Below are positions 1-64,000 of a stretch of 64,000 nt of DNA, in pieces (position 1 is the first letter of the stretch; every line of letters begins with the position of its first letter). The stretch is from NCBI GenBank assembly GCA_031258195.1, contig JAIRNF010000027.1:1-64000 (forward strand). Reading direction: 5' to 3'. Made by a program: the position numbers and the translations under genes. The notes under the pieces were generated by a model. That model was not told the origin of the DNA, made no database searches, and saw only the letters and a program-made list of their open reading frames with translations. This DNA is from Prevotellaceae bacterium (GTDB lineage Bacteria; Bacteroidota; Bacteroidia; Bacteroidales; UBA932).

Positions 1-727
1 TGCAAGTAAAAGAGTTTTCAAACCTCATTTCCATTAGGAAAATGTATGATTCCAGCGCATCCAAATCTTCTTCAACAGAAACCATCGGTCGTTTATTCAG
101 GGAAAGCACATAACGATAAGTCTTTGACAAGGCTTTGGTAAACTTATTCGCATTGTCCGGATTCATATAGATTAATGACGATAATACATTCAGCGAGTTA
201 AACAGAAAATGCGGGTTTATCTGCGCCCTCAGCGTTTCATGCTCGAACATCAATGCTTCACGTTTTGCTTTTTCAGAATCGGCAATGGCTTTTTGTTCAG
301 ACTGGAAATAGTGGATCAGTTCAAATGCCAACAGGATAGGAATATTGTTTGTCATTCCAAATGCAAATTTGACAAGGAAAGAAGGCAGCCCGTCTTTTGA
401 AATAAGAAGTACATCGTATATCAGGTAATTGAACATACCTAATACAATCAGGCATATTACGATTACCCCCACAAAGTCTGCTATGATACGGAGTAATATA
501 TTTTTGGAATAGGGTATATACTTATTCAGGAATAGTAATAATAGGTAATCTGCGATACACATGGTAAAGATTACGACATAGTGGGATAGTAACTGAATAA
601 GAAATTTATCCCCTAAATCTTCTTTCATCAGAATAGCACTGAATAGCATCTGACACATCGCATAGAGCAGTGTGGCAAATAGAAAAATAAGCGCATGTTT
701 TATATTTATCTTTTTAATCTGTACCAT
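1..727 (-). CDS. LytS/YehU-type sensor histidine kinase, N-terminal part (runs off left edge)
   Basis: Membrane sensor kinase of the His_kinase (PF06580) type, usually paired with a LytTR response regulator. The ATG at 727 opens a frame of 242 residues with no stop before the window edge. The first half holds several hydrophobic segments (four predicted), then a charged linker, then LRAQINPHFLFNSLN, the family's hallmark motif containing the phospho-accepting His. The HATPase domain lies outside the window. The gene points out of the window, so its regulator partner is probably beyond the left edge. The family assignment is firm; ligand and targets cannot be read from the sequence. Confidence 0.88.
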   Translation of the reverse strand, partial: MVQIKKINIKHALIFLFATLLYAMCQMLFSAILMKEDLGDKFLIQLLSHYVVIFTMCIADYLLLLFLNKYIPYSKNILLRIIADFVGVIVICLIVLGMFNYLIYDVLLISKDGLPSFLVKFAFGMTNNIPILLAFELIHYFQSEQKAIADSEKAKREALMFEHETLRAQINPHFLFNSLNVLSSLIYMNPDNANKFTKALSKTYRYVLSLNKRPMVSVEEDLDALESYIFLMEMRFENSFTC

Positions 728-832
728 AGTTCAAAAGTAGATTTTTCGCAGGAGATTCAGGGTAAATCTTCTGATTTTTCTGATGAACTTCATTATTGGG
801 GGAATGGATTTAAGTTTTTACAGAAAATGGGG

Positions 833-1363
833 TTATTCTTTCTTTTGATATTCGACCATTATAATACCGGAAGAATAGCTTCTACTTTCTATTAATTCCC
901 ATTTTGATTCTTTAGGTTGTCCAGGAAATAATGGAACTCCTTTACCAAGAACAACAGGAATATAGGCTATCCGCATTTCATCTACCAAATCGGCAGCCAG
1001 CAACATAGAAACTAATTCGCCACCACCAAATAGCCAAATGTCCTTTCCCGTTTCATTACGCAGATCGACAATGCGTTCAATCACATTTTCCGTAATGAAT
1101 TTAATGTTTCCTTTCTCTCTCCAATCATAGCGGGAAACTACATAGACTGATTTGTTGGTATACGCACCCATCGCGTCCATGTTCGACAATTCACGCCAAG
1201 AACGACCACCCATGATAATAGTATCAATCGAAGCTATAAATTCCTTATAGCCGTAATTCATTTCTTTAGTAATGGGAAATTCCGAAAGCCACTCAATATC
1301 GCCGTCCGGTTCGGCGATTCGTCCGTCAATAGATGCGGCAATGTAAAGGATAATCTTTTTCAT
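833..1363 (-). CDS. RibD C-terminal/dihydrofolate reductase-like protein
   Basis: Cytosolic NADPH-dependent reductase-like protein of the RibD_C/DHFR superfamily, 176 residues. The N-terminus MKKIILYIAASIDGRIA is the typical first strand with the substrate-loop motif; GGRSW, the LFGGGELV nucleotide-binding segment near residue 110 and the final strand pattern fit the family. A longer frame begins at 1399, but the MKK start at 1363 matches the family start. Such stand-alone copies are often cargo of Bacteroides conjugative transposons, and the DNA just upstream looks like element debris. The physiological substrate is unknown. Confidence 0.82.
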   Translation of the reverse strand: MKKIILYIAASIDGRIAEPDGDIEWLSEFPITKEMNYGYKEFIASIDTIIMGGRSWRELSNMDAMGAYTNKSVYVVSRYDWREKGNIKFITENVIERIVDLRNETGKDIWLFGGGELVSMLLAADLVDEMRIAYIPVVLGKGVPLFPGQPKESKWELIESRSYSSGIIMVEYQKKE

Positions 1364-1543
1364 GTTTCTATTTTTACGTGTTAAACTTAAAAAAACCATT
1401 TAAGTTCGCCAGTAACACGCAAAAAAGCGTGGAACTCACACTGCTCCGTCACGAGGCACTGGTATGCCCAAAGAAGAAAACAGGCAAGTCCACGCCATAC
1501 TTTCGTATAGCATGAACATTGCGCATTTGTCTCACTTCTTTTT

Positions 1544-1753
1544 TTGAAAATTACCAGTTTTCGTGACGAGACGTTCTGCGAACGTTATGTCTATATATCA
1601 AACGGCACTAAAGCCACTTTATTTTCTAATTGCAAAGATAGTGGATTCCTGCCAAGTTACAGGAGATTTGTGGTGTCAATTTCAAATTTGCAAATAACAT
1701 GTCTTGCAGGAAAGGAAGAATTTTACCATTATTTGAAAAATGCGGTAAAATAG
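1544..1753 (+). CDS. Small hypothetical protein, probably conjugative-element debris
   Basis: A 69-codon frame that would begin with TTG at 1544 and contains ETFCERYVYISNGTK and a Cys/Tyr-rich tail. From memory it resembles a small hypothetical frame annotated often in Bacteroides conjugative transposons near resistance cargo; I could not check this. There is no signal peptide or recognisable domain, and the start codon is weak, so it may be a 3' fragment or non-coding. Surrounding bases 1364-1543 and 1754-1947 contain no other convincing gene. Confidence 0.35.
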   Translation: MKITSFRDETFCERYVYISNGTKATLFSNCKDSGFLPSYRRFVVSISNLQITCLAGKEEFYHYLKNAVK

Positions 1754-1947
1754 TCGCTCGCAATTCGCTATTATTATGGATATTAAAATGTTAGAACAAG
1801 AAAAGTGATGGGTTATTATGGAGATTCAAAAAGTTTTCATATCTTTGCGATACGTTATTTGAGAGTATGAAATCAGCGCAGAATAGTACAGTCGGTTGGT
1901 TTCTAAATCATTACCTGTTCTTTTTTTGCTCGCCGCAATTGTCTAAC

Positions 1948-2321
1948 CTACAGTTGGATAGCGATTAGTGCAAGTCCGGTATAACTACTGAATATACGCA
2001 CATCGGGATATAGCTTGCGCGACAACTCGAATATTTTATGCTTCACCTTACGTGCAAGTCCGTTATTACGATATTCAGGATCGACAATAAGCCCGAAGTT
2101 AGCCACAAATTTATCGTACCCCCACGACTCAAGATAGCTGAAACCGACTAGTCTGTCATCATCCGAAGCCACAACAGCCTTTTCGGCTTTAAGCTTAGAA
2201 GCAATGTATTCGGGCCGCGTTTTGCAATACCTGTCCCGCGCTTAAGCGCCGATTTGTAGATCAGCTGGCAGATATCCTCGGCATACCTTATGTTCTGCTC
2301 CGAGGCAACTCTTATTATCAT
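1948..2321 (-). pseudogene. GNAT acetyltransferase remnant (arginine-operon type)
   Basis: Remnant of a GNAT N-acetyltransferase resembling the one that precedes argG in Bacteroides arginine operons. The start at 2321 gives MIIRVASEQNIRYAED in one frame; after about 35 codons, near 2213, the reading frame changes and continues as EYIASKLKAEKAVVAS, then GLIVDPEYRNNGLARKVK, the acetyl-CoA-binding motif A (R/Q-x-x-G-x-A), and FELSRKLYPDVRIF. Homology stops at about 1965 (GLA), roughly 100 residues short of the usual length, and a stop follows. One frameshift plus a 3' truncation make it non-functional. No argG or other arg gene is nearby. Confidence 0.72.
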
Positions 2322-2941
2322 TCAGTAAAAATTAAACGATTAAACAAACTGAGCCGTAATATATTGATGCTATAATTCGTTTAAAAGCGCAGAGACCGTA
2401 ATCCGCAAAGAAAGGTAACAGACCGTTAAGGTCGGAAGAATCGTCGTATGTGAATATTCCTAACGCTAGTTAGCGTTAGATAAAGAGATTAGTATGTAGT
2501 ATTCGCATTCATAACTTGCTACAAGTATAAGAACAATTTTTGAAAAGCATTGAAGTGAAAGTGTTTTTTATGACTGATACACAATATAATAAAAAGAATT
2601 ATTCTATAGTTTGGATAATAAATAACAGATATAGTTATAAATTGAAAGTGTATTTCTTGATTTGTCTTTATTCTTGAACTAAATAGCCATTGTTTCTTGC
2701 GAGAGATTTTTTGGAATAAGGAGAACTTAATTTATTAAACAATAGCTTTCTTATCCATCATGCCTATAAAACAGGGCATAATTCTATTTTTTCGGTAGTA
2801 TTATTAGATGTTTTGTAGTTCTGAATGGCGGAGTAGTCATCAGTTTTTAATTATTTATCATTCATTGTCAACAGTTAAGTGGTTAATTTTTACCCTCTCT
2901 TCCACATAATTATTGCTATTTACGGCAGGTAGAACTTTTTG
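2322..2941. other. AT-rich gene-free stretch
   Basis: About 620 bases without a credible gene on either strand. It is AT-rich, with a 7-bp inverted repeat TAACGCT-AGTT-AGCGTTA near 2462-2480 and otherwise nothing recognisable. It may be decayed DNA left by the rearrangement that truncated the GNAT gene. Confidence 0.4.
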
Positions 2942-2949
2942 TACGTTTG
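2942..2949 (+). promoter_or_regulatory. Bacteroidetes -7 promoter element
   Basis: TACGTTTG fits the Bacteroidetes -7 consensus TAnnTTTG. It lies 62 bases ahead of the first gene of the four-gene envelope cluster at 3012 and is its most likely promoter. Confidence 0.5.
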
Positions 2950-3011
2950 GAAAGTAAAAAGTAAACGGCAAAATGCCCCTTTTCTCAGCTAACCTCTAAA
3001 CACAAAAAAAT

Positions 3012-3368
3012 ATGTCGCGAAAAGAACTAATCGGCAAATTAACTCCTGCACATTTTGCACAAGGAGAAAGTTTCGACAAAACGGTGTTTGTATCGTTAAT
3101 TGCAGGTTTACAGAAGCAGTTAAGCACTGCATGGATGCAACCTGTTATCTTTTTAGTAATGTTCGGCCTCGGATTTCTGCTCATGCTTACTATCGGAGGT
3201 GCTATCGGAAACGGCTTAATGGTTGTCTTTATATTCCTTGCCCTAATAGTGGGTTATTTGCCTGTAATGGGTCCTGCAAAACAGATAAAATCAAGCTGCC
3301 GAACACTTGGCATTACAATACGGGATATAAACGCGGCTATACAAAAGGTAAAAACAGAACAGCGGTAA
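3012..3368 (+). CDS. Small inner-membrane protein of unknown function
   Basis: 118 residues. A hydrophilic N-terminal part (about residues 1-40, MSRKELIGKL...) is followed by two adjacent hydrophobic segments, about 43-62 and 66-84, and a basic C-terminal tail of about 30 residues. No signal-peptidase site and no recognised family. It is the first of four same-strand genes with gaps of 55, 27 and 24 bases, followed by a terminator, so co-transcription with three exported proteins is likely. The ATG sits just after an A-rich stretch, as is usual for Bacteroidetes starts. Function unknown. Confidence 0.7.
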   Translation: MSRKELIGKLTPAHFAQGESFDKTVFVSLIAGLQKQLSTAWMQPVIFLVMFGLGFLLMLTIGGAIGNGLMVVFIFLALIVGYLPVMGPAKQIKSSCRTLGITIRDINAAIQKVKTEQR

Positions 3369-3423
3369 ACATTCAACGCATAAATAACACTGATCATTCA
3401 TAGAATATAAATAGGAACACGAC

Positions 3424-4356
3424 ATGAAAAAAAGTTTATGTTCTATACTTTATGGAGCTATTATTTTAGCCGCAACAGTTAGCCTTGTGGCATGCGGAGG
3501 CAGCCAGAGCAACAAGCTGATAATTGACGGAAAACCTCATACTATCAGCATTAAAGAGATAACCTATACAGATGGTTTCTGTCGCATAGAGTTACAAACG
3601 GATAAAGAAGTAGTAGAAAAGTTTCAGGCATCTAATAACGCTCCGTTTTGGCTTGGTACTATCAACGATAACGAATATACCTCTGCCTCCGGAAGAATAG
3701 TTCTTAAAGAAGGCTTGATCTTTATAGTAGAGGCTCCTACCAAAGCCAATAGAATTGTTATTTTTACACCAGACCAAGAGTCGGTTGTCGAGTTTGACGA
3801 AGCCACTTTAAAGGCGGTATCAAACCCCTCAGTCGAAGAAATTACTAACCTCGTTCATTCTATCGATCCGGAGCTTTGTAAAAAATTTGACGGCTATCAA
3901 CCGCTCAGCTCCTCTCAAAATAGCGCAGGTATTTCGTTGGAGGTTGTCTCTGCAAAAACACGCATAAGTACTTTCGGCATGATTAAATATGAAAACGTAG
4001 AAATAAAAAGCCGTCAGAACTATACTAACGAGTTTACCAGCCATTTCTATGCTGTTGATGCCGACGACCGCACAAAATCTCTGGATATACACTTACGGGG
4101 CGGACGCAGCATTGATAATACTGAATTTTTTGGTGTTGTTATGTTCGACGGTAATGTAGATGCAAAATATGCGCTTATTATTTTTGAAGGAACAGATAGT
4201 AGCGTTTCTCCTGATCTGGTAACGCCCTCTTTTTTCTATGTTGTTGAGTTGGGTGATAAATATACCGAAGGCGAAAACACCTACACTGCAATAAAATCTT
4301 GCTGTACAACGCCCTACCTAACTGGCGATATTTTTAAAAATAAGTTAAAAGAATAA
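3424..4356 (+). CDS. Predicted lipoprotein, function unknown
   Basis: 310-residue exported lipoprotein. The N-terminus has two lysines, a hydrophobic stretch and the lipobox LVAC with Cys at residue 24, followed by GG, predicting SpII cleavage. The mature part is mostly beta-strand-like with no family I recognise. It may be two related halves: about 30-140 (begins HTISIKEITYTDG) and about 155-310. It shares short Ile/Lys-rich opening strands with the two downstream exported proteins, which hints at a common fold; this is inference. Second gene of the 3012-5385 cluster. Confidence 0.78.
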   Translation: MKKSLCSILYGAIILAATVSLVACGGSQSNKLIIDGKPHTISIKEITYTDGFCRIELQTDKEVVEKFQASNNAPFWLGTINDNEYTSASGRIVLKEGLIFIVEAPTKANRIVIFTPDQESVVEFDEATLKAVSNPSVEEITNLVHSIDPELCKKFDGYQPLSSSQNSAGISLEVVSAKTRISTFGMIKYENVEIKSRQNYTNEFTSHFYAVDADDRTKSLDIHLRGGRSIDNTEFFGVVMFDGNVDAKYALIIFEGTDSSVSPDLVTPSFFYVVELGDKYTEGENTYTAIKSCCTTPYLTGDIFKNKLKE

Positions 4357-4383
4357 TATTAAAAACCCATAAATAAAGAGAAA

Positions 4384-4845
4384 ATGCATAAAAAGATTTT
4401 TGGTATTATATTAGCATGCTGCTTACTACCATTGTTAGCACAATCGCAGCAGGCAGTAACCACGCTAACCATTAAAAAGATTGCGCTAGCAAGTCCATCG
4501 GGCAGTTATGAGGTACGTTCGATAAGTTTGGTTGATGAAAAAGGGAAAGCCGTTACATTTCCTAACGATATTGACAGCTGGTTTGAGAATGCGACCCTGC
4601 AAAACATTTTCTTGCCTAAAGGAACATCGCTAACGCTAAGTACAGACGCTGCCGGTAAGATACAGATGGTACCTACCGACGACGCAAGGCTAAGTTTTAC
4701 GTTTAAGGTTGACGAAACAGAATACCCTATTGGCGTGGGGGTAGGAACTAAGCTTGTTGTACAAAAAACAAGTGATGGAAAGTATAAGCTGCTCCCGAAA
4801 GAGACAGCCGAAATATCTCCTGCGCCAACACAAGAAAAAGAATAG
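4384..4845 (+). CDS. Secreted protein, function unknown
   Basis: 153 residues with a classical signal peptide (MHKKIFGIILACCLL... cleaved near AQSQQ, residue 20), so periplasmic or surface. The mature part begins with TTLTIKKIALASP and is predicted all-beta; the C-terminus is Pro/Glu/Lys-rich and probably disordered. A segment FLPKGTSLTLS resembles TLPKGAVLKIT of the next protein, supporting a shared fold. No catalytic motif. The gene lies 27 bases after the lipoprotein gene, in the same cluster. Confidence 0.72.
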   Translation: MHKKIFGIILACCLLPLLAQSQQAVTTLTIKKIALASPSGSYEVRSISLVDEKGKAVTFPNDIDSWFENATLQNIFLPKGTSLTLSTDAAGKIQMVPTDDARLSFTFKVDETEYPIGVGVGTKLVVQKTSDGKYKLLPKETAEISPAPTQEKE

Positions 4846-4869
4846 CGATCACTTTTAAAACCTATAAAA

Positions 4870-5385
4870 ATGACAACATCAAAGCTAAAAGCATTTACAA
4901 GCGCAGTAAACGTAGTGCTGGTTGCCCTTACTCTAATGCTGTGTATAGTAGCATGCGGAAACAGCGGTGGCAAAAAAACTGCTATCGACAGTTCGGATAA
5001 TACCGAAACGGCTAAAGAAGAAAAAAGTAACGGAGTATTCGAGATTATCGGCTTTAGTAAAGATAGCATACAGTTTAAGACAGAGGCGGAAACGAAGTTT
5101 TACGCCATTGCATTGGTAGCCAACGACGAAGTTTACGAAGGTAAAAGCTTCTCTAACCTTGTTGATACCGTATATTGGGCAAACGGCGCCCAGTTCTGGC
5201 CCGGCTCATCAATGAATATGCCTGCCGTATTTGGTGTGGGCGCAATGACTTTACCAAAAGGTGCTGTTCTAAAAATCACAGGGTTTGGTACTCCCGAAGG
5301 TTTTGAGCCGTCAAAAATCAAATTCGTAACCGATGGCGAAACCGAAATGTACTACAATATTTCGCAATCATCGTGGGAAAAATAA
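4870..5385 (+). CDS. Predicted lipoprotein, function unknown
   Basis: 171 residues. The N-terminal hydrophobic stretch ends in the lipobox CIVAC (Cys 34), followed by a Ser/Lys/Glu-rich linker to about residue 60 and a beta-rich domain (VFEIIGFSKDSIQF ... TLPKGAVLKITGFGTPEGF). Last gene of the cluster and followed by a strong hairpin terminator. No recognised family. The cluster (membrane protein, two lipoproteins, one secreted protein) suggests an envelope-associated complex, but no biochemical role can be given. Confidence 0.75.
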   Translation: MTTSKLKAFTSAVNVVLVALTLMLCIVACGNSGGKKTAIDSSDNTETAKEEKSNGVFEIIGFSKDSIQFKTEAETKFYAIALVANDEVYEGKSFSNLVDTVYWANGAQFWPGSSMNMPAVFGVGAMTLPKGAVLKITGFGTPEGFEPSKIKFVTDGETEMYYNISQSSWEK

Positions 5386-5882
5386 CTGTACAAAAAACCA
5401 CATAGATGCATATAGAGTGTTGAAATGCTATGTATTACCGTGTATCTATGTGGTTTATTTTTTAGGAAAAACCTAATGTAAGCAAGAGTAATATCATTCG
5501 CAAAGTTCTTCGAATACAACTTCGTTAGCCCGTCTATTTTAATGCTAATAGTCTCTAGCCCGTTTACTTCATCAAAAGATATGTTCGACAGCTCTCCGGT
5601 TAGATATTCATTTTCGTAACAAAGAGTACCTACTTTAAACATCCAATATTCGGCATTTTCTCCTTCTTCAGAAGCTAGCTTACACGCAGCCATACCTTCG
5701 CCACATAGTAATATATAAATGTCTTTTACCTTATTATTATCTTCGCCGTTGAATGTATGGGCTACTAATTGACCGGAATAGCTCGCAGGTTTAGCCTGTT
5801 TTGCGGCTTGTAAAAGGTCTGATATTTGCCCGAAAGCAGTGGAGCTAATCATGGCTAAAAGTATTGTTAGGTATGTTTAAAT
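5352..5882 (-). pseudogene. Secreted protein gene with lost start codon
   Basis: The open frame holds a signal-peptide core (TYLTILLAMISSTAFGQ) directly preceded by an in-frame TAA at 5877-5879, exactly where a Met-Lys start would be expected; the bases read ATT TAA instead of something like ATG AAA. Downstream codons give a plausible folded protein (DLLQAAKQAKPASYSGQ ... CGEGMAACKLASEEG). At the other end the frame runs through the convergent terminator into the neighbouring gene, overlapping it by 34 bases, which suggests the native stop is also lost. Translation from the internal Met (5852) would lack an export signal. Family not recognised. Confidence 0.5.
5392..5463. terminator. Bidirectional hairpin terminator
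   Basis: Arms AAACCACATAGATGCA (5395-5410) and TGTATCTATGTGGTTT (5441-5456) form a long stem around a 30-base loop, with A-rich DNA before and T-rich DNA after. It ends the 3012-5385 cluster; the convergent frame on the minus strand reads through it. Confidence 0.7.
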
Positions 5883-6035
5883 CACAGCAGTTGTCCTTTT
5901 ATAATAATAAGATACTTTTATTCCGATAATTCCAACATAATGCGAGTTCGATCTAAGCAATAATATTAATAAATTCTCGGCATAGTCTTTGATGTTGTAT
6001 AACTTGAAATTAGAACCCCTAATACTAAACATACC

Positions 6036-6917
6036 ATGAAAAAAGTATATGCTACCATGCTGCTTTTATTCGTTTATTCGAGTGCTTCTGCAACCTCTCA
6101 ATGCCCAGATATTTTAATATGGAAAGCGGATACACTTCGGCTGTTTTCTAACCCACTTGATTCAAAAGATGGTAGAAAGTCATTATTGATAACCAAAATC
6201 TCCGATGAAATAATAAGACAGAGTAGAATACTATATCCTGATAAACCCAACAAAGAAAGATATTTCATTTCATCAACCTATTGGAGAGGATATGTTGCTG
6301 AGTAGGTTCTTTCAAACGACAGCTTATTTCTAAATAATATTTACGATAGTTTTGATGAAAATTTAAAAGTAAGCCTTAGCCTGCCATTTCTCAATTTAAA
6401 ACCAAACGAAAAACTATTTGCTTCGTGGGTAAATGGAGATTTGATCATTCCAAAAGGAGAATGTATTCAGTATATACACATGGGGTATGAGTCGATTTAC
6501 GAAGAAGAGATAATTCTTTGGTTTGACGATGGCATACTTAAAAACACCGAAAATTACCAGAATCAAATTATAAAGAAATCTGATTTTGGTAATTCTATTA
6601 CCGATTTCATTTATTCTAATATTGACTGGGATAGGCTTCCCGATTTTAACGGTAGCTATTATCATACATGCATAACGATACAACCCACAGAAGAAGGAAT
6701 GCTAGATAGCATTGTCACAGCTTATACTTACCTAACGATCACGAAAGAAAAAGGCTTTGAAGTAATAAACGATATGGATAATGTTTTTATTAAAGAAGGT
6801 ATCAGAATAGTAAAATTAATTCCGGATCGGGATGTTATTTATAAACGAGGTAAAATACAATATGATGGGATAATAATACTTTTTTGCGACGAACAAAAAA
6901 ATAAATACAACTACTAG
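6036..6917 (+). pseudogene. Secreted protein interrupted by one in-frame amber codon
   Basis: A signal peptide (MKKVYATMLLLFVYSSASAT) starts a frame interrupted at codon 90 by TAG (6303-6305) but otherwise open in the same frame to TAA at the end, 293 codons in total. The part after the stop (VLSNDSLFLNNIYDSF ... FASWVNGDLIIPKGECI) has normal composition, so a single nonsense change is the simplest reading. The family is not recognised. It lies alone between the convergent pair upstream and the GH92 gene. Confidence 0.62.
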
Positions 6918-6966
6918 CAACCTATATTTATATCCCTATGTTAAGCAGTTGTTTTGCTTTTTATGC

Positions 6967-6974
6967 TATATTTG
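6967..6974 (+). promoter_or_regulatory. Bacteroidetes -7 promoter element
   Basis: TATATTTG, 31 bases ahead of the GH92 start at 7006; matches TAnnTTTG. Confidence 0.55.
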
Positions 6975-7005
6975 AGGATATCCGAACAGCTCAAATCTCC
7001 TTACC

Positions 7006-9939
7006 ATGAAAAAAATTCTTGCAATTCTAATCCTTGCTGGCTTACTAGTATCATGCGGCGATCAAAAGAAAGAGGAGCTTTATAAGCTAGTAAATCCACT
7101 AATAGGTACAGCGGCACACGGACATACTTTCCCTGGGGCGATAGCGCCTTTTGGAATGGTACAGCTAAGTCCCGACACCCGCCTTGACAGCTGGGACGGC
7201 TGTTCTGGCTACCACTACTCAGATAACATCATTTACGGATTCAGCCATACCCACCTCAGCGGCACAGGTTGCCTCGATTACGGCGATATTTTGCTGATGC
7301 CCACAACCGGCGAACCAACCCTGTCTAATGAGATAAGCGATGGCAATACCGCTAAAAGTTACCCCTCAAAATTTCAGCATAAGAATGAGATGGCGGAAGC
7401 AGGATATTACTCGGTAATTATCGACGACTACAATATCAAAGCGGAGCTAACGGCAACCGAACGCACAGGCTACCATAAGTACCGTTATCCAAGCAGTACC
7501 GGAAATATTATAATCGACCTTAAACACCGCGATAAGGTGCTTGGTTCGTCTATAAAAATCGTATCTGATACAGAGATCGAAGGCTATCGCAGATCGCAGT
7601 CGTGGGCGGCCGACCAGCACCTTTACTTTATTATCCACCTGTCGCAGCCCATTAATCGGTATGGTATATCGCTTAACGATGCTATGGTTGAAGGCGACTA
7701 TGTCGAAGGAACCGACATAAAGGCTTTTGTATCTTTCGAAGCTATACAGGAGCCCATTGTAGTAACGGTCGGTATATCGGCTTTAAGCATAGCCAACGCC
7801 CGCCGGAATATAACGCATAAAGGCGACTTTGATACAGCACTTGAGGAGACACGCCGTAAATGGAACAACGAGCTAGCTAAAATCGAGATAGAAGCCCTAT
7901 CTCGCAATGATAAGGTTGTTTTTTACACTTCGCTTTACCATGCGATGACAGCCCCTAACCTTTACAGCGATGTTAACGGACAATACAGAGGTCGCGATCT
8001 ACAGATACACAACACCAACGGTTTTGACTATTACACCGTTTTTTCGCTGTGGGATACCTACCGTTCCGCTCATCCGCTGCTCGCAATTATTGATCAGAAA
8101 CGAACGAGCGATTTTATCGAAACGTTTTTACTACAGTATCAGCAGGGGGGAGCGTTGCCTGTTTGGGAGCTCTCGTCTAACGAAACAGGCTGTATGATCG
8201 GATACCATGCTATACCTGTTATCTACGATGCCTACATGAAAGGTATCAGGGATTTTGATACCGATCTTGCCCTCGAAGCGATGATACATAGCGCAACTAT
8301 GAAGCATCTTGGTATTCCACATTATATGCAATACGGATTTATCTCATCGGAAAACGAAGGCGAATCGGTTTCCAAAACCTTAGAGTATGCTTACGACGAC
8401 TGGTGTATAGCTATGTTTGCAAAAGAGTTGGGCAAGGGCAATATATATACCGAATTTATACAAAGAGCACAGTATTACAAGAATCTATTCGATGCGGAAA
8501 CAGGCTTTTTCAGGGCGAAGCTGAACAACGGCTGGTTCGCACCGTTCGATCCCCGAGAAGTAAACTTTAACTACACTGAAGCGAACGCATGGCAGTATAG
8601 TTTTTACGTTCCGCACGACATAAATACACATATCGACATGATAGGTGGCGATGAAGCATACACCAAAAAGTTGGATAGGCTGTTTGCCGAAAACACCGAA
8701 ACAACAGGACGAATACAGGCAGACATTACCGGCTTAATCGGTCAGTATGCGCACGGTAACGAACCCAGCCATAGCTTCGCCTACCTGTATAATTACGTGA
8801 GACAAGCGTGGAAAGGGCAGGAAAGGATACGGGAGATTATGAGTACGCTGTACGCTAATGCTCCCGACGGTTTGTGCGGTAACGAAGATTGCGGGCAAAT
8901 GTCATCGTGGTATGTTATCAGCGCGCTCGGCTTTTACCCTGTCTGCCCCGGCGATGGTAAGCTGATTATCGGTTCTCCTATGGTTAAGAGCGCGGCTGTT
9001 AAACTGGAAAACGGCAAGACGTTTACGGTAAAAACAGCAAATCAGGCAGATGGCAACGTCTACATTGATAAAATCAAGCTGAACGGACAGCCCTACACTA
9101 AATCGTACATTACCTACGATGATATATTTAGCGGGAGTGAAATAGTGTTTTACATGACGGATAAGCCCAATAAAGCGTTTGGTAGCATTGCTTCGGACAG
9201 ACCCCGAAACGAAATTGCAGAGCATCGTATTACCCCTGTGCCTTACTTTAAAACCGACGGTTCAACATTTTTTGATACCATGACGGTAGCTATCGTAGCC
9301 CCTGCCGATAGTTGCCAGCTATACTATACCGTTGACGGTAGCGAGCCTACAGTAAAATCGCAGAAATATACCGGGCCATTCGATGTTGCTAAAACTACCA
9401 CCGTTAAAGCATTAGCGTATCATCCTACATCGGGATTGAGCAAAGCCGTGTCAACGACTTTCTCTAAAATACCCAAACAGCGGAGCATTGAGCTACACAG
9501 CCAATATGCCAACCAATACTCGGCAGGCGGCAACAATGCGCTAATTGACTTTATAAGAGGCGGACAAAGTTTTTCCACCGGTGCATGGCAGGGCTATCAA
9601 GGTGTAGATTTGATTGCCGTTATAGACCTTGGCAAACAGGAGAAAATAAGCCGACTTAGCACCGGTTTTTTACAAGATTCACGCTCTTGGATTTTCTTTC
9701 CGCGGTGGGTAGAGTATTACATCTCTAACGATGGTGATAGTTATACATTATACGGAAAAGCTGAAAACAGCCATCCTCTAAATGCAGAGGAAGTTACTAT
9801 AAAAAAGCTGGAGGTACGAAAGCCCGCCAACGCCCGCTGTGTTAAAGCTATTGCTAAGTCTGTAGGTGTTTGCCCCGACTGGCATCCGGGGGCAGGCAAT
9901 CCGTGCTGGCTTTTTGCCGACGAAATCACGATTGAGTAG
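7006..9939 (+). CDS. GH92 alpha-mannosidase, lipoprotein
   Basis: 977-residue glycoside hydrolase family 92 enzyme, a Ca-dependent exo-alpha-mannosidase family acting on alpha-mannosides of host or fungal glycans. The signal ends in lipobox LVSC (Cys 17). The catalytic region begins YKLVNPLIGTAAHGHTFPGA (about 26) and contains YGFSHTHLSGTG (about 90), the general-acid motif HGNEPSHSFAY (about 585) and CGNEDCGQMSSWYV (about 625) with the catalytic Asp pair region. After about residue 750 there is a chitobiase C-terminal-like domain (LYYTVDGSEPT) and then an F5/8-type C (discoidin-like) domain to the end. Intact, own promoter; likely surface exposed. Confidence 0.93.
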   Translation: MKKILAILILAGLLVSCGDQKKEELYKLVNPLIGTAAHGHTFPGAIAPFGMVQLSPDTRLDSWDGCSGYHYSDNIIYGFSHTHLSGTGCLDYGDILLMPTTGEPTLSNEISDGNTAKSYPSKFQHKNEMAEAGYYSVIIDDYNIKAELTATERTGYHKYRYPSSTGNIIIDLKHRDKVLGSSIKIVSDTEIEGYRRSQSWAADQHLYFIIHLSQPINRYGISLNDAMVEGDYVEGTDIKAFVSFEAIQEPIVVTVGISALSIANARRNITHKGDFDTALEETRRKWNNELAKIEIEALSRNDKVVFYTSLYHAMTAPNLYSDVNGQYRGRDLQIHNTNGFDYYTVFSLWDTYRSAHPLLAIIDQKRTSDFIETFLLQYQQGGALPVWELSSNETGCMIGYHAIPVIYDAYMKGIRDFDTDLALEAMIHSATMKHLGIPHYMQYGFISSENEGESVSKTLEYAYDDWCIAMFAKELGKGNIYTEFIQRAQYYKNLFDAETGFFRAKLNNGWFAPFDPREVNFNYTEANAWQYSFYVPHDINTHIDMIGGDEAYTKKLDRLFAENTETTGRIQADITGLIGQYAHGNEPSHSFAYLYNYVRQAWKGQERIREIMSTLYANAPDGLCGNEDCGQMSSWYVISALGFYPVCPGDGKLIIGSPMVKSAAVKLENGKTFTVKTANQADGNVYIDKIKLNGQPYTKSYITYDDIFSGSEIVFYMTDKPNKAFGSIASDRPRNEIAEHRITPVPYFKTDGSTFFDTMTVAIVAPADSCQLYYTVDGSEPTVKSQKYTGPFDVAKTTTVKALAYHPTSGLSKAVSTTFSKIPKQRSIELHSQYANQYSAGGNNALIDFIRGGQSFSTGAWQGYQGVDLIAVIDLGKQEKISRLSTGFLQDSRSWIFFPRWVEYYISNDGDSYTLYGKAENSHPLNAEEVTIKKLEVRKPANARCVKAIAKSVGVCPDWHPGAGNPCWLFADEITIE

Positions 9940-10162
9940 GCAGCTTAGGAATGATCGAAAATCGGAAAACCGCAACACGCTGCTCCTGCTCATACAACTG
10001 TTGGTCGATGCTTTTGCCGGCAAAGTATCATTATTGCACATTTTATATATCAGAAGCTGATGATTGTTCGCTTTAAAATATAAGAACCGGAGATTTGAAC
10101 AATTTTTTATTGTCTGTGTTCTGTACCTGTGTTTTATAGAGACATTTCATTAAGCCGTTGTC

Positions 10163-10193
10163 AAGCGGAGTTTACTTAAGCTCCGCTTTTTTG
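10163..10193 (+). terminator. Rho-independent terminator
   Basis: Arms AAGCGGAG (10163-10170) and CTCCGCTT (10181-10188) followed by a T run. Probable terminator of the GH92 gene, 220 bases after its stop. Confidence 0.65.
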
Positions 10194-10392
10194 TAAACGC
10201 AGCTGGCACAGAACATTTAAACAATTTGCTATGGATTTATACTCTGGTCTTCCTTTTTGGATTGTAAAAAATCCGCTATACAACTACTTTAACCCCCTAA
10301 CCTCAGATTATAAAAAAGATGCACATCTATATACTTTAATGTACCGATTAAGTTTGAACATTAATTAACAGCATTGTATTATATTCTATAGG

Positions 10393-10429
10393 GATTAAAA
10401 AATCCACCTATTTATCGATAGGTGGATTT
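10393..10429 (-). terminator. Rho-independent terminator (minus strand)
   Basis: Arms AAATCCACCTAT (10400-10411) and ATAGGTGGATTT (10418-10429) with six A on the left, which become a U run for minus-strand transcripts. It lies 11 bases after the stop of the small gene at 10441. Confidence 0.7.
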
Positions 10430-10440
10430 AAGTGGCATTC

Positions 10441-10560
10441 TTAGAAAACTATAAGTTCAATTATGTTTTCGATTAGCAACCTGAGTAATGGTTTGTCTTC
10501 GATGCAAATTAATAACCGGCTTACTTGTTCAATGACATTCATTAAATAGTTTCTTTTCAT
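10441..10560 (-). CDS. Small protein of 39 residues, unknown
   Basis: ATG at 10560 opens MKRNYLMNVIEQVSRLLICI..., a 39-residue amphipathic helix-like peptide ending at a TAA immediately before a strong terminator. The upstream neighbour on the same strand (10678-11241) has no terminator between them, so the two may form one transcript. Helical and rich in Leu/Ile with Arg, it could be a regulatory or toxin-like peptide, but that is guesswork. Confidence 0.4.
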   Translation of the reverse strand: MKRNYLMNVIEQVSRLLICIEDKPLLRLLIENIIELIVF

Positions 10561-10677
10561 CGTATTTATGCTTTAATGAAAAGCATAGTACTGTTTATGA
10601 ATGCCTGTGTTCATTTTATGTTACTGAGCGTCCTTATACAACAAAACCAACTACTGAATAAGTAGTTCGTTTTCTAT

Positions 10678-11241
10678 TTAACTCGATAAAATCTCTTGTA
10701 TAGCAATTATAATAACAAAGCTGACGAATAAACACGCTATTATGCATATAGACATATACCTCTTAAAAAATCTCAACTGTTTCGCTGACTTTAAAATATT
10801 GGCATAATGACTTATTGTGCCGTTTTTTGAATAGTTAGTTACAAATGCAATAAAAACTTGTTCATATTTTGCCAGTATAGCATCTGCGTAAGCGTTATTT
10901 ATTTTGTTCTTTGTCTTGATGGAATCCTTTATAGGATTAGTTTTTAGTAAGATTGCTAACCGGCTTAATGTGTTGATAAGTTCATTTTTATCATTAGATA
11001 TTGTAAAGACGCTAGATTGCTGAATTTTATCTTCAACTTTATATGCTAATTGTACAAGCATATCCTGCTTAAGTCGTTTTTGTTCTGCTTCAAATAGCAG
11101 CCTTTTAAAATCTAATGATTCTTGTTTTCTACTTTCAGCACGACGATATACAGGCGCATGTTTATCTTTCCATAAAAAGTTTGATCCAACCTTTCCTGCA
11201 TCTCTGCCTAATTGACCTTTGAATGAGTTCCATATGCCCAT
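10678..11241 (-). CDS. Hypothetical protein with C-terminal membrane anchor
   Basis: 187 residues. The N-terminus MGIWNSFKGQLGRDAGKV and the basic segment that follows are typical of a small Bacteroidetes family of unknown function; residues about 40-145 are charged and helical, probably coiled coil, and one hydrophobic segment (about 160-182, SICIIACLFVSFVIIIAIQ) ends the protein, predicting a tail anchor with the bulk in the cytoplasm. Next to an insertion sequence and a 39-residue frame. Function unknown. Confidence 0.7.
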   Translation of the reverse strand: MGIWNSFKGQLGRDAGKVGSNFLWKDKHAPVYRRAESRKQESLDFKRLLFEAEQKRLKQDMLVQLAYKVEDKIQQSSVFTISNDKNELINTLSRLAILLKTNPIKDSIKTKNKINNAYADAILAKYEQVFIAFVTNYSKNGTISHYANILKSAKQLRFFKRYMSICIIACLFVSFVIIIAIQEILSS

Positions 11242-11507
11242 ATCATATAAGTTTGTTCCCCTCAGTCTTAAAGAAGAATTTTACAAAATAAGGAAGGCGC
11301 AAGACTGTTAGACTTACATCAAGTGTAGGTTTTGGACGACCTCGTGTTGATTATAAGAAAAACAACTCACGCCTTCGGCCGTATATGAGAATATCATACG
11401 CAAACCAAAGGAGAGCATCTTTGCTTATTTCCTCAACACTTTTTGAATTGTCCAAATTCACACTTGAGAAAAGCACTAAGCGCTTCCTAATATGTATGTC
11501 CTATTCA
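11242..11507 (-). other. Gene-fragment debris beside the IS
   Basis: No intact gene. A minus-strand open stretch of about 36 codons (11347-11454, starting VNLDNSKSVEEISKDALLW in an open frame and ending in TAA) has protein-like composition and is probably a fragment of a gene damaged by the neighbouring IS. Confidence 0.3.
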
Positions 11508-12655
11508 GGGCAATGCAAATATACTAAAGTCTATTAACATCATATTGGTTTATACCTCAAATCAATATAATGCAAGTTTGTATGCTGTCTTGCAATAAAA
11601 TCATTAAATCGTACGCGTCAGGTATTTTTCTTGTATTGTGTCTGTATGCAAATTCATTACAATACATTTGTAAATATTTATGACTAAATATATGGTATAT
11701 ACCTCTAATACCACGTTTTAACTGTGACCAAAAGCCCTCTATACCATTCGTGTGAAAGCCGTTCTTATTTGCATATTCTTTCGTATGATGCGTTACAACT
11801 TCATGTATATAGTCCTTAGATATGCCTAGATAAGCTGGGTACTCATCTGTTACAACCGTAGAACCTACCTCAACCAATCCGTAAATAATAGCATGCAATG
11901 TTTTTCTATTTGTATTTGGAACTACGACTGCATAAACTTTATCACCAGACAGTAAGCCTACTACCGGCATTTTCTGTTTAAGACCTCGTCCTTGATTATT
12001 TTTGAAACGTCCTTTATTTTACCTCCAACATAAGCTTCGTCTATCTGCACTACTCCATTAAATCTATTGGCTGCAATTACTTTTGTATCATTAGGAGTAT
12101 GCCGTATTCTAGTTAGCATAAACCAAGCAGTCTTTTGTGTAACACCAATATCCTTAGCCAGCTGTACGCTGCTTATGCCGTTTTTATGAGATAGAAATAC
12201 ATAAATAGCATAAAACCATTTTTCTAAAGGGACATTGCTGCCTTCAAATATAGTTCCAGTCATTACTGTAAATCTCTTTTTGCGGTTTTTGCATTTATAC
12301 AGTCCCTTAAATTCACCTTTATATGTTAGTTTATAATGATGTTCTGATTGATTCTTGCAGTAAGGACAGATTGGTACGCCTTGCCGTCTATGCTTTTCCA
12401 AATACTCTCTGCATGTTTTCTTATCATGCAAAGTGCTCATTAGCTGCATAAATGACTTTGGTTGTTGCATCAGGTGTATTCCATGCTGTTTGGGCTAAGT
12501 AATACTGGCGTTAGTATGAACTGTTCAATATATTTTTGTATTATAAATATAATCAAAATTTATAATATGCTAAAATTCAGCATATTAAAAGAATACGCTG
12601 ATGTATTTTAAGAATGTTAAATTGTGTTAAGCTATGTCTGCTACAAATGACCTCA
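11508..12655 (-). mobile_element. IS1595-family insertion sequence (about 1.15 kb)
   Basis: The element carries an ISXO2-like transposase. Its right end is fixed by a second copy of the same end at 52748, where homology starts at GTCATTTGTAGC. At the left, GGGCAATGCAAATATACTAA (from 11508) partly matches the inverted right end GTCATTTGTAGCAGACATAG and is the likely other terminal repeat. The length fits the family. I see no 8-bp target duplication, so flanking DNA may have been rearranged after insertion. It interrupts a coding sequence whose 3' part follows. Confidence 0.6.
11557..12470 (-). pseudogene. IS1595/ISXO2-like transposase, frameshifted
   Basis: Transposase in two frames. The first (from 12470) has the N-terminal zinc ribbon (CPYCKN ... 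YKCKNRKKRF), the helical region (GISSVQLAKDIGVTQKTAWF) and the first catalytic Asp in QIDEAYVGGK. The second (ending 11557) continues with MPVVGLLSGDKVYAVVVPN, the second Asp in VVTDEYPAY and the HTNGIEGFWSQLKRGI motif with the last catalytic residues. The frame joins if one A is restored in the run after YVGG (about 12010): GGTAAAA(A)TAAAGG would give the usual basic linker. So a one-base deletion in a poly-A tract inactivates it, unless ribosomal slippage occurs. Confidence 0.85.
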
Positions 12656-12902
12656 AGACCCAATAGCTGTAGCCGCGTTCGATGGAACATTGGAATCTGT
12701 CACAGAATGTCCAAAAGAAGTTAACGACTTCGATGATAAACCTTTCAGAAAAATTGGTAAAGAACGTTCTGACGCTGAAATTGCAGATATGTTTTTAACC
12801 GGAAAGTTGAAACTAGATGACGCGGTTTACCTTGGTTTGTCAAGAATAGGATTAAAAGCTATTGCAGATATTCTTGGAGATAGATTAGATGACTTATATT
12901 AA
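12656..12902 (+). pseudogene. 3' fragment of a gene cut by the IS
   Basis: Directly after the IS end an open frame continues for about 79 codons (DPIAVAAFDGTLESVTE ... AIADILGDRLDDLY) to a stop, with no ATG or typical start. It looks like the C-terminal part of an acidic cytosolic protein whose 5' half has been lost or displaced by the IS insertion. Family not recognised. Confidence 0.5.
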
Positions 12903-13021
12903 CTTTAGTACATTAAAGTATATAGTTGGGTTATTATATTATTTTTAGCATATACCGTGCAGCAAACAAAAAAGTTGTAGGTATCATAATTATAAAGCTG
13001 GATTAGAAAACAGTAAATACG

Positions 13022-14191
13022 ATGAAAAAAACCATCTTACTTTTGCTTGCACTATGCCTATTTGCCGGCAATACATACAGCCAAAACAGCAAATCGAAAG
13101 ACGTATATGTAGAAATTCCATACAAGCTATCAAGTGGAATACCTGTAGTGGAAGTACTCATAAAAGGCAAGCCCTATAAGTTTGTGGTAGATACGAGAGC
13201 TCTTAAAACGTATATCGTTCGGCGTATTGTAGATGAGCAGTCGCTTAAGTTGAGAAAAAAGACCAAAAATGTGGGAGACGGGCAAGGCATACGTAAGCAA
13301 CAGCAACTGGCGGTAATTAATGATATGAAAGTAGGAGGAATTTCGTTTAAAACTTCCGAAGCAGCAGTTTCTGAAAACGACAGTTACCTTTTCAGCCGCT
13401 ATGATTTTGATGGCATTATTGGCGGCGATTTCCTGAAACGCTTTGTAGTAAAGTTCGACAGCCGGGCAAAAACCATAACGCTGACAACAGATGCGTTGCG
13501 CTTAGTATCAGACCAACAGCAGTGGAACAAAATGAAGATTTATTCTTTAAAAACCTACATCCCTATTCCGCTTAAAGGGGGCGGAACCGATAGTTATTTA
13601 TTTGATAGCGGAAGCGGCATGTCAACATTCGACATCGATACAGCTAGGTATCGTATCTATAAACAGCGAGATCTCTTCGATTTTTCGGACGAAGAGACGG
13701 GCTACGGAGCCACATCCGTAGGCTTACACGGAGAAAGGGCTTACGAGAAAAGAATTAGAGCTACGGCACCGGAGCTTAATGTGGGAGGATATATATTTCG
13801 CAATGTTCCCGTACAGACAACCAGAGTTTCTAAAATAGGGTTTATTGTGGCTAATTACGGCGATATTATTCTCGATTATACTGGCGAACGATATTGCTTT
13901 ATTCCTCACCAAGCCGAAGCCGATTGGACTGATACCCGTGGTAAAGTAGGCTTTTCGGTTATAGATTCTAGCTTGGTAGTTTCTCTTATATGGGGCGAAG
14001 AGTACGGTAGGTTTACCATAGGAGATAAGCTTGTAATGATTGGTAATAAACGGCTGGATACTATCGATAGATGTTATAGAAGAAGTATTTCGCCGTTAAT
14101 TAAAGAGCATATTACCACCGATAACGATACTATTCTTTTTGAAAAAGCTGACGGCGAGCGGTACGCTGTACCTGCCGATTTTTTTTTATAA
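13022..14191 (+). CDS. Exported retropepsin-like aspartic protease homologue with altered active site
   Basis: 389 residues with a signal peptide (cut near NTYSQ, residue 21). The mature protein is a Bacteroidetes aspartyl-protease-family protein: first lobe motif FVVDTRALK (Asp 57), a GGDFLKR turn near 134, second lobe motif LFDSGSG (Asp 195), and a C-terminal PDZ-like region (GDKLVMIGNKRL). The catalytic triad DTG is DTR in the first lobe, while the adjacent paralogue keeps DTG at the same residue number. Activity may be lost or changed. Followed 12 bases later by a tandem copy. Confidence 0.8.
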   Translation: MKKTILLLLALCLFAGNTYSQNSKSKDVYVEIPYKLSSGIPVVEVLIKGKPYKFVVDTRALKTYIVRRIVDEQSLKLRKKTKNVGDGQGIRKQQQLAVINDMKVGGISFKTSEAAVSENDSYLFSRYDFDGIIGGDFLKRFVVKFDSRAKTITLTTDALRLVSDQQQWNKMKIYSLKTYIPIPLKGGGTDSYLFDSGSGMSTFDIDTARYRIYKQRDLFDFSDEETGYGATSVGLHGERAYEKRIRATAPELNVGGYIFRNVPVQTTRVSKIGFIVANYGDIILDYTGERYCFIPHQAEADWTDTRGKVGFSVIDSSLVVSLIWGEEYGRFTIGDKLVMIGNKRLDTIDRCYRRSISPLIKEHITTDNDTILFEKADGERYAVPADFFL

Positions 14192-14203
14192 TTTATTATT
14201 GCT

Positions 14204-15605
14204 ATGAAAAAGACTTTATTATACCTACTTACTCTATGTTTGTTTATTGTCAACGGATACAGCCAAAGCGGCAAGTCGAAAAATGTTTATGAAGAAATTC
14301 CGTATGAGGTAATAGGCGGATGGCCCGTTATTAATGTCGTTATCGATGGTAGCACATATAAATTTGTGATAGATACCGGGGCTCCGGGTATTAATATCTC
14401 ACAGCGTGTTGTAGAAAAAGCTTCGTTAAAGACCAAGCAGAGGACAAAGAAAATTACAGATTCGCAAGGAGTGCAAGATAATCTGCGGCTGGCGGCAATT
14501 AAAGACATGAAGGTTGGAGGCATTAACTTCAGCACTTCTAAAGCGGCGGTCGGAATTTCGATTTTTAAATGTTATGACGGGTTGGACGGTATTATCGGAG
14601 GGGCTTTTCTAAAGAAATACGCCATAAAGTTTGATGATCGCGCTAAGGTGCTAACCATAACAAGTAACCCTTTTCTGTTAGTCGCAAAGCATCAGAAATG
14701 GAGCAGAATGAACGTTATTGCAGGTAAGCCCATCTTTTACTGGTATGATGGGGACGAAAGAAAAATGGCATATAACGTTCGGCAACGGGTTAAGCAATAC
14801 CACACGCCATATATAACCTTGATTATGGTAAGAGTTACAATCAACGGAATGATTTTAATCTACTGAACAGTAGTGTTTTGAAAAGAAAGAATCAACAATG
14901 GGTAACGTTATGGTAACGGATAGTCTGCGTTTTTATGCTGAAATCGGCAATTTCGGTATCGGACAGTCAAAGCCAATAAAAGGCGCAATTCTTTTGTATC
15001 CACTATGTTACATTGTTTTTCCTTTCTTTGCTTTGTTTACTGTTAGTCAGTATAACGTTTGCATGGCAGATAGTACTCTTGTTAACGAAGAGCTTGGCTA
15101 TGGCGCTACATCTTATGGGCTACACGGAGAACTTGTTAGCGCAACGCCGCGCAGGGCTATGCTGCCCGAGCGGAATATTAACGGGCATACATTTTTAAAG
15201 ATGTGGCTGTACGTTCCGGTAGAGAATCACTATTAGGTTTCACCTTGGTAAGCTACGGCGATGTTATTATCGATTATCCCGGCAGGCGTTACTGTTTTAT
15301 TCCTCATAAACCCGATGTTGAATGGAAAAGAGTGCAAAGTAAATATTCATACGCAGTAAAAGATTCGAAGCTTACGATAGTTGCCGCTTGGGATGGCATA
15401 CTACCCAAACAGGTAGCCGGTAGGCGACAAAATTATAATGGTTGGCAGCCAACGCCTGGAAGGATTCGACGAATGCGATAGGATATCTCTGACGACTTTA
15501 GCTAAAGAGCATACCACACCCGATAATAATACAATACTATTAGAAAAGCCAGATGGCGAGCAGTACACCATATCGGCGGCTTTGTTTTTATGGCAGCTGA
15601 TTTAG
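14204..15605 (+). pseudogene. Tandem paralogue of retropepsin-like protease, broken
   Basis: A second copy of the preceding gene. Its first 200 codons align nearly residue for residue with the neighbour (same signal peptide layout, FVIDTGAPG with intact DTG at residue 57), then the frame is lost near 14770-15060, where scrambled sequence replaces the second-lobe region. Homology resumes in other frames: ELGYGATSYGLHGEL (about 15090), SYGDVIIDYPGRRYCFIPH (about 15250) and, in a third frame, GDKIIMVGSQRLEGFDE to a stop at 15603. At least three frame disruptions make it a pseudogene. Confidence 0.78.
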
Positions 15606-15727
15606 AATTAAGGTAGCTATTTTCCGTGCCAACGAAAACTTTTTTACGTAAAAAGGTTTTCTTAAAATATTCATATTCATTTGGTTATAGCCAAAAAACA
15701 TGCTATATTTAGAGAAAATCAGTAGCC

Positions 15728-15910
15728 ATGAAAACTTCTGGATTACCGGATCTGAGTAAGGTTATTGAGCGTATCGGTAAAACGCTACTCGTTATCGTTA
15801 CGGTATTTGCCGTATTAGTACTGGCAAGATTTCTGTTAATGGTAATAGGAGGCAGCTCGCTATCGGAGGTATTTACTTCTATCTTCGATTTTAGCTTAGC
15901 GCCGCATTAG
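15728..15910 (+). CDS. Small single-span membrane protein
   Basis: 60 residues; one hydrophobic segment at about 20-42 (LLVIVTVFAVLVLARFLLMV) flanked by a basic N-side region, so probably an inner-membrane single-pass protein. It begins with ATG shortly after a TATATTTA element (near 15700) resembling the Bacteroidetes -7 box. No family recognised; coding status is moderately supported by start, composition and spacing. Confidence 0.45.
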   Translation: MKTSGLPDLSKVIERIGKTLLVIVTVFAVLVLARFLLMVIGGSSLSEVFTSIFDFSLAPH

Positions 15911-16163
15911 AGAGAGGGGGCTTATGCCTTCTTTTTTGCTTTGTAGTAACGCCTTAACCTTTTAGCGGCAACGCTCTTACCTTTAGGCTAAGCTGTCGTT
16001 TCTGGCAGTATGGGGCTTAACATGCGTACTTTTCGTTGTGTGTTAAATTTCAACGTTAAAAATTTTTCTATCAAAAGGCATGATAATTTTTTCATGCGGA
16101 CTTTTTGTTGCTAATTATGCTTACATTTACGTATATGCGTGCAGCTGTTCAAATCCTATTACT

Positions 16164-17420
16164 ATGAAAAAACAAGCGGTTATTTTTTATGCGGTGCTAT
16201 TTAGCGTGGCTATCGGTATCGGTTTATCTTCGTGTAAAGGCAGCCCTAAAACAGACGAGAGCAAAGGCTCCGGCGAAGCGGAAGGAGCAACCGTAAACCT
16301 TACGTTAGAAATAATGGCGTCCGATATCCTTCATGAGCTGTCAGATCATAGTACCGACCCCATGTATCTGAAAGCATTTGCTATTGCCACAGAAAGGCAA
16401 AAAGCAGACACTACAGCCCATTTTATCGATCTGTTTGGTAAGGCGTGGGAAGAGCAAAATCCCGATGCGCGGCAGCCTTTGTTTTCGGCACATACCGACT
16501 TCGTGATAGGGTTCGCCCCGATTCGCCGAACTCTGAAGTTATCGGGGTGCTTACCGAAAAATATGAAGAAGCCATAGCCAACACAAGGAATAATCTTTGT
16601 GCACGGCTCGATCGGTATGGAGCGGCAAATGTTATGTTCCGTCGTATCGGAGTATCTAGCTGTGTTGTAATGACTGCGGATAATGTAGCCGACACTCAGC
16701 GCGTGCGCCAGCTGCTTACCCGAAGAGGTAAACTCGAGTTTTGGGAAACATACAACTCTATAGGCAGCGATATCGGCGTGTACGATCTTTTATATGCTGC
16801 CAACGAAATGCTGACCGGTTTGGTTGAAAAGGCGCCCTTACCCGAAAGATAGCAGCGCTGAGGAGCCTATCTATCATTTCCCGCTTTTCTCTATTCTTAC
16901 ACCCTCGATAGAAGGGAGCTACAGTACACCTTGCGTGGGACAGGCGCTAGAGAGCGATACGGCTAAGGTTAACGAAATACTTCGCATACCCGAAATGCGC
17001 AATATATTTCCGCCAAGCCTTAGGCTTCTGTGGACAGTAAGACCCTACTACAACGGGCTATACGAGCTAATAGCCATTAAGGTTAACTCAAGAGACGGAC
17101 GCGCTCCGCTAGACGGAGAAGTAATAGTTGACGCACGGGCGGAAGAAGAAGATCGGGGATGGGCTATAAGCGCAGTAATGACTGCCGAAGGAGCGAAACA
17201 TTGGGCATACCTAACTGCCGATAATATTGACAAATGGATAGCTATTGTATTGGACGATAAGGTCTATTTTTATGCATACGTGCTATCTGAAATTACAGGA
17301 GGTAAAATATCTATACCAGGTAGCTTTACAGAAAGCGAAGCCAAAGAAATGGCTCTCGTATTAAAATCTGGTATGCTGCCCGTTCCTGTTAGGCTTGTCG
17401 AAGAAGATAGCGGTCGATAG
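16164..17420 (+). pseudogene. Lipoprotein made of the SecD P1 periplasmic domain, frameshifted
   Basis: The start at 16164 gives a lipoprotein signal with lipobox LSSC. The mature protein follows the SecD periplasmic P1 domain end to end: VNLTLEIMASDILHELSDHS resembles SecD just after its first membrane helix, then FIDLFGKAWEEQNPDA, RDRVRPDSPNSEVIGVL, RGKLEFWETYN, DKWIAIVLDDKVY, ITGGKISIPGSFTESEAKE and ALVLKSGMLPVPVRLVEED, which in SecD lies just before the second helix. No SecD/SecF membrane part is present. The frame shifts twice: near 16500 (one base missing, probably C in GACC) and near 16830. Family likeness is strong; the role of a lipid-anchored P1 domain is unknown. Confidence 0.75.
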
Positions 17421-17427
17421 CTGCTAT

Positions 17428-17551
17428 AAAGAGGTTGCCTAAAATCTTACCTTCCGTCATGCCGAACGAATGTGAGGCATCTCCCAAATTTGAGCAGGGT
17501 CCTCGTTTTATTCGGAATGACGCATTGGGTGGCTTTTAGGCGGCCTCTTTT
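17428..17551. repeat. Nested palindromic element, long form
   Basis: Outer arms AAAGAGGTTGCCTAAAA (17428-17444) and CTTTTAGGCGGCCTCTTTT (17533-17551) enclose inner sequences GTCATGCCGAACGAA and TTCGGAATGAC. Same design as the element at 27669. It lies directly after the SecD-like gene and may act as a bidirectional terminator. Confidence 0.7.
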
Positions 17552-17558
17552 GTTTACC

Positions 17559-17759
17559 TTAGCTCCAGCAATGTTCTGGCGGAATATTCAGCCGGTCGCA
17601 ATCAAAAGGACAAGACGGACCTTCGTACCATCCTGTTCCTCAGCAACAAATGCATTCAACGGCACATTCGTCCCATCGTCCTCCGGTAATCCTTCTCTTT
17701 TCGCTTGCAGAAAGTAAGCCGTTAGAGAAGTTTAGGATTGATAATGATAACTTTTTCAT
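17559..17759 (-). CDS. RiPP-precursor-like peptide with an in-frame UGA in the core
   Basis: ATG at 17759 starts MKKLSLSILNFSNGLLSAS..., ending its leader in TGG (Gly-Gly at 26-27), which is the leader type of Bacteroidetes natural-product precursors (TIGR04149-like) and close to the peptide at 52990. The core begins RWDECAVECICC, then TGA (17640-17642), and the same frame continues for 26 more codons (GTGWYEGPSCPFDC ... EHCWS) to TAA. With the TGA read as a residue the core would hold seven Cys in 39 positions. A nonsense change from TGG is the simplest view. No maturase or transporter is adjacent. Confidence 0.5.
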
Positions 17760-17922
17760 TTGATTTGTAGTTTACCTGTTCGCGCCATAAAAATACTAAT
17801 TTATTGCTAAAATTATATATTTTTATAGCAAAAAATCGTTTGCGGGTTTATTAAATACCCTTTTTTGCGGAATATCAATTAGGTTAATTTTAGATTGAAA
17901 AGTGAGGTTTAGACAATTTTAC

Positions 17923-17930
17923 TACCTTTG
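17923..17930 (+). promoter_or_regulatory. Bacteroidetes -7 promoter element
   Basis: TACCTTTG, 30 bases ahead of the Hc1-like gene; fits TAnnTTTG. Confidence 0.65.
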
Positions 17931-17960
17931 GATTTTCAAATTTTAAACTACAGATAAGAA

Positions 17961-18134
17961 ATGAAAGATTTAATGGCAAAAATCAATGCTTCTATCGAGG
18001 CATTTAAGATTGACGCAGACCTTCAGATTGAAAAGGGAAATAAGGCAGCCGGTACTCGCGCTCGTAAAGCTTCTCTAGAGCTAGAAAAAATGCTTAAAGA
18101 ATTCCGCAAAAAATCAATCGAAGCAGCAAAGTAA
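17961..18134 (+). CDS. Histone H1-like protein (Hc1 family)
   Basis: 57-residue basic DNA-binding protein of the Bacteroidetes histone H1-like type. The pattern MKDLMAKINASIEAF ... GNKAAGTRARKASLELEKM ... EFRKKSIEA is diagnostic of the family: Lys/Arg-rich helix, with GxxAAGxRARKxSLE in the middle. Such proteins are abundant small nucleoid-associated proteins. It has its own promoter and a strong terminator 25 bases after the stop, so it is a monocistronic unit. Full length for the family. Confidence 0.9.
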   Translation: MKDLMAKINASIEAFKIDADLQIEKGNKAAGTRARKASLELEKMLKEFRKKSIEAAK

Positions 18135-18159
18135 AACGCATTTGCGTTAAACATACAAA

Positions 18160-18190
18160 GGGCTGTCGGATAACGACAGCCCTTTTGTTT
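18160..18190 (+). terminator. Rho-independent terminator of the Hc1-like gene
   Basis: GGGCTGTCG (18160-18168) pairs with CGACAGCCC (18174-18182) around a five-base loop, followed by TTTTGTTTT. Confidence 0.85.
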
Positions 18191-18228
18191 TACTATTCGG
18201 ATAGAATAGTTTAAGAAGCGTGGTATGG

Positions 18229-18432
18229 CTAACCCAAGCTTAGTTCTACCTCAATAACTATCTTATCGTTTTTTTGCCGCTCTTTTATTCTTTCAAGCGT
18301 TTTTTCGTCAACCCGCTGCTCAACCATCCATCCGGCGCCGTTTATAAAAGCGTGTTCTAAACCTTCGAGGGTTATATGGTGTTCTTCTTGAGATTGGCTG
18401 TAATCTACAGCCGCATCTAGAATTGTTTTCAT
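18229..18432 (-). CDS. Small acidic cytosolic protein, unknown
   Basis: 67 residues starting MKTILDAAVDYSQSQEEHH; no signal or membrane segment, helix-rich with a central GLEHAFINGAGWMVEQR segment. The start is followed by normal codon composition and no competing frame; the gene lies convergent to the Hc1-like gene. Not recognised as a known family. Confidence 0.55.
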   Translation of the reverse strand: MKTILDAAVDYSQSQEEHHITLEGLEHAFINGAGWMVEQRVDEKTLERIKERQKNDKIVIEVELSLG

Positions 18433-18633
18433 AGCATCTTTTTTATTGTTTCTGCCTACTAAACAGCTGAACCGAAATAAATGTTTGGCAGAAAGCAGCT
18501 ATGATACGTTTGGCGAAATTTAGTTCACTGATATTTAGCCGTTTATGATAATTATTGAGGCTCTTTCAGTCGTACATAACGATTAGCTATAATTTTTTTG
18601 AGTTATCTTCGTTAATCGTAAGAATAGGTGTAA

Positions 18634-18936
18634 CTATTTATAGTAAAGAGTATTATTAGCATTCAAGAGCTGTCAGAAGAAACCGTTTGGCAGTTTACCG
18701 AAGATGACGTTTTTGATATTGTAAAAGCAATAAACAATGAGGTAGATCAGCATGAGCGGTCGGCTTACATGAAAATTATCGATGAAGCGTTCGAATTCAG
18801 AACCATCAGCAAGAAGCGCAGCGACTTAAAAAGAGGGTTATCGATACACGGCTTTAAATTCTTTACGTTCGACGAAAAAACCAACATGCTTACCGGAATA
18901 TGTAAGCGTAAACATGCAAACAAAAGTGTTTATTAA
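18634..18936 (+). pseudogene. Open frame without a start codon, unknown protein
   Basis: A 100-codon frame (SIQELSEETVWQFTEDDVFD ... KKRSDLKRGLSIHGFKFF) opens right after a TAA at 18631 and has no ATG, GTG or TTG before residue 46 (ATG at 18769). The composition is protein-like and charged, so this is probably a gene that has lost its 5' end or start, or a fragment. Family not recognised. Confidence 0.35.
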
Positions 18937-19025
18937 CCCTGCATAAATGTGCTATTAACGGTTCTCACTACGTTCCGGAATGGCGAAGAGCTTTATTTTA
19001 CCTGCCAGGTAAAGCGCTAATCCAC

Positions 19026-22000
19026 CTATAAAATCTCTGTAAGCGTTACAATAATCTCTCTGTCGTCTTCTACAATAAAGTTATTCTTTACGATTATCGG
19101 TAAGGTTACTTTATGCGTGTTTGGCGGTAAGGTTACTTCTAAGCTTTCGAATTCGGTAACGGTTTCATAATCTACACCGTTTTGAGCGCTACTGCCGGCT
19201 AAAGAGATTTTTACCTTTACGGGGTTTGTGCACATAACGCCATCTTCTTTAAAGCGAACGGTAAACTCTCCGTCTGTACTTGGTTCCGAAGCCTGATCTG
19301 TACCCGACGGCTTGGTTTTTTCTACTACAATATCGCCAAGCGTACGGTCTTTAATTGTTACCGTTTCAGCATCGCCATCGGTAAAGTACGAAACGGTTGT
19401 AGTTGGTATAAGCGCTAGGTCTTCATCGCCCTCAATCAGCTTACCAGGCTTTGCCGTAATGGTAAATTCGTAGCAATCTTGCGTCGCGGGAATGGTACCC
19501 GAGAGGCTTCCGGTAATATCGTCGGCACTTGCTTCCGACGAAGCATCTATGGCAAGCGTAAACGGAAAACCTCCGGCTGGAGCCACCATGCCTTCGGGCA
19601 GGCAAACTTTTGCTGTTATTGTTTCTCCCTCGTTTACTTCGGTTGGTGTTAGCGTAAGCAGCAGCATGGCTTTTCTAAGCGTAATGGTAATAACGCCGTT
19701 ATCGACACACATGGCAACCGGAATTCCGTTATCTCTAATCTGATATCTTATTTGTACCGTTTCGCCGTCTGTATAATTATAGCCGGGTTTTGGCGTAAAG
19801 GTTACCGTTTTAGTACCTTCGTCAAAAGTAACGGTGCCTTTATGGGCATCGGCAACATGGTTCATCAGCTCCGCATTAACCAAGTATATTTCGTCGTTAT
19901 CCGGGTCGCTATCATTAAGTATAGGGTTGATAGTTACCGCCTGCCCGCCGTAGCTGGTAGCCTCGTCGAGAACGGCGCTGGGCGCGTGGTTACTTGATGG
20001 AGGGCTTATCCATGGCGGAGTTAAACCTACCGATATGGTTAGTCCTTTTGCCGATCTGGATAGCGGAAAACCGTTCAACGTAACGCCGCCGCCGGGTTGA
20101 TCGAAGGCGACGTCCGGGTTTTCTATTACTGCCATATACGCAACATTCTCTCGCGATATGTATATTCTACCATCCGGACCAAGCTTCATTCCGCTTCCCG
20201 AGCTGCCGGTGTTATATTGAGATTCGCCGACATATGCGCCGGTTTCTACTTCGTACTGCCTTACCCATTGGTTGCCGCTATAAGGAACGGCATATACGTA
20301 TCTACCGTTAGGCGAGAAAGCCGTTCCGTACACAGCAGCGCGTTCTTGTATAGTAAGCAGGTGGCTTAGCTGTCCGTCTATAGGGTTAAACTTATAGATA
20401 GGCAGATAGCCCCCGTCTCTTACGCTGATAGCAATTCTGTCGAATGTAGTGTTAGAGCGCATACCGTAGTATGTATTGGGACCGGGCGCGTCTATCTCGC
20501 ACACAACATTGCCGATAGGATTTGCTTTCGATCCGTCTATTTCTATTACTCTAAGCTTTCCGTAAATTGTGGTTTTGTTACCTACGGCATGGTAAACCAA
20601 CCAATACTTATCGTAAGCTCCGGCTTTAGGCAGCAGCTCTATGGCTTCGTTAACTATGGCGCTAACGTCTATCGTTCCACCCTGAGTCATTTTTCCTAAG
20701 CCGTTATTTTGCGACATATCGATATAGTAGTAGTTTAGCTTACCTGCGGCTTCTGCCGAGCTTACGCCAAACAGCATGTACTTATTGTCGCCAATGTAGC
20801 AAGCCGCCAAACCGTCGCTGTTAGAGCTGTTTCCTAAGAAAGTACCGCCGTCCATAACCTCGTGCTTAGAGTTATAGACCTTGTCGTGCATAACGTAGAA
20901 AATAAAGCTGCCGTCGCAAGCGGGTGTGCTTACCGAGAGGCTGTTTTCCCACGAATCTACCATCGATACACCTGAGTAGTCGTATGCTACACCACCTCTA
21001 AATACAATTCCCCTAGAAGTTTTTGCTCCAGATTGGTTATTACCAAAAAACCATACATCGTCGCTAAAGAGGTTGCTCGCGGCAGGCGGTGCGAAAACTT
21101 CTACCTTAATGGTATATGTTTGGCTACAAGTTTGAGTTGTACCGTTATTGTCGTATGTATCTACTGCCGTTATTACATATTCGGCTTCTCCCTTATCCTT
21201 TCCGGGAAGCAGGGTAAATGTTTGCGCCGGTAGAACGTTGCTCGTTCCCGATTGTTCTGTCGCCAGCTCTGCTATTGCACTTCCGCTAGCCGTAACGTCT
21301 TTCAGCGTCCAACTCCATGTAATAGTACCGTTGGGCTGGTTGCCATCGTAGGTAATGGTTTGAGCGGCAAAGCCTTCGCCTGTCATAAGTCCGCGTTCTG
21401 TTTTGCCTACATCAAGTTTAAAGTTAGCGCAAGGCGACAGCTTAGCTATGGCTATAACCCTGTTAGTGCCTACAGTGTTGTTTGCCATGGAAAAGAAACC
21501 GTCTAACAGGCTTACATCCTGTAACGCTGTATTATTGGGATATGGCACATTTTCGATAATCTCAAAAGAGGTTTGCTTATCGGTAAGTATATACATCATG
21601 TTGGCGCCGTTAATGTTTACCGTACCCACATACTTATGGTTTACGGCATCCAGAACAAGCGGATTATTGTAAACTTTAGTACGGTCGGGAGACTCGTACC
21701 ACATGCGATAGGCTAGCGTGCCGTTAGGGTTTATTTTCGCAAATGTTGACCCTGTCCGTACATCGCTGGCTTCCGAGAACTGAGGGTTAACAAAAAATCC
21801 GCCGTTAACGCTGCCTGTTCCGCTTAACGGAACATTGGTTGCCCCCGGATAAACCACGCTTGCCGGAAACGATACCCTTTCGGCATAGGTCGTACCATTC
21901 ATCACGTGGGCGTTCGAATACCAACCATCTAAAAAGATGTCGCCGTTGGGCATTTTTCTGGCGCCTGTTATGGCATATTCGTCTTTTACGGCAGGACAAC

Positions 22001-22763
22001 GTTCTGCCACAAAGTTTCCGTTTAAGTCGTACTCGTGCAGCATACCAACGCCTTTGCCCAAAGCCCCGATACTGCCGGTTTCGTGAATATCAAGCCCGGG
22101 AAGAAGAATTTTATCGTTATAGATAAGCATCTTATAAGCTTCTGCGCCGCGGGCTGTAGTATTCTCTATCACATTCCCTGCTGCATCTATCCTGATTTTC
22201 CATACTCCGGTTTTCATACGGCAGTTTGCATGGCTACCGGGCGAAAAGTCTTGTTCCCCTACTTGCCATCCAATAGCATTATGGCGTAAAACGTAGCCGA
22301 AAGCCAGAATGCTTCCGTCCGGTTTCATTACTGCTGATGTTATGGTTGATGCCAATACATCGTCGGGATCGGTGTTTCTGTACAAGTTGTTATAGGTGTT
22401 GAAAAATACAAGTTCGTGGGCTCCTTTGTTCGTTGCTTTTTCTTTGGTGTATTTATTATAGTAGCTTGGGACGGGGATTTCCCATTTTCTAAGCACGTTA
22501 CCTGTTTCGTCGAGTATGGCGATAAAGCCTAGGCGAGAATGCATTGTGCCTGTTAAGAGATAGCGAGCTTGGTTTGTAGCTTGGTAGTATAAAGGTTGCG
22601 GCGTAAGGCTGGATGCCGCACCGGCAGGAGCCATTTCAGGATAATCTTTTGTCCAAACAACGCCAAGCGTTTGAGCGTTGGCGGAGAATGTGCTACCGGC
22701 TATACCAATAACCAACAAGCTTAGGGCTATGAGATATCGATGGATTTTTATATTGCTGTACAT
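19026..22763 (-). CDS. Large secreted surface protein with Calx-beta-like domains
   Basis: 1245 residues with a signal peptide (cleaved near ANAQT, residue 31). The N-terminal half looks like a beta-propeller-type repeat region (WTKDYPEM ..., ILDETGNVLRKW), followed by an Ig/PKD-like segment near 470-550, a second propeller-like region from about 570 (DDVWFFGNNQSG), a cadherin/BIG-like module near 920 (AVTINPILNDSDPDNDEIY) and two Calx-beta-like units (TPTEVNEGETITAKV; IVVEKTKPSGTDQ ... VEDDREIIVTLTE). The protein ends abruptly inside the last unit, without a T9SS C-terminal domain, so the 3' end may be lost. Likely adhesion or matrix protein; inferred. Confidence 0.75.
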   Translation of the reverse strand: MYSNIKIHRYLIALSLLVIGIAGSTFSANAQTLGVVWTKDYPEMAPAGAASSLTPQPLYYQATNQARYLLTGTMHSRLGFIAILDETGNVLRKWEIPVPSYYNKYTKEKATNKGAHELVFFNTYNNLYRNTDPDDVLASTITSAVMKPDGSILAFGYVLRHNAIGWQVGEQDFSPGSHANCRMKTGVWKIRIDAAGNVIENTTARGAEAYKMLIYNDKILLPGLDIHETGSIGALGKGVGMLHEYDLNGNFVAERCPAVKDEYAITGARKMPNGDIFLDGWYSNAHVMNGTTYAERVSFPASVVYPGATNVPLSGTGSVNGGFFVNPQFSEASDVRTGSTFAKINPNGTLAYRMWYESPDRTKVYNNPLVLDAVNHKYVGTVNINGANMMYILTDKQTSFEIIENVPYPNNTALQDVSLLDGFFSMANNTVGTNRVIAIAKLSPCANFKLDVGKTERGLMTGEGFAAQTITYDGNQPNGTITWSWTLKDVTASGSAIAELATEQSGTSNVLPAQTFTLLPGKDKGEAEYVITAVDTYDNNGTTQTCSQTYTIKVEVFAPPAASNLFSDDVWFFGNNQSGAKTSRGIVFRGGVAYDYSGVSMVDSWENSLSVSTPACDGSFIFYVMHDKVYNSKHEVMDGGTFLGNSSNSDGLAACYIGDNKYMLFGVSSAEAAGKLNYYYIDMSQNNGLGKMTQGGTIDVSAIVNEAIELLPKAGAYDKYWLVYHAVGNKTTIYGKLRVIEIDGSKANPIGNVVCEIDAPGPNTYYGMRSNTTFDRIAISVRDGGYLPIYKFNPIDGQLSHLLTIQERAAVYGTAFSPNGRYVYAVPYSGNQWVRQYEVETGAYVGESQYNTGSSGSGMKLGPDGRIYISRENVAYMAVIENPDVAFDQPGGGVTLNGFPLSRSAKGLTISVGLTPPWISPPSSNHAPSAVLDEATSYGGQAVTINPILNDSDPDNDEIYLVNAELMNHVADAHKGTVTFDEGTKTVTFTPKPGYNYTDGETVQIRYQIRDNGIPVAMCVDNGVITITLRKAMLLLTLTPTEVNEGETITAKVCLPEGMVAPAGGFPFTLAIDASSEASADDITGSLSGTIPATQDCYEFTITAKPGKLIEGDEDLALIPTTTVSYFTDGDAETVTIKDRTLGDIVVEKTKPSGTDQASEPSTDGEFTVRFKEDGVMCTNPVKVKISLAGSSAQNGVDYETVTEFESLEVTLPPNTHKVTLPIIVKNNFIVEDDREIIVTLTEIL

Positions 22764-23247
22764 GGTAATTTATGGGGTTAAATAAATTTTACGCTGAAAT
22801 ATAGATTATCAATATCTGTTGAAAACAGGAATGTTTAATACTATTTAATACTAAAGGTATAAAGCCTCTGCCTTGCAAACAAAAAAATTTAGCGTTCTTT
22901 AACGGTTGTAAAGTATCTTGAAATAATGCAAAGTTCTAGCTATCTTATTTTCTTTGAGTTGGTAAGCTTACTAAAAATAGTATGGCGTGGTTTAGCTCTA
23001 TTTAGCTGTTTTCGATATGCTTCATAAATAAGTATTTAGGTAGCTATTTAGGGAATTTGAAAGAAGTTGACTATTCGTTTGCGAGAGAAATTTAAGCGGA
23101 TTTTAGGAAACATGAACTGACGGATTTTGTAAAAGATTATGCTTTATTTTACCCATAATGTGTTTTCTATATTTAACTTCTACATCATCATACTTAAGAT
23201 ATACTTGCTAGCAAGGTGTAAGCAATGAATCGACTTTATTTAGAGCT
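22764..23247. other. Gene-free stretch between divergent genes
   Basis: About 480 bases between the divergent surface-protein gene and the fucosidase pseudogene. No convincing frame, RNA gene or clear consensus promoter; AT-rich. Confidence 0.4.
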
Positions 23248-24695
23248 ATGAAAAAACGCCTTTTGTTTGTTTTTATATCGTTGTGGTTTGCGGCATGTGC
23301 CAATAGCGTACTATCGCCCGAACCTTATGGGGCGGTACCTACTGCCTCGCAAATAGAATGGCAGAAGCTGGAGTACTACATGTTTATCCATTTCGGACCC
23401 AACACGTTTACCGGAGTAGAGCGGGGGGGATGGTAAGGAGCATCCCGAGGTATTTAACCCTACACAGCTGGATTGCCGCCAATGGGCAGTTACGGCAAAG
23501 GCTGCGGGGATGAAGGCTATAATTATTACGGCAAAGCATTACGACGGTTTTTGCTTATGGTCAAGCGCATTCAGCACCCATACGTTGCGCCAAAGCTCTT
23601 GGCGCAACGGCGAAGGTGATTTGCTGAAAGAGTTCTCCGATGCTTGCCGAGATCACGGACTTAAGCTTGGTATATTACCTTTCGCCGTGGGACAAAAACC
23701 ACCCCGATTACGGCACAAATGAGTATAACGCCGTTTTTGCAAATATGCTGACGGAAATCTTGACAAGCTATGGAGTTATCTTTGAGCAATGGTTCGATGG
23801 CGCTAACGGCGAAGGACCTAACGGAAAAAAGCAAACATACGATTGGAAGCTGTTTAACGAAGCGGTTTACAAAAATCAGCCAAATGCTATAATATTTAGC
23901 GATGTCGGACCGGGATGCCGTTGGATGGGAAACGAAGAAGGCGTAGCCGGAGAGACCAACTGGTCGAGGTTGAATAGAGAGGGGTTTACACCCGGTATAG
24001 GCGCTCCTCATCCTAACGTTCTTCAATCGGGCGATATTGACGGGGAGAAATGGATTCCCGCCGAAACCGATGTATCCACACGTCCGGGATGGTTTTACTC
24101 GCCAGCTACCGACAGTCTGGTTAAAACAACTGAACAGCTTTTGGCTATATACCTTACGTCGGTAGGTAGAAACAGCAACTTGTTGCTAAACGTCCCTCCC
24201 GACCGCAGAGGGCTTATTCATCCCATAGATTCGGCAAGACTAATGGAGTTTCGTGATGCCAGAGAGGAAATCTATTCGCAGAATTTGGCTACCGGAGCTA
24301 AAATATTGGCAAGCAACGAGTGCGGAGGGTCTAAGAGTTATGCGGCATCAAACATTTTAGTAGAAGATTACGATACCTACTGGGCTACCGATGATGGTAT
24401 CTCTATCGCTACAATTACTATAGAACTACCGGAGAAAAGAACGTTCAACCGGCTGATGCTACAAGAGTATATTCCATTAGGACAGCGTGTAGCCTTGTTT
24501 ACTGTTGAGTATTTTGATGCTACTACTAACCGCTGGCAACCTCTTACAGAGGGTATAACCATTGGGTATAAAAGAATACTTCCTTTTGCAGACATCACTA
24601 CCGATAGCCTAAGAATAAGCATAACAAATTCGTTGGCATGTCCGGTATTAAATGATTTTGGTTTGTATAGCTCTAAGTGGAGCAATATAATTTAG
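23248..24695 (+). pseudogene. GH29 alpha-L-fucosidase, two frameshifts
   Basis: Would encode a lipoprotein (lipobox AAC near residue 17) of glycoside hydrolase family 29, which releases alpha-L-fucose from glycans. Fragments: MFIHFGPNTFTGVE; then KAAGMKAIIITAKHYDGFCLW; then YYLSPWDKNHPDYGTNEYN, FEQWFDGANGEGP with the nucleophile region, and a C-terminal F5/8-type C-like domain (CGGSKSYAASNILVED onwards). The frame breaks in a run of seven G (23423-23429; six would keep the frame into GDGKEHPEVF) and at about 23675 (one extra T in TATATTACC). Everything else is intact, so the loss is recent or an assembly error. Confidence 0.85.
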
Positions 24696-24723
24696 ACCGA
24701 GGTGATACTCTAACATTAACCGC

Positions 24724-24731
24724 TATATTTG
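24724..24731 (+). promoter_or_regulatory. Bacteroidetes -7 promoter element
   Basis: TATATTTG, 25 bases ahead of the BatD-like gene start. Confidence 0.55.
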
Positions 24732-24756
24732 GAATAACAACAGCTACCGACTACCT

Positions 24757-27016
24757 ATGAGAAAAATATTCCTATTTCTGCCGCTTGTGTTGGTTACCCT
24801 AAACCTTAACGCGCAGAAAATACACCTTATCGCAGATGCTCCGCAGCGGGCTGAAGCCGAGAAGCATTTTACAGTTAAGTATATTATTAATACAGTGTTG
24901 GAAGGTAATGTTACGCCATCGCTAAGCGGGCTGGATGGGTTTGAGGTGGTTAATGGATCGTATGTTTCGAATACATCCAGTACAACCATAACTAACGGTA
25001 AAGTTGTAAGTAGTAATAACACGGTGTTCACCTATGTTTTTATGGTGCCGAAAGGAGGAGTCTATACCATTCCATGCCTTACCATTAAGACCGAGCTGGG
25101 AGAATACTACTCTAACCCGCTACCAATAACCATACTGGAAAAAAAGATGATCCCGCAATAACCAGCCAATCTCCTTCTAAAACAAACCGAGCCGAGAAGC
25201 CTAAAATTACGATTCATGCTCCGAAAAAAGTTGTTGTAGGAGAGCAATTTCCGGTACACTACAATTTTGATATTAATCATGAAAACGCTAGGGGATGGCT
25301 TGGAGAGATAAGGGGTATGCGGCAGGTGGCAGCTCCTACGGAAAATTATATGTTCACAACTGTAGGAGGTACTGTTCGCCATGCCGTCACCTATGTATAT
25401 ATCTTTAAAGCTACAAAAGAAGGCGCTTTTACCCTGCCATCGTTTCATCTCGAGTTCGAGCAGAAAACATATGATTATACATCGCCTACTATTCCTATAA
25501 TAGCTGCTTCTTCCGATAACTCCGGCTTAGTGGGGCAGGATAAAGAAAATACGTTTATCCGGATAGAAGTGTCGGCAAAAGAAGCAAATGTCGGCGATAG
25601 AATTACAGCTGTATTAAAGTTCTATGGTAGGGATAGAGTCTTTGGTGTTGAAGATTTTAAAGTTCCGGAATTTGATGGGTTTTTAGTTGAAAAAGATAGT
25701 ACTTTTCAAGAGCTGGAAATGTATTCTGAGTTTATTAATGGTAAGCGTTTTAATACGTTTGAAATAAAAGAGTATGAGTCGGTGCCGCTATATGCCGGGG
25801 ATATGGCTATTGGCGAGTGCGCTATGGATGTGAGGATGGCGCCGGAGAAGAAAGGAGCGTATTTGATGATTTTTTTGGGAAAAATGAAGAGGCGACAACA
25901 ATAAAGATAAAAAACTTACCTGTACAAGTAACGGTATATCTTTCTGCTACCGTTGATATAGCTGATGATTCGGAGCTTATTGCTGAATCAGAAGAAACGG
26001 ATATCACAAATGCGGGAGAGGAAGACGCTGTAAAAATGGACTACAAAAAAATGCTGTTCTATGCCTCTATCGCCTTATTACTGATAGCTATGTTAGCATA
26101 TATCAGCAGGCTTAGCAGCTACCGTAACGAGTTGAAACAAAATAGAAGCCGCAGAAAAGATACCTCGGTCCAGCCGGCTGCCGGCTGGCAAATATCCTAT
26201 TTCGTAGTAATGGCGGTGTTAGTAGTGGCTGTCATATGGTTTTATTTGCCTGATAAATTCGGCGTTGCAGGCGGGTTGAATGATAAGCGGCAAAAGCCTG
26301 TGAGCATAGCTTACGCTCCCGATTTTTCTACATCGATGTTGGCAGAAGACATTACGCCTAACCGTATTAATGCTACTGTAGAGGCGTTGCTTAAGCATGC
26401 TAAGCATACCCCTGCCGATTATGTGGGATTGGTAGGTTTTGCCGGAAATAGTAAAGTATTATCTTCGATAGAGAATAGTAACACCCATCTTCGTAACGTG
26501 CTAAGGAAATTGGGTACGGTTTCTCATCTCTTTGCCGACGGTGCGGCCATAGGAGACGGATTGCTGCTTTCTATTAGCAATTTACTCGCTAAGCCGGATA
26601 CCCGCAGCTATATTATTCTTTTTACCGATGGAATGAATAATGGCGGAATGGTTTCGCCCAACACTGCTGCCGAGCCGATGAAAGCTTTAGGAATAAGACT
26701 TTATATTGTTGGTATAGGTTCTTATGAAGATGGTCCCATAAAAGTGCAAACTCCTAATGGAACGGTTTACCATAAGATACCCGTAGAGATAGATGATGAG
26801 CAATATACACGAATGGCGGCATCTACAGGCGAAAAATATTTCCGGGTTGCCGATAATGAGGACTTAAAACGGGTAAGTGGCGAAATAGATGCTCATATCA
26901 AAGAAAATATTTGGAAACCTGATGTGCCCGTAAACCCGTTCTCCTTCAGTAAAGAAGAGGCGTTGCAGGTAGTAAAAAAAGTGGTACTAAGAATAGATCG
27001 GCAAGTAGAAAAGTAG
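24757..27016 (+). pseudogene. BatD-VWA fusion protein, two frameshifts
   Basis: Combines two products of the Bacteroidetes aerotolerance (bat) operon. The N-terminal part has a signal peptide and BatD beta domains (KIHLIADAPQRAEAEKHFTV; GLDGFEVVNGSYVS; KKVVVGEQFPVHYNF; VFDDFFGKNEEA). It then passes in frame into a membrane segment (MLFYASIALLLIAMLAYI), a basic linker, a second membrane segment (ISYFVVMAVLVVAVIWFYLP) and a von Willebrand A domain with MIDAS residues DFSTS and FTDGMNNGG, as in BatA/BatB. The frame is lost in a seven-A run (25139-25145; eight would restore LEKKDDPAIT) and near 25858. Most bat operons encode these as separate proteins. No MoxR gene is adjacent. Confidence 0.75.
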
Positions 27017-27140
27017 CCTGCCAAGCTAAATTCTCAAATAAAAGCTGCTTTTACCATCTATGCACAACAAATTGGGAAATAAGCTGTTTATCTACTATAG
27101 AATTACGGAAAAGGCGGAATTTGGGCAATTCAAAATCTGA

Positions 27141-27148
27141 TATATTTG
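27141..27148 (+). promoter_or_regulatory. Bacteroidetes -7 promoter element
   Basis: TATATTTG, 82 bases ahead of the membrane protein gene at 27230. Confidence 0.5.
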
Positions 27149-27229
27149 TGATACTATAATTAGAATACAAACAATGGTTCGGCTCTCCTTTGTCGATTTA
27201 GCTTATGACGAAAGCCGGCGAAAAACAGA

Positions 27230-27670
27230 ATGAATATGGATAACTTTTTGTCGAAAAAATCTTTGCAGCCCATTTATGCGGTAGCAATACTGCTCCTTTT
27301 GCTATGCGCGGTGCCTATATTCTCGGGACCCGGAGAGTTTGGTGTAGATATGTATAGTGTTTTAAAAGGATGGGGATCGGGAGTAATGGGATTTTATATT
27401 TGGATCAGTATTCTTGTTCCCATCGTGTTTATTCTTCTTGCCATCCCTTCGGTAAGTCAGAAGCTAGATAGTCGTACAGATTTGTTGGTGCGGTTGATTG
27501 GTAGCGGTGTGCTATTATTTTTTATGATAATTGCGCTTCTTTCTATCAAACATTTTGCATGGGGTTGGGGGTTATGGATCATAGTAATCTTAACAGTACT
27601 CCTCTTTATTAATGTTATGCTAGGCTATAGAAACAGTACTCCTAAAGCAGAGCTAAGTTGGTGCTATTAA
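27230..27670 (+). CDS. Four-helix membrane protein, unknown
   Basis: 146 residues, four hydrophobic segments (about 14-31, 52-72, 85-103 and 109-130), short loops and a polar C-terminus. A start six bases later (27236) is equally possible. No family recognised. Its stop coincides with the left arm of a nested palindromic element, which probably ends the transcript. Confidence 0.65.
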   Translation: MNMDNFLSKKSLQPIYAVAILLLLLCAVPIFSGPGEFGVDMYSVLKGWGSGVMGFYIWISILVPIVFILLAIPSVSQKLDSRTDLLVRLIGSGVLLFFMIIALLSIKHFAWGWGLWIIVILTVLLFINVMLGYRNSTPKAELSWCY

Positions 27671-27811
27671 AAAAGAAGCTGTCTAAAAAGTCAACCAAAA
27701 CGTCATTCCGAATGTAATGAGGAATCTCCTCAATAGTAGTAATGCCTTGAATGGAGAGATGTCTCACTCCGTTCGACATGACGATACAGGCTTTTTAGAC
27801 AGCCTCTTTTT
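27669..27811. repeat. Nested palindromic element, long form
   Basis: Outer arms GCTGTCTAAAAAG (27678-27690) and CTTTTTAGACAGC (27791-27803) with A and T runs outside; inner arms CGTCATTCCGAATG...GAGGAATCTCC and GGAGAGATGTCTC...CGACATGACG. Placed between convergent genes, where it could terminate both. Confidence 0.75.
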
Positions 27812-27854
27812 GCATTATAATCAGCTTCTAGCTTAACATTCTATTTGCGGCGTT

Positions 27855-29003
27855 TTACCACCCATTAAACCGGCTCCATATATCCGCTACCTTGTTATTC
27901 TCGATAACCTGATACTCCTGAAACTGCGCGGCTGTTGCACATGCATGGTTCGGAAGAATACGTAGCATCGTGCCTGCTGGGAAGCTCACATGCACATCTT
28001 TTCTACCGTCTCTAAAAGCAAGTACACCGTGCTCTTGAGCTGCGGAAATCATCGTAAGGTTCTCGATAACATCTCCGCGTTCGTTGCAAGCCAGTCCGTA
28101 TCCCATATCCGCCTTTTGATTGGCGGTACCCCTGTCGCGCGACATTGCCATCCATCCGGCATCAACAATAATCCACCCCTTTTCGGCTTGATGCCCTATT
28201 ACCGTAGTCAGCACCGAAATGGCGATGTCGTTGGGTGTACAAACGCCAATACCTGCCATAACCAGATCTTGGAACATAAAAACGCCGGCGCGTACTTCCG
28301 TAACACCTGTAAAGTCTTTAGCAAAGTATGCCGCGGGTGTTGAGCCTATGCTTACAATAGGCGCACTACAACCGTTTTCTCTAAGAATGTTGGCTACACC
28401 GACGGTGGCAATCCTTTCCCTTTCGGCTGCCTGTGCAATTTCGTCAATACTTTTTGACGAGTAGCTTCCGCCCGAATGCGATAGTACGCCCTCTAGTATT
28501 GCTCCTCCTTCTTTTAAAGCGTACGCAATTTTAAGTATGTTATCTTTATCGTCTGGCTTAACGCCAGAGCGTTGTCCGTCGCAGTCAACCTCGATAAGTA
28601 CCTGTATGGGGTCTTTCGTATTCTGTACATATTTTGACAGTATTTCTGCCTGTTCAACCGAATCGAGAATTACTCTCAGCTTTACTCCGCCCGCCCGTAT
28701 TTGCTGTATTCGCCGCGGCTTATTCGGCGATATTCCCACGGCGTAAATCATATCGGTAAAACCCGCTTTGGCAAACTCCTCAGCTTCTTTTAGCGTAGAA
28801 ACCGTTATAGGCACATCGGCTTCTTTAAACGAATCCTTTGCCACGTCTATAGATTTTACGGTTTTCATGTGCGGTCTTAGGCTTACGCCGAAACTTTGCA
28901 ACCGATTGCTGAGGTTGATAAAGTTTCTTTCCATCAGCTTTCTATCCAATAGTAAGCATGGGGTTTCTAGCGAGTTGAAAGTGGTGGTTTTTTGAGTATT
29001 CAT
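27855..29003 (-). CDS. D-threonine aldolase/D-serine dehydratase-like PLP enzyme
   Basis: Fold-type III PLP enzyme of the DSD1/D-threonine aldolase family (382 residues), cleaving or dehydrating D-hydroxy-amino acids. The N-terminal alanine-racemase-like barrel opens ETPCLLLDRKLMERN and carries the PLP-binding Lys in RPHMKTVKS (about residue 54); HSGGSY and SIGSTPAAYF bind the cofactor phosphate; the C-terminal domain ends with PNHACATA, whose His and Cys bind the metal. The ATG at 29003 (MNTQKT) is chosen over 29024. Intact; 42 bases downstream of a PAP2 phosphatase gene on the same strand. Confidence 0.88.
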   Translation of the reverse strand: MNTQKTTTFNSLETPCLLLDRKLMERNFINLSNRLQSFGVSLRPHMKTVKSIDVAKDSFKEADVPITVSTLKEAEEFAKAGFTDMIYAVGISPNKPRRIQQIRAGGVKLRVILDSVEQAEILSKYVQNTKDPIQVLIEVDCDGQRSGVKPDDKDNILKIAYALKEGGAILEGVLSHSGGSYSSKSIDEIAQAAERERIATVGVANILRENGCSAPIVSIGSTPAAYFAKDFTGVTEVRAGVFMFQDLVMAGIGVCTPNDIAISVLTTVIGHQAEKGWIIVDAGWMAMSRDRGTANQKADMGYGLACNERGDVIENLTMISAAQEHGVLAFRDGRKDVHVSFPAGTMLRILPNHACATAAQFQEYQVIENNKVADIWSRFNGW

Positions 29004-29045
29004 AGTATAGCTTGTTATTCTCAACGTTTAAAATAAAGCAGTTGT

Positions 29046-29717
29046 TTAATGTAATAGGGCTGTTAGCGGACCTCCTAGAACGAAGGATAGAGCAATGCTG
29101 CATAAGATTGCCAACGATAGCTTTTGAACTCTGGATTTACTATAGCTGACGGCTATTTGGGGGTAGCGCTTTGTAAAATAGCGGTATAGTTTATATGCGG
29201 TCCATCCGATAAGGCTTCCTACAACCATTCCCGCAACAACATCCGAAACGAAATGCACGCCGAGGTATATACGCGAATAGCCCATTATTGCCGCCCATAA
29301 AATAATTGATATGGTGTACCACTTATTTCGAAAAAGTAAAGCGGATGAAATGGCGATTCCGAAGGCATGGGTAGTATGACCTGAAATGAAACCGTAAATT
29401 CCTCCGGAATGTGTGTAAAGCGTTCTGACCTGATCCATTACCTCGGGGTAGTAGATAGGGCGAAAACGGGTAAAAAGCGGTTTGGTAAAACCTGATGATA
29501 GCGCTAAGCAGAATATAAAAACGGTAATAAGCATACCGACTATCGGCAGCCATTGGCGCCAGCTGTTTTTATATACTATTGCGCCGATACCCATTAAAGC
29601 AGCAGTTATCCACATCAGAGCGCCGGAATAGAGTAGCATGGCGTTGTTCAGAAAGGGAGTACGCGAGCCGTTAATCAGGAAAAAAAGGTCTTTCTCATAG
29701 GGTATAAGCCAATCCAT
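29046..29717 (-). CDS. PAP2-family membrane phosphatase
   Basis: 223-residue integral membrane phosphatase of the PAP2 superfamily, acting on lipid phosphates such as undecaprenyl diphosphate or lipid A. The three signature motifs are present: KPLFTRFRP (about 79-87), SGHTTHAFG (about 113) and SRIYLGVHFVSDVVAG (about 147-162) with the catalytic His residues. About six hydrophobic segments. The substrate cannot be decided. Lies upstream of and may be co-transcribed with the PLP enzyme gene. Confidence 0.88.
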   Translation of the reverse strand: MDWLIPYEKDLFFLINGSRTPFLNNAMLLYSGALMWITAALMGIGAIVYKNSWRQWLPIVGMLITVFIFCLALSSGFTKPLFTRFRPIYYPEVMDQVRTLYTHSGGIYGFISGHTTHAFGIAISSALLFRNKWYTISIILWAAIMGYSRIYLGVHFVSDVVAGMVVGSLIGWTAYKLYRYFTKRYPQIAVSYSKSRVQKLSLAILCSIALSFVLGGPLTALLH

Positions 29718-29899
29718 TCTAAGTCGATTTTAATATCATATGTACAAATATTGTGATAATATTGGAAAATCCAACGAACGGCCGATTTTTTCTCATAGTG
29801 TACAGTTGCCATACTGGCAAAGTATAGAAACAATACTTCCGATTGTTTTGTTGGCTCATAAAAATATGTTTTCGTACCGTACATACAAAGCATATTATG

Positions 29900-29907
29900 T
29901 ATCTTTG
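29900..29907 (+). promoter_or_regulatory. Bacteroidetes -7 promoter element
   Basis: TATCTTTG, 31 bases ahead of the zinc-ribbon gene. Confidence 0.6.
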
Positions 29908-29938
29908 GAACTATTATAACTATTAAACGAATAGCTTT

Positions 29939-30220
29939 ATGAACGAATACATTTGCCAAAGCTGCGGTATGCCAATGAAAGCCGCTGGGGAATTCGGAAC
30001 AAATGCCGACTTAACGCAAAATACCGAATACTGTGTGCATTGCTTCCGAAACGGCGCTTTTACTCGTGATGTTACAATGGAAGAAATGATGGAAACCAAC
30101 CTGAAGTATATTGATGAATGGAATAGGAGTACAGGAAATAATATGACTGCAGACGAAGCCCGTCCGATTCTCCGTGAATTTTTATCAACGCTGAAACGTT
30201 GGAAAAAAGACTCTCCATGA
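29939..30220 (+). CDS. Putative zinc-ribbon protein
   Basis: 93 residues. The N-terminal half has paired Cys motifs, CQSCGMPM (Cys 6 and 9) and YCVHCFRNG (about 32-35), as in the 'putative zinc ribbon domain' family (PF12674); the rest is helical. Members often sit beside small stress-response or VOC proteins. The stop overlaps the start of the following VOC gene (ATGA), implying translational coupling. Role unknown. Confidence 0.82.
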   Translation: MNEYICQSCGMPMKAAGEFGTNADLTQNTEYCVHCFRNGAFTRDVTMEEMMETNLKYIDEWNRSTGNNMTADEARPILREFLSTLKRWKKDSP

Positions 30221-30607
30221 AATTCAGCGTTTTCACACCGATAAAATAAAAGAGAGTGTAGATTTTTATTGTAAGTACTTTCAAGCCAAGGTTGCTTTTG
30301 ATGCCAAATGGCATGTTATGATACGTTTAGAGAGCGATAATTCGGCGCCTTTGTATCTTTCTTTTCAGGGTTGCAATGGGGAAACGAGAGATACATTTAC
30401 CGGAGGAATTACGATCAACCTTATGCTCGATGATGTTGATGCGGCTTACGAACAAATTAAGCGATCGGGCTAACATTTGTTGAAGAAATAACCGATCATG
30501 AATGGGGCGACCGTGCCTTTTCTGTAAAAGACCCTATTGGCAATATTGTGTATATTTATTCGCCGCGAGAGCTACACGAGAAATATAAAGATGCAGTAAA
30601 AGAGTAA
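30217..30607 (+). pseudogene. VOC/glyoxalase-family protein, two frameshifts
   Basis: The ATG at 30217 overlaps the upstream stop. The VOC fold is readable across three frames: MKFSVF, then HTDKIKESVDFYCKYFQAKV ... LYLSFQGCNGETRDTF ... AAYEQIKRSG, then LTFVEEITDHEWGDRAF ... DPIGNIVYIYSPRE. Each break is mended by restoring one C, at about 30233 (TTC(C)AC) and at 30470 (GGC(C)TAA, where the missing base creates a stop). Probably a small metal-dependent lyase or resistance-like protein paired with the next VOC gene. Confidence 0.72.
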
Positions 30608-30621
30608 AATATATAAACGAT

Positions 30622-31014
30622 ATGGAGCAAATAATCACATTCATAACCCTCGGTGTAAAAGATTTAAACACCTCTGCCGATTTTTATGAAAACAAGTTCG
30701 GCTGGAAGCGTTCTGACAGAAGTAGCGAAGGTCTGGTTGTTTTCCAAATGAATGGAGTGCTGCTATCCCTCTATTCGAGGGAAGAACTTGCTAAAGATGC
30801 TAATATGAAACCTAACGGCGAAGGATTTAAAGGGTTCGCTATGGCTCATAACTTAGGCAGCGAGCAGGAGGTGAATGATTTATTTGCAGAGCTTAAGGCA
30901 AAACAGGTTCAGATTATTAAGGAGCCTGAAAAAGTATTTTGGGGCGGCTATAGCGGATATGTTGCCGATCCTGACGGAAACATTTGGGAGATAGCGTATA
31001 ATCCGTTTTTATAG
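30622..31014 (+). CDS. VOC-family (glyoxalase/bleomycin-resistance-like) protein
   Basis: 130 residues, intact single VOC module: ITLGVKDLNTSADFYENKFG at the start, VFWGGYSGYVADPDGNIWE near the end with the conserved Gly-Tyr-x-x-x-x-Pro-Asp-Gly-Asn pattern and terminal metal-ligand Glu. The VOC fold supports many reactions on small molecules; no substrate can be assigned. Follows a broken VOC gene by 14 bases. Confidence 0.85.
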   Translation: MEQIITFITLGVKDLNTSADFYENKFGWKRSDRSSEGLVVFQMNGVLLSLYSREELAKDANMKPNGEGFKGFAMAHNLGSEQEVNDLFAELKAKQVQIIKEPEKVFWGGYSGYVADPDGNIWEIAYNPFL

Positions 31015-31023
31015 TAGAAAAAT

Positions 31024-33079
31024 CTATTTCTTTATATGCCTGGTTAATTTGCCGTGATAGGTTAAGGTTAAACGGTACATTGCTCTTGTAGCAGCAATAT
31101 ATAGCATACCTCGGTCTGCCTCGTTGTTGTAGCTCTCGTCATTAGCGTGCGGAACTATTACCTCGTCGAATTCCAACCCTTTCTTTTGTCATGTGCGCCG
31201 AGGTTACAATAATACCCGACACAAAGGCGGAATTCTTGTTTGACAAGAAGTTAGATATCATCGACGAGTGTTTTGAGTTTTTCCGCTATCGCTTCTGCCT
31301 TTTGCTCCGTTTTACATATTACACCCAGCGATTTATATGCAGACTTTTTAAACAACTATTAGGCTGATAATGCCAATAATTTCTTCTTCGATATTTTTAA
31401 AGCGTAGAGTTTTTGGTTCTTCCCCATGCCGTATAACCGGCTATAAGTCTGTGTTTAAATGGATTTTTTGAGCAAAATTGGTAATCTCATAAGTTGAGCG
31501 GTAGCTCTTACACGGCGTTGTTAATTCTGCTTTAACTAAAGCCTTTTGAATCATAGCGGCAATTGACGATCCGTACGGATTAACCGATTGGTTTGCATCT
31601 CCCAATATTGTTTTTTGACAAGGGTATAGCTTCTGTATAACTTTGTATTGTATAGGCGAGTAATCCCGCATTTCGTCGACTAAAAGATGTTTTACACTAT
31701 TTTGCGCAATATTCCCTTCTAGTGCTATGTGCGGGTACGCTAAAGGTGCTAAGTCGGCATACTCAAGCGTTCGATTTTTCGCAGCTTAAACATTTCGGGC
31801 ATCCCCGGCATTCAAGAAAATCTTTGTAAACCTGTATATCGTCGTTTCTTGCAAACATCTTTCTGATAAGCATATTTCGTTCGGCAGTGGTAATCGTAAG
31901 CCGATATCGGGCTGTTGTTATTTCCAAAATATATTCGGTCATTGCCTCAAAGCGTTTTCGCATCGAATAACGATTAAAACGCCGGAATTGCTCTTCGATA
32001 AATTCGGAGGGGATTGTAACATATTTAGAGAACTGTACATCTGCCGCTTTAAAGTAGGTATTTTCAATGTGTAGAATAAAATTGTCCAGCTGAGTAACAA
32101 AATCGAATGAGGATTTATATCGAACTCTATCAATAAAGTCCTCACGAGACTTTATAAGTATTTCGTTTACCTGATCAAAAAAGTTTTGATATTTATATTT
32201 GTTATCGAGTACACTTGACAATATTTGCTCCATATTTGTTTCTGGTACGGTTTCTTCTCCCAGTTCGGGGAGGACATTGGCTATATAGTCGGCAAAAACT
32301 TTATTAGGCGAAATAATCAAAATATCTTTTGATGAAATGCTTTCTTTAAAAGTATAAAGAAGATAAACAATTCGGTGTAAAGCGATAGATGTTTTACCCG
32401 ATCCCGCTACACCTTGAATGATAAGGGGGTGCGCCTCTTCGTTACGTATAATTTTGTTTTGCTCTCGCTGAATGGTAGCGACAATATTTTTCATTTTATC
32501 GTCCGCATTGGAGCTCAGCTCTTTTTGCAGAATATCATCATGAATAGTCAGCGAGTTTTCAATCATATACTCCAGCTGCCCGTTTCGGATGCGGTATTGC
32601 CTTTTAAGTGAGATTACGCCTTGTATTTTGCCAACAGGAGAAGTATAAGAAGTTTCTCCCGGCTCATGGTCATAATACATACCTGAAATGGGTACACGCC
32701 AATCGTAGATCAGGCTTATTTTGTTCTCGGAGTCGTAGAACGTATGCACTCAAATGTATATAGGAATAATCCGGCTGTCCTCTTCATTCTCTTTAAAATC
32801 AATTCGTCCAAAATAAGGGTTAGCCAGTACTTTACTTAGTCTTTTTCGTTTATCAATTACATTTTCTCCAATAGCAAAATAGTTAAGAATACTTTCTCTC
32901 ATCGAGCGTATTTCATGCGGATCAATGTCTTTATTCGACCACAAGTAGTCTTTGTATTCTCGTAAAGTATCTACATGCTCTTTTATTGACGTATCCGTGT
33001 TGCTAATTATGTTCTGTAGGAGGTTTATTATGCGCTGTAAATATTCTCTTTTCTGCTCTTCCGTTTTATTAAATGCCAT
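31024..33079 (-). pseudogene. HelD-like UvrD/Rep superfamily helicase, multiply broken
   Basis: Relic of an RNA-polymerase-associated helicase IV (HelD)-type protein, reading MAFNKTEEQKREYLQRI from 33079. Walker A is clear (GVAGSGKTSIALHR) and the C-terminal helicase motifs survive in pieces (LLVDEMRDYSPIQYKVIQ; ILGDANQSVNPYG; CKSYRSTYEITNF; KGLEFDEVIVPHA; LYIAATRAM). Lesions: in-frame TGA at 32750-32752 where the family has Gly, loss of frame in a G run near 31805, in-frame TAG at 31441-31443, and further shifts near 31340, 31250 and 31185. A clear pseudogene, because base substitutions and indels are mixed. Confidence 0.85.
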
Positions 33080-33143
33080 CGTAGTACAATTTCCTGTATT
33101 TAGAGTATTGCAAGATTATAACCCTTTTGCAGAAAAAGGATTG

Positions 33144-33151
33144 CAAAGATA
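33144..33151 (-). promoter_or_regulatory. Bacteroidetes -7 promoter element
   Basis: TATCTTTG on the minus strand, 65 bases ahead of the HelD-like start. Confidence 0.5.
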
Positions 33152-33217
33152 GGAGAACTACAATGTTCGCTATAATAGCTATTTATAGCTATGCAAAGTG
33201 TGAAGGTAGGGGAGATA

Positions 33218-33982
33218 TCAGCTGAGTAAGCCTAAGCGTTGTGCGAAAGTAATTGCTTCTATCGGGCTATTTGCCCCCAACTTGGCAAGGATATTTTTTC
33301 GATGGTTATTTACGGTATGAGTGCTTATTGCTAATTTGTATGCAATTTCTTTGTTTAAAAAACCTTGGTAAATGAGGGTTAGTATTTCTTTTTCACGGTT
33401 CGTTAATTGCCGATCGGTAGCTGTAAAAGCAGGTACAATTATCTCTTTTGTTTTTCTATTCACTATGACACGTTTTACTTTTTCGGCAAGTGCTTGATCG
33501 GGCGATATATCCATAATTCCCATAATAATCCATGTCTTGCCGTTTCGGTCTTTTTCTATTATCTGCTGGCGGCTGATAGTGTTTACATACTGCTGTTTTG
33601 TATTAAGCATACGCAGCTGAAATGCCTGCTGGTAATCGTTTCTTTCTTCAAAAGGAGGCGAGTAGATAAACTGCGCATGATCGATTTAGTATTTTATTAG
33701 CTGCGAACGGTCATCCGGATGAATTCTTTCTTCCAGCAAATCTCCCTGCCTTCCTATTGTTTTTATCCACATGGGGTTATACCCAAAGAGATGAGAAAAG
33801 TTTTCGGAAGCAAAGTCGTATCTTTCTTTAAATACATCGACAGTGAAAATACAGCTGTGGCTTATCTGAGAAAATTCTTGAATAGCTTTCCTCTTTTTAT
33901 TCCATATATTATAGTCCACGTCAAAGCCGCTTATTTGCTGTCGCGACCAAAGTTATCGAGGAGTTGTTTTATTGGAAGTCAC
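33218..33982 (-). pseudogene. PAS-LuxR transcription regulator with two in-frame stops
   Basis: A single continuous frame from GTG at 33982 carrying a PAS-like sensor part (ISHSCIFTVDVFKERYDFAS ... NFSHLFGYNPMWIKTI ... ERIHPDDR) and a C-terminal LuxR helix-turn-helix (LTNREKEILTLIYQGFLNKE; STHTVNNHRKNILAKLG). Two TAA codons interrupt it, one after TTPR (near 33953) and one after SQLIKY (33686-33688). Related Bacteroides regulators, as I remember them, have Gln at both sites, so both would be C-to-T changes of CAA. A shorter product from 33610 would keep only the DNA-binding part. Confidence 0.7.
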
Positions 33983-34334
33983 GATGCAAAATAGCTATAA
34001 ATTGCCATTTATCATATAAAAACAAGGGCTACTTATGTGTTAATAAGGTGGTAGATTATGCCGTCTAAAATAAAAGTGAGATTAGTATAGTATAAAGTAA
34101 ACTTTCTGGTTATGGATAGATAGCTTCTCTCTTTCTTACCAAGTAGTTTTCGTAGTAGTCGGAAACAAGACTATACGGCTTATCAAAAGAACAAAGTAAG
34201 GTTCTGTTAGAATATTGGCGAGCCATAGTAGTGAAGCTTAATTCTTTTTCATAGCTGTTTCAAGTCACATCTCCAAAGATATGGCTGTCTTTCTAAAATA
34301 GTAGCTTGTAGTTTTACTGTCTAAAGAAAAATAA
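33983..34334. other. Gene-free stretch
   Basis: About 350 bases with no credible frame; contains a minus-strand TATCTTTG box (34275-34282) that could serve the PAS-LuxR pseudogene. Confidence 0.35.
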
Positions 34335-34342
34335 TACCTTTG
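34335..34342 (+). promoter_or_regulatory. Bacteroidetes -7 promoter element of the metal-efflux operon
   Basis: TACCTTTG, 28 bases ahead of the small His-rich gene that opens the operon. Confidence 0.65.
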
Positions 34343-34370
34343 CGGAGGTATATAAAGTTGAAATTGAGTA

Positions 34371-34718
34371 GTGTCGCAAAAAAGAAAACAAATAATAGCC
34401 TCAGTTTTAGTAGTTTCATTCGCACTTTACTATGCGAATATTACTTTCTTTTACCATAGCCACACTATAAATGGAGCTAAATTTTCGCACTCCCACTTTC
34501 ACAACACAGCCCATACCCAAACCGGAACACATAGCGCGAGCGAAATTTCGCTAATCTCCGCTTTATCCGCATTTCAATCGCTTCAGGTTGCTTTATGTTT
34601 TGTAGGGATAGGATTATTTCTTCTATCCAAAACGCTTTACCAGAATTATTCCGATAAGAAGCGGCTTTCTGGTACCCCCTGTCATTCTTATTTACGAGGA
34701 CCACCCGTTTCAGTTTAG
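34371..34718 (+). CDS. Small membrane protein with His-rich exposed loop
   Basis: 115 residues starting at GTG 34371. One hydrophobic segment (about 9-26), then a loop with nine His in about 30 residues (YHSHTINGAKFSHSHFHNTA and HTQTGTH), then a second hydrophobic segment (about 70-85) and a basic tail. The loop would face the periplasm and looks able to bind metal. Same-strand and upstream of a three-gene metal-efflux set, so a metal-capture or sensing accessory is likely; this is inference from context. Confidence 0.65.
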   Translation: MSQKRKQIIASVLVVSFALYYANITFFYHSHTINGAKFSHSHFHNTAHTQTGTHSASEISLISALSAFQSLQVALCFVGIGLFLLSKTLYQNYSDKKRLSGTPCHSYLRGPPVSV

Positions 34719-34835
34719 TTTTTCGACTTACTTCTGTTTATTGAAATATCTTCAATAAATAATTCTTATGTAGGTTGTTTTCATCAACGGCTTCATAGGT
34801 TATTCCTACAGTATTAATTTATTAATCCGCCATTT

Positions 34836-35942
34836 ATGAATAAGCTAATTACATTAGCAGGATGCCTTTGTATTATACTGACATCGTGCAAAAACAATAG
34901 TCCCTCTAATAATATTACCGACGTAAGCTATCGGGGAGATACGGTATTCGTGTCCGAACAAGCGGCTATTAATTCTAAAATAAAATTACAAGCTATTGAG
35001 CTTAAAAGTTATAGCGCCGAGTTCTATACAACCGGTACGGTTAAAGCCATTTCCGGACAGTTAGCCGAAATTGCATCGCTGTTCGACGGGCGTGTAACCA
35101 AATCGTTCGTTCAGCTCGGGCAGAAGGTAAACGTTGGTACACCTCTGTTTGAGCTGCACTCTGCCGACTTTTCCGAAATGGTAAAAGATTACTTTCAATC
35201 GTTACAGACAAAAAAGACGAAAGAGCTTAATCTACGGCGTCAAAAAGATCTGGTAAAAAATGGCGTAGGCATTGTTAAGGAGCTGGAAGAAGCGGAAACA
35301 GACTACGAGGTTGCTCTTAAAGATTACGAAAATGCAATGGCTAACCTGAGAATGCTCAATATCGATCCCGATAAAATCAGCATGGGACAAGCGCTAAAAG
35401 TTGTATCGCCCATTGCGGGAGAAGTGGTACAGGCAAGCTTAGTTATCGGGCAATACGTAAAAAGCGATGCTGTGCCTCTTGCAATAGTTGCCGATCTAAG
35501 TAAGGTTTGGGTAGTGGCACAAGTGAAAGAAAAAAATGTAGGCTCCATAGGCAAAGACGACAAGGTAGAAATACGGTGCGATGCCGATCCTGAGCAGCTG
35601 ATTATCGGACATGTTTCACATATTAGCGAGTTGTTAGACGAAGAGACCAGATCTGTTCAGGTACTCGTTTTATGCGATAACGCAGAACGTAAGCTTAAGC
35701 AGGGCATGTTTACCAACATTCATTTTATCAATTCTCCTAAAGAGGCGATAGTTGTTCCTGCAACAGCCCTGATGCAAAGTGGAGATGACTCGTACGTTTT
35801 GATACAGGAAAGCCCCGGAAAATATGTTAAGCGCAGGGTAAGGGCTACAATGGTTAACGGTAATGAAGTATTGATTACCAGCGGTCTTAAGGTTGGCGAT
35901 ACAATAGTAGCCGGAGGCGGTATCTACTTAATGGAGGGTTGA
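34836..35942 (+). CDS. RND efflux periplasmic adaptor (CzcB/CusB family)
   Basis: 368-residue lipoprotein adaptor (lipobox LTSC, Cys 18) that links the inner-membrane pump and outer-membrane channel. Order of parts: barrel-sandwich half (GTVKAISGQLAEIASLFDGR), helical hairpin about residues 120-180, second half motif (VSPIAGEVVQASLVIGQYV), beta-barrel (VWVVAQVKEKNVGSI) and C-terminal membrane-proximal domain ending in VAGGGIYLMEG. Full length. Its stop lies two bases before the pump's ATG. Confidence 0.93.
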   Translation: MNKLITLAGCLCIILTSCKNNSPSNNITDVSYRGDTVFVSEQAAINSKIKLQAIELKSYSAEFYTTGTVKAISGQLAEIASLFDGRVTKSFVQLGQKVNVGTPLFELHSADFSEMVKDYFQSLQTKKTKELNLRRQKDLVKNGVGIVKELEEAETDYEVALKDYENAMANLRMLNIDPDKISMGQALKVVSPIAGEVVQASLVIGQYVKSDAVPLAIVADLSKVWVVAQVKEKNVGSIGKDDKVEIRCDADPEQLIIGHVSHISELLDEETRSVQVLVLCDNAERKLKQGMFTNIHFINSPKEAIVVPATALMQSGDDSYVLIQESPGKYVKRRVRATMVNGNEVLITSGLKVGDTIVAGGGIYLMEG

Positions 35943-35944
35943 TT

Positions 35945-38900
35945 ATGGAGAAATTTATTAACCTTCTTATCGACCGTCGCTGGTTGATGTTAACCATATT
36001 CATACTTCTGTCGGGTATTGGAATATACTCATGGCGGCAGCTTGCTATTGATGCCTATCCCGATATTGCCGATGTATCGGTTGGTGTTGCTACACAAGTT
36101 CCGGGACTTGCTGTTGCTGAGGTAGAGCAACAGATAACCATTCCGCTCGAACGAGAGCTTAACGGTATTCCGCGTTTGAAAATAATGCGAAGCAAAAACT
36201 TTTTTGGGATATCTAAAATTACACTTGTTTTTGAAGATGGGACAGACGATTATTGGGCTCGCCAACAGGTGCTGGAGCGCATTAACGATATCGATCTACC
36301 CTTTGACGCCAAACCCGCACTTGATCCGTTGACTTCGCCTACTGGCGAGATATACCGCTATGTAGTTACCGGGAATAAAAATTTGAGAGAACTTACCGAT
36401 CTTAACCATTGGGTTATTATCCCTCGCCTGAGGCAGATTCATGGCATTGCCGAGGTTTCAAATTTCGGAGGTATTACAACGCAGTTTCAGATAGAAATAG
36501 ACCCTGATAAACTGGTTAAATACGGTCTTTCCCTTAGCGAGGTTACCGAATCCATAGACCTTAACAACTCTAATGCCGGCGGTAGTACAATTATCCGGGG
36601 GGACTTAAGTTTCGTAGTACGTGGCGTAGGGCTTGTTCGTGATTTACAGGATTTGGGCAATATTGTAGTTAAGAACGTTGGCGGAACACCTGTATATATA
36701 AAAGATTTAGGCGAACTGAAATACGGAAACCTCGAACGAAAAGGTATTATGGGCTATCTGGACGACGAGGTAAACTATGAAGACGGAGTACAAGGTATGG
36801 TGTGCTTGTTACGTTATGAAAATCCCTCGCGTGTACTTGAAAAAATAGTTGAAGCAGTTGATGATTTAAATGAGAATATCTTGCCTAAAGGTGTAAAGAT
36901 TCACACCTTTTACGATAGAACAGAATTGGTAGACGCAACGCTGAACACCATTTCTCATACACTTTCGTTCGGTGTTCTGCTGGTTATCGGAGTGCTCATT
37001 ATATTTCTCGGAAGCCCGAAAGGAGCGTTACTTGCTACCATTACCATTCCCGTTTCGTTGCTGATAGCCTTTATTTTGATGTGGCTTACCAATATCCCGG
37101 CAAACCTGCTTTCTTTGGGTGCAATCGATTTCGGTATTATTGTAGATGGTACTATTGTTATGATGGAGACAATTCTCAAAAAACGAGAAGATAATCCTAG
37201 CGAACCTTTGGAGAAATCAACCATAGCAAAACGTGTTACCGAAGTTGCAAAGCCAATATTCTTTGCAACGCTTATTATCATCATTGCCTATATGCCGTTG
37301 TTTGCATTCGAGAGGGTTGAGCAAAAGCTGTTTACCCCAATGGCATTTACGCTGAGTTTTGCGCTGTTGGGAGCATTGGCTTCAGCCTTACTGCTTATCC
37401 CCGGTCTGGCTTTTGCGGTGTATAGGAAACCTCAAAGAGTTTATCGTAATCGCTGGCTCGAGAAGTTGACGGAAATCTATAAACGCCAGACGGCAAAAAT
37501 TATCGCTGCGCCCAAAAAGATAATTGCGCCCATTGCTGTAATTCTTATTGCTGTCGTGGGACTTTCAACATATGTCGGAAAAGACTTTTTACCTCATCTT
37601 GACGAAGGAAGTATCTGGCTTCAAGTACAGCTTCCTCCCGGTATGTCGCTCGAAAAGTCGTCTGAAATGGCGGCTGTGCTTAGGGACGAAATCAAAAAAT
37701 ATGACGAGGTAACTTATGTTATGACTCAAACAGGGCGAGACGATGAAGGTATCTGCCCGTTCTCATTCTCGCATATCGAAGTAATGGTTGGGTTGAAACC
37801 CTACGACACATGGAAAGACGATCGCAGAAAATCAGACCTGATTGCAGATATGGCGGCAATGATTGATACGATGCCCGGATACAACGTCGGTTTTTCGCAA
37901 CCTATTATCGACATGGTTATGGATCAGATTGCAGGAGCGCATAGCGATCTGGCCATAAAAATATATGGAGAAGATATAACAGAAAGCCGCCGTATGGCTG
38001 AGCAGATATCAAAGATTTTAGAGGAAATACAAGGCGCTGGAGACATAGGCATTATGGAAGAACCTTTTTTGCCGCAGCTCCAAATTGTTGCCGACCGCGA
38101 CAAAATTGCTCAATATGGGCTGAATGTGGCTGATGTAGCCGAGTTGATAGAAGTTGCTATTGGAGGGAAAGCGATATCTCAAGTTTTTATCGAGAGTAGA
38201 GTTTATGATGTAACAGCCCGTTATAACGAAAAATACCGCGATACGCCCGAAAAAATAGGAGGACTGATGCTAACCTCCGGCTCTGGCGCAATGATACCTC
38301 TATCGACTGTTGCGGAGATTATAACAACAACAGGGGCAAGTATGATTTCGCGCGAGATGAACCAGCGTTTCGTTACTGTACGAATGAACTTACGCGGACG
38401 CGATCTTTCATCTTTCGTTAAAGAGGTTAATTCTAAAATAGAAGAGCAGCTGCCATACGACCATTCCAAATTTCAGCTGCGCTGGGCGGGACAGCTGGAA
38501 AACCAGCATCGCGCATTCGGGCGTCTTGCTGTAATTATGCCTGTAACGCTTGCCGTAATGTTCCTCCTTCTGTTCTTCACTTTCGGAAAATTCCGTCAGG
38601 CAGGATTACTTATAGGAATGCTACCGCTTGCGGTTTTTGGAGGTATGTTAGCGTTGGTTGTACGTGATATGACCTTCAACGTGTCGTCGGCAGTTGGATT
38701 TATCGCCCTCTTCGGCGTTTTTTTACAAAACGGAGTCATCATGATTTCTCATATCAATATACTACGGAAAAGAGGAACAGAGCTGAAAGATGCCGTAATC
38801 TCAGGTTCATCCCATCGGCTACGTCCGGTACTGATGACGGCAACGGTTGCCATTTTGGGGCTACTACCCGCATCGCTTTCAACCGGCATCGGTTCTGATG

Positions 38901-39025
38901 TACAACGTCCGTTGGCTACGGTAATTGTTTACGGTCTTTTATTCGGTACCATAATTACGCTGTATGTTTTGCCTGCATTTTATTACCTACTGGAAAAAAG
39001 AAAGCTAAGTAAAAAATCTGTTTAA
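35945..39025 (+). CDS. czcA: CzcA/CusA-family heavy-metal efflux RND pump
   Basis: 1026-residue proton-driven trimeric pump with twelve membrane helices and two large periplasmic loops. The start ATG at 35945 (MEKFINLLIDRRW) is two bases after the adaptor stop. The helix-4 signature DFGIIVDGTIVMMETI, with acidic residues at about 395, 401 and 408, matches the DFGxxxDG...E triad of CzcA-type pumps for Zn, Co and Cd rather than the motif of Cu/Ag pumps. The porter motif QQVLERINDIDLP and C-terminal ALFGVFLQNGVIMISHIN are also typical. Intact. Confidence 0.93.
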   Translation: MEKFINLLIDRRWLMLTIFILLSGIGIYSWRQLAIDAYPDIADVSVGVATQVPGLAVAEVEQQITIPLERELNGIPRLKIMRSKNFFGISKITLVFEDGTDDYWARQQVLERINDIDLPFDAKPALDPLTSPTGEIYRYVVTGNKNLRELTDLNHWVIIPRLRQIHGIAEVSNFGGITTQFQIEIDPDKLVKYGLSLSEVTESIDLNNSNAGGSTIIRGDLSFVVRGVGLVRDLQDLGNIVVKNVGGTPVYIKDLGELKYGNLERKGIMGYLDDEVNYEDGVQGMVCLLRYENPSRVLEKIVEAVDDLNENILPKGVKIHTFYDRTELVDATLNTISHTLSFGVLLVIGVLIIFLGSPKGALLATITIPVSLLIAFILMWLTNIPANLLSLGAIDFGIIVDGTIVMMETILKKREDNPSEPLEKSTIAKRVTEVAKPIFFATLIIIIAYMPLFAFERVEQKLFTPMAFTLSFALLGALASALLLIPGLAFAVYRKPQRVYRNRWLEKLTEIYKRQTAKIIAAPKKIIAPIAVILIAVVGLSTYVGKDFLPHLDEGSIWLQVQLPPGMSLEKSSEMAAVLRDEIKKYDEVTYVMTQTGRDDEGICPFSFSHIEVMVGLKPYDTWKDDRRKSDLIADMAAMIDTMPGYNVGFSQPIIDMVMDQIAGAHSDLAIKIYGEDITESRRMAEQISKILEEIQGAGDIGIMEEPFLPQLQIVADRDKIAQYGLNVADVAELIEVAIGGKAISQVFIESRVYDVTARYNEKYRDTPEKIGGLMLTSGSGAMIPLSTVAEIITTTGASMISREMNQRFVTVRMNLRGRDLSSFVKEVNSKIEEQLPYDHSKFQLRWAGQLENQHRAFGRLAVIMPVTLAVMFLLLFFTFGKFRQAGLLIGMLPLAVFGGMLALVVRDMTFNVSSAVGFIALFGVFLQNGVIMISHINILRKRGTELKDAVISGSSHRLRPVLMTATVAILGLLPASLSTGIGSDVQRPLATVIVYGLLFGTIITLYVLPAFYYLLEKRKLSKKSV

Positions 39026-39037
39026 ATAGATATTCCG

Positions 39038-40309
39038 ATGAAAAATATAAAACCAATAATAGTTGTACTTTTTCTTTTGTGTGCTGCTACCGCTTTTGCA
39101 CAAGAAACGAAAGTACTGACATTTGATGAATACTTGAACAATGTTAAGAACAACAATATCGGCTATCTGGTCGAAAGGTATAATGTAGATATTGCCGAGG
39201 CTAACGTTAAAGCAGCCAAAGTCTTTCCTGACCCGGAGCTGTCGATAAGCCACGCAAATAACCAAAACTGGGATTTGGAAATGGGTTACGGTATTGATGC
39301 AGAGCTAAGCTATACGTTAGAGCTGGGCGGAAAGCGAAAGGCAAGGGTGTTGGTAGCAAAAAGTGAAAAGGAAATGACCGAGGCTTTGCTCGAAGACTAC
39401 TTCCGCAACCTGCGCGCCGATGCCACTATTGCTTACTATGCAGCATTGCGGCAAAAGAGGATATGCGAAATACAGCAATCGTCATACCAACAAATGCTTG
39501 AGTTGGCACGTGCCGATAGCATACGCTTTCAGCTGGGGGCTATATCGGAGGTAGATGCCAGGCAATCTAATCTCGAAGCAGCGAGCATACGTAATGATGT
39601 ATATTCGAGCGAAGGGGAGCTGCAGGACATTTTAGCTCGGCTGATGTTATTTCAGGGAAATAAAACTATGGAGCTGCCCGATTCACTTGCAGGGGAGCTG
39701 TTTTACTCAAAACGTGATTTTAACTTACAAGAGCTTATTGTCGTGGCTCAATATAACCGTGCGGATTTGCATGCCGCATTAAAATCCAGAGAGGTTTCTC
39801 AGCATAATTTGCGTTTAGCCAAAGCTAACAGAGCAATAGACCTTGGGCTAAGTATCGGTGGCGGCTATTCGTCAGAGGTACGAAATGAGATTGCGCCTGC
39901 TCCTTCGTTCAAAAGTATTGGTGCCGGAATCAGCATTCCCTTAAAATTTTCTAATGCTAATAAAGGTGAGTTACGTGCTGCTCAGATAGCAGTTAAACAG
40001 AGTGAGCTGGAATATGAGGCTATCGCGCAACAAATAAGCGCAGAAGTAGTACAGGCTTATAATAAATATGTAATCAGTTGCCGACAGGTGGAGCAATTTC
40101 AAAGAGGATTGCTTGAGGATGCAAAATTTATTCTTCAAAAGATAATTTACAGCTACGAACGCGGAGAAACGGGTATTCTTGAAGTGCTTAATGCTCAACG
40201 CACCTATAATGAAACGCGGACAGCATACAGCGAAACGCTGTATAATTACTCTGTAGCTTTAGTTGAGCTGGAGCGTACCTGTGGTATTTGGGATGTTGAA
40301 ATGAAATGA
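39038..40309 (+). CDS. TolC-like outer-membrane efflux protein (CzcC type)
   Basis: 423-residue outer-membrane factor completing the tripartite pump. Signal peptide cut after TAFAQ (about residue 22); then two OEP repeats rich in helices (SYTLELGGKRKARVLVAKSE; ISIPLKFSNANKGELRAAQ), each carrying the coiled-coil Ala/Glu pattern. Starts 12 bases after the pump gene. Full length, followed by a strong terminator. Confidence 0.92.
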   Translation: MKNIKPIIVVLFLLCAATAFAQETKVLTFDEYLNNVKNNNIGYLVERYNVDIAEANVKAAKVFPDPELSISHANNQNWDLEMGYGIDAELSYTLELGGKRKARVLVAKSEKEMTEALLEDYFRNLRADATIAYYAALRQKRICEIQQSSYQQMLELARADSIRFQLGAISEVDARQSNLEAASIRNDVYSSEGELQDILARLMLFQGNKTMELPDSLAGELFYSKRDFNLQELIVVAQYNRADLHAALKSREVSQHNLRLAKANRAIDLGLSIGGGYSSEVRNEIAPAPSFKSIGAGISIPLKFSNANKGELRAAQIAVKQSELEYEAIAQQISAEVVQAYNKYVISCRQVEQFQRGLLEDAKFILQKIIYSYERGETGILEVLNAQRTYNETRTAYSETLYNYSVALVELERTCGIWDVEMK

Positions 40310-40360
40310 CTTAATCTTAAATATTACGTTTTTTAAACGCTGGATAATTATAAAAGTTTC

Positions 40361-40413
40361 AAAATAAAAATCAGCATTGCGATTATTTAATCGCAATGCT
40401 GATTTTTATTTTG
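40361..40413 (+). terminator. Strong hairpin terminator of the efflux operon
   Basis: AATCAGCATTGCGATTA pairs with TAATCGCAATGCTGATT, with A-rich upstream and T-rich downstream flanks. It separates the efflux operon from the phosphate region; the 200 bases after it hold only the next promoter. Confidence 0.88.
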
Positions 40414-40609
40414 CTATTGCTCCAATAGCGCTACCTTACAATAAGTATTCTCGGAATATGCTCATTAATGTATTATAGGATACCGCATCTTTATATCTAA
40501 CCTGATGATCGGAAGCATGGCAAAAGTATCCTTAGCGGTAGGATAGAAGTTAATACAAAAGGTAGCTATTTCGTAGTAATATCTTATGACCTTTGTAATA
40601 TTCCCATCA

Positions 40610-40617
40610 TAGCTTTG
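40610..40617 (+). promoter_or_regulatory. Bacteroidetes -7 promoter element
   Basis: TAGCTTTG ahead of the porin gene. It lies so close to a possible ATG at 40622 that translation from 40646 is more likely. Confidence 0.6.
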
Positions 40618-40645
40618 TGCCATGCGATTAAAACAATTGCATATA

Positions 40646-41950
40646 ATGAAACAGATTACAATCTTATTATGCCTTTTTCTTATGGCTATGACCGGCTATG
40701 GGCAACAAACAGAAAACGAACAAATACCCCTTGAGAATTTAGAAAAAAGAACCTCGTCACTTGAAGACGCTGTAAAGATTCTTCAAAAAATAAAAATATC
40801 AGGCTATATCCAAGGGCAGCTTCAAGTGGGCGAAAAAGACGCCAAGCTGAAAGTTGGTAGCGATAATGAAGATAAAGAGCATAGCTTTAACAGAATCGGT
40901 ATTCGTCGTGGACGCATTAAGCTGACGTATGAGGAGAAAATAATTTCGGGCGTTTTTCAGCTGGATATAACAGAGAAAGGTGTTGGCGTTAAAGACGCTT
41001 ACTTAAGCATTAAAGATCCCTGGATTGGAACAAGTTCCCTTAGAGCAGGCGTATTTGATCGTCCGTTCGGTTATGAAATCAACTATTCATCTTCTCGTCG
41101 CGAATCACCGGAGCGCTCAACAATCTTTCAAACCTTATTTCCCGATGAGCGCGATTTAGGGGCAATGCTGGTGCTGCAACCGTCAAAAACTTCTCCATGG
41201 AACATCTTGAAGCTGGAAGCAGGTCTTTTTGCCGGAAATGGAATAAAAATCGAAACGGATAACCGTAAAGATTTCATAGGGCATGTGTCGGTAAACAAAA
41301 ATATAGGTTCTGATGCAAAGATAGGCGTTGGCGTATCTTACTATAATGGTGGTGTGTACCAATCGACAGAAAACGTTTATACCATGAATGATGATGTTTT
41401 TACCGTGGATAGCAATTCCGGTAATAAAGGTAAGTTCGCTAAACGCGAATATGTAGGTTTCGACGCCCAATTTTCTATAATGAGCATATTAGGTATGACA
41501 TCTGTTAGAGGAGAATATCTGTTTGGTCAACAACCCGGATCATCATCAAGCGCCAAAAGCCCTAACTACTCAAACCTACCCGGCTCCGGCGGATCAGCCC
41601 CTACAGCATACGACATGTTTATACGCAAAATGAAAGGCGGATATGTGATGCTGGTTCAAGACCTGGGTACTTTTCCCGTTTCTATTATAGCAAGGTACGA
41701 CTGGTATGATCCAAACACCAAAATATCGGGTAATGATGTTGGTAAAGCGGCATCCGGAACAAGTATCGCAACAACAAAAACAGATCTTTGGCAAAGTACC
41801 ATCGGATTTGGAGGTTTGTGGCGAATAAACCCGAGCCTGAGGCTAACAGCCTACTACGAAATAAACAGCTGGGAAGACAGCGGTAATATTACCGATTACG
41901 ATAGCTGGGAAGGAAATGTGTTTACACTTCACCTTCAGTATAAGTTTTAA
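40646..41950 (+). CDS. OprO/OprP-like phosphate-selective porin
   Basis: 434-residue outer-membrane porin of the phosphate-selective (PF07396) type. The start at 40646 (MKQITILLCLFLMAM) gives a clean signal peptide; a short coiled-coil segment (LENLEKRTSSLEDAVKILQK) precedes the barrel, as in OprO/OprP. Barrel strands include RGRIKLTYEEKIISGVFQLD and the family motif DERDLGAMLVL; the last residue is Phe (HLQYKF), as usual for BAM substrates. Directly upstream of pstS, consistent with phosphate entry. Confidence 0.88.
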   Translation: MKQITILLCLFLMAMTGYGQQTENEQIPLENLEKRTSSLEDAVKILQKIKISGYIQGQLQVGEKDAKLKVGSDNEDKEHSFNRIGIRRGRIKLTYEEKIISGVFQLDITEKGVGVKDAYLSIKDPWIGTSSLRAGVFDRPFGYEINYSSSRRESPERSTIFQTLFPDERDLGAMLVLQPSKTSPWNILKLEAGLFAGNGIKIETDNRKDFIGHVSVNKNIGSDAKIGVGVSYYNGGVYQSTENVYTMNDDVFTVDSNSGNKGKFAKREYVGFDAQFSIMSILGMTSVRGEYLFGQQPGSSSSAKSPNYSNLPGSGGSAPTAYDMFIRKMKGGYVMLVQDLGTFPVSIIARYDWYDPNTKISGNDVGKAASGTSIATTKTDLWQSTIGFGGLWRINPSLRLTAYYEINSWEDSGNITDYDSWEGNVFTLHLQYKF

Positions 41951-41953
41951 ATC

Positions 41954-41997
41954 TTAACCGATTCGTAACAAAACAGTATTACCTCTGTAACATACAG
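41954..41997 (+). promoter_or_regulatory. Four 11-bp direct repeats, probable PhoB-binding array
   Basis: Consecutive units TTAACCGATTC, GTAACAAAACA, GTATTACCTCT and GTAACATACAG start at 41954, 41965, 41976 and 41987. The 11-bp period and the distance to the -7 element at 42008 resemble E. coli Pho boxes, where PhoB sites replace the -35 region. Assignment to PhoB is inference from position ahead of pstS. Confidence 0.5.
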
Positions 41998-42007
41998 GCA
42001 ATATGTT

Positions 42008-42015
42008 TATGTTTG
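42008..42015 (+). promoter_or_regulatory. Bacteroidetes -7 promoter element of pstS
   Basis: TATGTTTG, 42 bases ahead of pstS. Confidence 0.6.
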
Positions 42016-42057
42016 TAGCGTGAACTAGTAAATATAACTTTTATAATACATCATAAA

Positions 42058-42873
42058 ATGAAAAAAATTATTCTGATAACAATAGCTCTGGCAGGCGTTA
42101 TTTTTAGCGCAAATGCTCAGAAAATAAAAGGATCTGATACCGTACTCCCACTATCGCAAAAAGAAGCGGAAAGCTATATGAAAGCAAACCCGTCGCAAAC
42201 CATTACGGTAACCGGAGGCGGAAGCGGCGTAGGTATAGCCGCCCTTATAGAGGGAACAACCGATATTGCACAGGCTTCGCGTAAGATTAAGTTCGATGAA
42301 AAGCAGAAGTTGCAGGAAGGCGGTAAAACTGCTAAAGAAGTAGTTATCGCATACGATGCGTTGGCTATTGTGGTAAACCCGTCTAATAAGGTAACCGACC
42401 TTACGCGCGAGCAGTTGGAGGGTATATTTACCGGCAAGATTAAGCGCTGGAAAGAAGTAGGCGGTGATGATTTAAAGATTGTACCCTACTCGCGAGAGAC
42501 ATCTTCGGGTACTTACGAATTCTTTAAAGAAAGCGTATTGAAAAATAAAAACTACCTGAATGGCATTATGAGCATGCCTGCAACAGGTTCGATAATACAA
42601 TCGGTTAGCCAGACCAAAGGTGCCATAGGTTATGTAGGCTTAGCTTACCTCAACAAAGATGTAAAAGCCATACATGTTTCATATGATAAAGGCGCAACCT
42701 ATACAGATCCATCGGCGGCGAACGCAAAGAATAAAACATACCCTATCGTTCGCCCGCTTTACTTCTACTACATTACAGCATCAGAGAAAGCAGTTAAGCC
42801 ATTTATAGATTATGTGCTTTCGGAAAAAGGTCAAAAAATAGTATCCGAAGTAGGATTTATTACTATAAAATAA
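42058..42873 (+). CDS. pstS: Phosphate-binding protein PstS
   Basis: 271-residue periplasmic phosphate-binding protein of the ABC importer. Signal peptide cut after ANAQ; the mature N-terminus KIKGSDTVLPL and GGGSGVGIAALIEGTTDIAQASR form the phosphate-binding loops, and REQLEGIFTGKIKRWKEVGG, SRETSSGTYEFFKE and TKGAIGYVGLAYL are standard PstS segments. Ends VSEVGFITIK. Shorter than E. coli PstS but normal for Bacteroidetes. First gene of pstSCAB-phoU. Confidence 0.95.
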   Translation: MKKIILITIALAGVIFSANAQKIKGSDTVLPLSQKEAESYMKANPSQTITVTGGGSGVGIAALIEGTTDIAQASRKIKFDEKQKLQEGGKTAKEVVIAYDALAIVVNPSNKVTDLTREQLEGIFTGKIKRWKEVGGDDLKIVPYSRETSSGTYEFFKESVLKNKNYLNGIMSMPATGSIIQSVSQTKGAIGYVGLAYLNKDVKAIHVSYDKGATYTDPSAANAKNKTYPIVRPLYFYYITASEKAVKPFIDYVLSEKGQKIVSEVGFITIK

Positions 42874-42913
42874 AGATTGGTTAGTGGTTTTAAGTTGTAA
42901 ACATATGTTTTTA

Positions 42914-42994
42914 GTCATTTCGAGCAAAGCGAGAAATCTCCCCAATAGCAGCAGAATGTTCAGTGAGGAGATTTCTCGCTTTGCTCGAAATGAC
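42914..42994. repeat. Palindromic element between pstS and pstC
   Basis: GTCATTTCGAGCAAAGCGAG (42914-42933) and its inverse CTCGCTTTGCTCGAAATGAC (42975-42994) form a perfect 20-bp stem, extended inward by AAATCTCC and GAGATTT. It ends 25 bases before the pstC start and could limit read-through or stabilise the upstream pstS message. Confidence 0.85.
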
Positions 42995-43019
42995 ATCTTC
43001 TACAGATTACACATACAAG

Positions 43020-44228
43020 ATGAAACACCTTAGGCGAATTATAGAGCGAATAGTAGAAAGTATTCTCACAGTAAGCGGTGCTATTACAAGCATCGCCATT
43101 CTGCTTATCGTTGTATTTCTATTTAAAGAAGGTTTCGGTTTATTTAGCAGCCCGTCTGTTGAAAAAGGATATGTATTATGTGTTAATGCGGACAACACCA
43201 TAGAACACCTGAATCCATATCAGATTAAAAAAATATTCGATTCGGAAATTGAAAATTGGAAAGAGCTGGGTGGAGCTGACGAAGCTATCGCGCTATTCAG
43301 GTTCGAAGAAATATTCAACCATTACTCAGATGAAGAATTGGGAGAAGAGTACTCGTTGTTGCCTGAAAAGTTAGGAGAAGTAATTGCTCAGAACATTGGC
43401 ATCATAGCATTTGTACCAGAAAAGTATGCACCAAAAGATATAAACGGGGTAAAAATCCTCCCGATAGAATCTATCACCCTCTCCGATTTTTTTGGCGGTA
43501 AAGAATGGATGCCCACCTCTACGCCATCGCCTCAGCTTGGTGTACTACCGTTAATTCTTGGTACCTTACTGGTAAGCATATTCGCAATTATTATCGCCCT
43601 TCCTCTAGGGTTGGGTGTTGCCATATACCTATCGGAATTAGCGGACGAGCGTACCCGTAAAATTTTAAAACCCGCCATAGAGTTACTGGCGGGAATACCA
43701 TCCGTAGTATATGGCTTTTTTGGTTTGGTGGTGCTTGTGCCGATAGTTCAAAAAACATTCGATCTGGCGGTAGGAGAAACCGCGCTTACTGGGAGCATAA
43801 TATTAGCCATAATGGCTCTCCCCACCATTATTACCGTTGCCGAAGACGCTATGAGAAATACACCAAGAGCTATGAGAGAAGCAAGCCTAGCCTTAGGCGC
43901 AACGCATTGGCAAACTATTTATAAAGTGGTTGTTCCCTATGCGGCGTCCGGAATATCTGCCGCTGTTGTGCTGGGTATTGGCAGGGCGATAGGCGAAACA
44001 ATGGCTGTGCTAATGGTAACTGGAAACGCTGCCGTTATGCCCCATTCGCTATTCGAGCCGGTACGAACAATTCCGGCAACCATTGCGGCTGAGCTGGGCG
44101 AAGCGCCTTCGGGCGGAGCACACTATCAGGCGTTGTTCATGTTGGGTTGCATACTGTTTCTTATTACGCTTATCATTAGCATAACAGCCGAAGTTATTTC
44201 TAAGCGTCAACCCAATAAAGGTCTATAG
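43020..44228 (+). CDS. pstC: Phosphate ABC permease PstC with PstS-like insert
   Basis: 402 residues. The ATG at 43020 (MKHLRRIIERIVES) is chosen because the longer frame begins inside a palindromic repeat. After the first membrane helix there is an extra periplasmic domain (about 40-160: LNPYQIKKIFDSEIENWKEL; QNIGIIAFVPEKYAPKD) that resembles a piece of PstS, then the standard permease domain from about 185 with the EAA-loop region MREASLALGATHWQTIYKVV and IGRAIGETMAVLMVTGNA. This long form is usual in Bacteroidales. Confidence 0.93.
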   Translation: MKHLRRIIERIVESILTVSGAITSIAILLIVVFLFKEGFGLFSSPSVEKGYVLCVNADNTIEHLNPYQIKKIFDSEIENWKELGGADEAIALFRFEEIFNHYSDEELGEEYSLLPEKLGEVIAQNIGIIAFVPEKYAPKDINGVKILPIESITLSDFFGGKEWMPTSTPSPQLGVLPLILGTLLVSIFAIIIALPLGLGVAIYLSELADERTRKILKPAIELLAGIPSVVYGFFGLVVLVPIVQKTFDLAVGETALTGSIILAIMALPTIITVAEDAMRNTPRAMREASLALGATHWQTIYKVVVPYAASGISAAVVLGIGRAIGETMAVLMVTGNAAVMPHSLFEPVRTIPATIAAELGEAPSGGAHYQALFMLGCILFLITLIISITAEVISKRQPNKGL

Positions 44229-44230
44229 CC

Positions 44231-45085
44231 ATGAGTAGAAAAGTAAGTCAGCATATAGCCTTCATCACATTCCGACTTCTCGGGTCGCTGGTGGTCGGTA
44301 TTCTATTCTGGATATTGGGATTTATAATATACAAAGGAATAAGCGTAATCAGCTGGGATTTTCTGACAACAGCGCCAACAGACGGAATGATGTCGGGCGG
44401 AATATTTCCGGCAATTGTAGGAACTCTTTGCCTGGTTATCGGAAGTATAATATTTGCTTTCCCGCTTGGTGTAATGTCTGCCATATATACCAACGAGTAT
44501 GCAGGGAATGGCTGGATTGTGAAGTTTATCCGTGTTATGACGAACAACCTCAGCGGCATACCATCCATTGTTTTCGGACTGTTCGGAATGGCTTTGTTCG
44601 TAAACACTTTGGGGTTCGGGGACTCTATTTTAGCAGCCTCTCTTACATTAGGATTGCTAATCTTACCGCTGGTAATACGCACTACCGAAGAAGCCTTGAA
44701 AGCCATACCCAACTCTTTCCGTACAGGCAGCCTTGCGCTCGGAGCATCGAAGCTGCAAACCATAAGAAAGGTAGTGCTGCCGATGGCTTTTCCGAATATT
44801 ATTACAGGCTTAATTCTTTCTCTCGGAAGGGTATCGGGCGAGACAGCACCCATTCTTTTTACCGTAGCAGCATACTTTTTACCTAAGCTACCCAACAGTA
44901 TTTTCGATCAGGTTATGGCATTACCATATCATCTCTACGTAGTAGCAACAAGCGGAACAGATGTCGGGGCTTCGCGCCCCATAGCATACGGAACGGCGCT
45001 GGTACTCATCGCCATTGTATTGCTCATAAATCTACTGGCAACCTTTTTACGCCGTTACTTCGGTAAAAAAGTAAAAACAAATTAA
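44231..45085 (+). CDS. pstA: Phosphate ABC permease PstA
   Basis: 284 residues, six membrane helices, partner permease of PstC. Typical segments: [40 protein letters not shown], the coupling loop [20 protein letters not shown] and [19 protein letters not shown]. Begins two bases after the pstC stop. Confidence 0.95.
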
Positions 45086-45087
45086 TA

Positions 45088-45834
45088 ATGATTGAAGCGA
45101 AAAATATAGACTTTTACTACGGCGATTTTCATGCGCTAAAGAATATCAGTATGGCTATGGAAGCCAATACGGTTACGGCATTTATCGGACCATCCGGTTG
45201 CGGAAAATCCACTTTCTTGCGCCTTTTTAACCGCATGAACGATTTGATTGACGGAACCCGCCTTACCGGCGAATGTTTGGTGGACGGACAGAATATATAT
45301 AGCAAATCCATTCATGTTGATGAGCTTCGTAAAAAAATAGGCATGGTCTTTCAGAAGGCAAATCCTTTTCCAAAATCAATATTCGAGAACGTAGCTTACG
45401 GTCTTCGGGTAAATAATATGGGCGATAAAAGCTTTATCAGGCAACGGGTCGAAGAATCTTTAGCTGCAGCAGCATTATGGGATGAGGTGAAAGATAAGCT
45501 GAAAAAATCGGCTTTTGAATTATCAGGAGGGCAACAACAGCGGCTATGTATAGCAAGAGCATTAGCCGTTTCGCCATCGATACTGCTTATGGACGAACCG
45601 GCTTCGGCGCTCGATCCTATTTCTACTTCGAAAATAGAAGAGTTGATACATTCGTTGAAAAAAGACTATACCATCGTTATTGTTACGCATAACATGCAGC
45701 AGGCTGCACGTGTAAGCGATAAAACAGGGTTCTTTATGCTGGGCGACCTGATAGAATTCAGCGATACTAAAAAGATGTTCTTAAGCCCCGAAAAAGAGCA
45801 AACACAGAATTATATTACAGGTAGGTTTGGATAA
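45088..45834 (+). CDS. pstB: Phosphate ABC transporter ATPase PstB
   Basis: 248-residue cytoplasmic ATPase driving phosphate import. Walker [10 protein letters not shown] (about 31-39), Q-loop [20 protein letters not shown], signature [17 protein letters not shown], Walker [14 protein letters not shown] and H-loop [15 protein letters not shown] are all present. Two bases after pstA. Full length. Confidence 0.97.
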
Positions 45835-45846
45835 TAAAAATTGCAT

Positions 45847-46524
45847 ATGAAACATACCGAACGTGAGCTAAGCGCTCTTAAAGAAGAGGTGAGCCAAATG
45901 TGGAGGCTGGTGATATCGCAGGTCGAAAAAGTTAAGCAGGCTTACTTTAGTGGCGATGTTGAGGTTGCCCGCGAAATTGCCAGTAGGGAAAAACGTGTTG
46001 ACGCATTCGAACTGAAGATTGACAGCGACTGCGAAAACTATATTGCGCTATTCAGCCCTGTCGCTGTAGATTTAAGGTTGGTACTATCGATGATAAAAAT
46101 TAGCAGTACGCTTGAGCGTATTGGCGATTTTGCCGAAGGTATAGCCCGTCATGTGGTCGAAAACGAATGCAACAAGATCGATTCTGCTTTACTGGAAGAG
46201 CTACAGATGGAAAAAATATTCGACACATTAATCACAATGCTTTCAGACAGTTATGTTGCTCTGGAATCGGAGAATACGAAGCTATCGGGAAAAATTCTGG
46301 CTAAAGACAACGAAATTGACGAGCTGTATAATAAGTCGGTCGATATACTTACCAGCCATATGCGAGCAAATACCGATTTTATTGCATGCGGACTAAAAAC
46401 TTTTTTGCTTATCCGTAAGCTTGAACGAATCGGTGATCATTGCAGCAACATAGTCGAAGAAATAGTTTTTTATGTTGATGCGAAAGTTTTAAAACACGGC
46501 GGAAGAGAAAATGCAAAGCGTTAA
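45847..46524 (+). CDS. phoU: Phosphate signalling protein PhoU
   Basis: 225 residues, two three-helix PhoU repeats. The start ATG 45847 (MKHTERELSALKEEVSQMW) lies 12 bases after pstB. Repeat motifs: VAVDLRLVLSMIKISSTLERIGDFAE in the first half and FLLIRKLERIGDHCSNIVEE in the second, each with the metal-binding E-x-x-x-D pattern. It transmits transporter state to PhoR. Confidence 0.95.
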   Translation: MKHTERELSALKEEVSQMWRLVISQVEKVKQAYFSGDVEVAREIASREKRVDAFELKIDSDCENYIALFSPVAVDLRLVLSMIKISSTLERIGDFAEGIARHVVENECNKIDSALLEELQMEKIFDTLITMLSDSYVALESENTKLSGKILAKDNEIDELYNKSVDILTSHMRANTDFIACGLKTFLLIRKLERIGDHCSNIVEEIVFYVDAKVLKHGGRENAKR

Positions 46525-46578
46525 TACATAGCAATAAATCGACTATCTGTAGTATATTTACGCTAAATAAGCTATACC

Positions 46579-46660
46579 GTCATTTCGACCGAAAGGAGAA
46601 ATCTGCTGCGAAAGCAGAAGTGTGAAGAATGGGGAGATTTCTCCTTTCGGTCGAAATGAC
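46579..46660. repeat. Palindromic element between phoU and phoB
   Basis: GTCATTTCGACCGAAAGGAG (46579-46598) and CTCCTTTCGGTCGAAATGAC (46641-46660) form a perfect 20-bp stem, extended by AAATCT/AGATTT. Stem bases after GTCATTTCGA differ from the pst copy on both arms together (compensatory). Confidence 0.85.
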
Positions 46661-46700
46661 AAGGAGCCAATAAGGTTTAGGCAGCACAAAACATTAAGCT

Positions 46701-47396
46701 ATGCAGAGAAAAATATTAATAGTTGACGACGAACGGGATATATGCGAAATTCTCGAATTCAACCTCTCAAACGAAGGATATGACATAACATGCGCTTATT
46801 CGGCAGAAGAGGCATTAGAGAAGCTGACGAACAATCACTCCCTAATACTACTTGATGTAATGATGGGCGAAATGTCGGGATATAAAATGGCTGAAACCTT
46901 ACGACGTAATAATAACAACATACCAATAATATTTTTAACAGCAAAAGATACAGAAAACGATATGCTTACGGGATTTTCGGTTGGAGGAGATGACTACATA
47001 TCAAAGCCGTTTTCCATAAAAGAAGTGGTTGCAAGGATAAAAGTTGTACTAAAAAGAAATAAACCGTCGGAAGAGCAGCAAGCGCAAGAAACAAGTAGCA
47101 AGCTGGTTTTTGACGAGGTATATATTGATCTCGAAAGCAAAGAGGTAGTAATAGATAATGAAAAAATAGCTTTAACGAAAACGGAATTTGAGATTCTGGT
47201 ATTACTGGCTCAGTATCCCGATAAGATTTTTTCTCGAGATGATATTATAGATAGAGTGTGGAAAGATAATCCGTATATAACAGAGCGTACTGTTGATGTC
47301 CACGTTGCGCGTTTACGTAAAAAATTGGGCGAACGTGCTTTCGTCATATCCAACCGCTCGGGTTACGGTTACCGATTTAATACTTCTTACTTATGA
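46701..47396 (+). CDS. phoB: PhoB-type response regulator
   Basis: 231 residues: receiver domain (about 1-118) with DDE at 9-11, phospho-acceptor Asp in ILLDVMM (about 53), Thr in FLTAKD and Lys in YISKPF; OmpR/PhoB winged helix (about 135-231) with ALTKTEFEILVLLAQ, ERTVDVHVARLRKKLG and NRSGYGYRF. Overlaps the kinase start by four bases (ATGA). Assignment to PhoB rests on the phosphate-gene context. Confidence 0.92.
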   Translation: MQRKILIVDDERDICEILEFNLSNEGYDITCAYSAEEALEKLTNNHSLILLDVMMGEMSGYKMAETLRRNNNNIPIIFLTAKDTENDMLTGFSVGGDDYISKPFSIKEVVARIKVVLKRNKPSEEQQAQETSSKLVFDEVYIDLESKEVVIDNEKIALTKTEFEILVLLAQYPDKIFSRDDIIDRVWKDNPYITERTVDVHVARLRKKLGERAFVISNRSGYGYRFNTSYL

Positions 47397-49114
47397 AATC
47401 TATAAAGACAAGTTATAAACAGAAGCTTTTTTTCTACTTCTTTATAATCTTTGCTCTATTTACGGCTGGCGTGATTATATTTGAACAGTCTCGCGAACGA
47501 AGCTATAAAACCGAAGCGCTGGAAGAAAAGCTGGATGCCTATGCAAATATAGCTGACGTTGCTATCAAGAATGGCAATAATCAACAACAAACAATAGACA
47601 GCTTACTAACGCTATTTCCTTCAAATATCCGACTTTCATTAATAGATAGAAAGGGTGTTGTTGTATTTGACAATGTGGTTAGCAATTTAAGTGTGCTGGG
47701 AAATCACTCAGATCGCCCCGAAGTAAGCAGCGCATTAAAGAATGGAGCTGGAAGTAATGTCAGAAAATCTGCATCAAATGAGCAGGAGTACTTGTATTAC
47801 GCAAAGCGTTTTAACAGCTATTTTGTTCGTGTAGCATTACCTTACGATATTAGCGTACAAAATTTTCTGAAGGCTGATAACTTTTTTCTCTACTTCATTA
47901 TAGGTTTATTTATTATTTGCCTTTTACTAATCAGCTATGTTGCAGGCAGGTTTAGCAAATCCATAGAGCAGCTGAGAGATTTTACCGTTTCGGCAGAAAA
48001 AGGTTTAGTAAACTCAATGATTATTGGCTTTCCGGATGACGAATTGGGAGAAATCGGGAATAAAATAGCAGAGAGCTATAAAGAGCTTGAACAGCAAAAA
48101 AGAAAAGTTACTCTCGAAAGAGAAAAGCTGCTACAGCACGTTCACAGCTCGGATGAAGGGCTGTGCTTTTTCTCCTCAGACAGAGATGTTGAATTTTATA
48201 ACGGATTATTTATTCAGTACCTCAACACTATTATTGATAACGCTCATGGCAATCCTGAATTAATTTTCAGTAATCCTTTGTTTACAGAGCTCAACAGCTT
48301 CCTGTCTTCATCAGAAAAGTATTTCGAAACGCAAATAAATAAACAGGGAAAAACATTCGCCATTCGCGCAAACATATTTGAAGACAGTGGTTTTGAAGTT
48401 GTCATTAACGATATTACCACGCAGGAAAAAACCCGTTTGCTAAAGCAGGAAATGACCGGTAATATTGCTCATGAACTACGTACGCCGGTTACCAGCATTA
48501 GAGGTTACCTCGAAACCGTTTTAGAGCAAAAGCTCGACAGCGACAAAGAACGGGAATTCTTAACCAAAGCGTATAATCAGGTGGTTGTGCTGTCGGATTT
48601 AATTCAGGATATCGGGCTTATTACAAAAATAGAAGAGTTGCCTCAGTCGTTTAAGGTTGAAAAAATAAACATCAACAACCTGCTTAGCAACCTTAAGGCG
48701 GATCTCGAAATTCCGCTGACAGACAGAGTTATCTCAATAGAATGGAATATTGTCGATAGTATAACGGTAAACGGAAATGTAAATCTAATCTATTCTGTTT
48801 TTAGAAACCTTACGGATAATGTAATTCGCTACGCAGGAAATAACGTAAAAATAACCGTTGCCATATATAACGAAGATAAAGATTTCTACTACTTCTCGTT
48901 TGCCGATAACGGCATAGGTATTGCAGATGAAAGCCATTTGAATCGCCTCTTCGAACGTTTCTACCGAATTAATGAAGGGCGTACACGCGACAGCGGTGGC
49001 TCGGGATTAGGCTTATCAATCGTCAAGAATGCCGTTCTGTTCCATAGAGGTACAATTACTGTAAAAAATAGGCAAGATGGAGGTTTAGAGTTCTTATTTA
49101 AGCTTCCGAAATAA
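47393..49114 (+). CDS. phoR: PhoR-type sensor histidine kinase
   Basis: 573 residues. Membrane segment at about 12-31, extracytoplasmic domain to about 155, second membrane segment (about 162-185), HAMP-like helices, a PAS-like region (SSDEGLCFFSSDRDVEFYNG), then HisKA with phospho-accepting His in NIAHELRTPVTSIRGYLET and an HATPase with NVIRYA, DNGIGI, FERFYR and GGSGLGLS boxes. Larger periplasmic domain than E. coli PhoR, as is normal in Bacteroidetes. Confidence 0.92.
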   Translation: MKSIKTSYKQKLFFYFFIIFALFTAGVIIFEQSRERSYKTEALEEKLDAYANIADVAIKNGNNQQQTIDSLLTLFPSNIRLSLIDRKGVVVFDNVVSNLSVLGNHSDRPEVSSALKNGAGSNVRKSASNEQEYLYYAKRFNSYFVRVALPYDISVQNFLKADNFFLYFIIGLFIICLLLISYVAGRFSKSIEQLRDFTVSAEKGLVNSMIIGFPDDELGEIGNKIAESYKELEQQKRKVTLEREKLLQHVHSSDEGLCFFSSDRDVEFYNGLFIQYLNTIIDNAHGNPELIFSNPLFTELNSFLSSSEKYFETQINKQGKTFAIRANIFEDSGFEVVINDITTQEKTRLLKQEMTGNIAHELRTPVTSIRGYLETVLEQKLDSDKEREFLTKAYNQVVVLSDLIQDIGLITKIEELPQSFKVEKININNLLSNLKADLEIPLTDRVISIEWNIVDSITVNGNVNLIYSVFRNLTDNVIRYAGNNVKITVAIYNEDKDFYYFSFADNGIGIADESHLNRLFERFYRINEGRTRDSGGSGLGLSIVKNAVLFHRGTITVKNRQDGGLEFLFKLPK

Positions 49115-49233
49115 TTCCATTTAAAAAAGCCAAGTACCGTAGGTCGTTATGACTGCGAGAGCGGCTATTCATTTAAGGATAAAGTTCAATGATCCATTGA
49201 ATTTTTGTAACTTCGCTCTATACTTCGAAATGG

Positions 49234-51102
49234 ATGAAGTGCCTTTTCTACATACTGTTCCCACTCTTATCTTTGTTCCATTACCGCATTAGCGGATGGG
49301 GAGCATGAGGATAACCCTTTTCTGGAACCGATCGGGAAACCGTATGCGGAATATTACGAGGATTATACATCACATTGCGATCGGCTATTCAAGAATGATG
49401 ACGACAGTCGCGCCCGGCTGCTCGTCTGGATGGAAGAGTCCGCCGCTGCCGATCCTGCGGGCGAATGGGATCTGCTGAGCCGAATGATGGAAGTCCATGT
49501 TCGTTTTCATAAGAATCGGAACGGAGGCTTGCGGCCTTCCGCTGACTATACGGCTGAACAATTTTCCGAAGACCTGCTCCGGTTTGTGGACGAGGCCGAC
49601 AGACGTGGCTTTACTTTAATAAAAATGCGGGCTCTTTACAATGCGGGCAACGTACTGCGTATTTTCGCTCGCGACTACGAGCGGGCGTTTCGCTGCTACA
49701 CGATCCTTACACCGATGCTCGACGGCGTTTCGATGCGCGAGTTCCTCCTTCGCTTCTACGTCTACCGTGAGATAGCCGAGTTTTGTTACTCTTTCCGCGA
49801 ATACGACGAGGCTGTATCCTATTACCGCAGGATAACCGAAGACCCCGACGCGGGGGATAGCTATTACCGTTCGCGGGCTTTTGCCTGGAACGGCTTGGGT
49901 CTTCGCTACCGCAACGGATACGGCGATCTTGAAAGAGCCGACAGCTGTTTCCGCGCTATCCTGCAATTGCCCGAACGATATGCGGTGGTATGGGACGGCA
50001 TTGTGACCGATAACCTCGGCTACAACAGTACTTGAGAGAGGATTATGGCAACGTCCTGCCACAGTTCATCTCCAGCATAGAAAATATCGACAGGACCATC
50101 GACTTTCCATTTGTGGCGGGAAAGGCGGTAACGATAGCCGATATTTACCTTAAAAAAGGCGATACCTCGACCTGCCCATACAACGATTCGAACAATCCGG
50201 CGTGTCGGAGCGAAACAGCGAATTTTATAAAGTGATGGACAAGTATTATGCAGCCGTGGGTAATGTCGTTATGACCGACCGATATATTGATTCGGCTATG
50301 GCGGCATAGCGGCATAGCAGCATAGCAGCGCAGCGTTCAGCGGACTAGTGCTGCGTTGTGTTGAACAGCGACTAAGGGATGCGGACAACCGGCTGTGCGA
50401 ACGGGAGTTTACAGTCGAGAAGACACGGAGCCGATTTTATTTGCGTACTATCCTTATTGTTTCGGGTGCGTTGGTTGTCATCCTTACACTTCTTGCTTTG
50501 ACGTTGTTCTTCTACCGCCGAAAACGGAACGCTTACCGGGAGTTGGTACGCCAAAACCAGAAATGGGCAGGCATCAATGTAGCCGAAGATGTGTCTGAAA
50601 ACGGTAGCGGAGAGGACGAAACCCCAAATGCTATATTGAGTACCAGCCGCAGACGGCATATGATGAAGCAACCGTTCAAGTTGAGGATTTCACAGACTTA
50701 TCAAGCCAAAACCCCATGCTTTGCACTGATGATAATACCGTTATACCCGAAGAGAACGACAAGATCATCATGAATAGCATCGAAAAAGCTATGAATGAGG
50801 ATAAGCTCTACAAACGTGTTAATCTGACCCTCGATGTCTTTGCCAAAGAAATTGGTTTCAATCGGTATTATGTGTCGATTGCTTTGAACCGCTGTACCCA
50901 TAAAAACTTCAATTCCTGCATCAACGAATACCGGGTTAAGGAAGCCGTCAGAATTATGTCGGAACCGCATAGTGCAAACCTTACTACGGATGCTATCGCT
51001 TTCGAGGCCGGTTTCAACGACCGGCAGTCACCGCACCTCGTATTCAAAAAAATAACAGGACTTTCTCCGGGAGATTTCCGCAAAAATATGGTCGGAAAGT
51101 AA
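49234..51102 (+). pseudogene. TPR-AraC membrane regulator, multiply frameshifted
   Basis: A Bacteroides-type regulator: signal/hydrophobic start (MKCLFYILFPLLSLF at 49234), TPR-like sensor repeats (SYSFREYDEAVSYYRRIT; GYGDLERADSCFRAIL; AGKAVTIADIYLKKGD), a membrane helix (TILIVSGALVVILTLLALTL, about 50435) and a C-terminal AraC domain (INEYRVKEAVRIMSE; IAFEAGFNDRQSPHLVFKKI; LSPGDFRK). The pieces lie in different frames, with breaks near 49290, 50030, 50180, 50310 and 50620. More GC-rich than the phosphate genes. A related AraC fragment and a DUF3575-type gene follow, as in Bacteroides fimbrial loci. Confidence 0.72.
50303..50326 (+). repeat. Three 8-bp tandem repeats in the regulator pseudogene
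   Basis: GGCATAGC, GGCATAGC, AGCATAGC in tandem. The unit is not a multiple of three and contains TAG, so copy-number change shifts the frame; the first unit stops the upstream frame. Confidence 0.6.
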
Positions 51103-51263
51103 AATAAACTTACAGAATATATAAGAATAAGCAGTTACTTAAAGGTCTGATATTCTCGCATAAATTAAAAAAGTTTGTCGCATATCAAGGATTGCGACAA
51201 GCTTTTTTTTGTTTCCCCATACTTTTATTCCGACCTGAGTACGAATCAATCTGGGTAAAGAAG

Positions 51264-51634
51264 ATGTACGATGACAATCGCAAAACTTTTTTTAAGAATC
51301 TGGCTCTTCGGGTTCACGACCTGCTTATCACAGAAAAGTTCTATACCCGGAGTCGCCTGTCGATGGATGACGTTTCCGACCGTCTGGAAGTATCGCGCTA
51401 CTACGTCTCCCATGCCGTAAACAATTATTTGGGCGAAAGTTTCGTCACTCTGGTTAATGAGTTGCGTGTTAAAGAAGCAAGTAAGCTGATGAAAGCAGAG
51501 GAAAATAAAAAAGCAACATAGAAGATATCGCCCGCCTTGCCGGGTTTTCCGACCGCGCCACTTTCACGAGGGTTCGCAAGAAAGCGACAGGATTTTCACT
51601 TGTCGAATTGAGAAACAAGCTAATAAACAAATAA
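51264..51634 (+). pseudogene. AraC-type regulator, C-terminal domain only, one frameshift
   Basis: Begins MYDDNRKTFFKNLALRVHD and carries a first helix-turn-helix (LSMDDVSDRLEVSRYYVSHA; VNELRVKEASKLM), then loses frame in the AATAAAAAAGC tract near 51510; the second helix-turn-helix follows in another frame (IEDIARLAGFSDRATFTRVR; FSLVELRNKLIN). It resembles the preceding regulator's last domain, suggesting a duplicated and truncated copy. Ends one base before the next gene. Confidence 0.65.
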
Positions 51635-52620
51635 ATGAAAAGCATGAAAAAATTTATGCTACTGCTTTTTCTCCTGCCTTTATTCTCTACGAGAGGGATA
51701 AGTCAGGAGAATTATGTAAAAACCGACGACCGGACAGCTACTTTTAAGTTCGTTCTCGGGCAGGATATGTTCTGCGTTACATACGGGAGCAACGATGTGG
51801 AGCGGAACCGGCTTTACAGCCTTGTGGAGGAGTACCGCGCAGAGATCGCTTCGGGAAAAATACCCATCCATGTTGGACGGCTACCGCGCTTCGCTACCTG
51901 CCTGCGAAGAAAATTTTTGTACGGCGGTAATTCGCTCTAACCGGGTAAAGTCGGAGTTTATCATAAACAAAGGGCTGAAAGAGTCCGATTTTGTAACGAA
52001 TAACCATACAACGGCTTACGAAGGACATAAAGATATGATAACGCTCCGCATTCCAGCTAAAGTTGAAGCCCCCGATGCCGCACGGTTGGAATGGGAGCTT
52101 CGCGAGCGCGAGGCAGCCGAAAGAGAACAGGCTGCTCATGAACGGGCAGAACGTGAGCGCGCCCAAAGAGAGCAGGCGGAACGCGAAAGAGTCGAAGCGG
52201 AGCGTGCTGCAAGAGAGCAGTCCGAGAGGGAGACTCTGCCAGAGCAATCCGTTACTGAGTCCGCTATTCTATCTAAACCGTGCGGACTAACCTGCTTTAC
52301 GATGCTTTCCTCACCCCGATGCTCGGCGTAGAGTGGCTTACCAACCGCAATATCGGCATTAAAGTGGACGGCAGCTGTGCCTATTGGGGCGATGAAAAAA
52401 GCAAGGTGCGGAAGCTATGGCTCGTAAGCCCCGAAGTGCGCTGGTACTTGCTCAACAACAAGTGCTTTTACCTCGGTCTGAGCGGTAACTAAGGCGAATA
52501 CAATATCTATAAAGGGATGCTTGTCAGCCTTATCTCCGATGATACCGGCTACCATGGCAAGCTGTGGAATGTAGGGCTGACGGTCGGCTATCAGCTAAAG
52601 CTCAATCGCATATTTTTATT
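51635..52620 (+). pseudogene. DUF3575-type outer-membrane protein of a fimbrial locus, broken
   Basis: Signal peptide (MKSMKKFMLLLFLLPLF), a domain starting KTDDRTATFKFVLGQDMF, an OmpA-like segment in a second frame (RSNRVKSEFIINKGLKESDF), a Glu/Arg/Ala-rich stretch (52090-52240) likely forming a charged helix, then a third frame with the DUF3575 barrel (RTNLLYDAFLTPMLGVEWLT; LWLVSPEVRWYLLN; GLTVGYQLKLNRIF). A TAA (52490-52492) replaces an expected Tyr codon after LGLSGN. Homology ends near 52612. Such proteins open Bacteroides type V pilus loci; no fimbrillin genes remain here. Confidence 0.65.
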
Positions 52621-52747
52621 GGAGATTTAATGTGGACGGCGAATGGTTTCAATTTGGTAGGAAACAAGGCATTAACTCCGCTGAAGAGGAGAAGTTAGTA
52701 GTACCCGAGATATCCAAAGGAGGCAACTTTTCGTATGATAAAAAGAG
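52621..52747 (+). pseudogene. Fragment resembling a restriction/methyltransferase specificity region
   Basis: About 40 codons: VDGEWFQFGRKQGINSAEEE, then LVVPEISKGGNFSYDKK. From memory this resembles the TaqI/Eco57I-like C-terminal specificity segment of class I DNA methyltransferases. It is fused to the end of the DUF3575 pseudogene on the left and cut by the IS end on the right, so it is a leftover of a lost gene. Confidence 0.35.
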
Positions 52748-52846
52748 TCATTTGTAGCAAACATAGCTTAATACAATTTAACATTCTTAAAATACATCAG
52801 CGTATTCTTTTAATATGCTGAATTTTAGCATATTATAAATTTTGAT
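52748..52846 (+). mobile_element. Solo IS1595-family end, inverted copy of 12545-12655
   Basis: About 100 bases nearly identical to the reverse complement of the right end of the IS at 11508-12655 (starts GTCATTTGTAGCAAACATAG; two differences in the first 30). Only the transposase-upstream end is present. Contains AATATGCT...AGCATATT, an internal hairpin also present in the intact copy. Confidence 0.8.
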
Positions 52847-52989
52847 GGCGATAAACACAACCAGCCTCCTAAAAAACTAATATACAAGCATCGCTTTTTT
52901 ATCATAACCTCCTCTTAATTAGCCGCATAAATAGCATAATTTTTAATTTATTTTATACATTGCGGATGTTAACCATAAAAAAATCTGCC

Positions 52990-53196
52990 ATGAAAAAATT
53001 AACTCTAAAACAGCTCAACCTGAATGAAAGTGCAATACTTTCAAGAAAGGAAAAGAAAAATGCACTAGGTGGCTATACCGGATGTACTGATGATTTACAA
53101 TGCGCCAGACCAGAAAGTCCGCTATACGGAATACTTATATGCGAATGCGGTATGTGCTGGGATAAACGCCTTGAGCACCCCTGCCCATCGTGGTAG
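52990..53196 (+). CDS. RiPP precursor peptide (Bacteroidetes Gly-Gly leader type)
   Basis: 68 residues. Leader MKKLTLKQLNLNESAIL...LGG (residues 1-28) is the natural-product precursor leader seen across Bacteroidetes (TIGR04149-like: KL-x-L-x-x-LNL and a double-Gly cut site). The 40-residue core begins YTGCTDDLQC and has six Cys (32, 38, 51, 53, 56, 65) plus several Trp/Pro near the end (HPCPSW). The start at 52990 is preferred over 52960 because the leader family begins MKKL. Own terminator. No radical-SAM enzyme, cyclodehydratase or peptidase-ABC transporter is near. Confidence 0.72.
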   Translation: MKKLTLKQLNLNESAILSRKEKKNALGGYTGCTDDLQCARPESPLYGILICECGMCWDKRLEHPCPSW

Positions 53197-53221
53197 TCGG
53201 CTTCTTATAAATTACAATTTA

Positions 53222-53258
53222 TAAAAAGAGCTTTAGGATTTTCTAAAGCTCTTTTTAT
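53222..53258 (+). terminator. Hairpin terminator of the RiPP precursor gene
   Basis: AAAAAGAGCTTTAG and CTAAAGCTCTTTTT form the stem; U-rich tail. Could act in both directions. Confidence 0.82.
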
Positions 53259-53336
53259 TAAGCATACACTATTACAAAAAGCGGATAGAAACGTAAAAAT
53301 TATTTTTGTATAAATAATAAAGATATAGAATCTCTC

Positions 53337-54266
53337 CTACTCTACCATATTTTTATCTATACCGAATATCTCCTTACTATGGCATTTGCCACGAGGCTCA
53401 ACGTGCACAACAATATCGTAAACATTCTCTACCGATTGCTTAATGCTATCTTCTACGGCATTGGCAATATCGTGCGCCTCATCAAGCGTAATTGCTCCGT
53501 TGGCTTCTATATCAAGATGGATCATATGCATATTACCGATCATACGAGATCGAACACGATGAGGGTTGTATGCTCCGGGAACTTTATCTACTGCGTCAAA
53601 TATTTTGCTATATACCTCTTCGTCCTGTACACCGTCCATCAACTCTACGTTCGAATCCATAAATATAGAAATAGACGATCTAATAATAAAAAGGCTTATC
53701 AGCAAACCGGTAATTGTATCGAGCAGCGGCATTTTAAGTATAAACGTAAACAGTAAGCCAACCAGCACGCCACCAGAAATAAGCACATCATTACGCATAT
53801 TGATGGCGTTAGTTTTTAGCAACGAGCTACCAATCCTCTTTCCCTGCTTATACTGATATAGCATCAGCAACAGCTTACCTACAATAGAAAATACGGTTAC
53901 GTATATGGCAAGCATAGCGGGCAGTTCTCTGGGTTCGTCAGCAATCATTACCTTAACCGACGAAACCAGCATCTGCGCTCCGGCATAAAAGATAACTAAC
54001 GAAAAGATTTTTGTGGCTATCCCCTCTGCTTTTACATAGCCGTACGCATACTTTTTGCTGGGCGGTTTACTCATTATGCTTGCGGTAAACACCATTACAA
54101 TAGAGATGATTACATCTGTTGCAGAGTCAATACCATCGCCAACTACAGCTAAACTACCGGCTAGCAGCCCAACCGCTATTTTTGATGCGGATAAAATTAG
54201 GTTACTAACTGTACTTACCCACGATGTACGTATTAATATCCTATCTTTAGATACCGACATGTTCAC
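53337..54266 (-). CDS. Cation diffusion facilitator (CDF) metal exporter
   Basis: 309-residue membrane transporter with six predicted helices and a C-terminal cytosolic domain. Helix-2 motif DSATD gives the D-x-x-x-D pair; helix 5 has NMRND, so Asn stands where zinc CDFs such as YiiP have His. This pattern suggests manganese or iron rather than zinc preference, an inference from family comparison. The C-terminal domain (VRSRMIGNMHMIHLDIEANG; VYDIVVHVEP) is normal. Monocistronic. Confidence 0.88.
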   Translation of the reverse strand: MNMSVSKDRILIRTSWVSTVSNLILSASKIAVGLLAGSLAVVGDGIDSATDVIISIVMVFTASIMSKPPSKKYAYGYVKAEGIATKIFSLVIFYAGAQMLVSSVKVMIADEPRELPAMLAIYVTVFSIVGKLLLMLYQYKQGKRIGSSLLKTNAINMRNDVLISGGVLVGLLFTFILKMPLLDTITGLLISLFIIRSSISIFMDSNVELMDGVQDEEVYSKIFDAVDKVPGAYNPHRVRSRMIGNMHMIHLDIEANGAITLDEAHDIANAVEDSIKQSVENVYDIVVHVEPRGKCHSKEIFGIDKNMVE

Positions 54267-54416
54267 ACGAATATGCGGTAAAGATAAAGTTTAAAACAGC
54301 AAGACACAAATATCACGTATCACCCCAAAAGAATAACTTAAACGACTCCTCGTAATACCCATACTATTTTTCGGCATCGCGATTACTATTTTTATATCTT
54401 CACAAAAAAATCAAGA

Positions 54417-54863
54417 ATGGTTCTCCAAGAAAGAAGTAAACGCAAAAAAATATTGATAGTTTGTACGGGTAACAGCTGCCGTAGCCAGATGGCACATGGC
54501 TACCTGCAATCGTTAGACGCTTCTTTACAGGTTTTCTCCGCCGGAACGTTTCCGAGCAGCTACGTACATCCCATGGCAATACAGGTAATGCGGGAAATCG
54601 GTATAGATATCTCTAACCATACGCCCAGCCATGCATATAAGCTTATTAACGATGAATGGGACTACCTGATTACCGTTTGCGATGATGCATACAAGGAGTA
54701 TGCGAATTACTTCGGTAAGGCTAAACATCGCATACATATTGGGTTTGAAGACCCATACACAGCCGTAGGTTCGCCTGAACATGTACACGATGTGTATGTA
54801 AAGGTAAGGGATGAGATTATAGAGGTATTTAATAAGCTGTATGTTGATCTGCTTAAAGATTAA
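54417..54863 (+). CDS. ArsC-like low-molecular-weight phosphatase fold protein
   Basis: 148 residues of the LMW-PTP/ArsC family. The P-loop CTGNSCRS (Cys 16, Arg 22) is intact, as is the DP motif (HIGFEDPYTA, about 121). Thioredoxin-linked arsenate reductases need two further Cys; here the first is present in TVCDDA, but the resolving Cys position reads as Tyr (KEYANYF, where relatives have ETCPVF). It may therefore act as a phosphatase or be an incomplete reductase. No other ars gene is nearby. Confidence 0.78.
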   Translation: MVLQERSKRKKILIVCTGNSCRSQMAHGYLQSLDASLQVFSAGTFPSSYVHPMAIQVMREIGIDISNHTPSHAYKLINDEWDYLITVCDDAYKEYANYFGKAKHRIHIGFEDPYTAVGSPEHVHDVYVKVRDEIIEVFNKLYVDLLKD

Positions 54864-54905
54864 AAAAGAAACTGGCTGAAAGTCAACAAAAATCTCATTC
54901 GAAAT
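54862..54905. repeat. Decayed left arm of a long nested palindromic element
   Basis: AAAAAAGAAACTGGCTGAAA followed by GTCAACAAAAATCTCATTCG matches the left arm of the 27669 element (AAAAAAGAAGCTGTCTAAAA, GTCAACC...GTCATTCCG) with several changes; the right arm is not recognisable. Confidence 0.5.
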
Positions 54906-55044
54906 AAATACAACAGTCTGAAGGTGGATAGCAAAGCACTAAACTCGGAGATGTGGCTTTGCCAAACTAATGGTTCTCACATTCGTTGGATATGACGGAG
55001 AAATTAGACCTTGCAAAGCAGCTTCGCTTAATTACCTAATTACG

Positions 55045-55680
55045 CTAATAAGAGTCGAATTTCACAATAAAAGATACCTGTCCGCCAATGTACTGCCAAG
55101 TCGATTTATAGCCTTGAAAATTAGATGTATTTTCCGAAGAAAAATACCTGAACTTTGCTTCTATTGCAAATCGTTCGCTAAGGGCGAACCCTGCCCCGGC
55201 TTGCAGCATAAAGCCAATAACGGTCAATCTGGCTTCGCCGTGCTTCGTAGTAACCGTAGGGCTTATCTCTAACCTGTCTTCGAGCGAAACAGGAAAGCCA
55301 ACGTGAACACCAGTTTCTGCTATGGGATAAACTCTCCATCTATCGTATATAAATCCTATCGTAACAGGAATATAGATGTTAGAGTATGAGAATTCGGGAT
55401 GTAAGTTTTTATAGCCGTTAATATTTGAGTTGAACACATATCCGCTTTCCGACTTAAATGCTTGATACCCTACTCCCGATGAAACGTAGAACTTCCATAT
55501 AGAGTAACGAACCGCAACTGATAAATCGGCTCCCATTTTTCCCTTATTATTTCTATAAGGCTTTGTAAAATCGTTCTCTATCTCGGAAATTCCGCCAGAA
55601 ACCGAACCTACAAAGCTCCATTGCGAAAACAATATTGTAGGAAAAAATATCAAAAAAATAACTACCCATATTCTCTTCAT
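55045..55680 (-). CDS. Small outer-membrane beta-barrel protein
   Basis: 211 residues; signal peptide (MKRIWVVIFLIFFPTILFSQ), then alternating amphipathic strands with Gly-rich turns (FVGSVSGGISEIEND; FYVSSGVGYQAFKSE; MLQAGAGFALSERFAIEAKF; IGGQVSFIVKF) typical of eight-stranded PF13568/OmpW-like barrels. A fragment of a similar gene lies at 56050. Function unknown. Confidence 0.75.
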   Translation of the reverse strand: MKRIWVVIFLIFFPTILFSQWSFVGSVSGGISEIENDFTKPYRNNKGKMGADLSVAVRYSIWKFYVSSGVGYQAFKSESGYVFNSNINGYKNLHPEFSYSNIYIPVTIGFIYDRWRVYPIAETGVHVGFPVSLEDRLEISPTVTTKHGEARLTVIGFMLQAGAGFALSERFAIEAKFRYFSSENTSNFQGYKSTWQYIGGQVSFIVKFDSY

Positions 55681-55741
55681 AATGCTACCCCTTATTATTA
55701 TGTGTGCCAGCCAGCCTTAGTTAACCAAATCCTCCTCATAA

Positions 55742-55852
55742 CTATATACCTATTAACCATGCACCCACAGATAGAATCAAAATAAAGAACACCAATACAA
55801 TAACGATAGCTACTGCCGGGCTAAACTCTTTCTTTTCTGATACATTGCTCAT
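55742..55852 (-). CDS. 36-residue single-span membrane protein
   Basis: ATG at 55852 starts MSNVSEKKEFSPAVAIVIVL, one strong hydrophobic helix to the C-terminus (AWLIGI). Composition and Lys-rich N-side charge suggest a real small inner-membrane protein. It lies just upstream of the beta-barrel gene on the same strand and could be co-transcribed. Confidence 0.5.
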   Translation of the reverse strand: MSNVSEKKEFSPAVAIVIVLVFFILILSVGAWLIGI

Positions 55853-56049
55853 GCTAAAACAGTATTGAAATTCAAAAATAACATAAAAATCAAGAAGTAA
55901 GTAACATTTTTTATATTATACTTAACAGTTCCACTTCTCTTTTTGCTAACCGCTTATGAGTGTAGAAGTTAAGTTCAAGCTAACGCTCATTAACTTTTTG
56001 TCTGATTAGTTGTTTTATTTAATAAAGGGGAAACATAAAATACTACACC

Positions 56050-56262
56050 ATGAAAAAGTTGTTAATAACTATACTATGCCGCCTGCCTATTGCTTCATCG
56101 GCACAATGGTGCATTGCACCTTCGGGCTCGGTGGGGATGTATGATTTTAAACTGGAATATAAAGGAGTCTCAGAGTTTAAGCCAGATGTAGGTTTTAGCG
56201 GAGATATTTCGTTAAGATACAGTATTCCATTTTCTAAGTTCTACCTTTTCGTAGGAGCGGGA
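56050..56262 (+). pseudogene. Outer-membrane beta-barrel gene, 3' truncated at a deletion junction
   Basis: Starts MKKLLITILCRLPIASSAQW (signal peptide) and reads as a barrel protein through ISLRYSIPFSKFYLFVGAG. From about 56262 the frame becomes a Gly/Ser/Cys-rich run that is simply the antisense of the BlaR1-like gene's Pro/Glu-rich tail. Native homology therefore ends at the junction and only about 70 codons remain. Related to the barrel at 55045. Confidence 0.6.
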
Positions 56263-57203
56263 TCCGGCTGCGGTTCGTCTATCGGTATAAGCTCAGGTTG
56301 CGGATTATCTGCCGGTATTTCTACTTCGCAGGGCGGAATGGGTTTCGACTCTACCGTTACGGCAAATACACATAAGCAAATGGCTATAACAGGTAGTATA
56401 AGCAACTTGCGGAGGCTGCTATGGGTTGTTCTATTTTTTGTCATCATGGCTAATCTTCTTTTAATGGGTGATTGAAATAACTGATTGCCGAAATACGCGT
56501 GCTGCATAGGATAGAGCGAGCATAGTATAAACCCAGACAGTTCTTTTGCCACGCCATTCTTTACGTATACACGGTCGGCTAAAAACTCATGCACCAAGCT
56601 TTGCTCTTTTTTAAAAAACCAAAAAAACGGATTAAACCAGAATACTGTACATAACGCCTGAGCAAATGCTTTATCGGCACTATGATGCGCACGAACATGC
56701 TCCAGCTCGTGCTGTAGAACTCTCAGTCCTTCGCTCGTGTCAAGCGGTAGCGTATCCGGAATAAATATGTTCCTGAAAAAAGAAAACGGTGCAATCTTTT
56801 GCTTGCAGCAGTAAAGCCTAACGGCTTCAATGCTTCGATATGTATTAAACCTTTTCAACCAACTTATCCGTAGAATACTTTTAATGGCAAACGTTGTAAT
56901 TAATATTACCACCAACGCGTATAGTATTGTTGCTACAGAAACTATAAGCGCAGTATAACTTATGGTACTATCTGTAACGTACGGAAATACCTCGTACAGC
57001 ATACCATCAGCAACAGGCAATGCCTCGTAGTAGATTGTTACGGTAACTTCTACCAACGGAAGCAGCGCCGATAGCACCATTGTACATATTATATACCAAC
57101 GGTTGTATCGGATAAAGGTACTCTTCCGCATAAACAGCCAGTAGTAGCCGGCAAAAATGCCAGAGTACACCAGCAGCTTACCTATATTATGGTATAAGCG
57201 CAC
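56241..57203 (-). CDS. BlaR1-like M56 metallopeptidase sensor, truncated at the C-terminus
   Basis: 320 residues. Membrane helices in the first third, then the zinc-peptidase motif HELEHVRAHH (about 170) and the conserved FWFNPFFWFFKKEQSLVHEFLAD. After TVESKPIPPCEVEIPADN the Pro-rich tail ends in QPDPAPTKR; Bacteroidetes relatives continue into a TonB-like domain. The last few codons derive from the neighbouring barrel gene, so the tail is lost by deletion. It begins with GTG, 5 bases after the BlaI-type gene stop. The peptidase part could still act on the repressor. Confidence 0.75.
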   Translation of the reverse strand: MRLYHNIGKLLVYSGIFAGYYWLFMRKSTFIRYNRWYIICTMVLSALLPLVEVTVTIYYEALPVADGMLYEVFPYVTDSTISYTALIVSVATILYALVVILITTFAIKSILRISWLKRFNTYRSIEAVRLYCCKQKIAPFSFFRNIFIPDTLPLDTSEGLRVLQHELEHVRAHHSADKAFAQALCTVFWFNPFFWFFKKEQSLVHEFLADRVYVKNGVAKELSGFILCSLYPMQHAYFGNQLFQSPIKRRLAMMTKNRTTHSSLRKLLILPVIAICLCVFAVTVESKPIPPCEVEIPADNPQPELIPIDEPQPDPAPTKR

Positions 57204-57208
57204 TCATG

Positions 57209-57571
57209 CTACTTTTTAAACTGCTGTATCAGCTGTTCGAGGTCGTTGATACTTACCTCTTTACTATCTACCAAAAACGACACCATGCTGCTAAGCGAAC
57301 CGCCAAAGTACGACACCGCCAGCTGCGAAATGCTGCGCTTAGAGTACTCTTCTATACTTACTTTAGGCGAGTATAGGTTAATACGTCCTACAGGCTCTAC
57401 GTTTACATAACCCTTATCGGTTAGTATTTTCAGTACGGTAGCAACGGTGTTAGAGTGCGGCTTGGGGTCGGGCATAGCATCTACCACCTCGCGCAGCACG
57501 CCTTTGCCTACCATCCATAAAGCACGCATAACCCGCTCTTCGGCTTTGGTAAGTGGCTTTTCGTTTTCCAC
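57209..57571 (-). CDS. BlaI/MecI-family repressor
   Basis: 120-residue winged-helix regulator cleaved by BlaR1-type sensors. Typical start LTKAEERVMRALWMVGKGVL, recognition helix PHSNTVATVLKILTDKGYV and C-terminal dimerisation helix. First gene of the pair with the M56 sensor; targets not visible nearby, although such pairs are usually autoregulated. Confidence 0.9.
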   Translation of the reverse strand: MENEKPLTKAEERVMRALWMVGKGVLREVVDAMPDPKPHSNTVATVLKILTDKGYVNVEPVGRINLYSPKVSIEEYSKRSISQLAVSYFGGSLSSMVSFLVDSKEVSINDLEQLIQQFKK

Positions 57572-57603
57572 AACTCTACGGTATTAAGTTGATTAAAATC
57601 CTA

Positions 57604-57624
57604 TCGAGCGAAGCGAGAAATGAC
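57604..57624. repeat. Half copy of the palindromic element
   Basis: TCGAGCGAAGCGAGAAATGAC matches one arm region of the family; the inverted partner is missing. Confidence 0.5.
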
Positions 57625-57673
57625 GGTGGATGTTAACCCTTGTGGTAGTTAAATAAACTACTCTATCCTGCCC

Positions 57674-59197
57674 TTACCTTACGAGTTCTTCAAAATCTAC
57701 GCTTAGCGCTTCGTCTTTAATAAAGTCATAGAGCGTAAGTTGGCGTATGGTGTAGTAGTAGTTCCAGTAGTTGTGCAGTTCTGTTACGTAGCGTGCTGTC
57801 GAACGGTCGCGGTCGCTCTGCGCATTGTTCATATCAGTTATGGTAACCTTGTCTATCAGGTAGCGTTTTTTCGTAACATCGTAGCGCAGCTGCGAAACGG
57901 TATCGGCTTTAGCGGCTATTTTAAACTGCATATCCTGCATATTGAACTGCTGAACGCGAAGTATTACATCCTGCTCAAAGTCTATCTCCTCCTGCTGAAC
58001 TTTTGCCTGCTCCAGCTCCTGCTTAGATTGCGCCATTTTTACGCGCCCTTTACCACGCCCCCAATCGAGAATAGGAATTGAAAGCCTGATACTAGCGGTT
58101 TCCATATCATCGGGAGACTTATAAGCACCGCTAAAGCTATCGCTCCGCTGGTTTAATCCGAACGAGAGCTCCAGATCAGCCTGAAATCCTCTGCTAGCAC
58201 GCGCCTCGGCAACCGCCCGCTCTGCCTCTATCAGCCTTCGCCGATAAGCCAACACATTAGGGCTATTTTCTTTTGCCAGCGTTAGCACTTGCCCTAAGCT
58301 CAGCTCTACTTTCGGTACTTCTGCCGGAATTATAATTTCTACATCAACCTGTTCGTTAAACCCTAGGAACGAACGCAACCTATTCTTTGCCGAGTTCAAA
58401 TCGTACTCGGCTTTATTAAGCGCTGACTGCGCATCCATAAATGACAACTCGGATTGCAATAGGTCGTTTTCTCCTATTGTTCCAATGTTATAACGCCCGT
58501 TGGAGATTTTATAAAGCGTGTCGTTATTATGGTAGTTAAACTTAGCCGTTTCCAAATCTTGCTGAGCAGATGCCAGGTTGAAGAACAAACGGATAGCCTG
58601 TATCGACACGCCTTCCATATCGGTTAAGTAGGTACGCTTTGCCGCCTCGTACTTAATGGGCTCTATTTTTTTATCCCACTTAAGCGTGTTAACACCAAAA
58701 AGCGACTGCCTGTAAGTTACGCTGATCGGTGTACTTATGTAGCTGGTGGATTCTCTGTTTTTAAGGCTTCCGCTAAACCTGTCAACGCGTTGAAGGTCGG
58801 TATTAAGCGAAAGCGTTCCGCCTGTAAATGGTACGTTCTGGTTTATAGAGAACTTGCCATAAACGGTATTAGAAAATTCTGACGAAGGGACGTACGATAC
58901 GGTACCGTCGGCGTTGGTAACCTTTATATTCTCGATCCGCTTAGAGAAAGAAGGCGTTTCGCCGCTAAACACAAGGCTGGGTAAAAAGTTAGCTTTGTAG
59001 CTTACAAACTCCCAATAGCTTGAGCGGAAGGTATGCTTTGCCTGTATAGCGTTTGGAGATTGGTCTTGAGCCAAATCTATAACCTCTTGCAGCGTTAGCT
59101 TATAGCTGTATTTCGCCTGCGAATAGGCTGTATTGCCAACGGTAAACATCAGCAAAAAAGCCGCACAACCTCCTAACAGTAACGATATTTTATTCAT
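57674..59197 (-). CDS. TolC-like outer-membrane channel
   Basis: 507-residue outer-membrane efflux protein. Signal peptide cut near TAYSQ (about 27); two OEP repeats with coiled-coil helices (KISNGRYNIGTIGENDLLQS; KRYLIDKVTITDMNNAQSDR) and a barrel strand set (FSINQNVPFTGGTLSLNTD). It follows the adaptor and permease genes after a 257-base gap containing a hairpin repeat, and is probably the exit channel of that system. Confidence 0.9.
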   Translation of the reverse strand: MNKISLLLGGCAAFLLMFTVGNTAYSQAKYSYKLTLQEVIDLAQDQSPNAIQAKHTFRSSYWEFVSYKANFLPSLVFSGETPSFSKRIENIKVTNADGTVSYVPSSEFSNTVYGKFSINQNVPFTGGTLSLNTDLQRVDRFSGSLKNRESTSYISTPISVTYRQSLFGVNTLKWDKKIEPIKYEAAKRTYLTDMEGVSIQAIRLFFNLASAQQDLETAKFNYHNNDTLYKISNGRYNIGTIGENDLLQSELSFMDAQSALNKAEYDLNSAKNRLRSFLGFNEQVDVEIIIPAEVPKVELSLGQVLTLAKENSPNVLAYRRRLIEAERAVAEARASRGFQADLELSFGLNQRSDSFSGAYKSPDDMETASIRLSIPILDWGRGKGRVKMAQSKQELEQAKVQQEEIDFEQDVILRVQQFNMQDMQFKIAAKADTVSQLRYDVTKKRYLIDKVTITDMNNAQSDRDRSTARYVTELHNYWNYYYTIRQLTLYDFIKDEALSVDFEELVR

Positions 59198-59246
59198 ATT
59201 CTTTATAGATTAAAGACTTATAGACAAAAGATTTGTATAACATCTC

Positions 59247-59313
59247 CGTCATTCCGAGCACAGCGAGGAATCTGTTGACATTGAGGAGATTCCTCGCTGT
59301 GCTCGGAATGACG
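59247..59313. repeat. Palindromic element between permease and TolC genes
   Basis: CGTCATTCCGAGCACAGCGA (59247-59266) pairs exactly with TCGCTGTGCTCGGAATGACG (59294-59313), extended by GGAATCT/AGATTCC. A near-perfect 27-bp stem with a short loop. Confidence 0.88.
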
Positions 59314-59454
59314 ACGTGTTGTATGTGAGAACAGGGTAATGCATATAGCCAATAAGATTAATTTAAAAATATAGGTAATTCAAGCCCTTATTTATGTATT
59401 GAATCATTATATTTTTGAATTATTAAATCTTCTTTTGCTCTGTTCTATAATATT

Positions 59455-60825
59455 TTACTCGTACCTTAACGATTCTATCGGATCTCTTTCTGCCGCACGT
59501 TTAGCCGGCGCATAGCCGAATATTATACCTACCAACGCCGACACACCAAACGCAACTATTACAGATACAGCAGATACTACGGTTTTTATCTCGAACACCG
59601 AAGTGATAATACTTGCCAGCGTAACACCAAGTATTACGCCAATCAGCCCTCCGGAAACGCTGATAAGCACTGCTTCTGATAAAAACTGAACAACTATATC
59701 TTTCTTCTTGGCACCAATTGCCAAGCGTGTGCCAATTTCTTTAATACGCTCCATTACCGAGGCAAACATAATATTCATGATGCCGATACCGCCTACGAGC
59801 AGCGATATTCCGGCAATTGCGCCGAGCACAATATTAAAAATATCTTTGGTTCGCTGCTGTTGCTTTAGCAACATTTCGGGCACGGTGATCTGATAATCCT
59901 CTACTCCTTGATGGCGGCGGAACATCATACGGCTAAGTACTTCCATCGAGGAGTTAAGCATTTCGGTTTCCTTAACCTGCACAATAATACGGTCGAGTTG
60001 GTGGTAGTTTTTGGATGCTTCTGTATTTGCCGTTGTGAACGTAGATACCACTACACGCATTCCACCGCCTATCATAGAAACCGCATTCTCGCTCTTTTTA
60101 GAGTTTGCCAAGGCGCGATTTTGATAGCGCATCAGCATAGTTTTAATAGGAATGAAAACGTTGTCGTTATACACGTTCACACCTGTATTTTCGAAAGTGC
60201 TAACGGTCATCTCGCTAGCCTCGAGCACACCCACAACTTTAAGCCATAAGTTCCCAAACTTTAGCTGCTGCCCTATTGGATCTATCTGGTTGAAAAATTT
60301 AGTTTTGATATTATGTCCTATTACGCAAACAGGCTGCCCTTGCTCATCCTGCTCTTCGGTAAAGTAGGCGCCTTGTTCTAGCGGAAGGTTATATAGACCG
60401 AAAAAATCGACGGAAACACCTGTCATCTTTGCGGAATAACGATGCCCCTCGCGAGTTACATACGAATCTACCGTTACTTCGGGACTGATGCGTTCAACGC
60501 TGGGAAGTATGTCTTTTATTGATTGTGCATCGGCAAGCGTAAGTCCGGGAGAGAATTTTTTTACCTGACTCTCTCCTTCTTCCGAAGACTCTTCGGCTTC
60601 GTCAGAAGTAAGAACCGGAACGATAACAATATTGTTTACCCCCACCATCTTAATCTGCTCGAGTATTTCCTGCTGTGCGCCATTCCCAATAGCCATCATG
60701 CTAATAACGGCGGCAACACCAAAAATGATACCGAGTGCCGTTAGCATCGACTTAAGCTTATTGCCCATTATTGCCTCCATAGCAATAACGATGTCGTGCA
60801 TATATCTACTCCAAAAGCTAAACAT
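59455..60825 (-). CDS. MacB/FtsX-type ABC permease
   Basis: 456 residues. N-terminal helix region (IVIAMEAIMGNKLKSMLTALGIIFGVAAVISMMAIG), a large periplasmic MacB_PCD domain (about 60-330), then three helices at the C-terminus (LLVGGIGIMNIMFASVMERIKEIGTRLAIGA and following), typical of FtsX permeases that pair with a separate ATPase. No ATPase gene lies in this operon. Starts five bases after the adaptor stop, so HlyD, permease and TolC form one export unit. Confidence 0.92.
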   Translation of the reverse strand: MFSFWSRYMHDIVIAMEAIMGNKLKSMLTALGIIFGVAAVISMMAIGNGAQQEILEQIKMVGVNNIVIVPVLTSDEAEESSEEGESQVKKFSPGLTLADAQSIKDILPSVERISPEVTVDSYVTREGHRYSAKMTGVSVDFFGLYNLPLEQGAYFTEEQDEQGQPVCVIGHNIKTKFFNQIDPIGQQLKFGNLWLKVVGVLEASEMTVSTFENTGVNVYNDNVFIPIKTMLMRYQNRALANSKKSENAVSMIGGGMRVVVSTFTTANTEASKNYHQLDRIIVQVKETEMLNSSMEVLSRMMFRRHQGVEDYQITVPEMLLKQQQRTKDIFNIVLGAIAGISLLVGGIGIMNIMFASVMERIKEIGTRLAIGAKKKDIVVQFLSEAVLISVSGGLIGVILGVTLASIITSVFEIKTVVSAVSVIVAFGVSALVGIIFGYAPAKRAAERDPIESLRYE

Positions 60826-60830
60826 AGTTC

Positions 60831-62366
60831 TTATTTCTGAGGTGCTTGGGTTGAGTCTGCCTGTGGACGTCTTCGTTGCTGAGTAGAATCGCCTGCGTTA
60901 GCGGGTCGCTGCCCCGTAGCCCCTTCGGGTCTTACCCTTGCTTGTCCCGAACCATTGGGGGCTACCCCTTGAGACGGCGCATTTCCGGGTACTCCACCAC
61001 GCCCAGAACCTCTAAAATTCTGACGGGCATTTTTACGAGCTTCTTCTCGTTGGCGGGCTTCTTCTAACCGCTGCTGTTCTTCTCGCTCTTTTTCTTCTTT
61101 ACGATGCTTAATAATAGGAATAAGCTCTTCGCCTATCAACTTAAACTTTTCCGCATTCTGAGGTTCCGATAAATAAATTTCTTCGCCATCTTGTATGCCT
61201 TGTTCTATTATACAGTAGTTTTCGTTCATTTCTCCGGCAACTACAATTTGTTTAACGCCGTTAGTTTTATAAACGTATGTCATAGTATCGTTACCGAACA
61301 AAGATTCGATAGGAATATAAACCACATCGCTAAATGATGCCGTAACAATTTGGTTAGATGTTGTCATTGCGGGACGAAGAATAGGGTCGGTACCTCTAAG
61401 ACGAATAACAACCTCGAAAACTTTAGCATCGGCATTTCTTAGCTGCTCACCGATATTTGCAACGGAAATCACCTGTCCGGGATATTTTTTATCGGGGAAT
61501 GCATCAATGCCAATACGCACTTCCTGTCCTGTTTTTATCTTACTGATATCAATTTCGTTTACATAGGTTTTAGAATCCATTACAGAGAAATCGGGAAGCG
61601 TTGCTATTATCAAATCCCAAGGGCTAACGGTAGCGCCTGTTTTTCGCTTTTCGCCGTTATACATCTTATAGTAGATAACCATTCCTGAACGGGGAGCGCG
61701 AACGTTAAAGCGGCTAAGCACGTCCACCATACCATCGTACTCGGTTTGGGCGCGGTTAAGGCTAACCTGTACTTCGGCAACCTGAGCGATTGCCTGATCG
61801 ACTTTTAGCGTATAGTTACGCTTCTCTTGCTCCAGATCGCGGATTGCCTTATCTAACGCGTTTTTTGCTTGGCGTTGTGTTGCAGGTGGTTCGTAGATGG
61901 ACTGATCGACTACTATTTGCTTTTCTTCTACCTCGAACTCAAGGTTCTTTATATTATTACGGATTGTACGCAGATTAAGCGATGTATCGAGTTGCGTGCG
62001 CTCCAGCTGACCTACAAACTTTTCAACTTCTGCATCGAGGTCTTTCAGGCGGGTTTGTATAGTCGATGGATCGAGCGTTGCTACATAATCACCCGAATCT
62101 ACAACAGTACCTTCTGCAATCAGGTCTAAGATTTTAATATCGCCAATACCTCGCATGTTTCTGCCCTGTAGTTCTACAGGTCCGGTAATATTAACGCTAT
62201 TGGGCGCCACCAGTTCGCCGGATGTGGTAACTACGATCTCGAAATCGCCCTTGAGCACTTTCACTCTTTGCTCCTCCTCTTTATCAGATGAGGAGAAAAT
62301 AAAAATTGCCGCCACAACAACAATTACGGCAGCCAACGACAGATAAATAATTTTTTTCTTTTTCAT
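60831..62366 (-). CDS. HlyD/MacA-like membrane-fusion protein
   Basis: 511 residues from ATG 62366 (MKKKKIIYLSLAAVIVVVAA, N-terminal membrane anchor). Barrel-sandwich and hairpin domain (GELVAPNSVNITGPVELQG; long coiled coil about 95-200), second lipoyl half (RFNVRAPRSGMVIYYKMYNG), beta-barrel (INEIDISKIKTGQEVRIGID). The last 75 residues are unusual: a charged Glu/Arg helix followed by a Gly/Gln/Arg/Pro-rich, probably disordered tail (RGSGRGGVPGNAPSQGVAPN). First gene of the export operon. Confidence 0.9.
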   Translation of the reverse strand: MKKKKIIYLSLAAVIVVVAAIFIFSSSDKEEEQRVKVLKGDFEIVVTTSGELVAPNSVNITGPVELQGRNMRGIGDIKILDLIAEGTVVDSGDYVATLDPSTIQTRLKDLDAEVEKFVGQLERTQLDTSLNLRTIRNNIKNLEFEVEEKQIVVDQSIYEPPATQRQAKNALDKAIRDLEQEKRNYTLKVDQAIAQVAEVQVSLNRAQTEYDGMVDVLSRFNVRAPRSGMVIYYKMYNGEKRKTGATVSPWDLIIATLPDFSVMDSKTYVNEIDISKIKTGQEVRIGIDAFPDKKYPGQVISVANIGEQLRNADAKVFEVVIRLRGTDPILRPAMTTSNQIVTASFSDVVYIPIESLFGNDTMTYVYKTNGVKQIVVAGEMNENYCIIEQGIQDGEEIYLSEPQNAEKFKLIGEELIPIIKHRKEEKEREEQQRLEEARQREEARKNARQNFRGSGRGGVPGNAPSQGVAPNGSGQARVRPEGATGQRPANAGDSTQQRRRPQADSTQAPQK

Positions 62367-62423
62367 GCGAGAATGATTATGTTGTCCTCCTGATAAAACA
62401 ACTTTAGCAGCTATATAGACATA

Positions 62424-62431
62424 CAAAGCTA
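62424..62431 (-). promoter_or_regulatory. Bacteroidetes -7 promoter element of the export operon
   Basis: TAGCTTTG on the minus strand, 57 bases ahead of the HlyD-type start. Confidence 0.55.
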
Positions 62432-62506
62432 AAAAAAGTTTCGATGGTTAGACATAAAAAATGGCCAAAGGTTTAGTCCAAATTTTTCTTTTTTAAAGAA
62501 AAACAC

Positions 62507-62514
62507 TACTTTTG
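62507..62514 (+). promoter_or_regulatory. Bacteroidetes -7 promoter element of tRNA-His
   Basis: TACTTTTG, 19 bases ahead of the tRNA. Confidence 0.6.
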
Positions 62515-62533
62515 CCCCACGCTTTGCGTAAAT

Positions 62534-62608
62534 GGTGATCGTAGCTCAGTTGGTTAGAGCGCTAGATTGTGGCTCTAGAGGTCGGGGGTTCGAATCCCCT
62601 CGTTCACC
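62534..62608 (+). tRNA. tRNA-His (GTG anticodon)
   Basis: Cloverleaf: acceptor GTGATCG/CGTTCAC (one U-U mismatch), D arm GCTC...GAGC, anticodon stem CTAGA/TCTAG with loop TTGTGGC, T arm with TTCGAAT. The extra 5' G (position -1, 62534) opposite C73 is the hallmark of tRNA-His. CCA is not encoded. An integrase gene follows, so the 3' end may be an attachment site. Confidence 0.95.
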
Positions 62609-62706
62609 CGGAACATCTAAGTCGTAAGATTTTCAACAGATTATCGATGGTTTTAGATACAGTTATAAAGCCGGACAATTTAGATACATTAATAAAATTT
62701 GAACTA

Positions 62707-62746
62707 CTACGCGTTTGAATTTCGCCGCGAAAATTCAAATGCGTAG
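62707..62746 (+). promoter_or_regulatory. 16-bp inverted repeat covering the integrase start codon
   Basis: CTACGCGTTTGAATTT (62707-62722) and AAATTCAAATGCGTAG (62731-62746) pair at 15 positions plus one G-T, around an eight-base loop. The ATG (62739) lies in the right arm. In RNA it would hide the start; in DNA it could be an operator or a recombination-protein site. Confidence 0.65.
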
Positions 62747-63974
62747 AAAAAAAATTTTAATCTTGCCGAGCCTCCGAGATCGTAAGGGGAATATTTCAAA
62801 AAAGTGGTATGTAGAAGTTTCTCAGCGTAACCATCGAACGGACGAGATGGCGCGTAGGTGCTTCGAACTATTTGACGGCGTAAATATTAACGATTTGCCA
62901 ACTAAAGACGAGCGCTATAAACTGGCGGAACGGCTTATTAAGGAGTTTAACGCGAAGCTTCGGAACGGCTGGGTCGTCTATGAGGATAATGAGAAAGCGG
63001 TTTACGAAGATCAAACGCAGTACCATCAAGAAGCGCGGATATTCAAAAGAATGATCGCCTCTAATAAAGCTTATGGCTACTGGATCTCAAAGTATATTAA
63101 AGAGGTTCTCAAGGATAAAGGGCTTAGGTCCGGTACTCTTGTAACATATACCAGCCGCTACAGGGTTTTTCAAAACTGGCTGTTTAAGAACGAAGTAGTC
63201 CACCTTGATGTTTCGGCGATAACAAACGACGTAATAATTCGATTCTTCCGGTATTTGCGCGACGACAGGAAGCACACCGCCCATACCGCGAGCTCATACG
63301 CAAATCTACTAAAAGAGCTGTTCGATTTTATTCTTAGTAACGGTAGCGTAACAAAGAATCCGGTTTATAATCTTCCGGTCAACAAAACGGTTAAAGATCT
63401 TGGCGCGGAGCGCATCCATAAAGACGACCTGAAAAAAATAATGGAAGTTATGGACGAAAAGGATCCTCAGCTCGCTTTGGCTTGTCGATTCGAATACTAT
63501 TGCGGTTTACGTCCCGGCTTTGAAATTCGTTTAATGAAAGCGGGCGACCTCTATCTACGATCTAACGTAAGTAAGGTTAGAATTTCCGCCGAAAACGCGA
63601 AGACAAATAGACGAAAAGAAGTGGTTATTCCGGATGTTTTTCTTGAGTATCTGCTGAACGTACGGAAGTTTGATAAGTGTAATCCCGAGTTTTATGTTTT
63701 CGGCAGGAACAAGGAACCGGGACCCGAACGCTTAGGCAAAAACACTTTAAGAGATCGTTTTAATCGGATTAGGAATGAATTGAAACTTCCTGATATATAT
63801 AAGCTTTACTCGTTTAAACATACGGGCGCGGTAACGCTTGCGGAACAAGGGGAGTCATTAATCAATATTAGAGATCACCTGGACCATACCGATATTTATA
63901 CGACTGAGATATACTTGAGAAGGCACGGTTTTAATGAATCTAAAATTATTCGGCACAACTTTCCGAAGATATAA
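62739..63974 (+). CDS. Tyrosine recombinase/integrase of an integrated element
   Basis: 411 residues from ATG 62739 (MRRKKILILPSLRDRKG). A SAM-like core-binding domain (about 125-215: YTSRYRVFQNWLFKNEVVH) precedes the catalytic domain: first Arg in YYCGLRPGFEIRLM, Lys in NAKTNRRKEVVIP, His motif YSFKHTGAV, a second His in DHLDHTD and the nucleophile Tyr in TTEIYLRR. The box-II position has KHTG where canonical enzymes have H-x-x-R, a variant seen in some Bacteroidetes integrases. Lies 130 bases after tRNA-His, the usual layout of an ICE or prophage end. Confidence 0.88.
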   Translation: MRRKKILILPSLRDRKGNISKKWYVEVSQRNHRTDEMARRCFELFDGVNINDLPTKDERYKLAERLIKEFNAKLRNGWVVYEDNEKAVYEDQTQYHQEARIFKRMIASNKAYGYWISKYIKEVLKDKGLRSGTLVTYTSRYRVFQNWLFKNEVVHLDVSAITNDVIIRFFRYLRDDRKHTAHTASSYANLLKELFDFILSNGSVTKNPVYNLPVNKTVKDLGAERIHKDDLKKIMEVMDEKDPQLALACRFEYYCGLRPGFEIRLMKAGDLYLRSNVSKVRISAENAKTNRRKEVVIPDVFLEYLLNVRKFDKCNPEFYVFGRNKEPGPERLGKNTLRDRFNRIRNELKLPDIYKLYSFKHTGAVTLAEQGESLINIRDHLDHTDIYTTEIYLRRHGFNESKIIRHNFPKI

Positions 63975-64000
63975 TTTTAAGCAAAAAAGCTTTCAGACCA

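Follow-up and report, generated by a model that had tools for sequence, protein, structure and literature searches.

A stand-alone SecD P1 domain behind a lipoprotein signal in Bacteroidales, with a broken copy in a Prevotellaceae contig

The gene at 16164–17420 (+) of a 64,000-nucleotide stretch of contig JAIRNF010000027.1 from a Prevotellaceae bacterium (assembly GCA_031258195.1; hereafter the window) is almost certainly a broken copy of a gene for a lipoprotein that consists of the SecD P1 domain on its own. A sequence-only reading of the window had proposed such an excised domain, and intact relatives that lack the SecD membrane helices were found in Bacteroidales, with no helix-bearing orthologue among them.

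The stretch reads as one gene only when two frame changes are allowed, confirming the earlier description of it as frameshifted twice; its extent is given by the frame joins and the family matches of the lipoprotein signal and P1 domain spread over three frames. The first frame (16164–16499) includes the signal peptide and, from residue 43, the N-terminal part of P1 (16290–16499), which aligns to SecDF P1 from residue 43–44. Comparison of the frames places a change equal to one lost base at about 16500 (16500–16501). The second frame (16502–16843) encodes the middle of the P1 base, including the motif LEFWETY, as judged from the reading frames and the alignment to SecDF. One extra base at about 16844, also located by frame comparison, returns the gene to frame 1 for the remainder of P1, including the P1 head (16845–17417). 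According to the sequence and a consensus comparison, the stop codon (17418–17420) precedes the position where SecD helix 2 would sit. The joined protein has 419 residues, two of them X at the joins.

The two indels are a net −1 followed by a +1, and the joined frame is otherwise free of stops. Since, in addition, identity of the window copy to SecDF is similar to that of intact members, the break looks recent and the copy looks like a fresh pseudogene. Assembly error may account for both frame changes, but the long open genes near the window gene and in the 12 kb around SecDF speak against assembly errors everywhere. Upstream lie an apparently broken IS1595-type transposase in two frames (11557–12470) and two aspartyl-protease-like copies, the first intact (13022–14191) and the second decayed and in pieces (14204–15481). 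Further along the window (24757–27016), a BatD-like gene (24757–25904) and the subsequent aerotolerance-type frames look interrupted.

The assignment to SecD P1 is carried by family and structure matches. Residues 314–408 of the joined protein match SecDF_P1_head (PF22599) with an E value of 2.4e-22 and 79.4 bits (gathering cut-off 27), a family defined on SecDF that is met here in a lipoprotein. The SecDF model NF009585 also matches (E 2.1e-72), its 244.5 bits lying far below the full-length cut-off of 1037; TIGR01129 likewise stays below its cut-off (89.5 versus 244.4 bits), and the match to PF21760, the N-terminal P1 family, is marginal (E 0.034). In the PDB the sequence matched five entries, each of them SecDF or SecD. 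The structure prediction that the sequence-only reading had called for was run on the third-frame head piece. The AlphaFold model (mean pLDDT 82) matched only SecDF structures at E ≤ 0.001, with a TM of about 0.45 and a high rmsd; the arrangement of its parts relative to one another therefore does not agree closely with SecDF. The lipoprotein thus has P1 in common with SecD and SecDF, the head being closest by sequence and predicted fold.

Similarity to SecDF begins at residue 43–44 of the joined protein, which corresponds to SecDF residue 110 or so; this point lies roughly 80 residues past helix 1 and directly after the GLDLKGG motif. The similarity ends about 15–20 residues ahead of helix 2. 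The proposed extent, from just after helix 1 to just before helix 2, therefore captured the P1 region but misplaced its start by about 80 residues. GLDLKGG is present in the SecDF consensus and absent from both the lipoprotein consensus and the window protein. Whereas SecD has six membrane helices and SecDF twelve, the stand-alone protein has none; a lipobox replaces helix 1, and there is no SecF part. The window's genome keeps an intact SecDF (1038 aa) on a separate contig, and the window protein shares 48% identity with it over the head part and 34% over the base part.

We searched 60 relatives, 57 of which have a match, nearly all within long SecDF frames. When 200 genomes of the family were scanned with PF22599 and those with two matches were followed up, extra short P1-head genes emerged in addition to SecDF, among them, in one genus, head-only P1 lipoproteins about 200 residues long. 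Two or more PF22599 matches occurred in 54 of 393 sampled Bacteroidales genomes. Once the genomes with a duplicated SecDF (two), a SecDF fragment (one) or a second match under the cut-off (six) are left out, about 45 of the 393, the window's genome included, carry an extra P1-head gene outside SecDF. A sample of 392 genomes across the phylum gave a second match in eleven genomes besides the window's own; one of these eleven, G549, gave two partial matches and may hold a split SecDF.

Translation of the regions around 40 extra P1-head genes yielded eleven intact lipoproteins with a full or near-full P1 and without a second helix, 368–446 residues long when counted from the first Met; in two of them (G711 and G871) most of the N-terminal stretch is missing. 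A shorter intact lipoprotein, in genome G108, has 323 residues if its frame is read from the first Met, although translation more likely starts at an inner Met. These twelve and the window protein make up the 13 lipoproteins compared below. A related copy in G007 is degenerate and broken. All examined carriers retain SecDF, so the stand-alone P1 protein is an addition. A keyword search of titles and the starts of abstracts, with thin coverage of subscription papers, found no description of stand-alone P1 lipoproteins. In automatic annotation, small proteins of this kind already go under the name of the Pfam domain.

The N terminus of the window protein is a lipoprotein-type signal peptide read directly from the sequence (16164–16235), MKKQAVIFYAVLFSVAIGIGLSSC, followed by KGSPK. 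Its lipobox LSSC places the Cys at residue 24, within the expected range of residues 15–35, and cleavage between GLSS and C makes a plausible SpII signal as judged by eye. A lipobox is also present in relatives, its Cys having been read by eye for six of the compared lipoproteins. Beyond the signal, a hydrophobicity scan found no membrane helix in the window protein or its 12 relatives, upholding the claim that all SecD and SecF helices are absent; in the window protein, the highest KD value of any 19-residue stretch is 1.11, below transmembrane hydrophobicity.

PMC5080379 describes the Bacteroidetes surface-export motif as K-(D/E)2, Q-A-(D/E)2 or SDDDD-like, placed right after the lipobox Cys. 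None of the 13 members fits the motifs given there (the window protein has CKGSPKTDE), so the lipoproteins more likely face the periplasm than the cell surface. The sequence-only reading had called the domain displayed as a lipoprotein: the signal stands, and display is doubtful if the cell surface was meant. A signal with Cys and no surface-export motif is shared with other periplasm-facing Bacteroidetes lipoproteins as described there, unlike which the stand-alone P1 protein carries a translocon domain.

Intact lipoproteins are under purifying selection in two pairs, each from a single genus. Nei-Gojobori averages over the whole stretch gave a dN/dS of 0.19 for G950/G746 and, as a rough figure given a dS of about 1.0, 0.27 for G885/G733. 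The SecDF P1 of the same pairs gave 0.065 each, with a SecDF dS of 1.6 for G885/G733.

The two parts of P1 differ in how well they are kept. Mean identity of the 13 lipoproteins to 43 SecDFs was 0.35–0.47 over the mid+head part and 0.20–0.35 over the base, which was the lower in 13 of 13. Pairs of SecDFs show a smaller difference between halves, with base means of 0.43, 0.47, 0.49 and 0.54 in the mid+head bands 0.40–0.50, 0.50–0.55, 0.55–0.60 and 0.60–0.65. From these two comparisons, the base is evidently relaxed and the head kept in the stand-alone form. In SecDF, the base of P1 is the link between the head and the membrane part. The pattern would fit a protein that is no longer coupled to the membrane motor and keeps the putative precursor-binding part, although stronger conservation of the head could serve some other contact.

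The lipoproteins have more than one origin. In a tree of the 13 lipoproteins, a group defined before tree building, and 43 SecDF P1s, several lipoprotein branches are long and the lipoproteins do not form one group; forcing monophyly costs 117 lnL and is rejected (AU p = 0.0002). After the five longest lipoprotein branches were left out, G960, G871 and G950/G746 each grouped with their own SecDF (SH-aLRT 100, 98 and 98), and G885/G733 did so weakly (74). When the halves of P1 were analysed separately, G960 joined its own SecDF in both the base and the mid+head tree (100 and 100). Because this grouping holds over both halves, the G960 copy clearly appears to derive from its own lineage's SecDF. 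G871 and G950/G746 grouped with their own SecDF in the mid+head half (99 and 99), and G950/G746 was unplaced in the base half. As the grouping is confined to the head half, these copies may either derive from their own SecDF or have had the head half converted. For the window copy, AU tests reject neither a grouping with the family's SecDFs (p 0.17) nor one with its own SecDF (p 0.27).

As for function, where the sequence-only reading had suggested a decoy, regulator or chaperone, we tentatively propose, with somewhat less than even confidence, that the protein presents a P1 head to the periplasm on a lipid tether and binds exported polypeptides with no SecDF motor attached, as an auxiliary holdase. 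It would be exported and lipidated and would face the periplasm from the inner or the outer membrane. By analogy with published work on the P1 head, the retained head would bind exported or still-translocating polypeptides, beside intact SecDF; PMC8082313 proposes that an amphiphilic cavity in the head binds precursors. With no helices, the protein could not use the proton motive force and would hold rather than pull. The YfgM-PpiD chaperone complex, as presented in PMC8082313, acts on clients leaving the channel and resembles the lipoprotein in this hypothesised role only, being no relative by any comparison made. Against the holdase proposal counts that the full-P1 genes share no neighbour tying them to export.

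A natural, helix-free P1 that some bacteria keep under selection offers a means of testing whether the head, separated from the proton-driven motor, can bind or hold exported proteins by itself. A broader possibility, of which we are rather doubtful, is that Bacteroidales have excised P1 from SecD and placed it on a lipid anchor on several independent occasions, the client-binding head being kept while the base drifts; P1 would then be a periplasmic chaperone module sufficient in itself. Repeated origin of this kind, if true, would point to a use for P1 on its own, as the intact copies apparently cut from SecD more than once already hint.

Three other explanations were weighed against the holdase proposal. 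The first, which we consider unlikely, is that free P1 docks on the partners of SecDF (SecF, SecY, YidC, BAM or SurA) and tunes SecDF activity, with no holding of clients. The P1 homology itself would agree with such a regulator or competitor, as would contact between BAM and periplasmic parts of SecDF, reported in PMC7695460. Of the two halves, however, the base is the less conserved, and in SecDF it is the part closer to the membrane partners; nor was a common neighbour or regulatory link seen at the full-P1 loci.

It is less probable still that stand-alone P1 genes are functionless SecDF fragments at various stages of decay, of which the window shows one. This account is true of the state of the window copy, with its two frameshifts, and accords with the broken G007 copy and with the broken look of the nearby aspartyl-protease copy and BatD-like gene. 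For the whole set it is unlikely: intact relatives have a lipobox and, in the two pairs, a dN/dS well under 1, and the long genes in the window and in the 12 kb around SecDF are open.

Least probable is that the lipoprotein acts as a decoy and, by its likeness to SecD P1, binds a toxin or a factor from a phage that is aimed at SecD: a conserved envelope domain copied onto a lipid anchor, a sporadic distribution and fast change relative to SecDF would fit, but the P1 proteins had no match in a defence library, no defence-like neighbourhood was recognised, no relative of the window head piece was found among viral contigs, and we know of no agent that uses SecD P1.

Among plasmids and phages searched with the G950 protein, the named features were all secD or secDF and the others were given as 'none' or unannotated (best 15 of 39 plasmid records; all five phage records). 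Four short unannotated 'Bacteriophage sp.' records from human faeces (MT837209, MT837264, MT837977 and MT839774) contain stretches resembling the SecD P1 head, which may be cellular sequence.

At the loci of the full-P1 genes, no shared neighbour was seen among up to four neighbours on each side, several loci ending at contig ends. In two cases, spotted after the fact, PrsW-type protease genes lie close by. One (L216, 6463–7707) is directly next to the G108 lipoprotein gene, 10 bases behind it; upstream of the G960 gene are PrsW and Rce1-like protease genes (L201, 1414–2193 and 4449–5303), the PrsW-type one four genes before. SecD_SecF_C matches in short frames with one stop, at G000:C21:16415-19791 (L004 and L006), probably belong to an RND-type transporter.

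Other small P1 proteins came to light. Head-only P1 lipoproteins or secreted proteins at four loci (L224, L229, L230 and L231), in carriers from different families, stand behind genes for a 97–101 aa regulator (with HTH_34 in L231) and a 203 aa protein that has no Pfam match. Eleven Bacteroidales loci (L208–L215, L221, L223 and L227) encode another kind of stand-alone P1-type protein, about 285 aa long, which has a signal or anchor and no lipobox. Each of these genes is preceded by one for a protein of 113–134 aa that has a hydrophobic stretch near its N terminus and often ends in a D-x-P-x-L-S-like sequence; neither of the two checked has a Pfam match. By analogy, a small protein so placed ahead of a Sec-related gene recalls arrest peptides.
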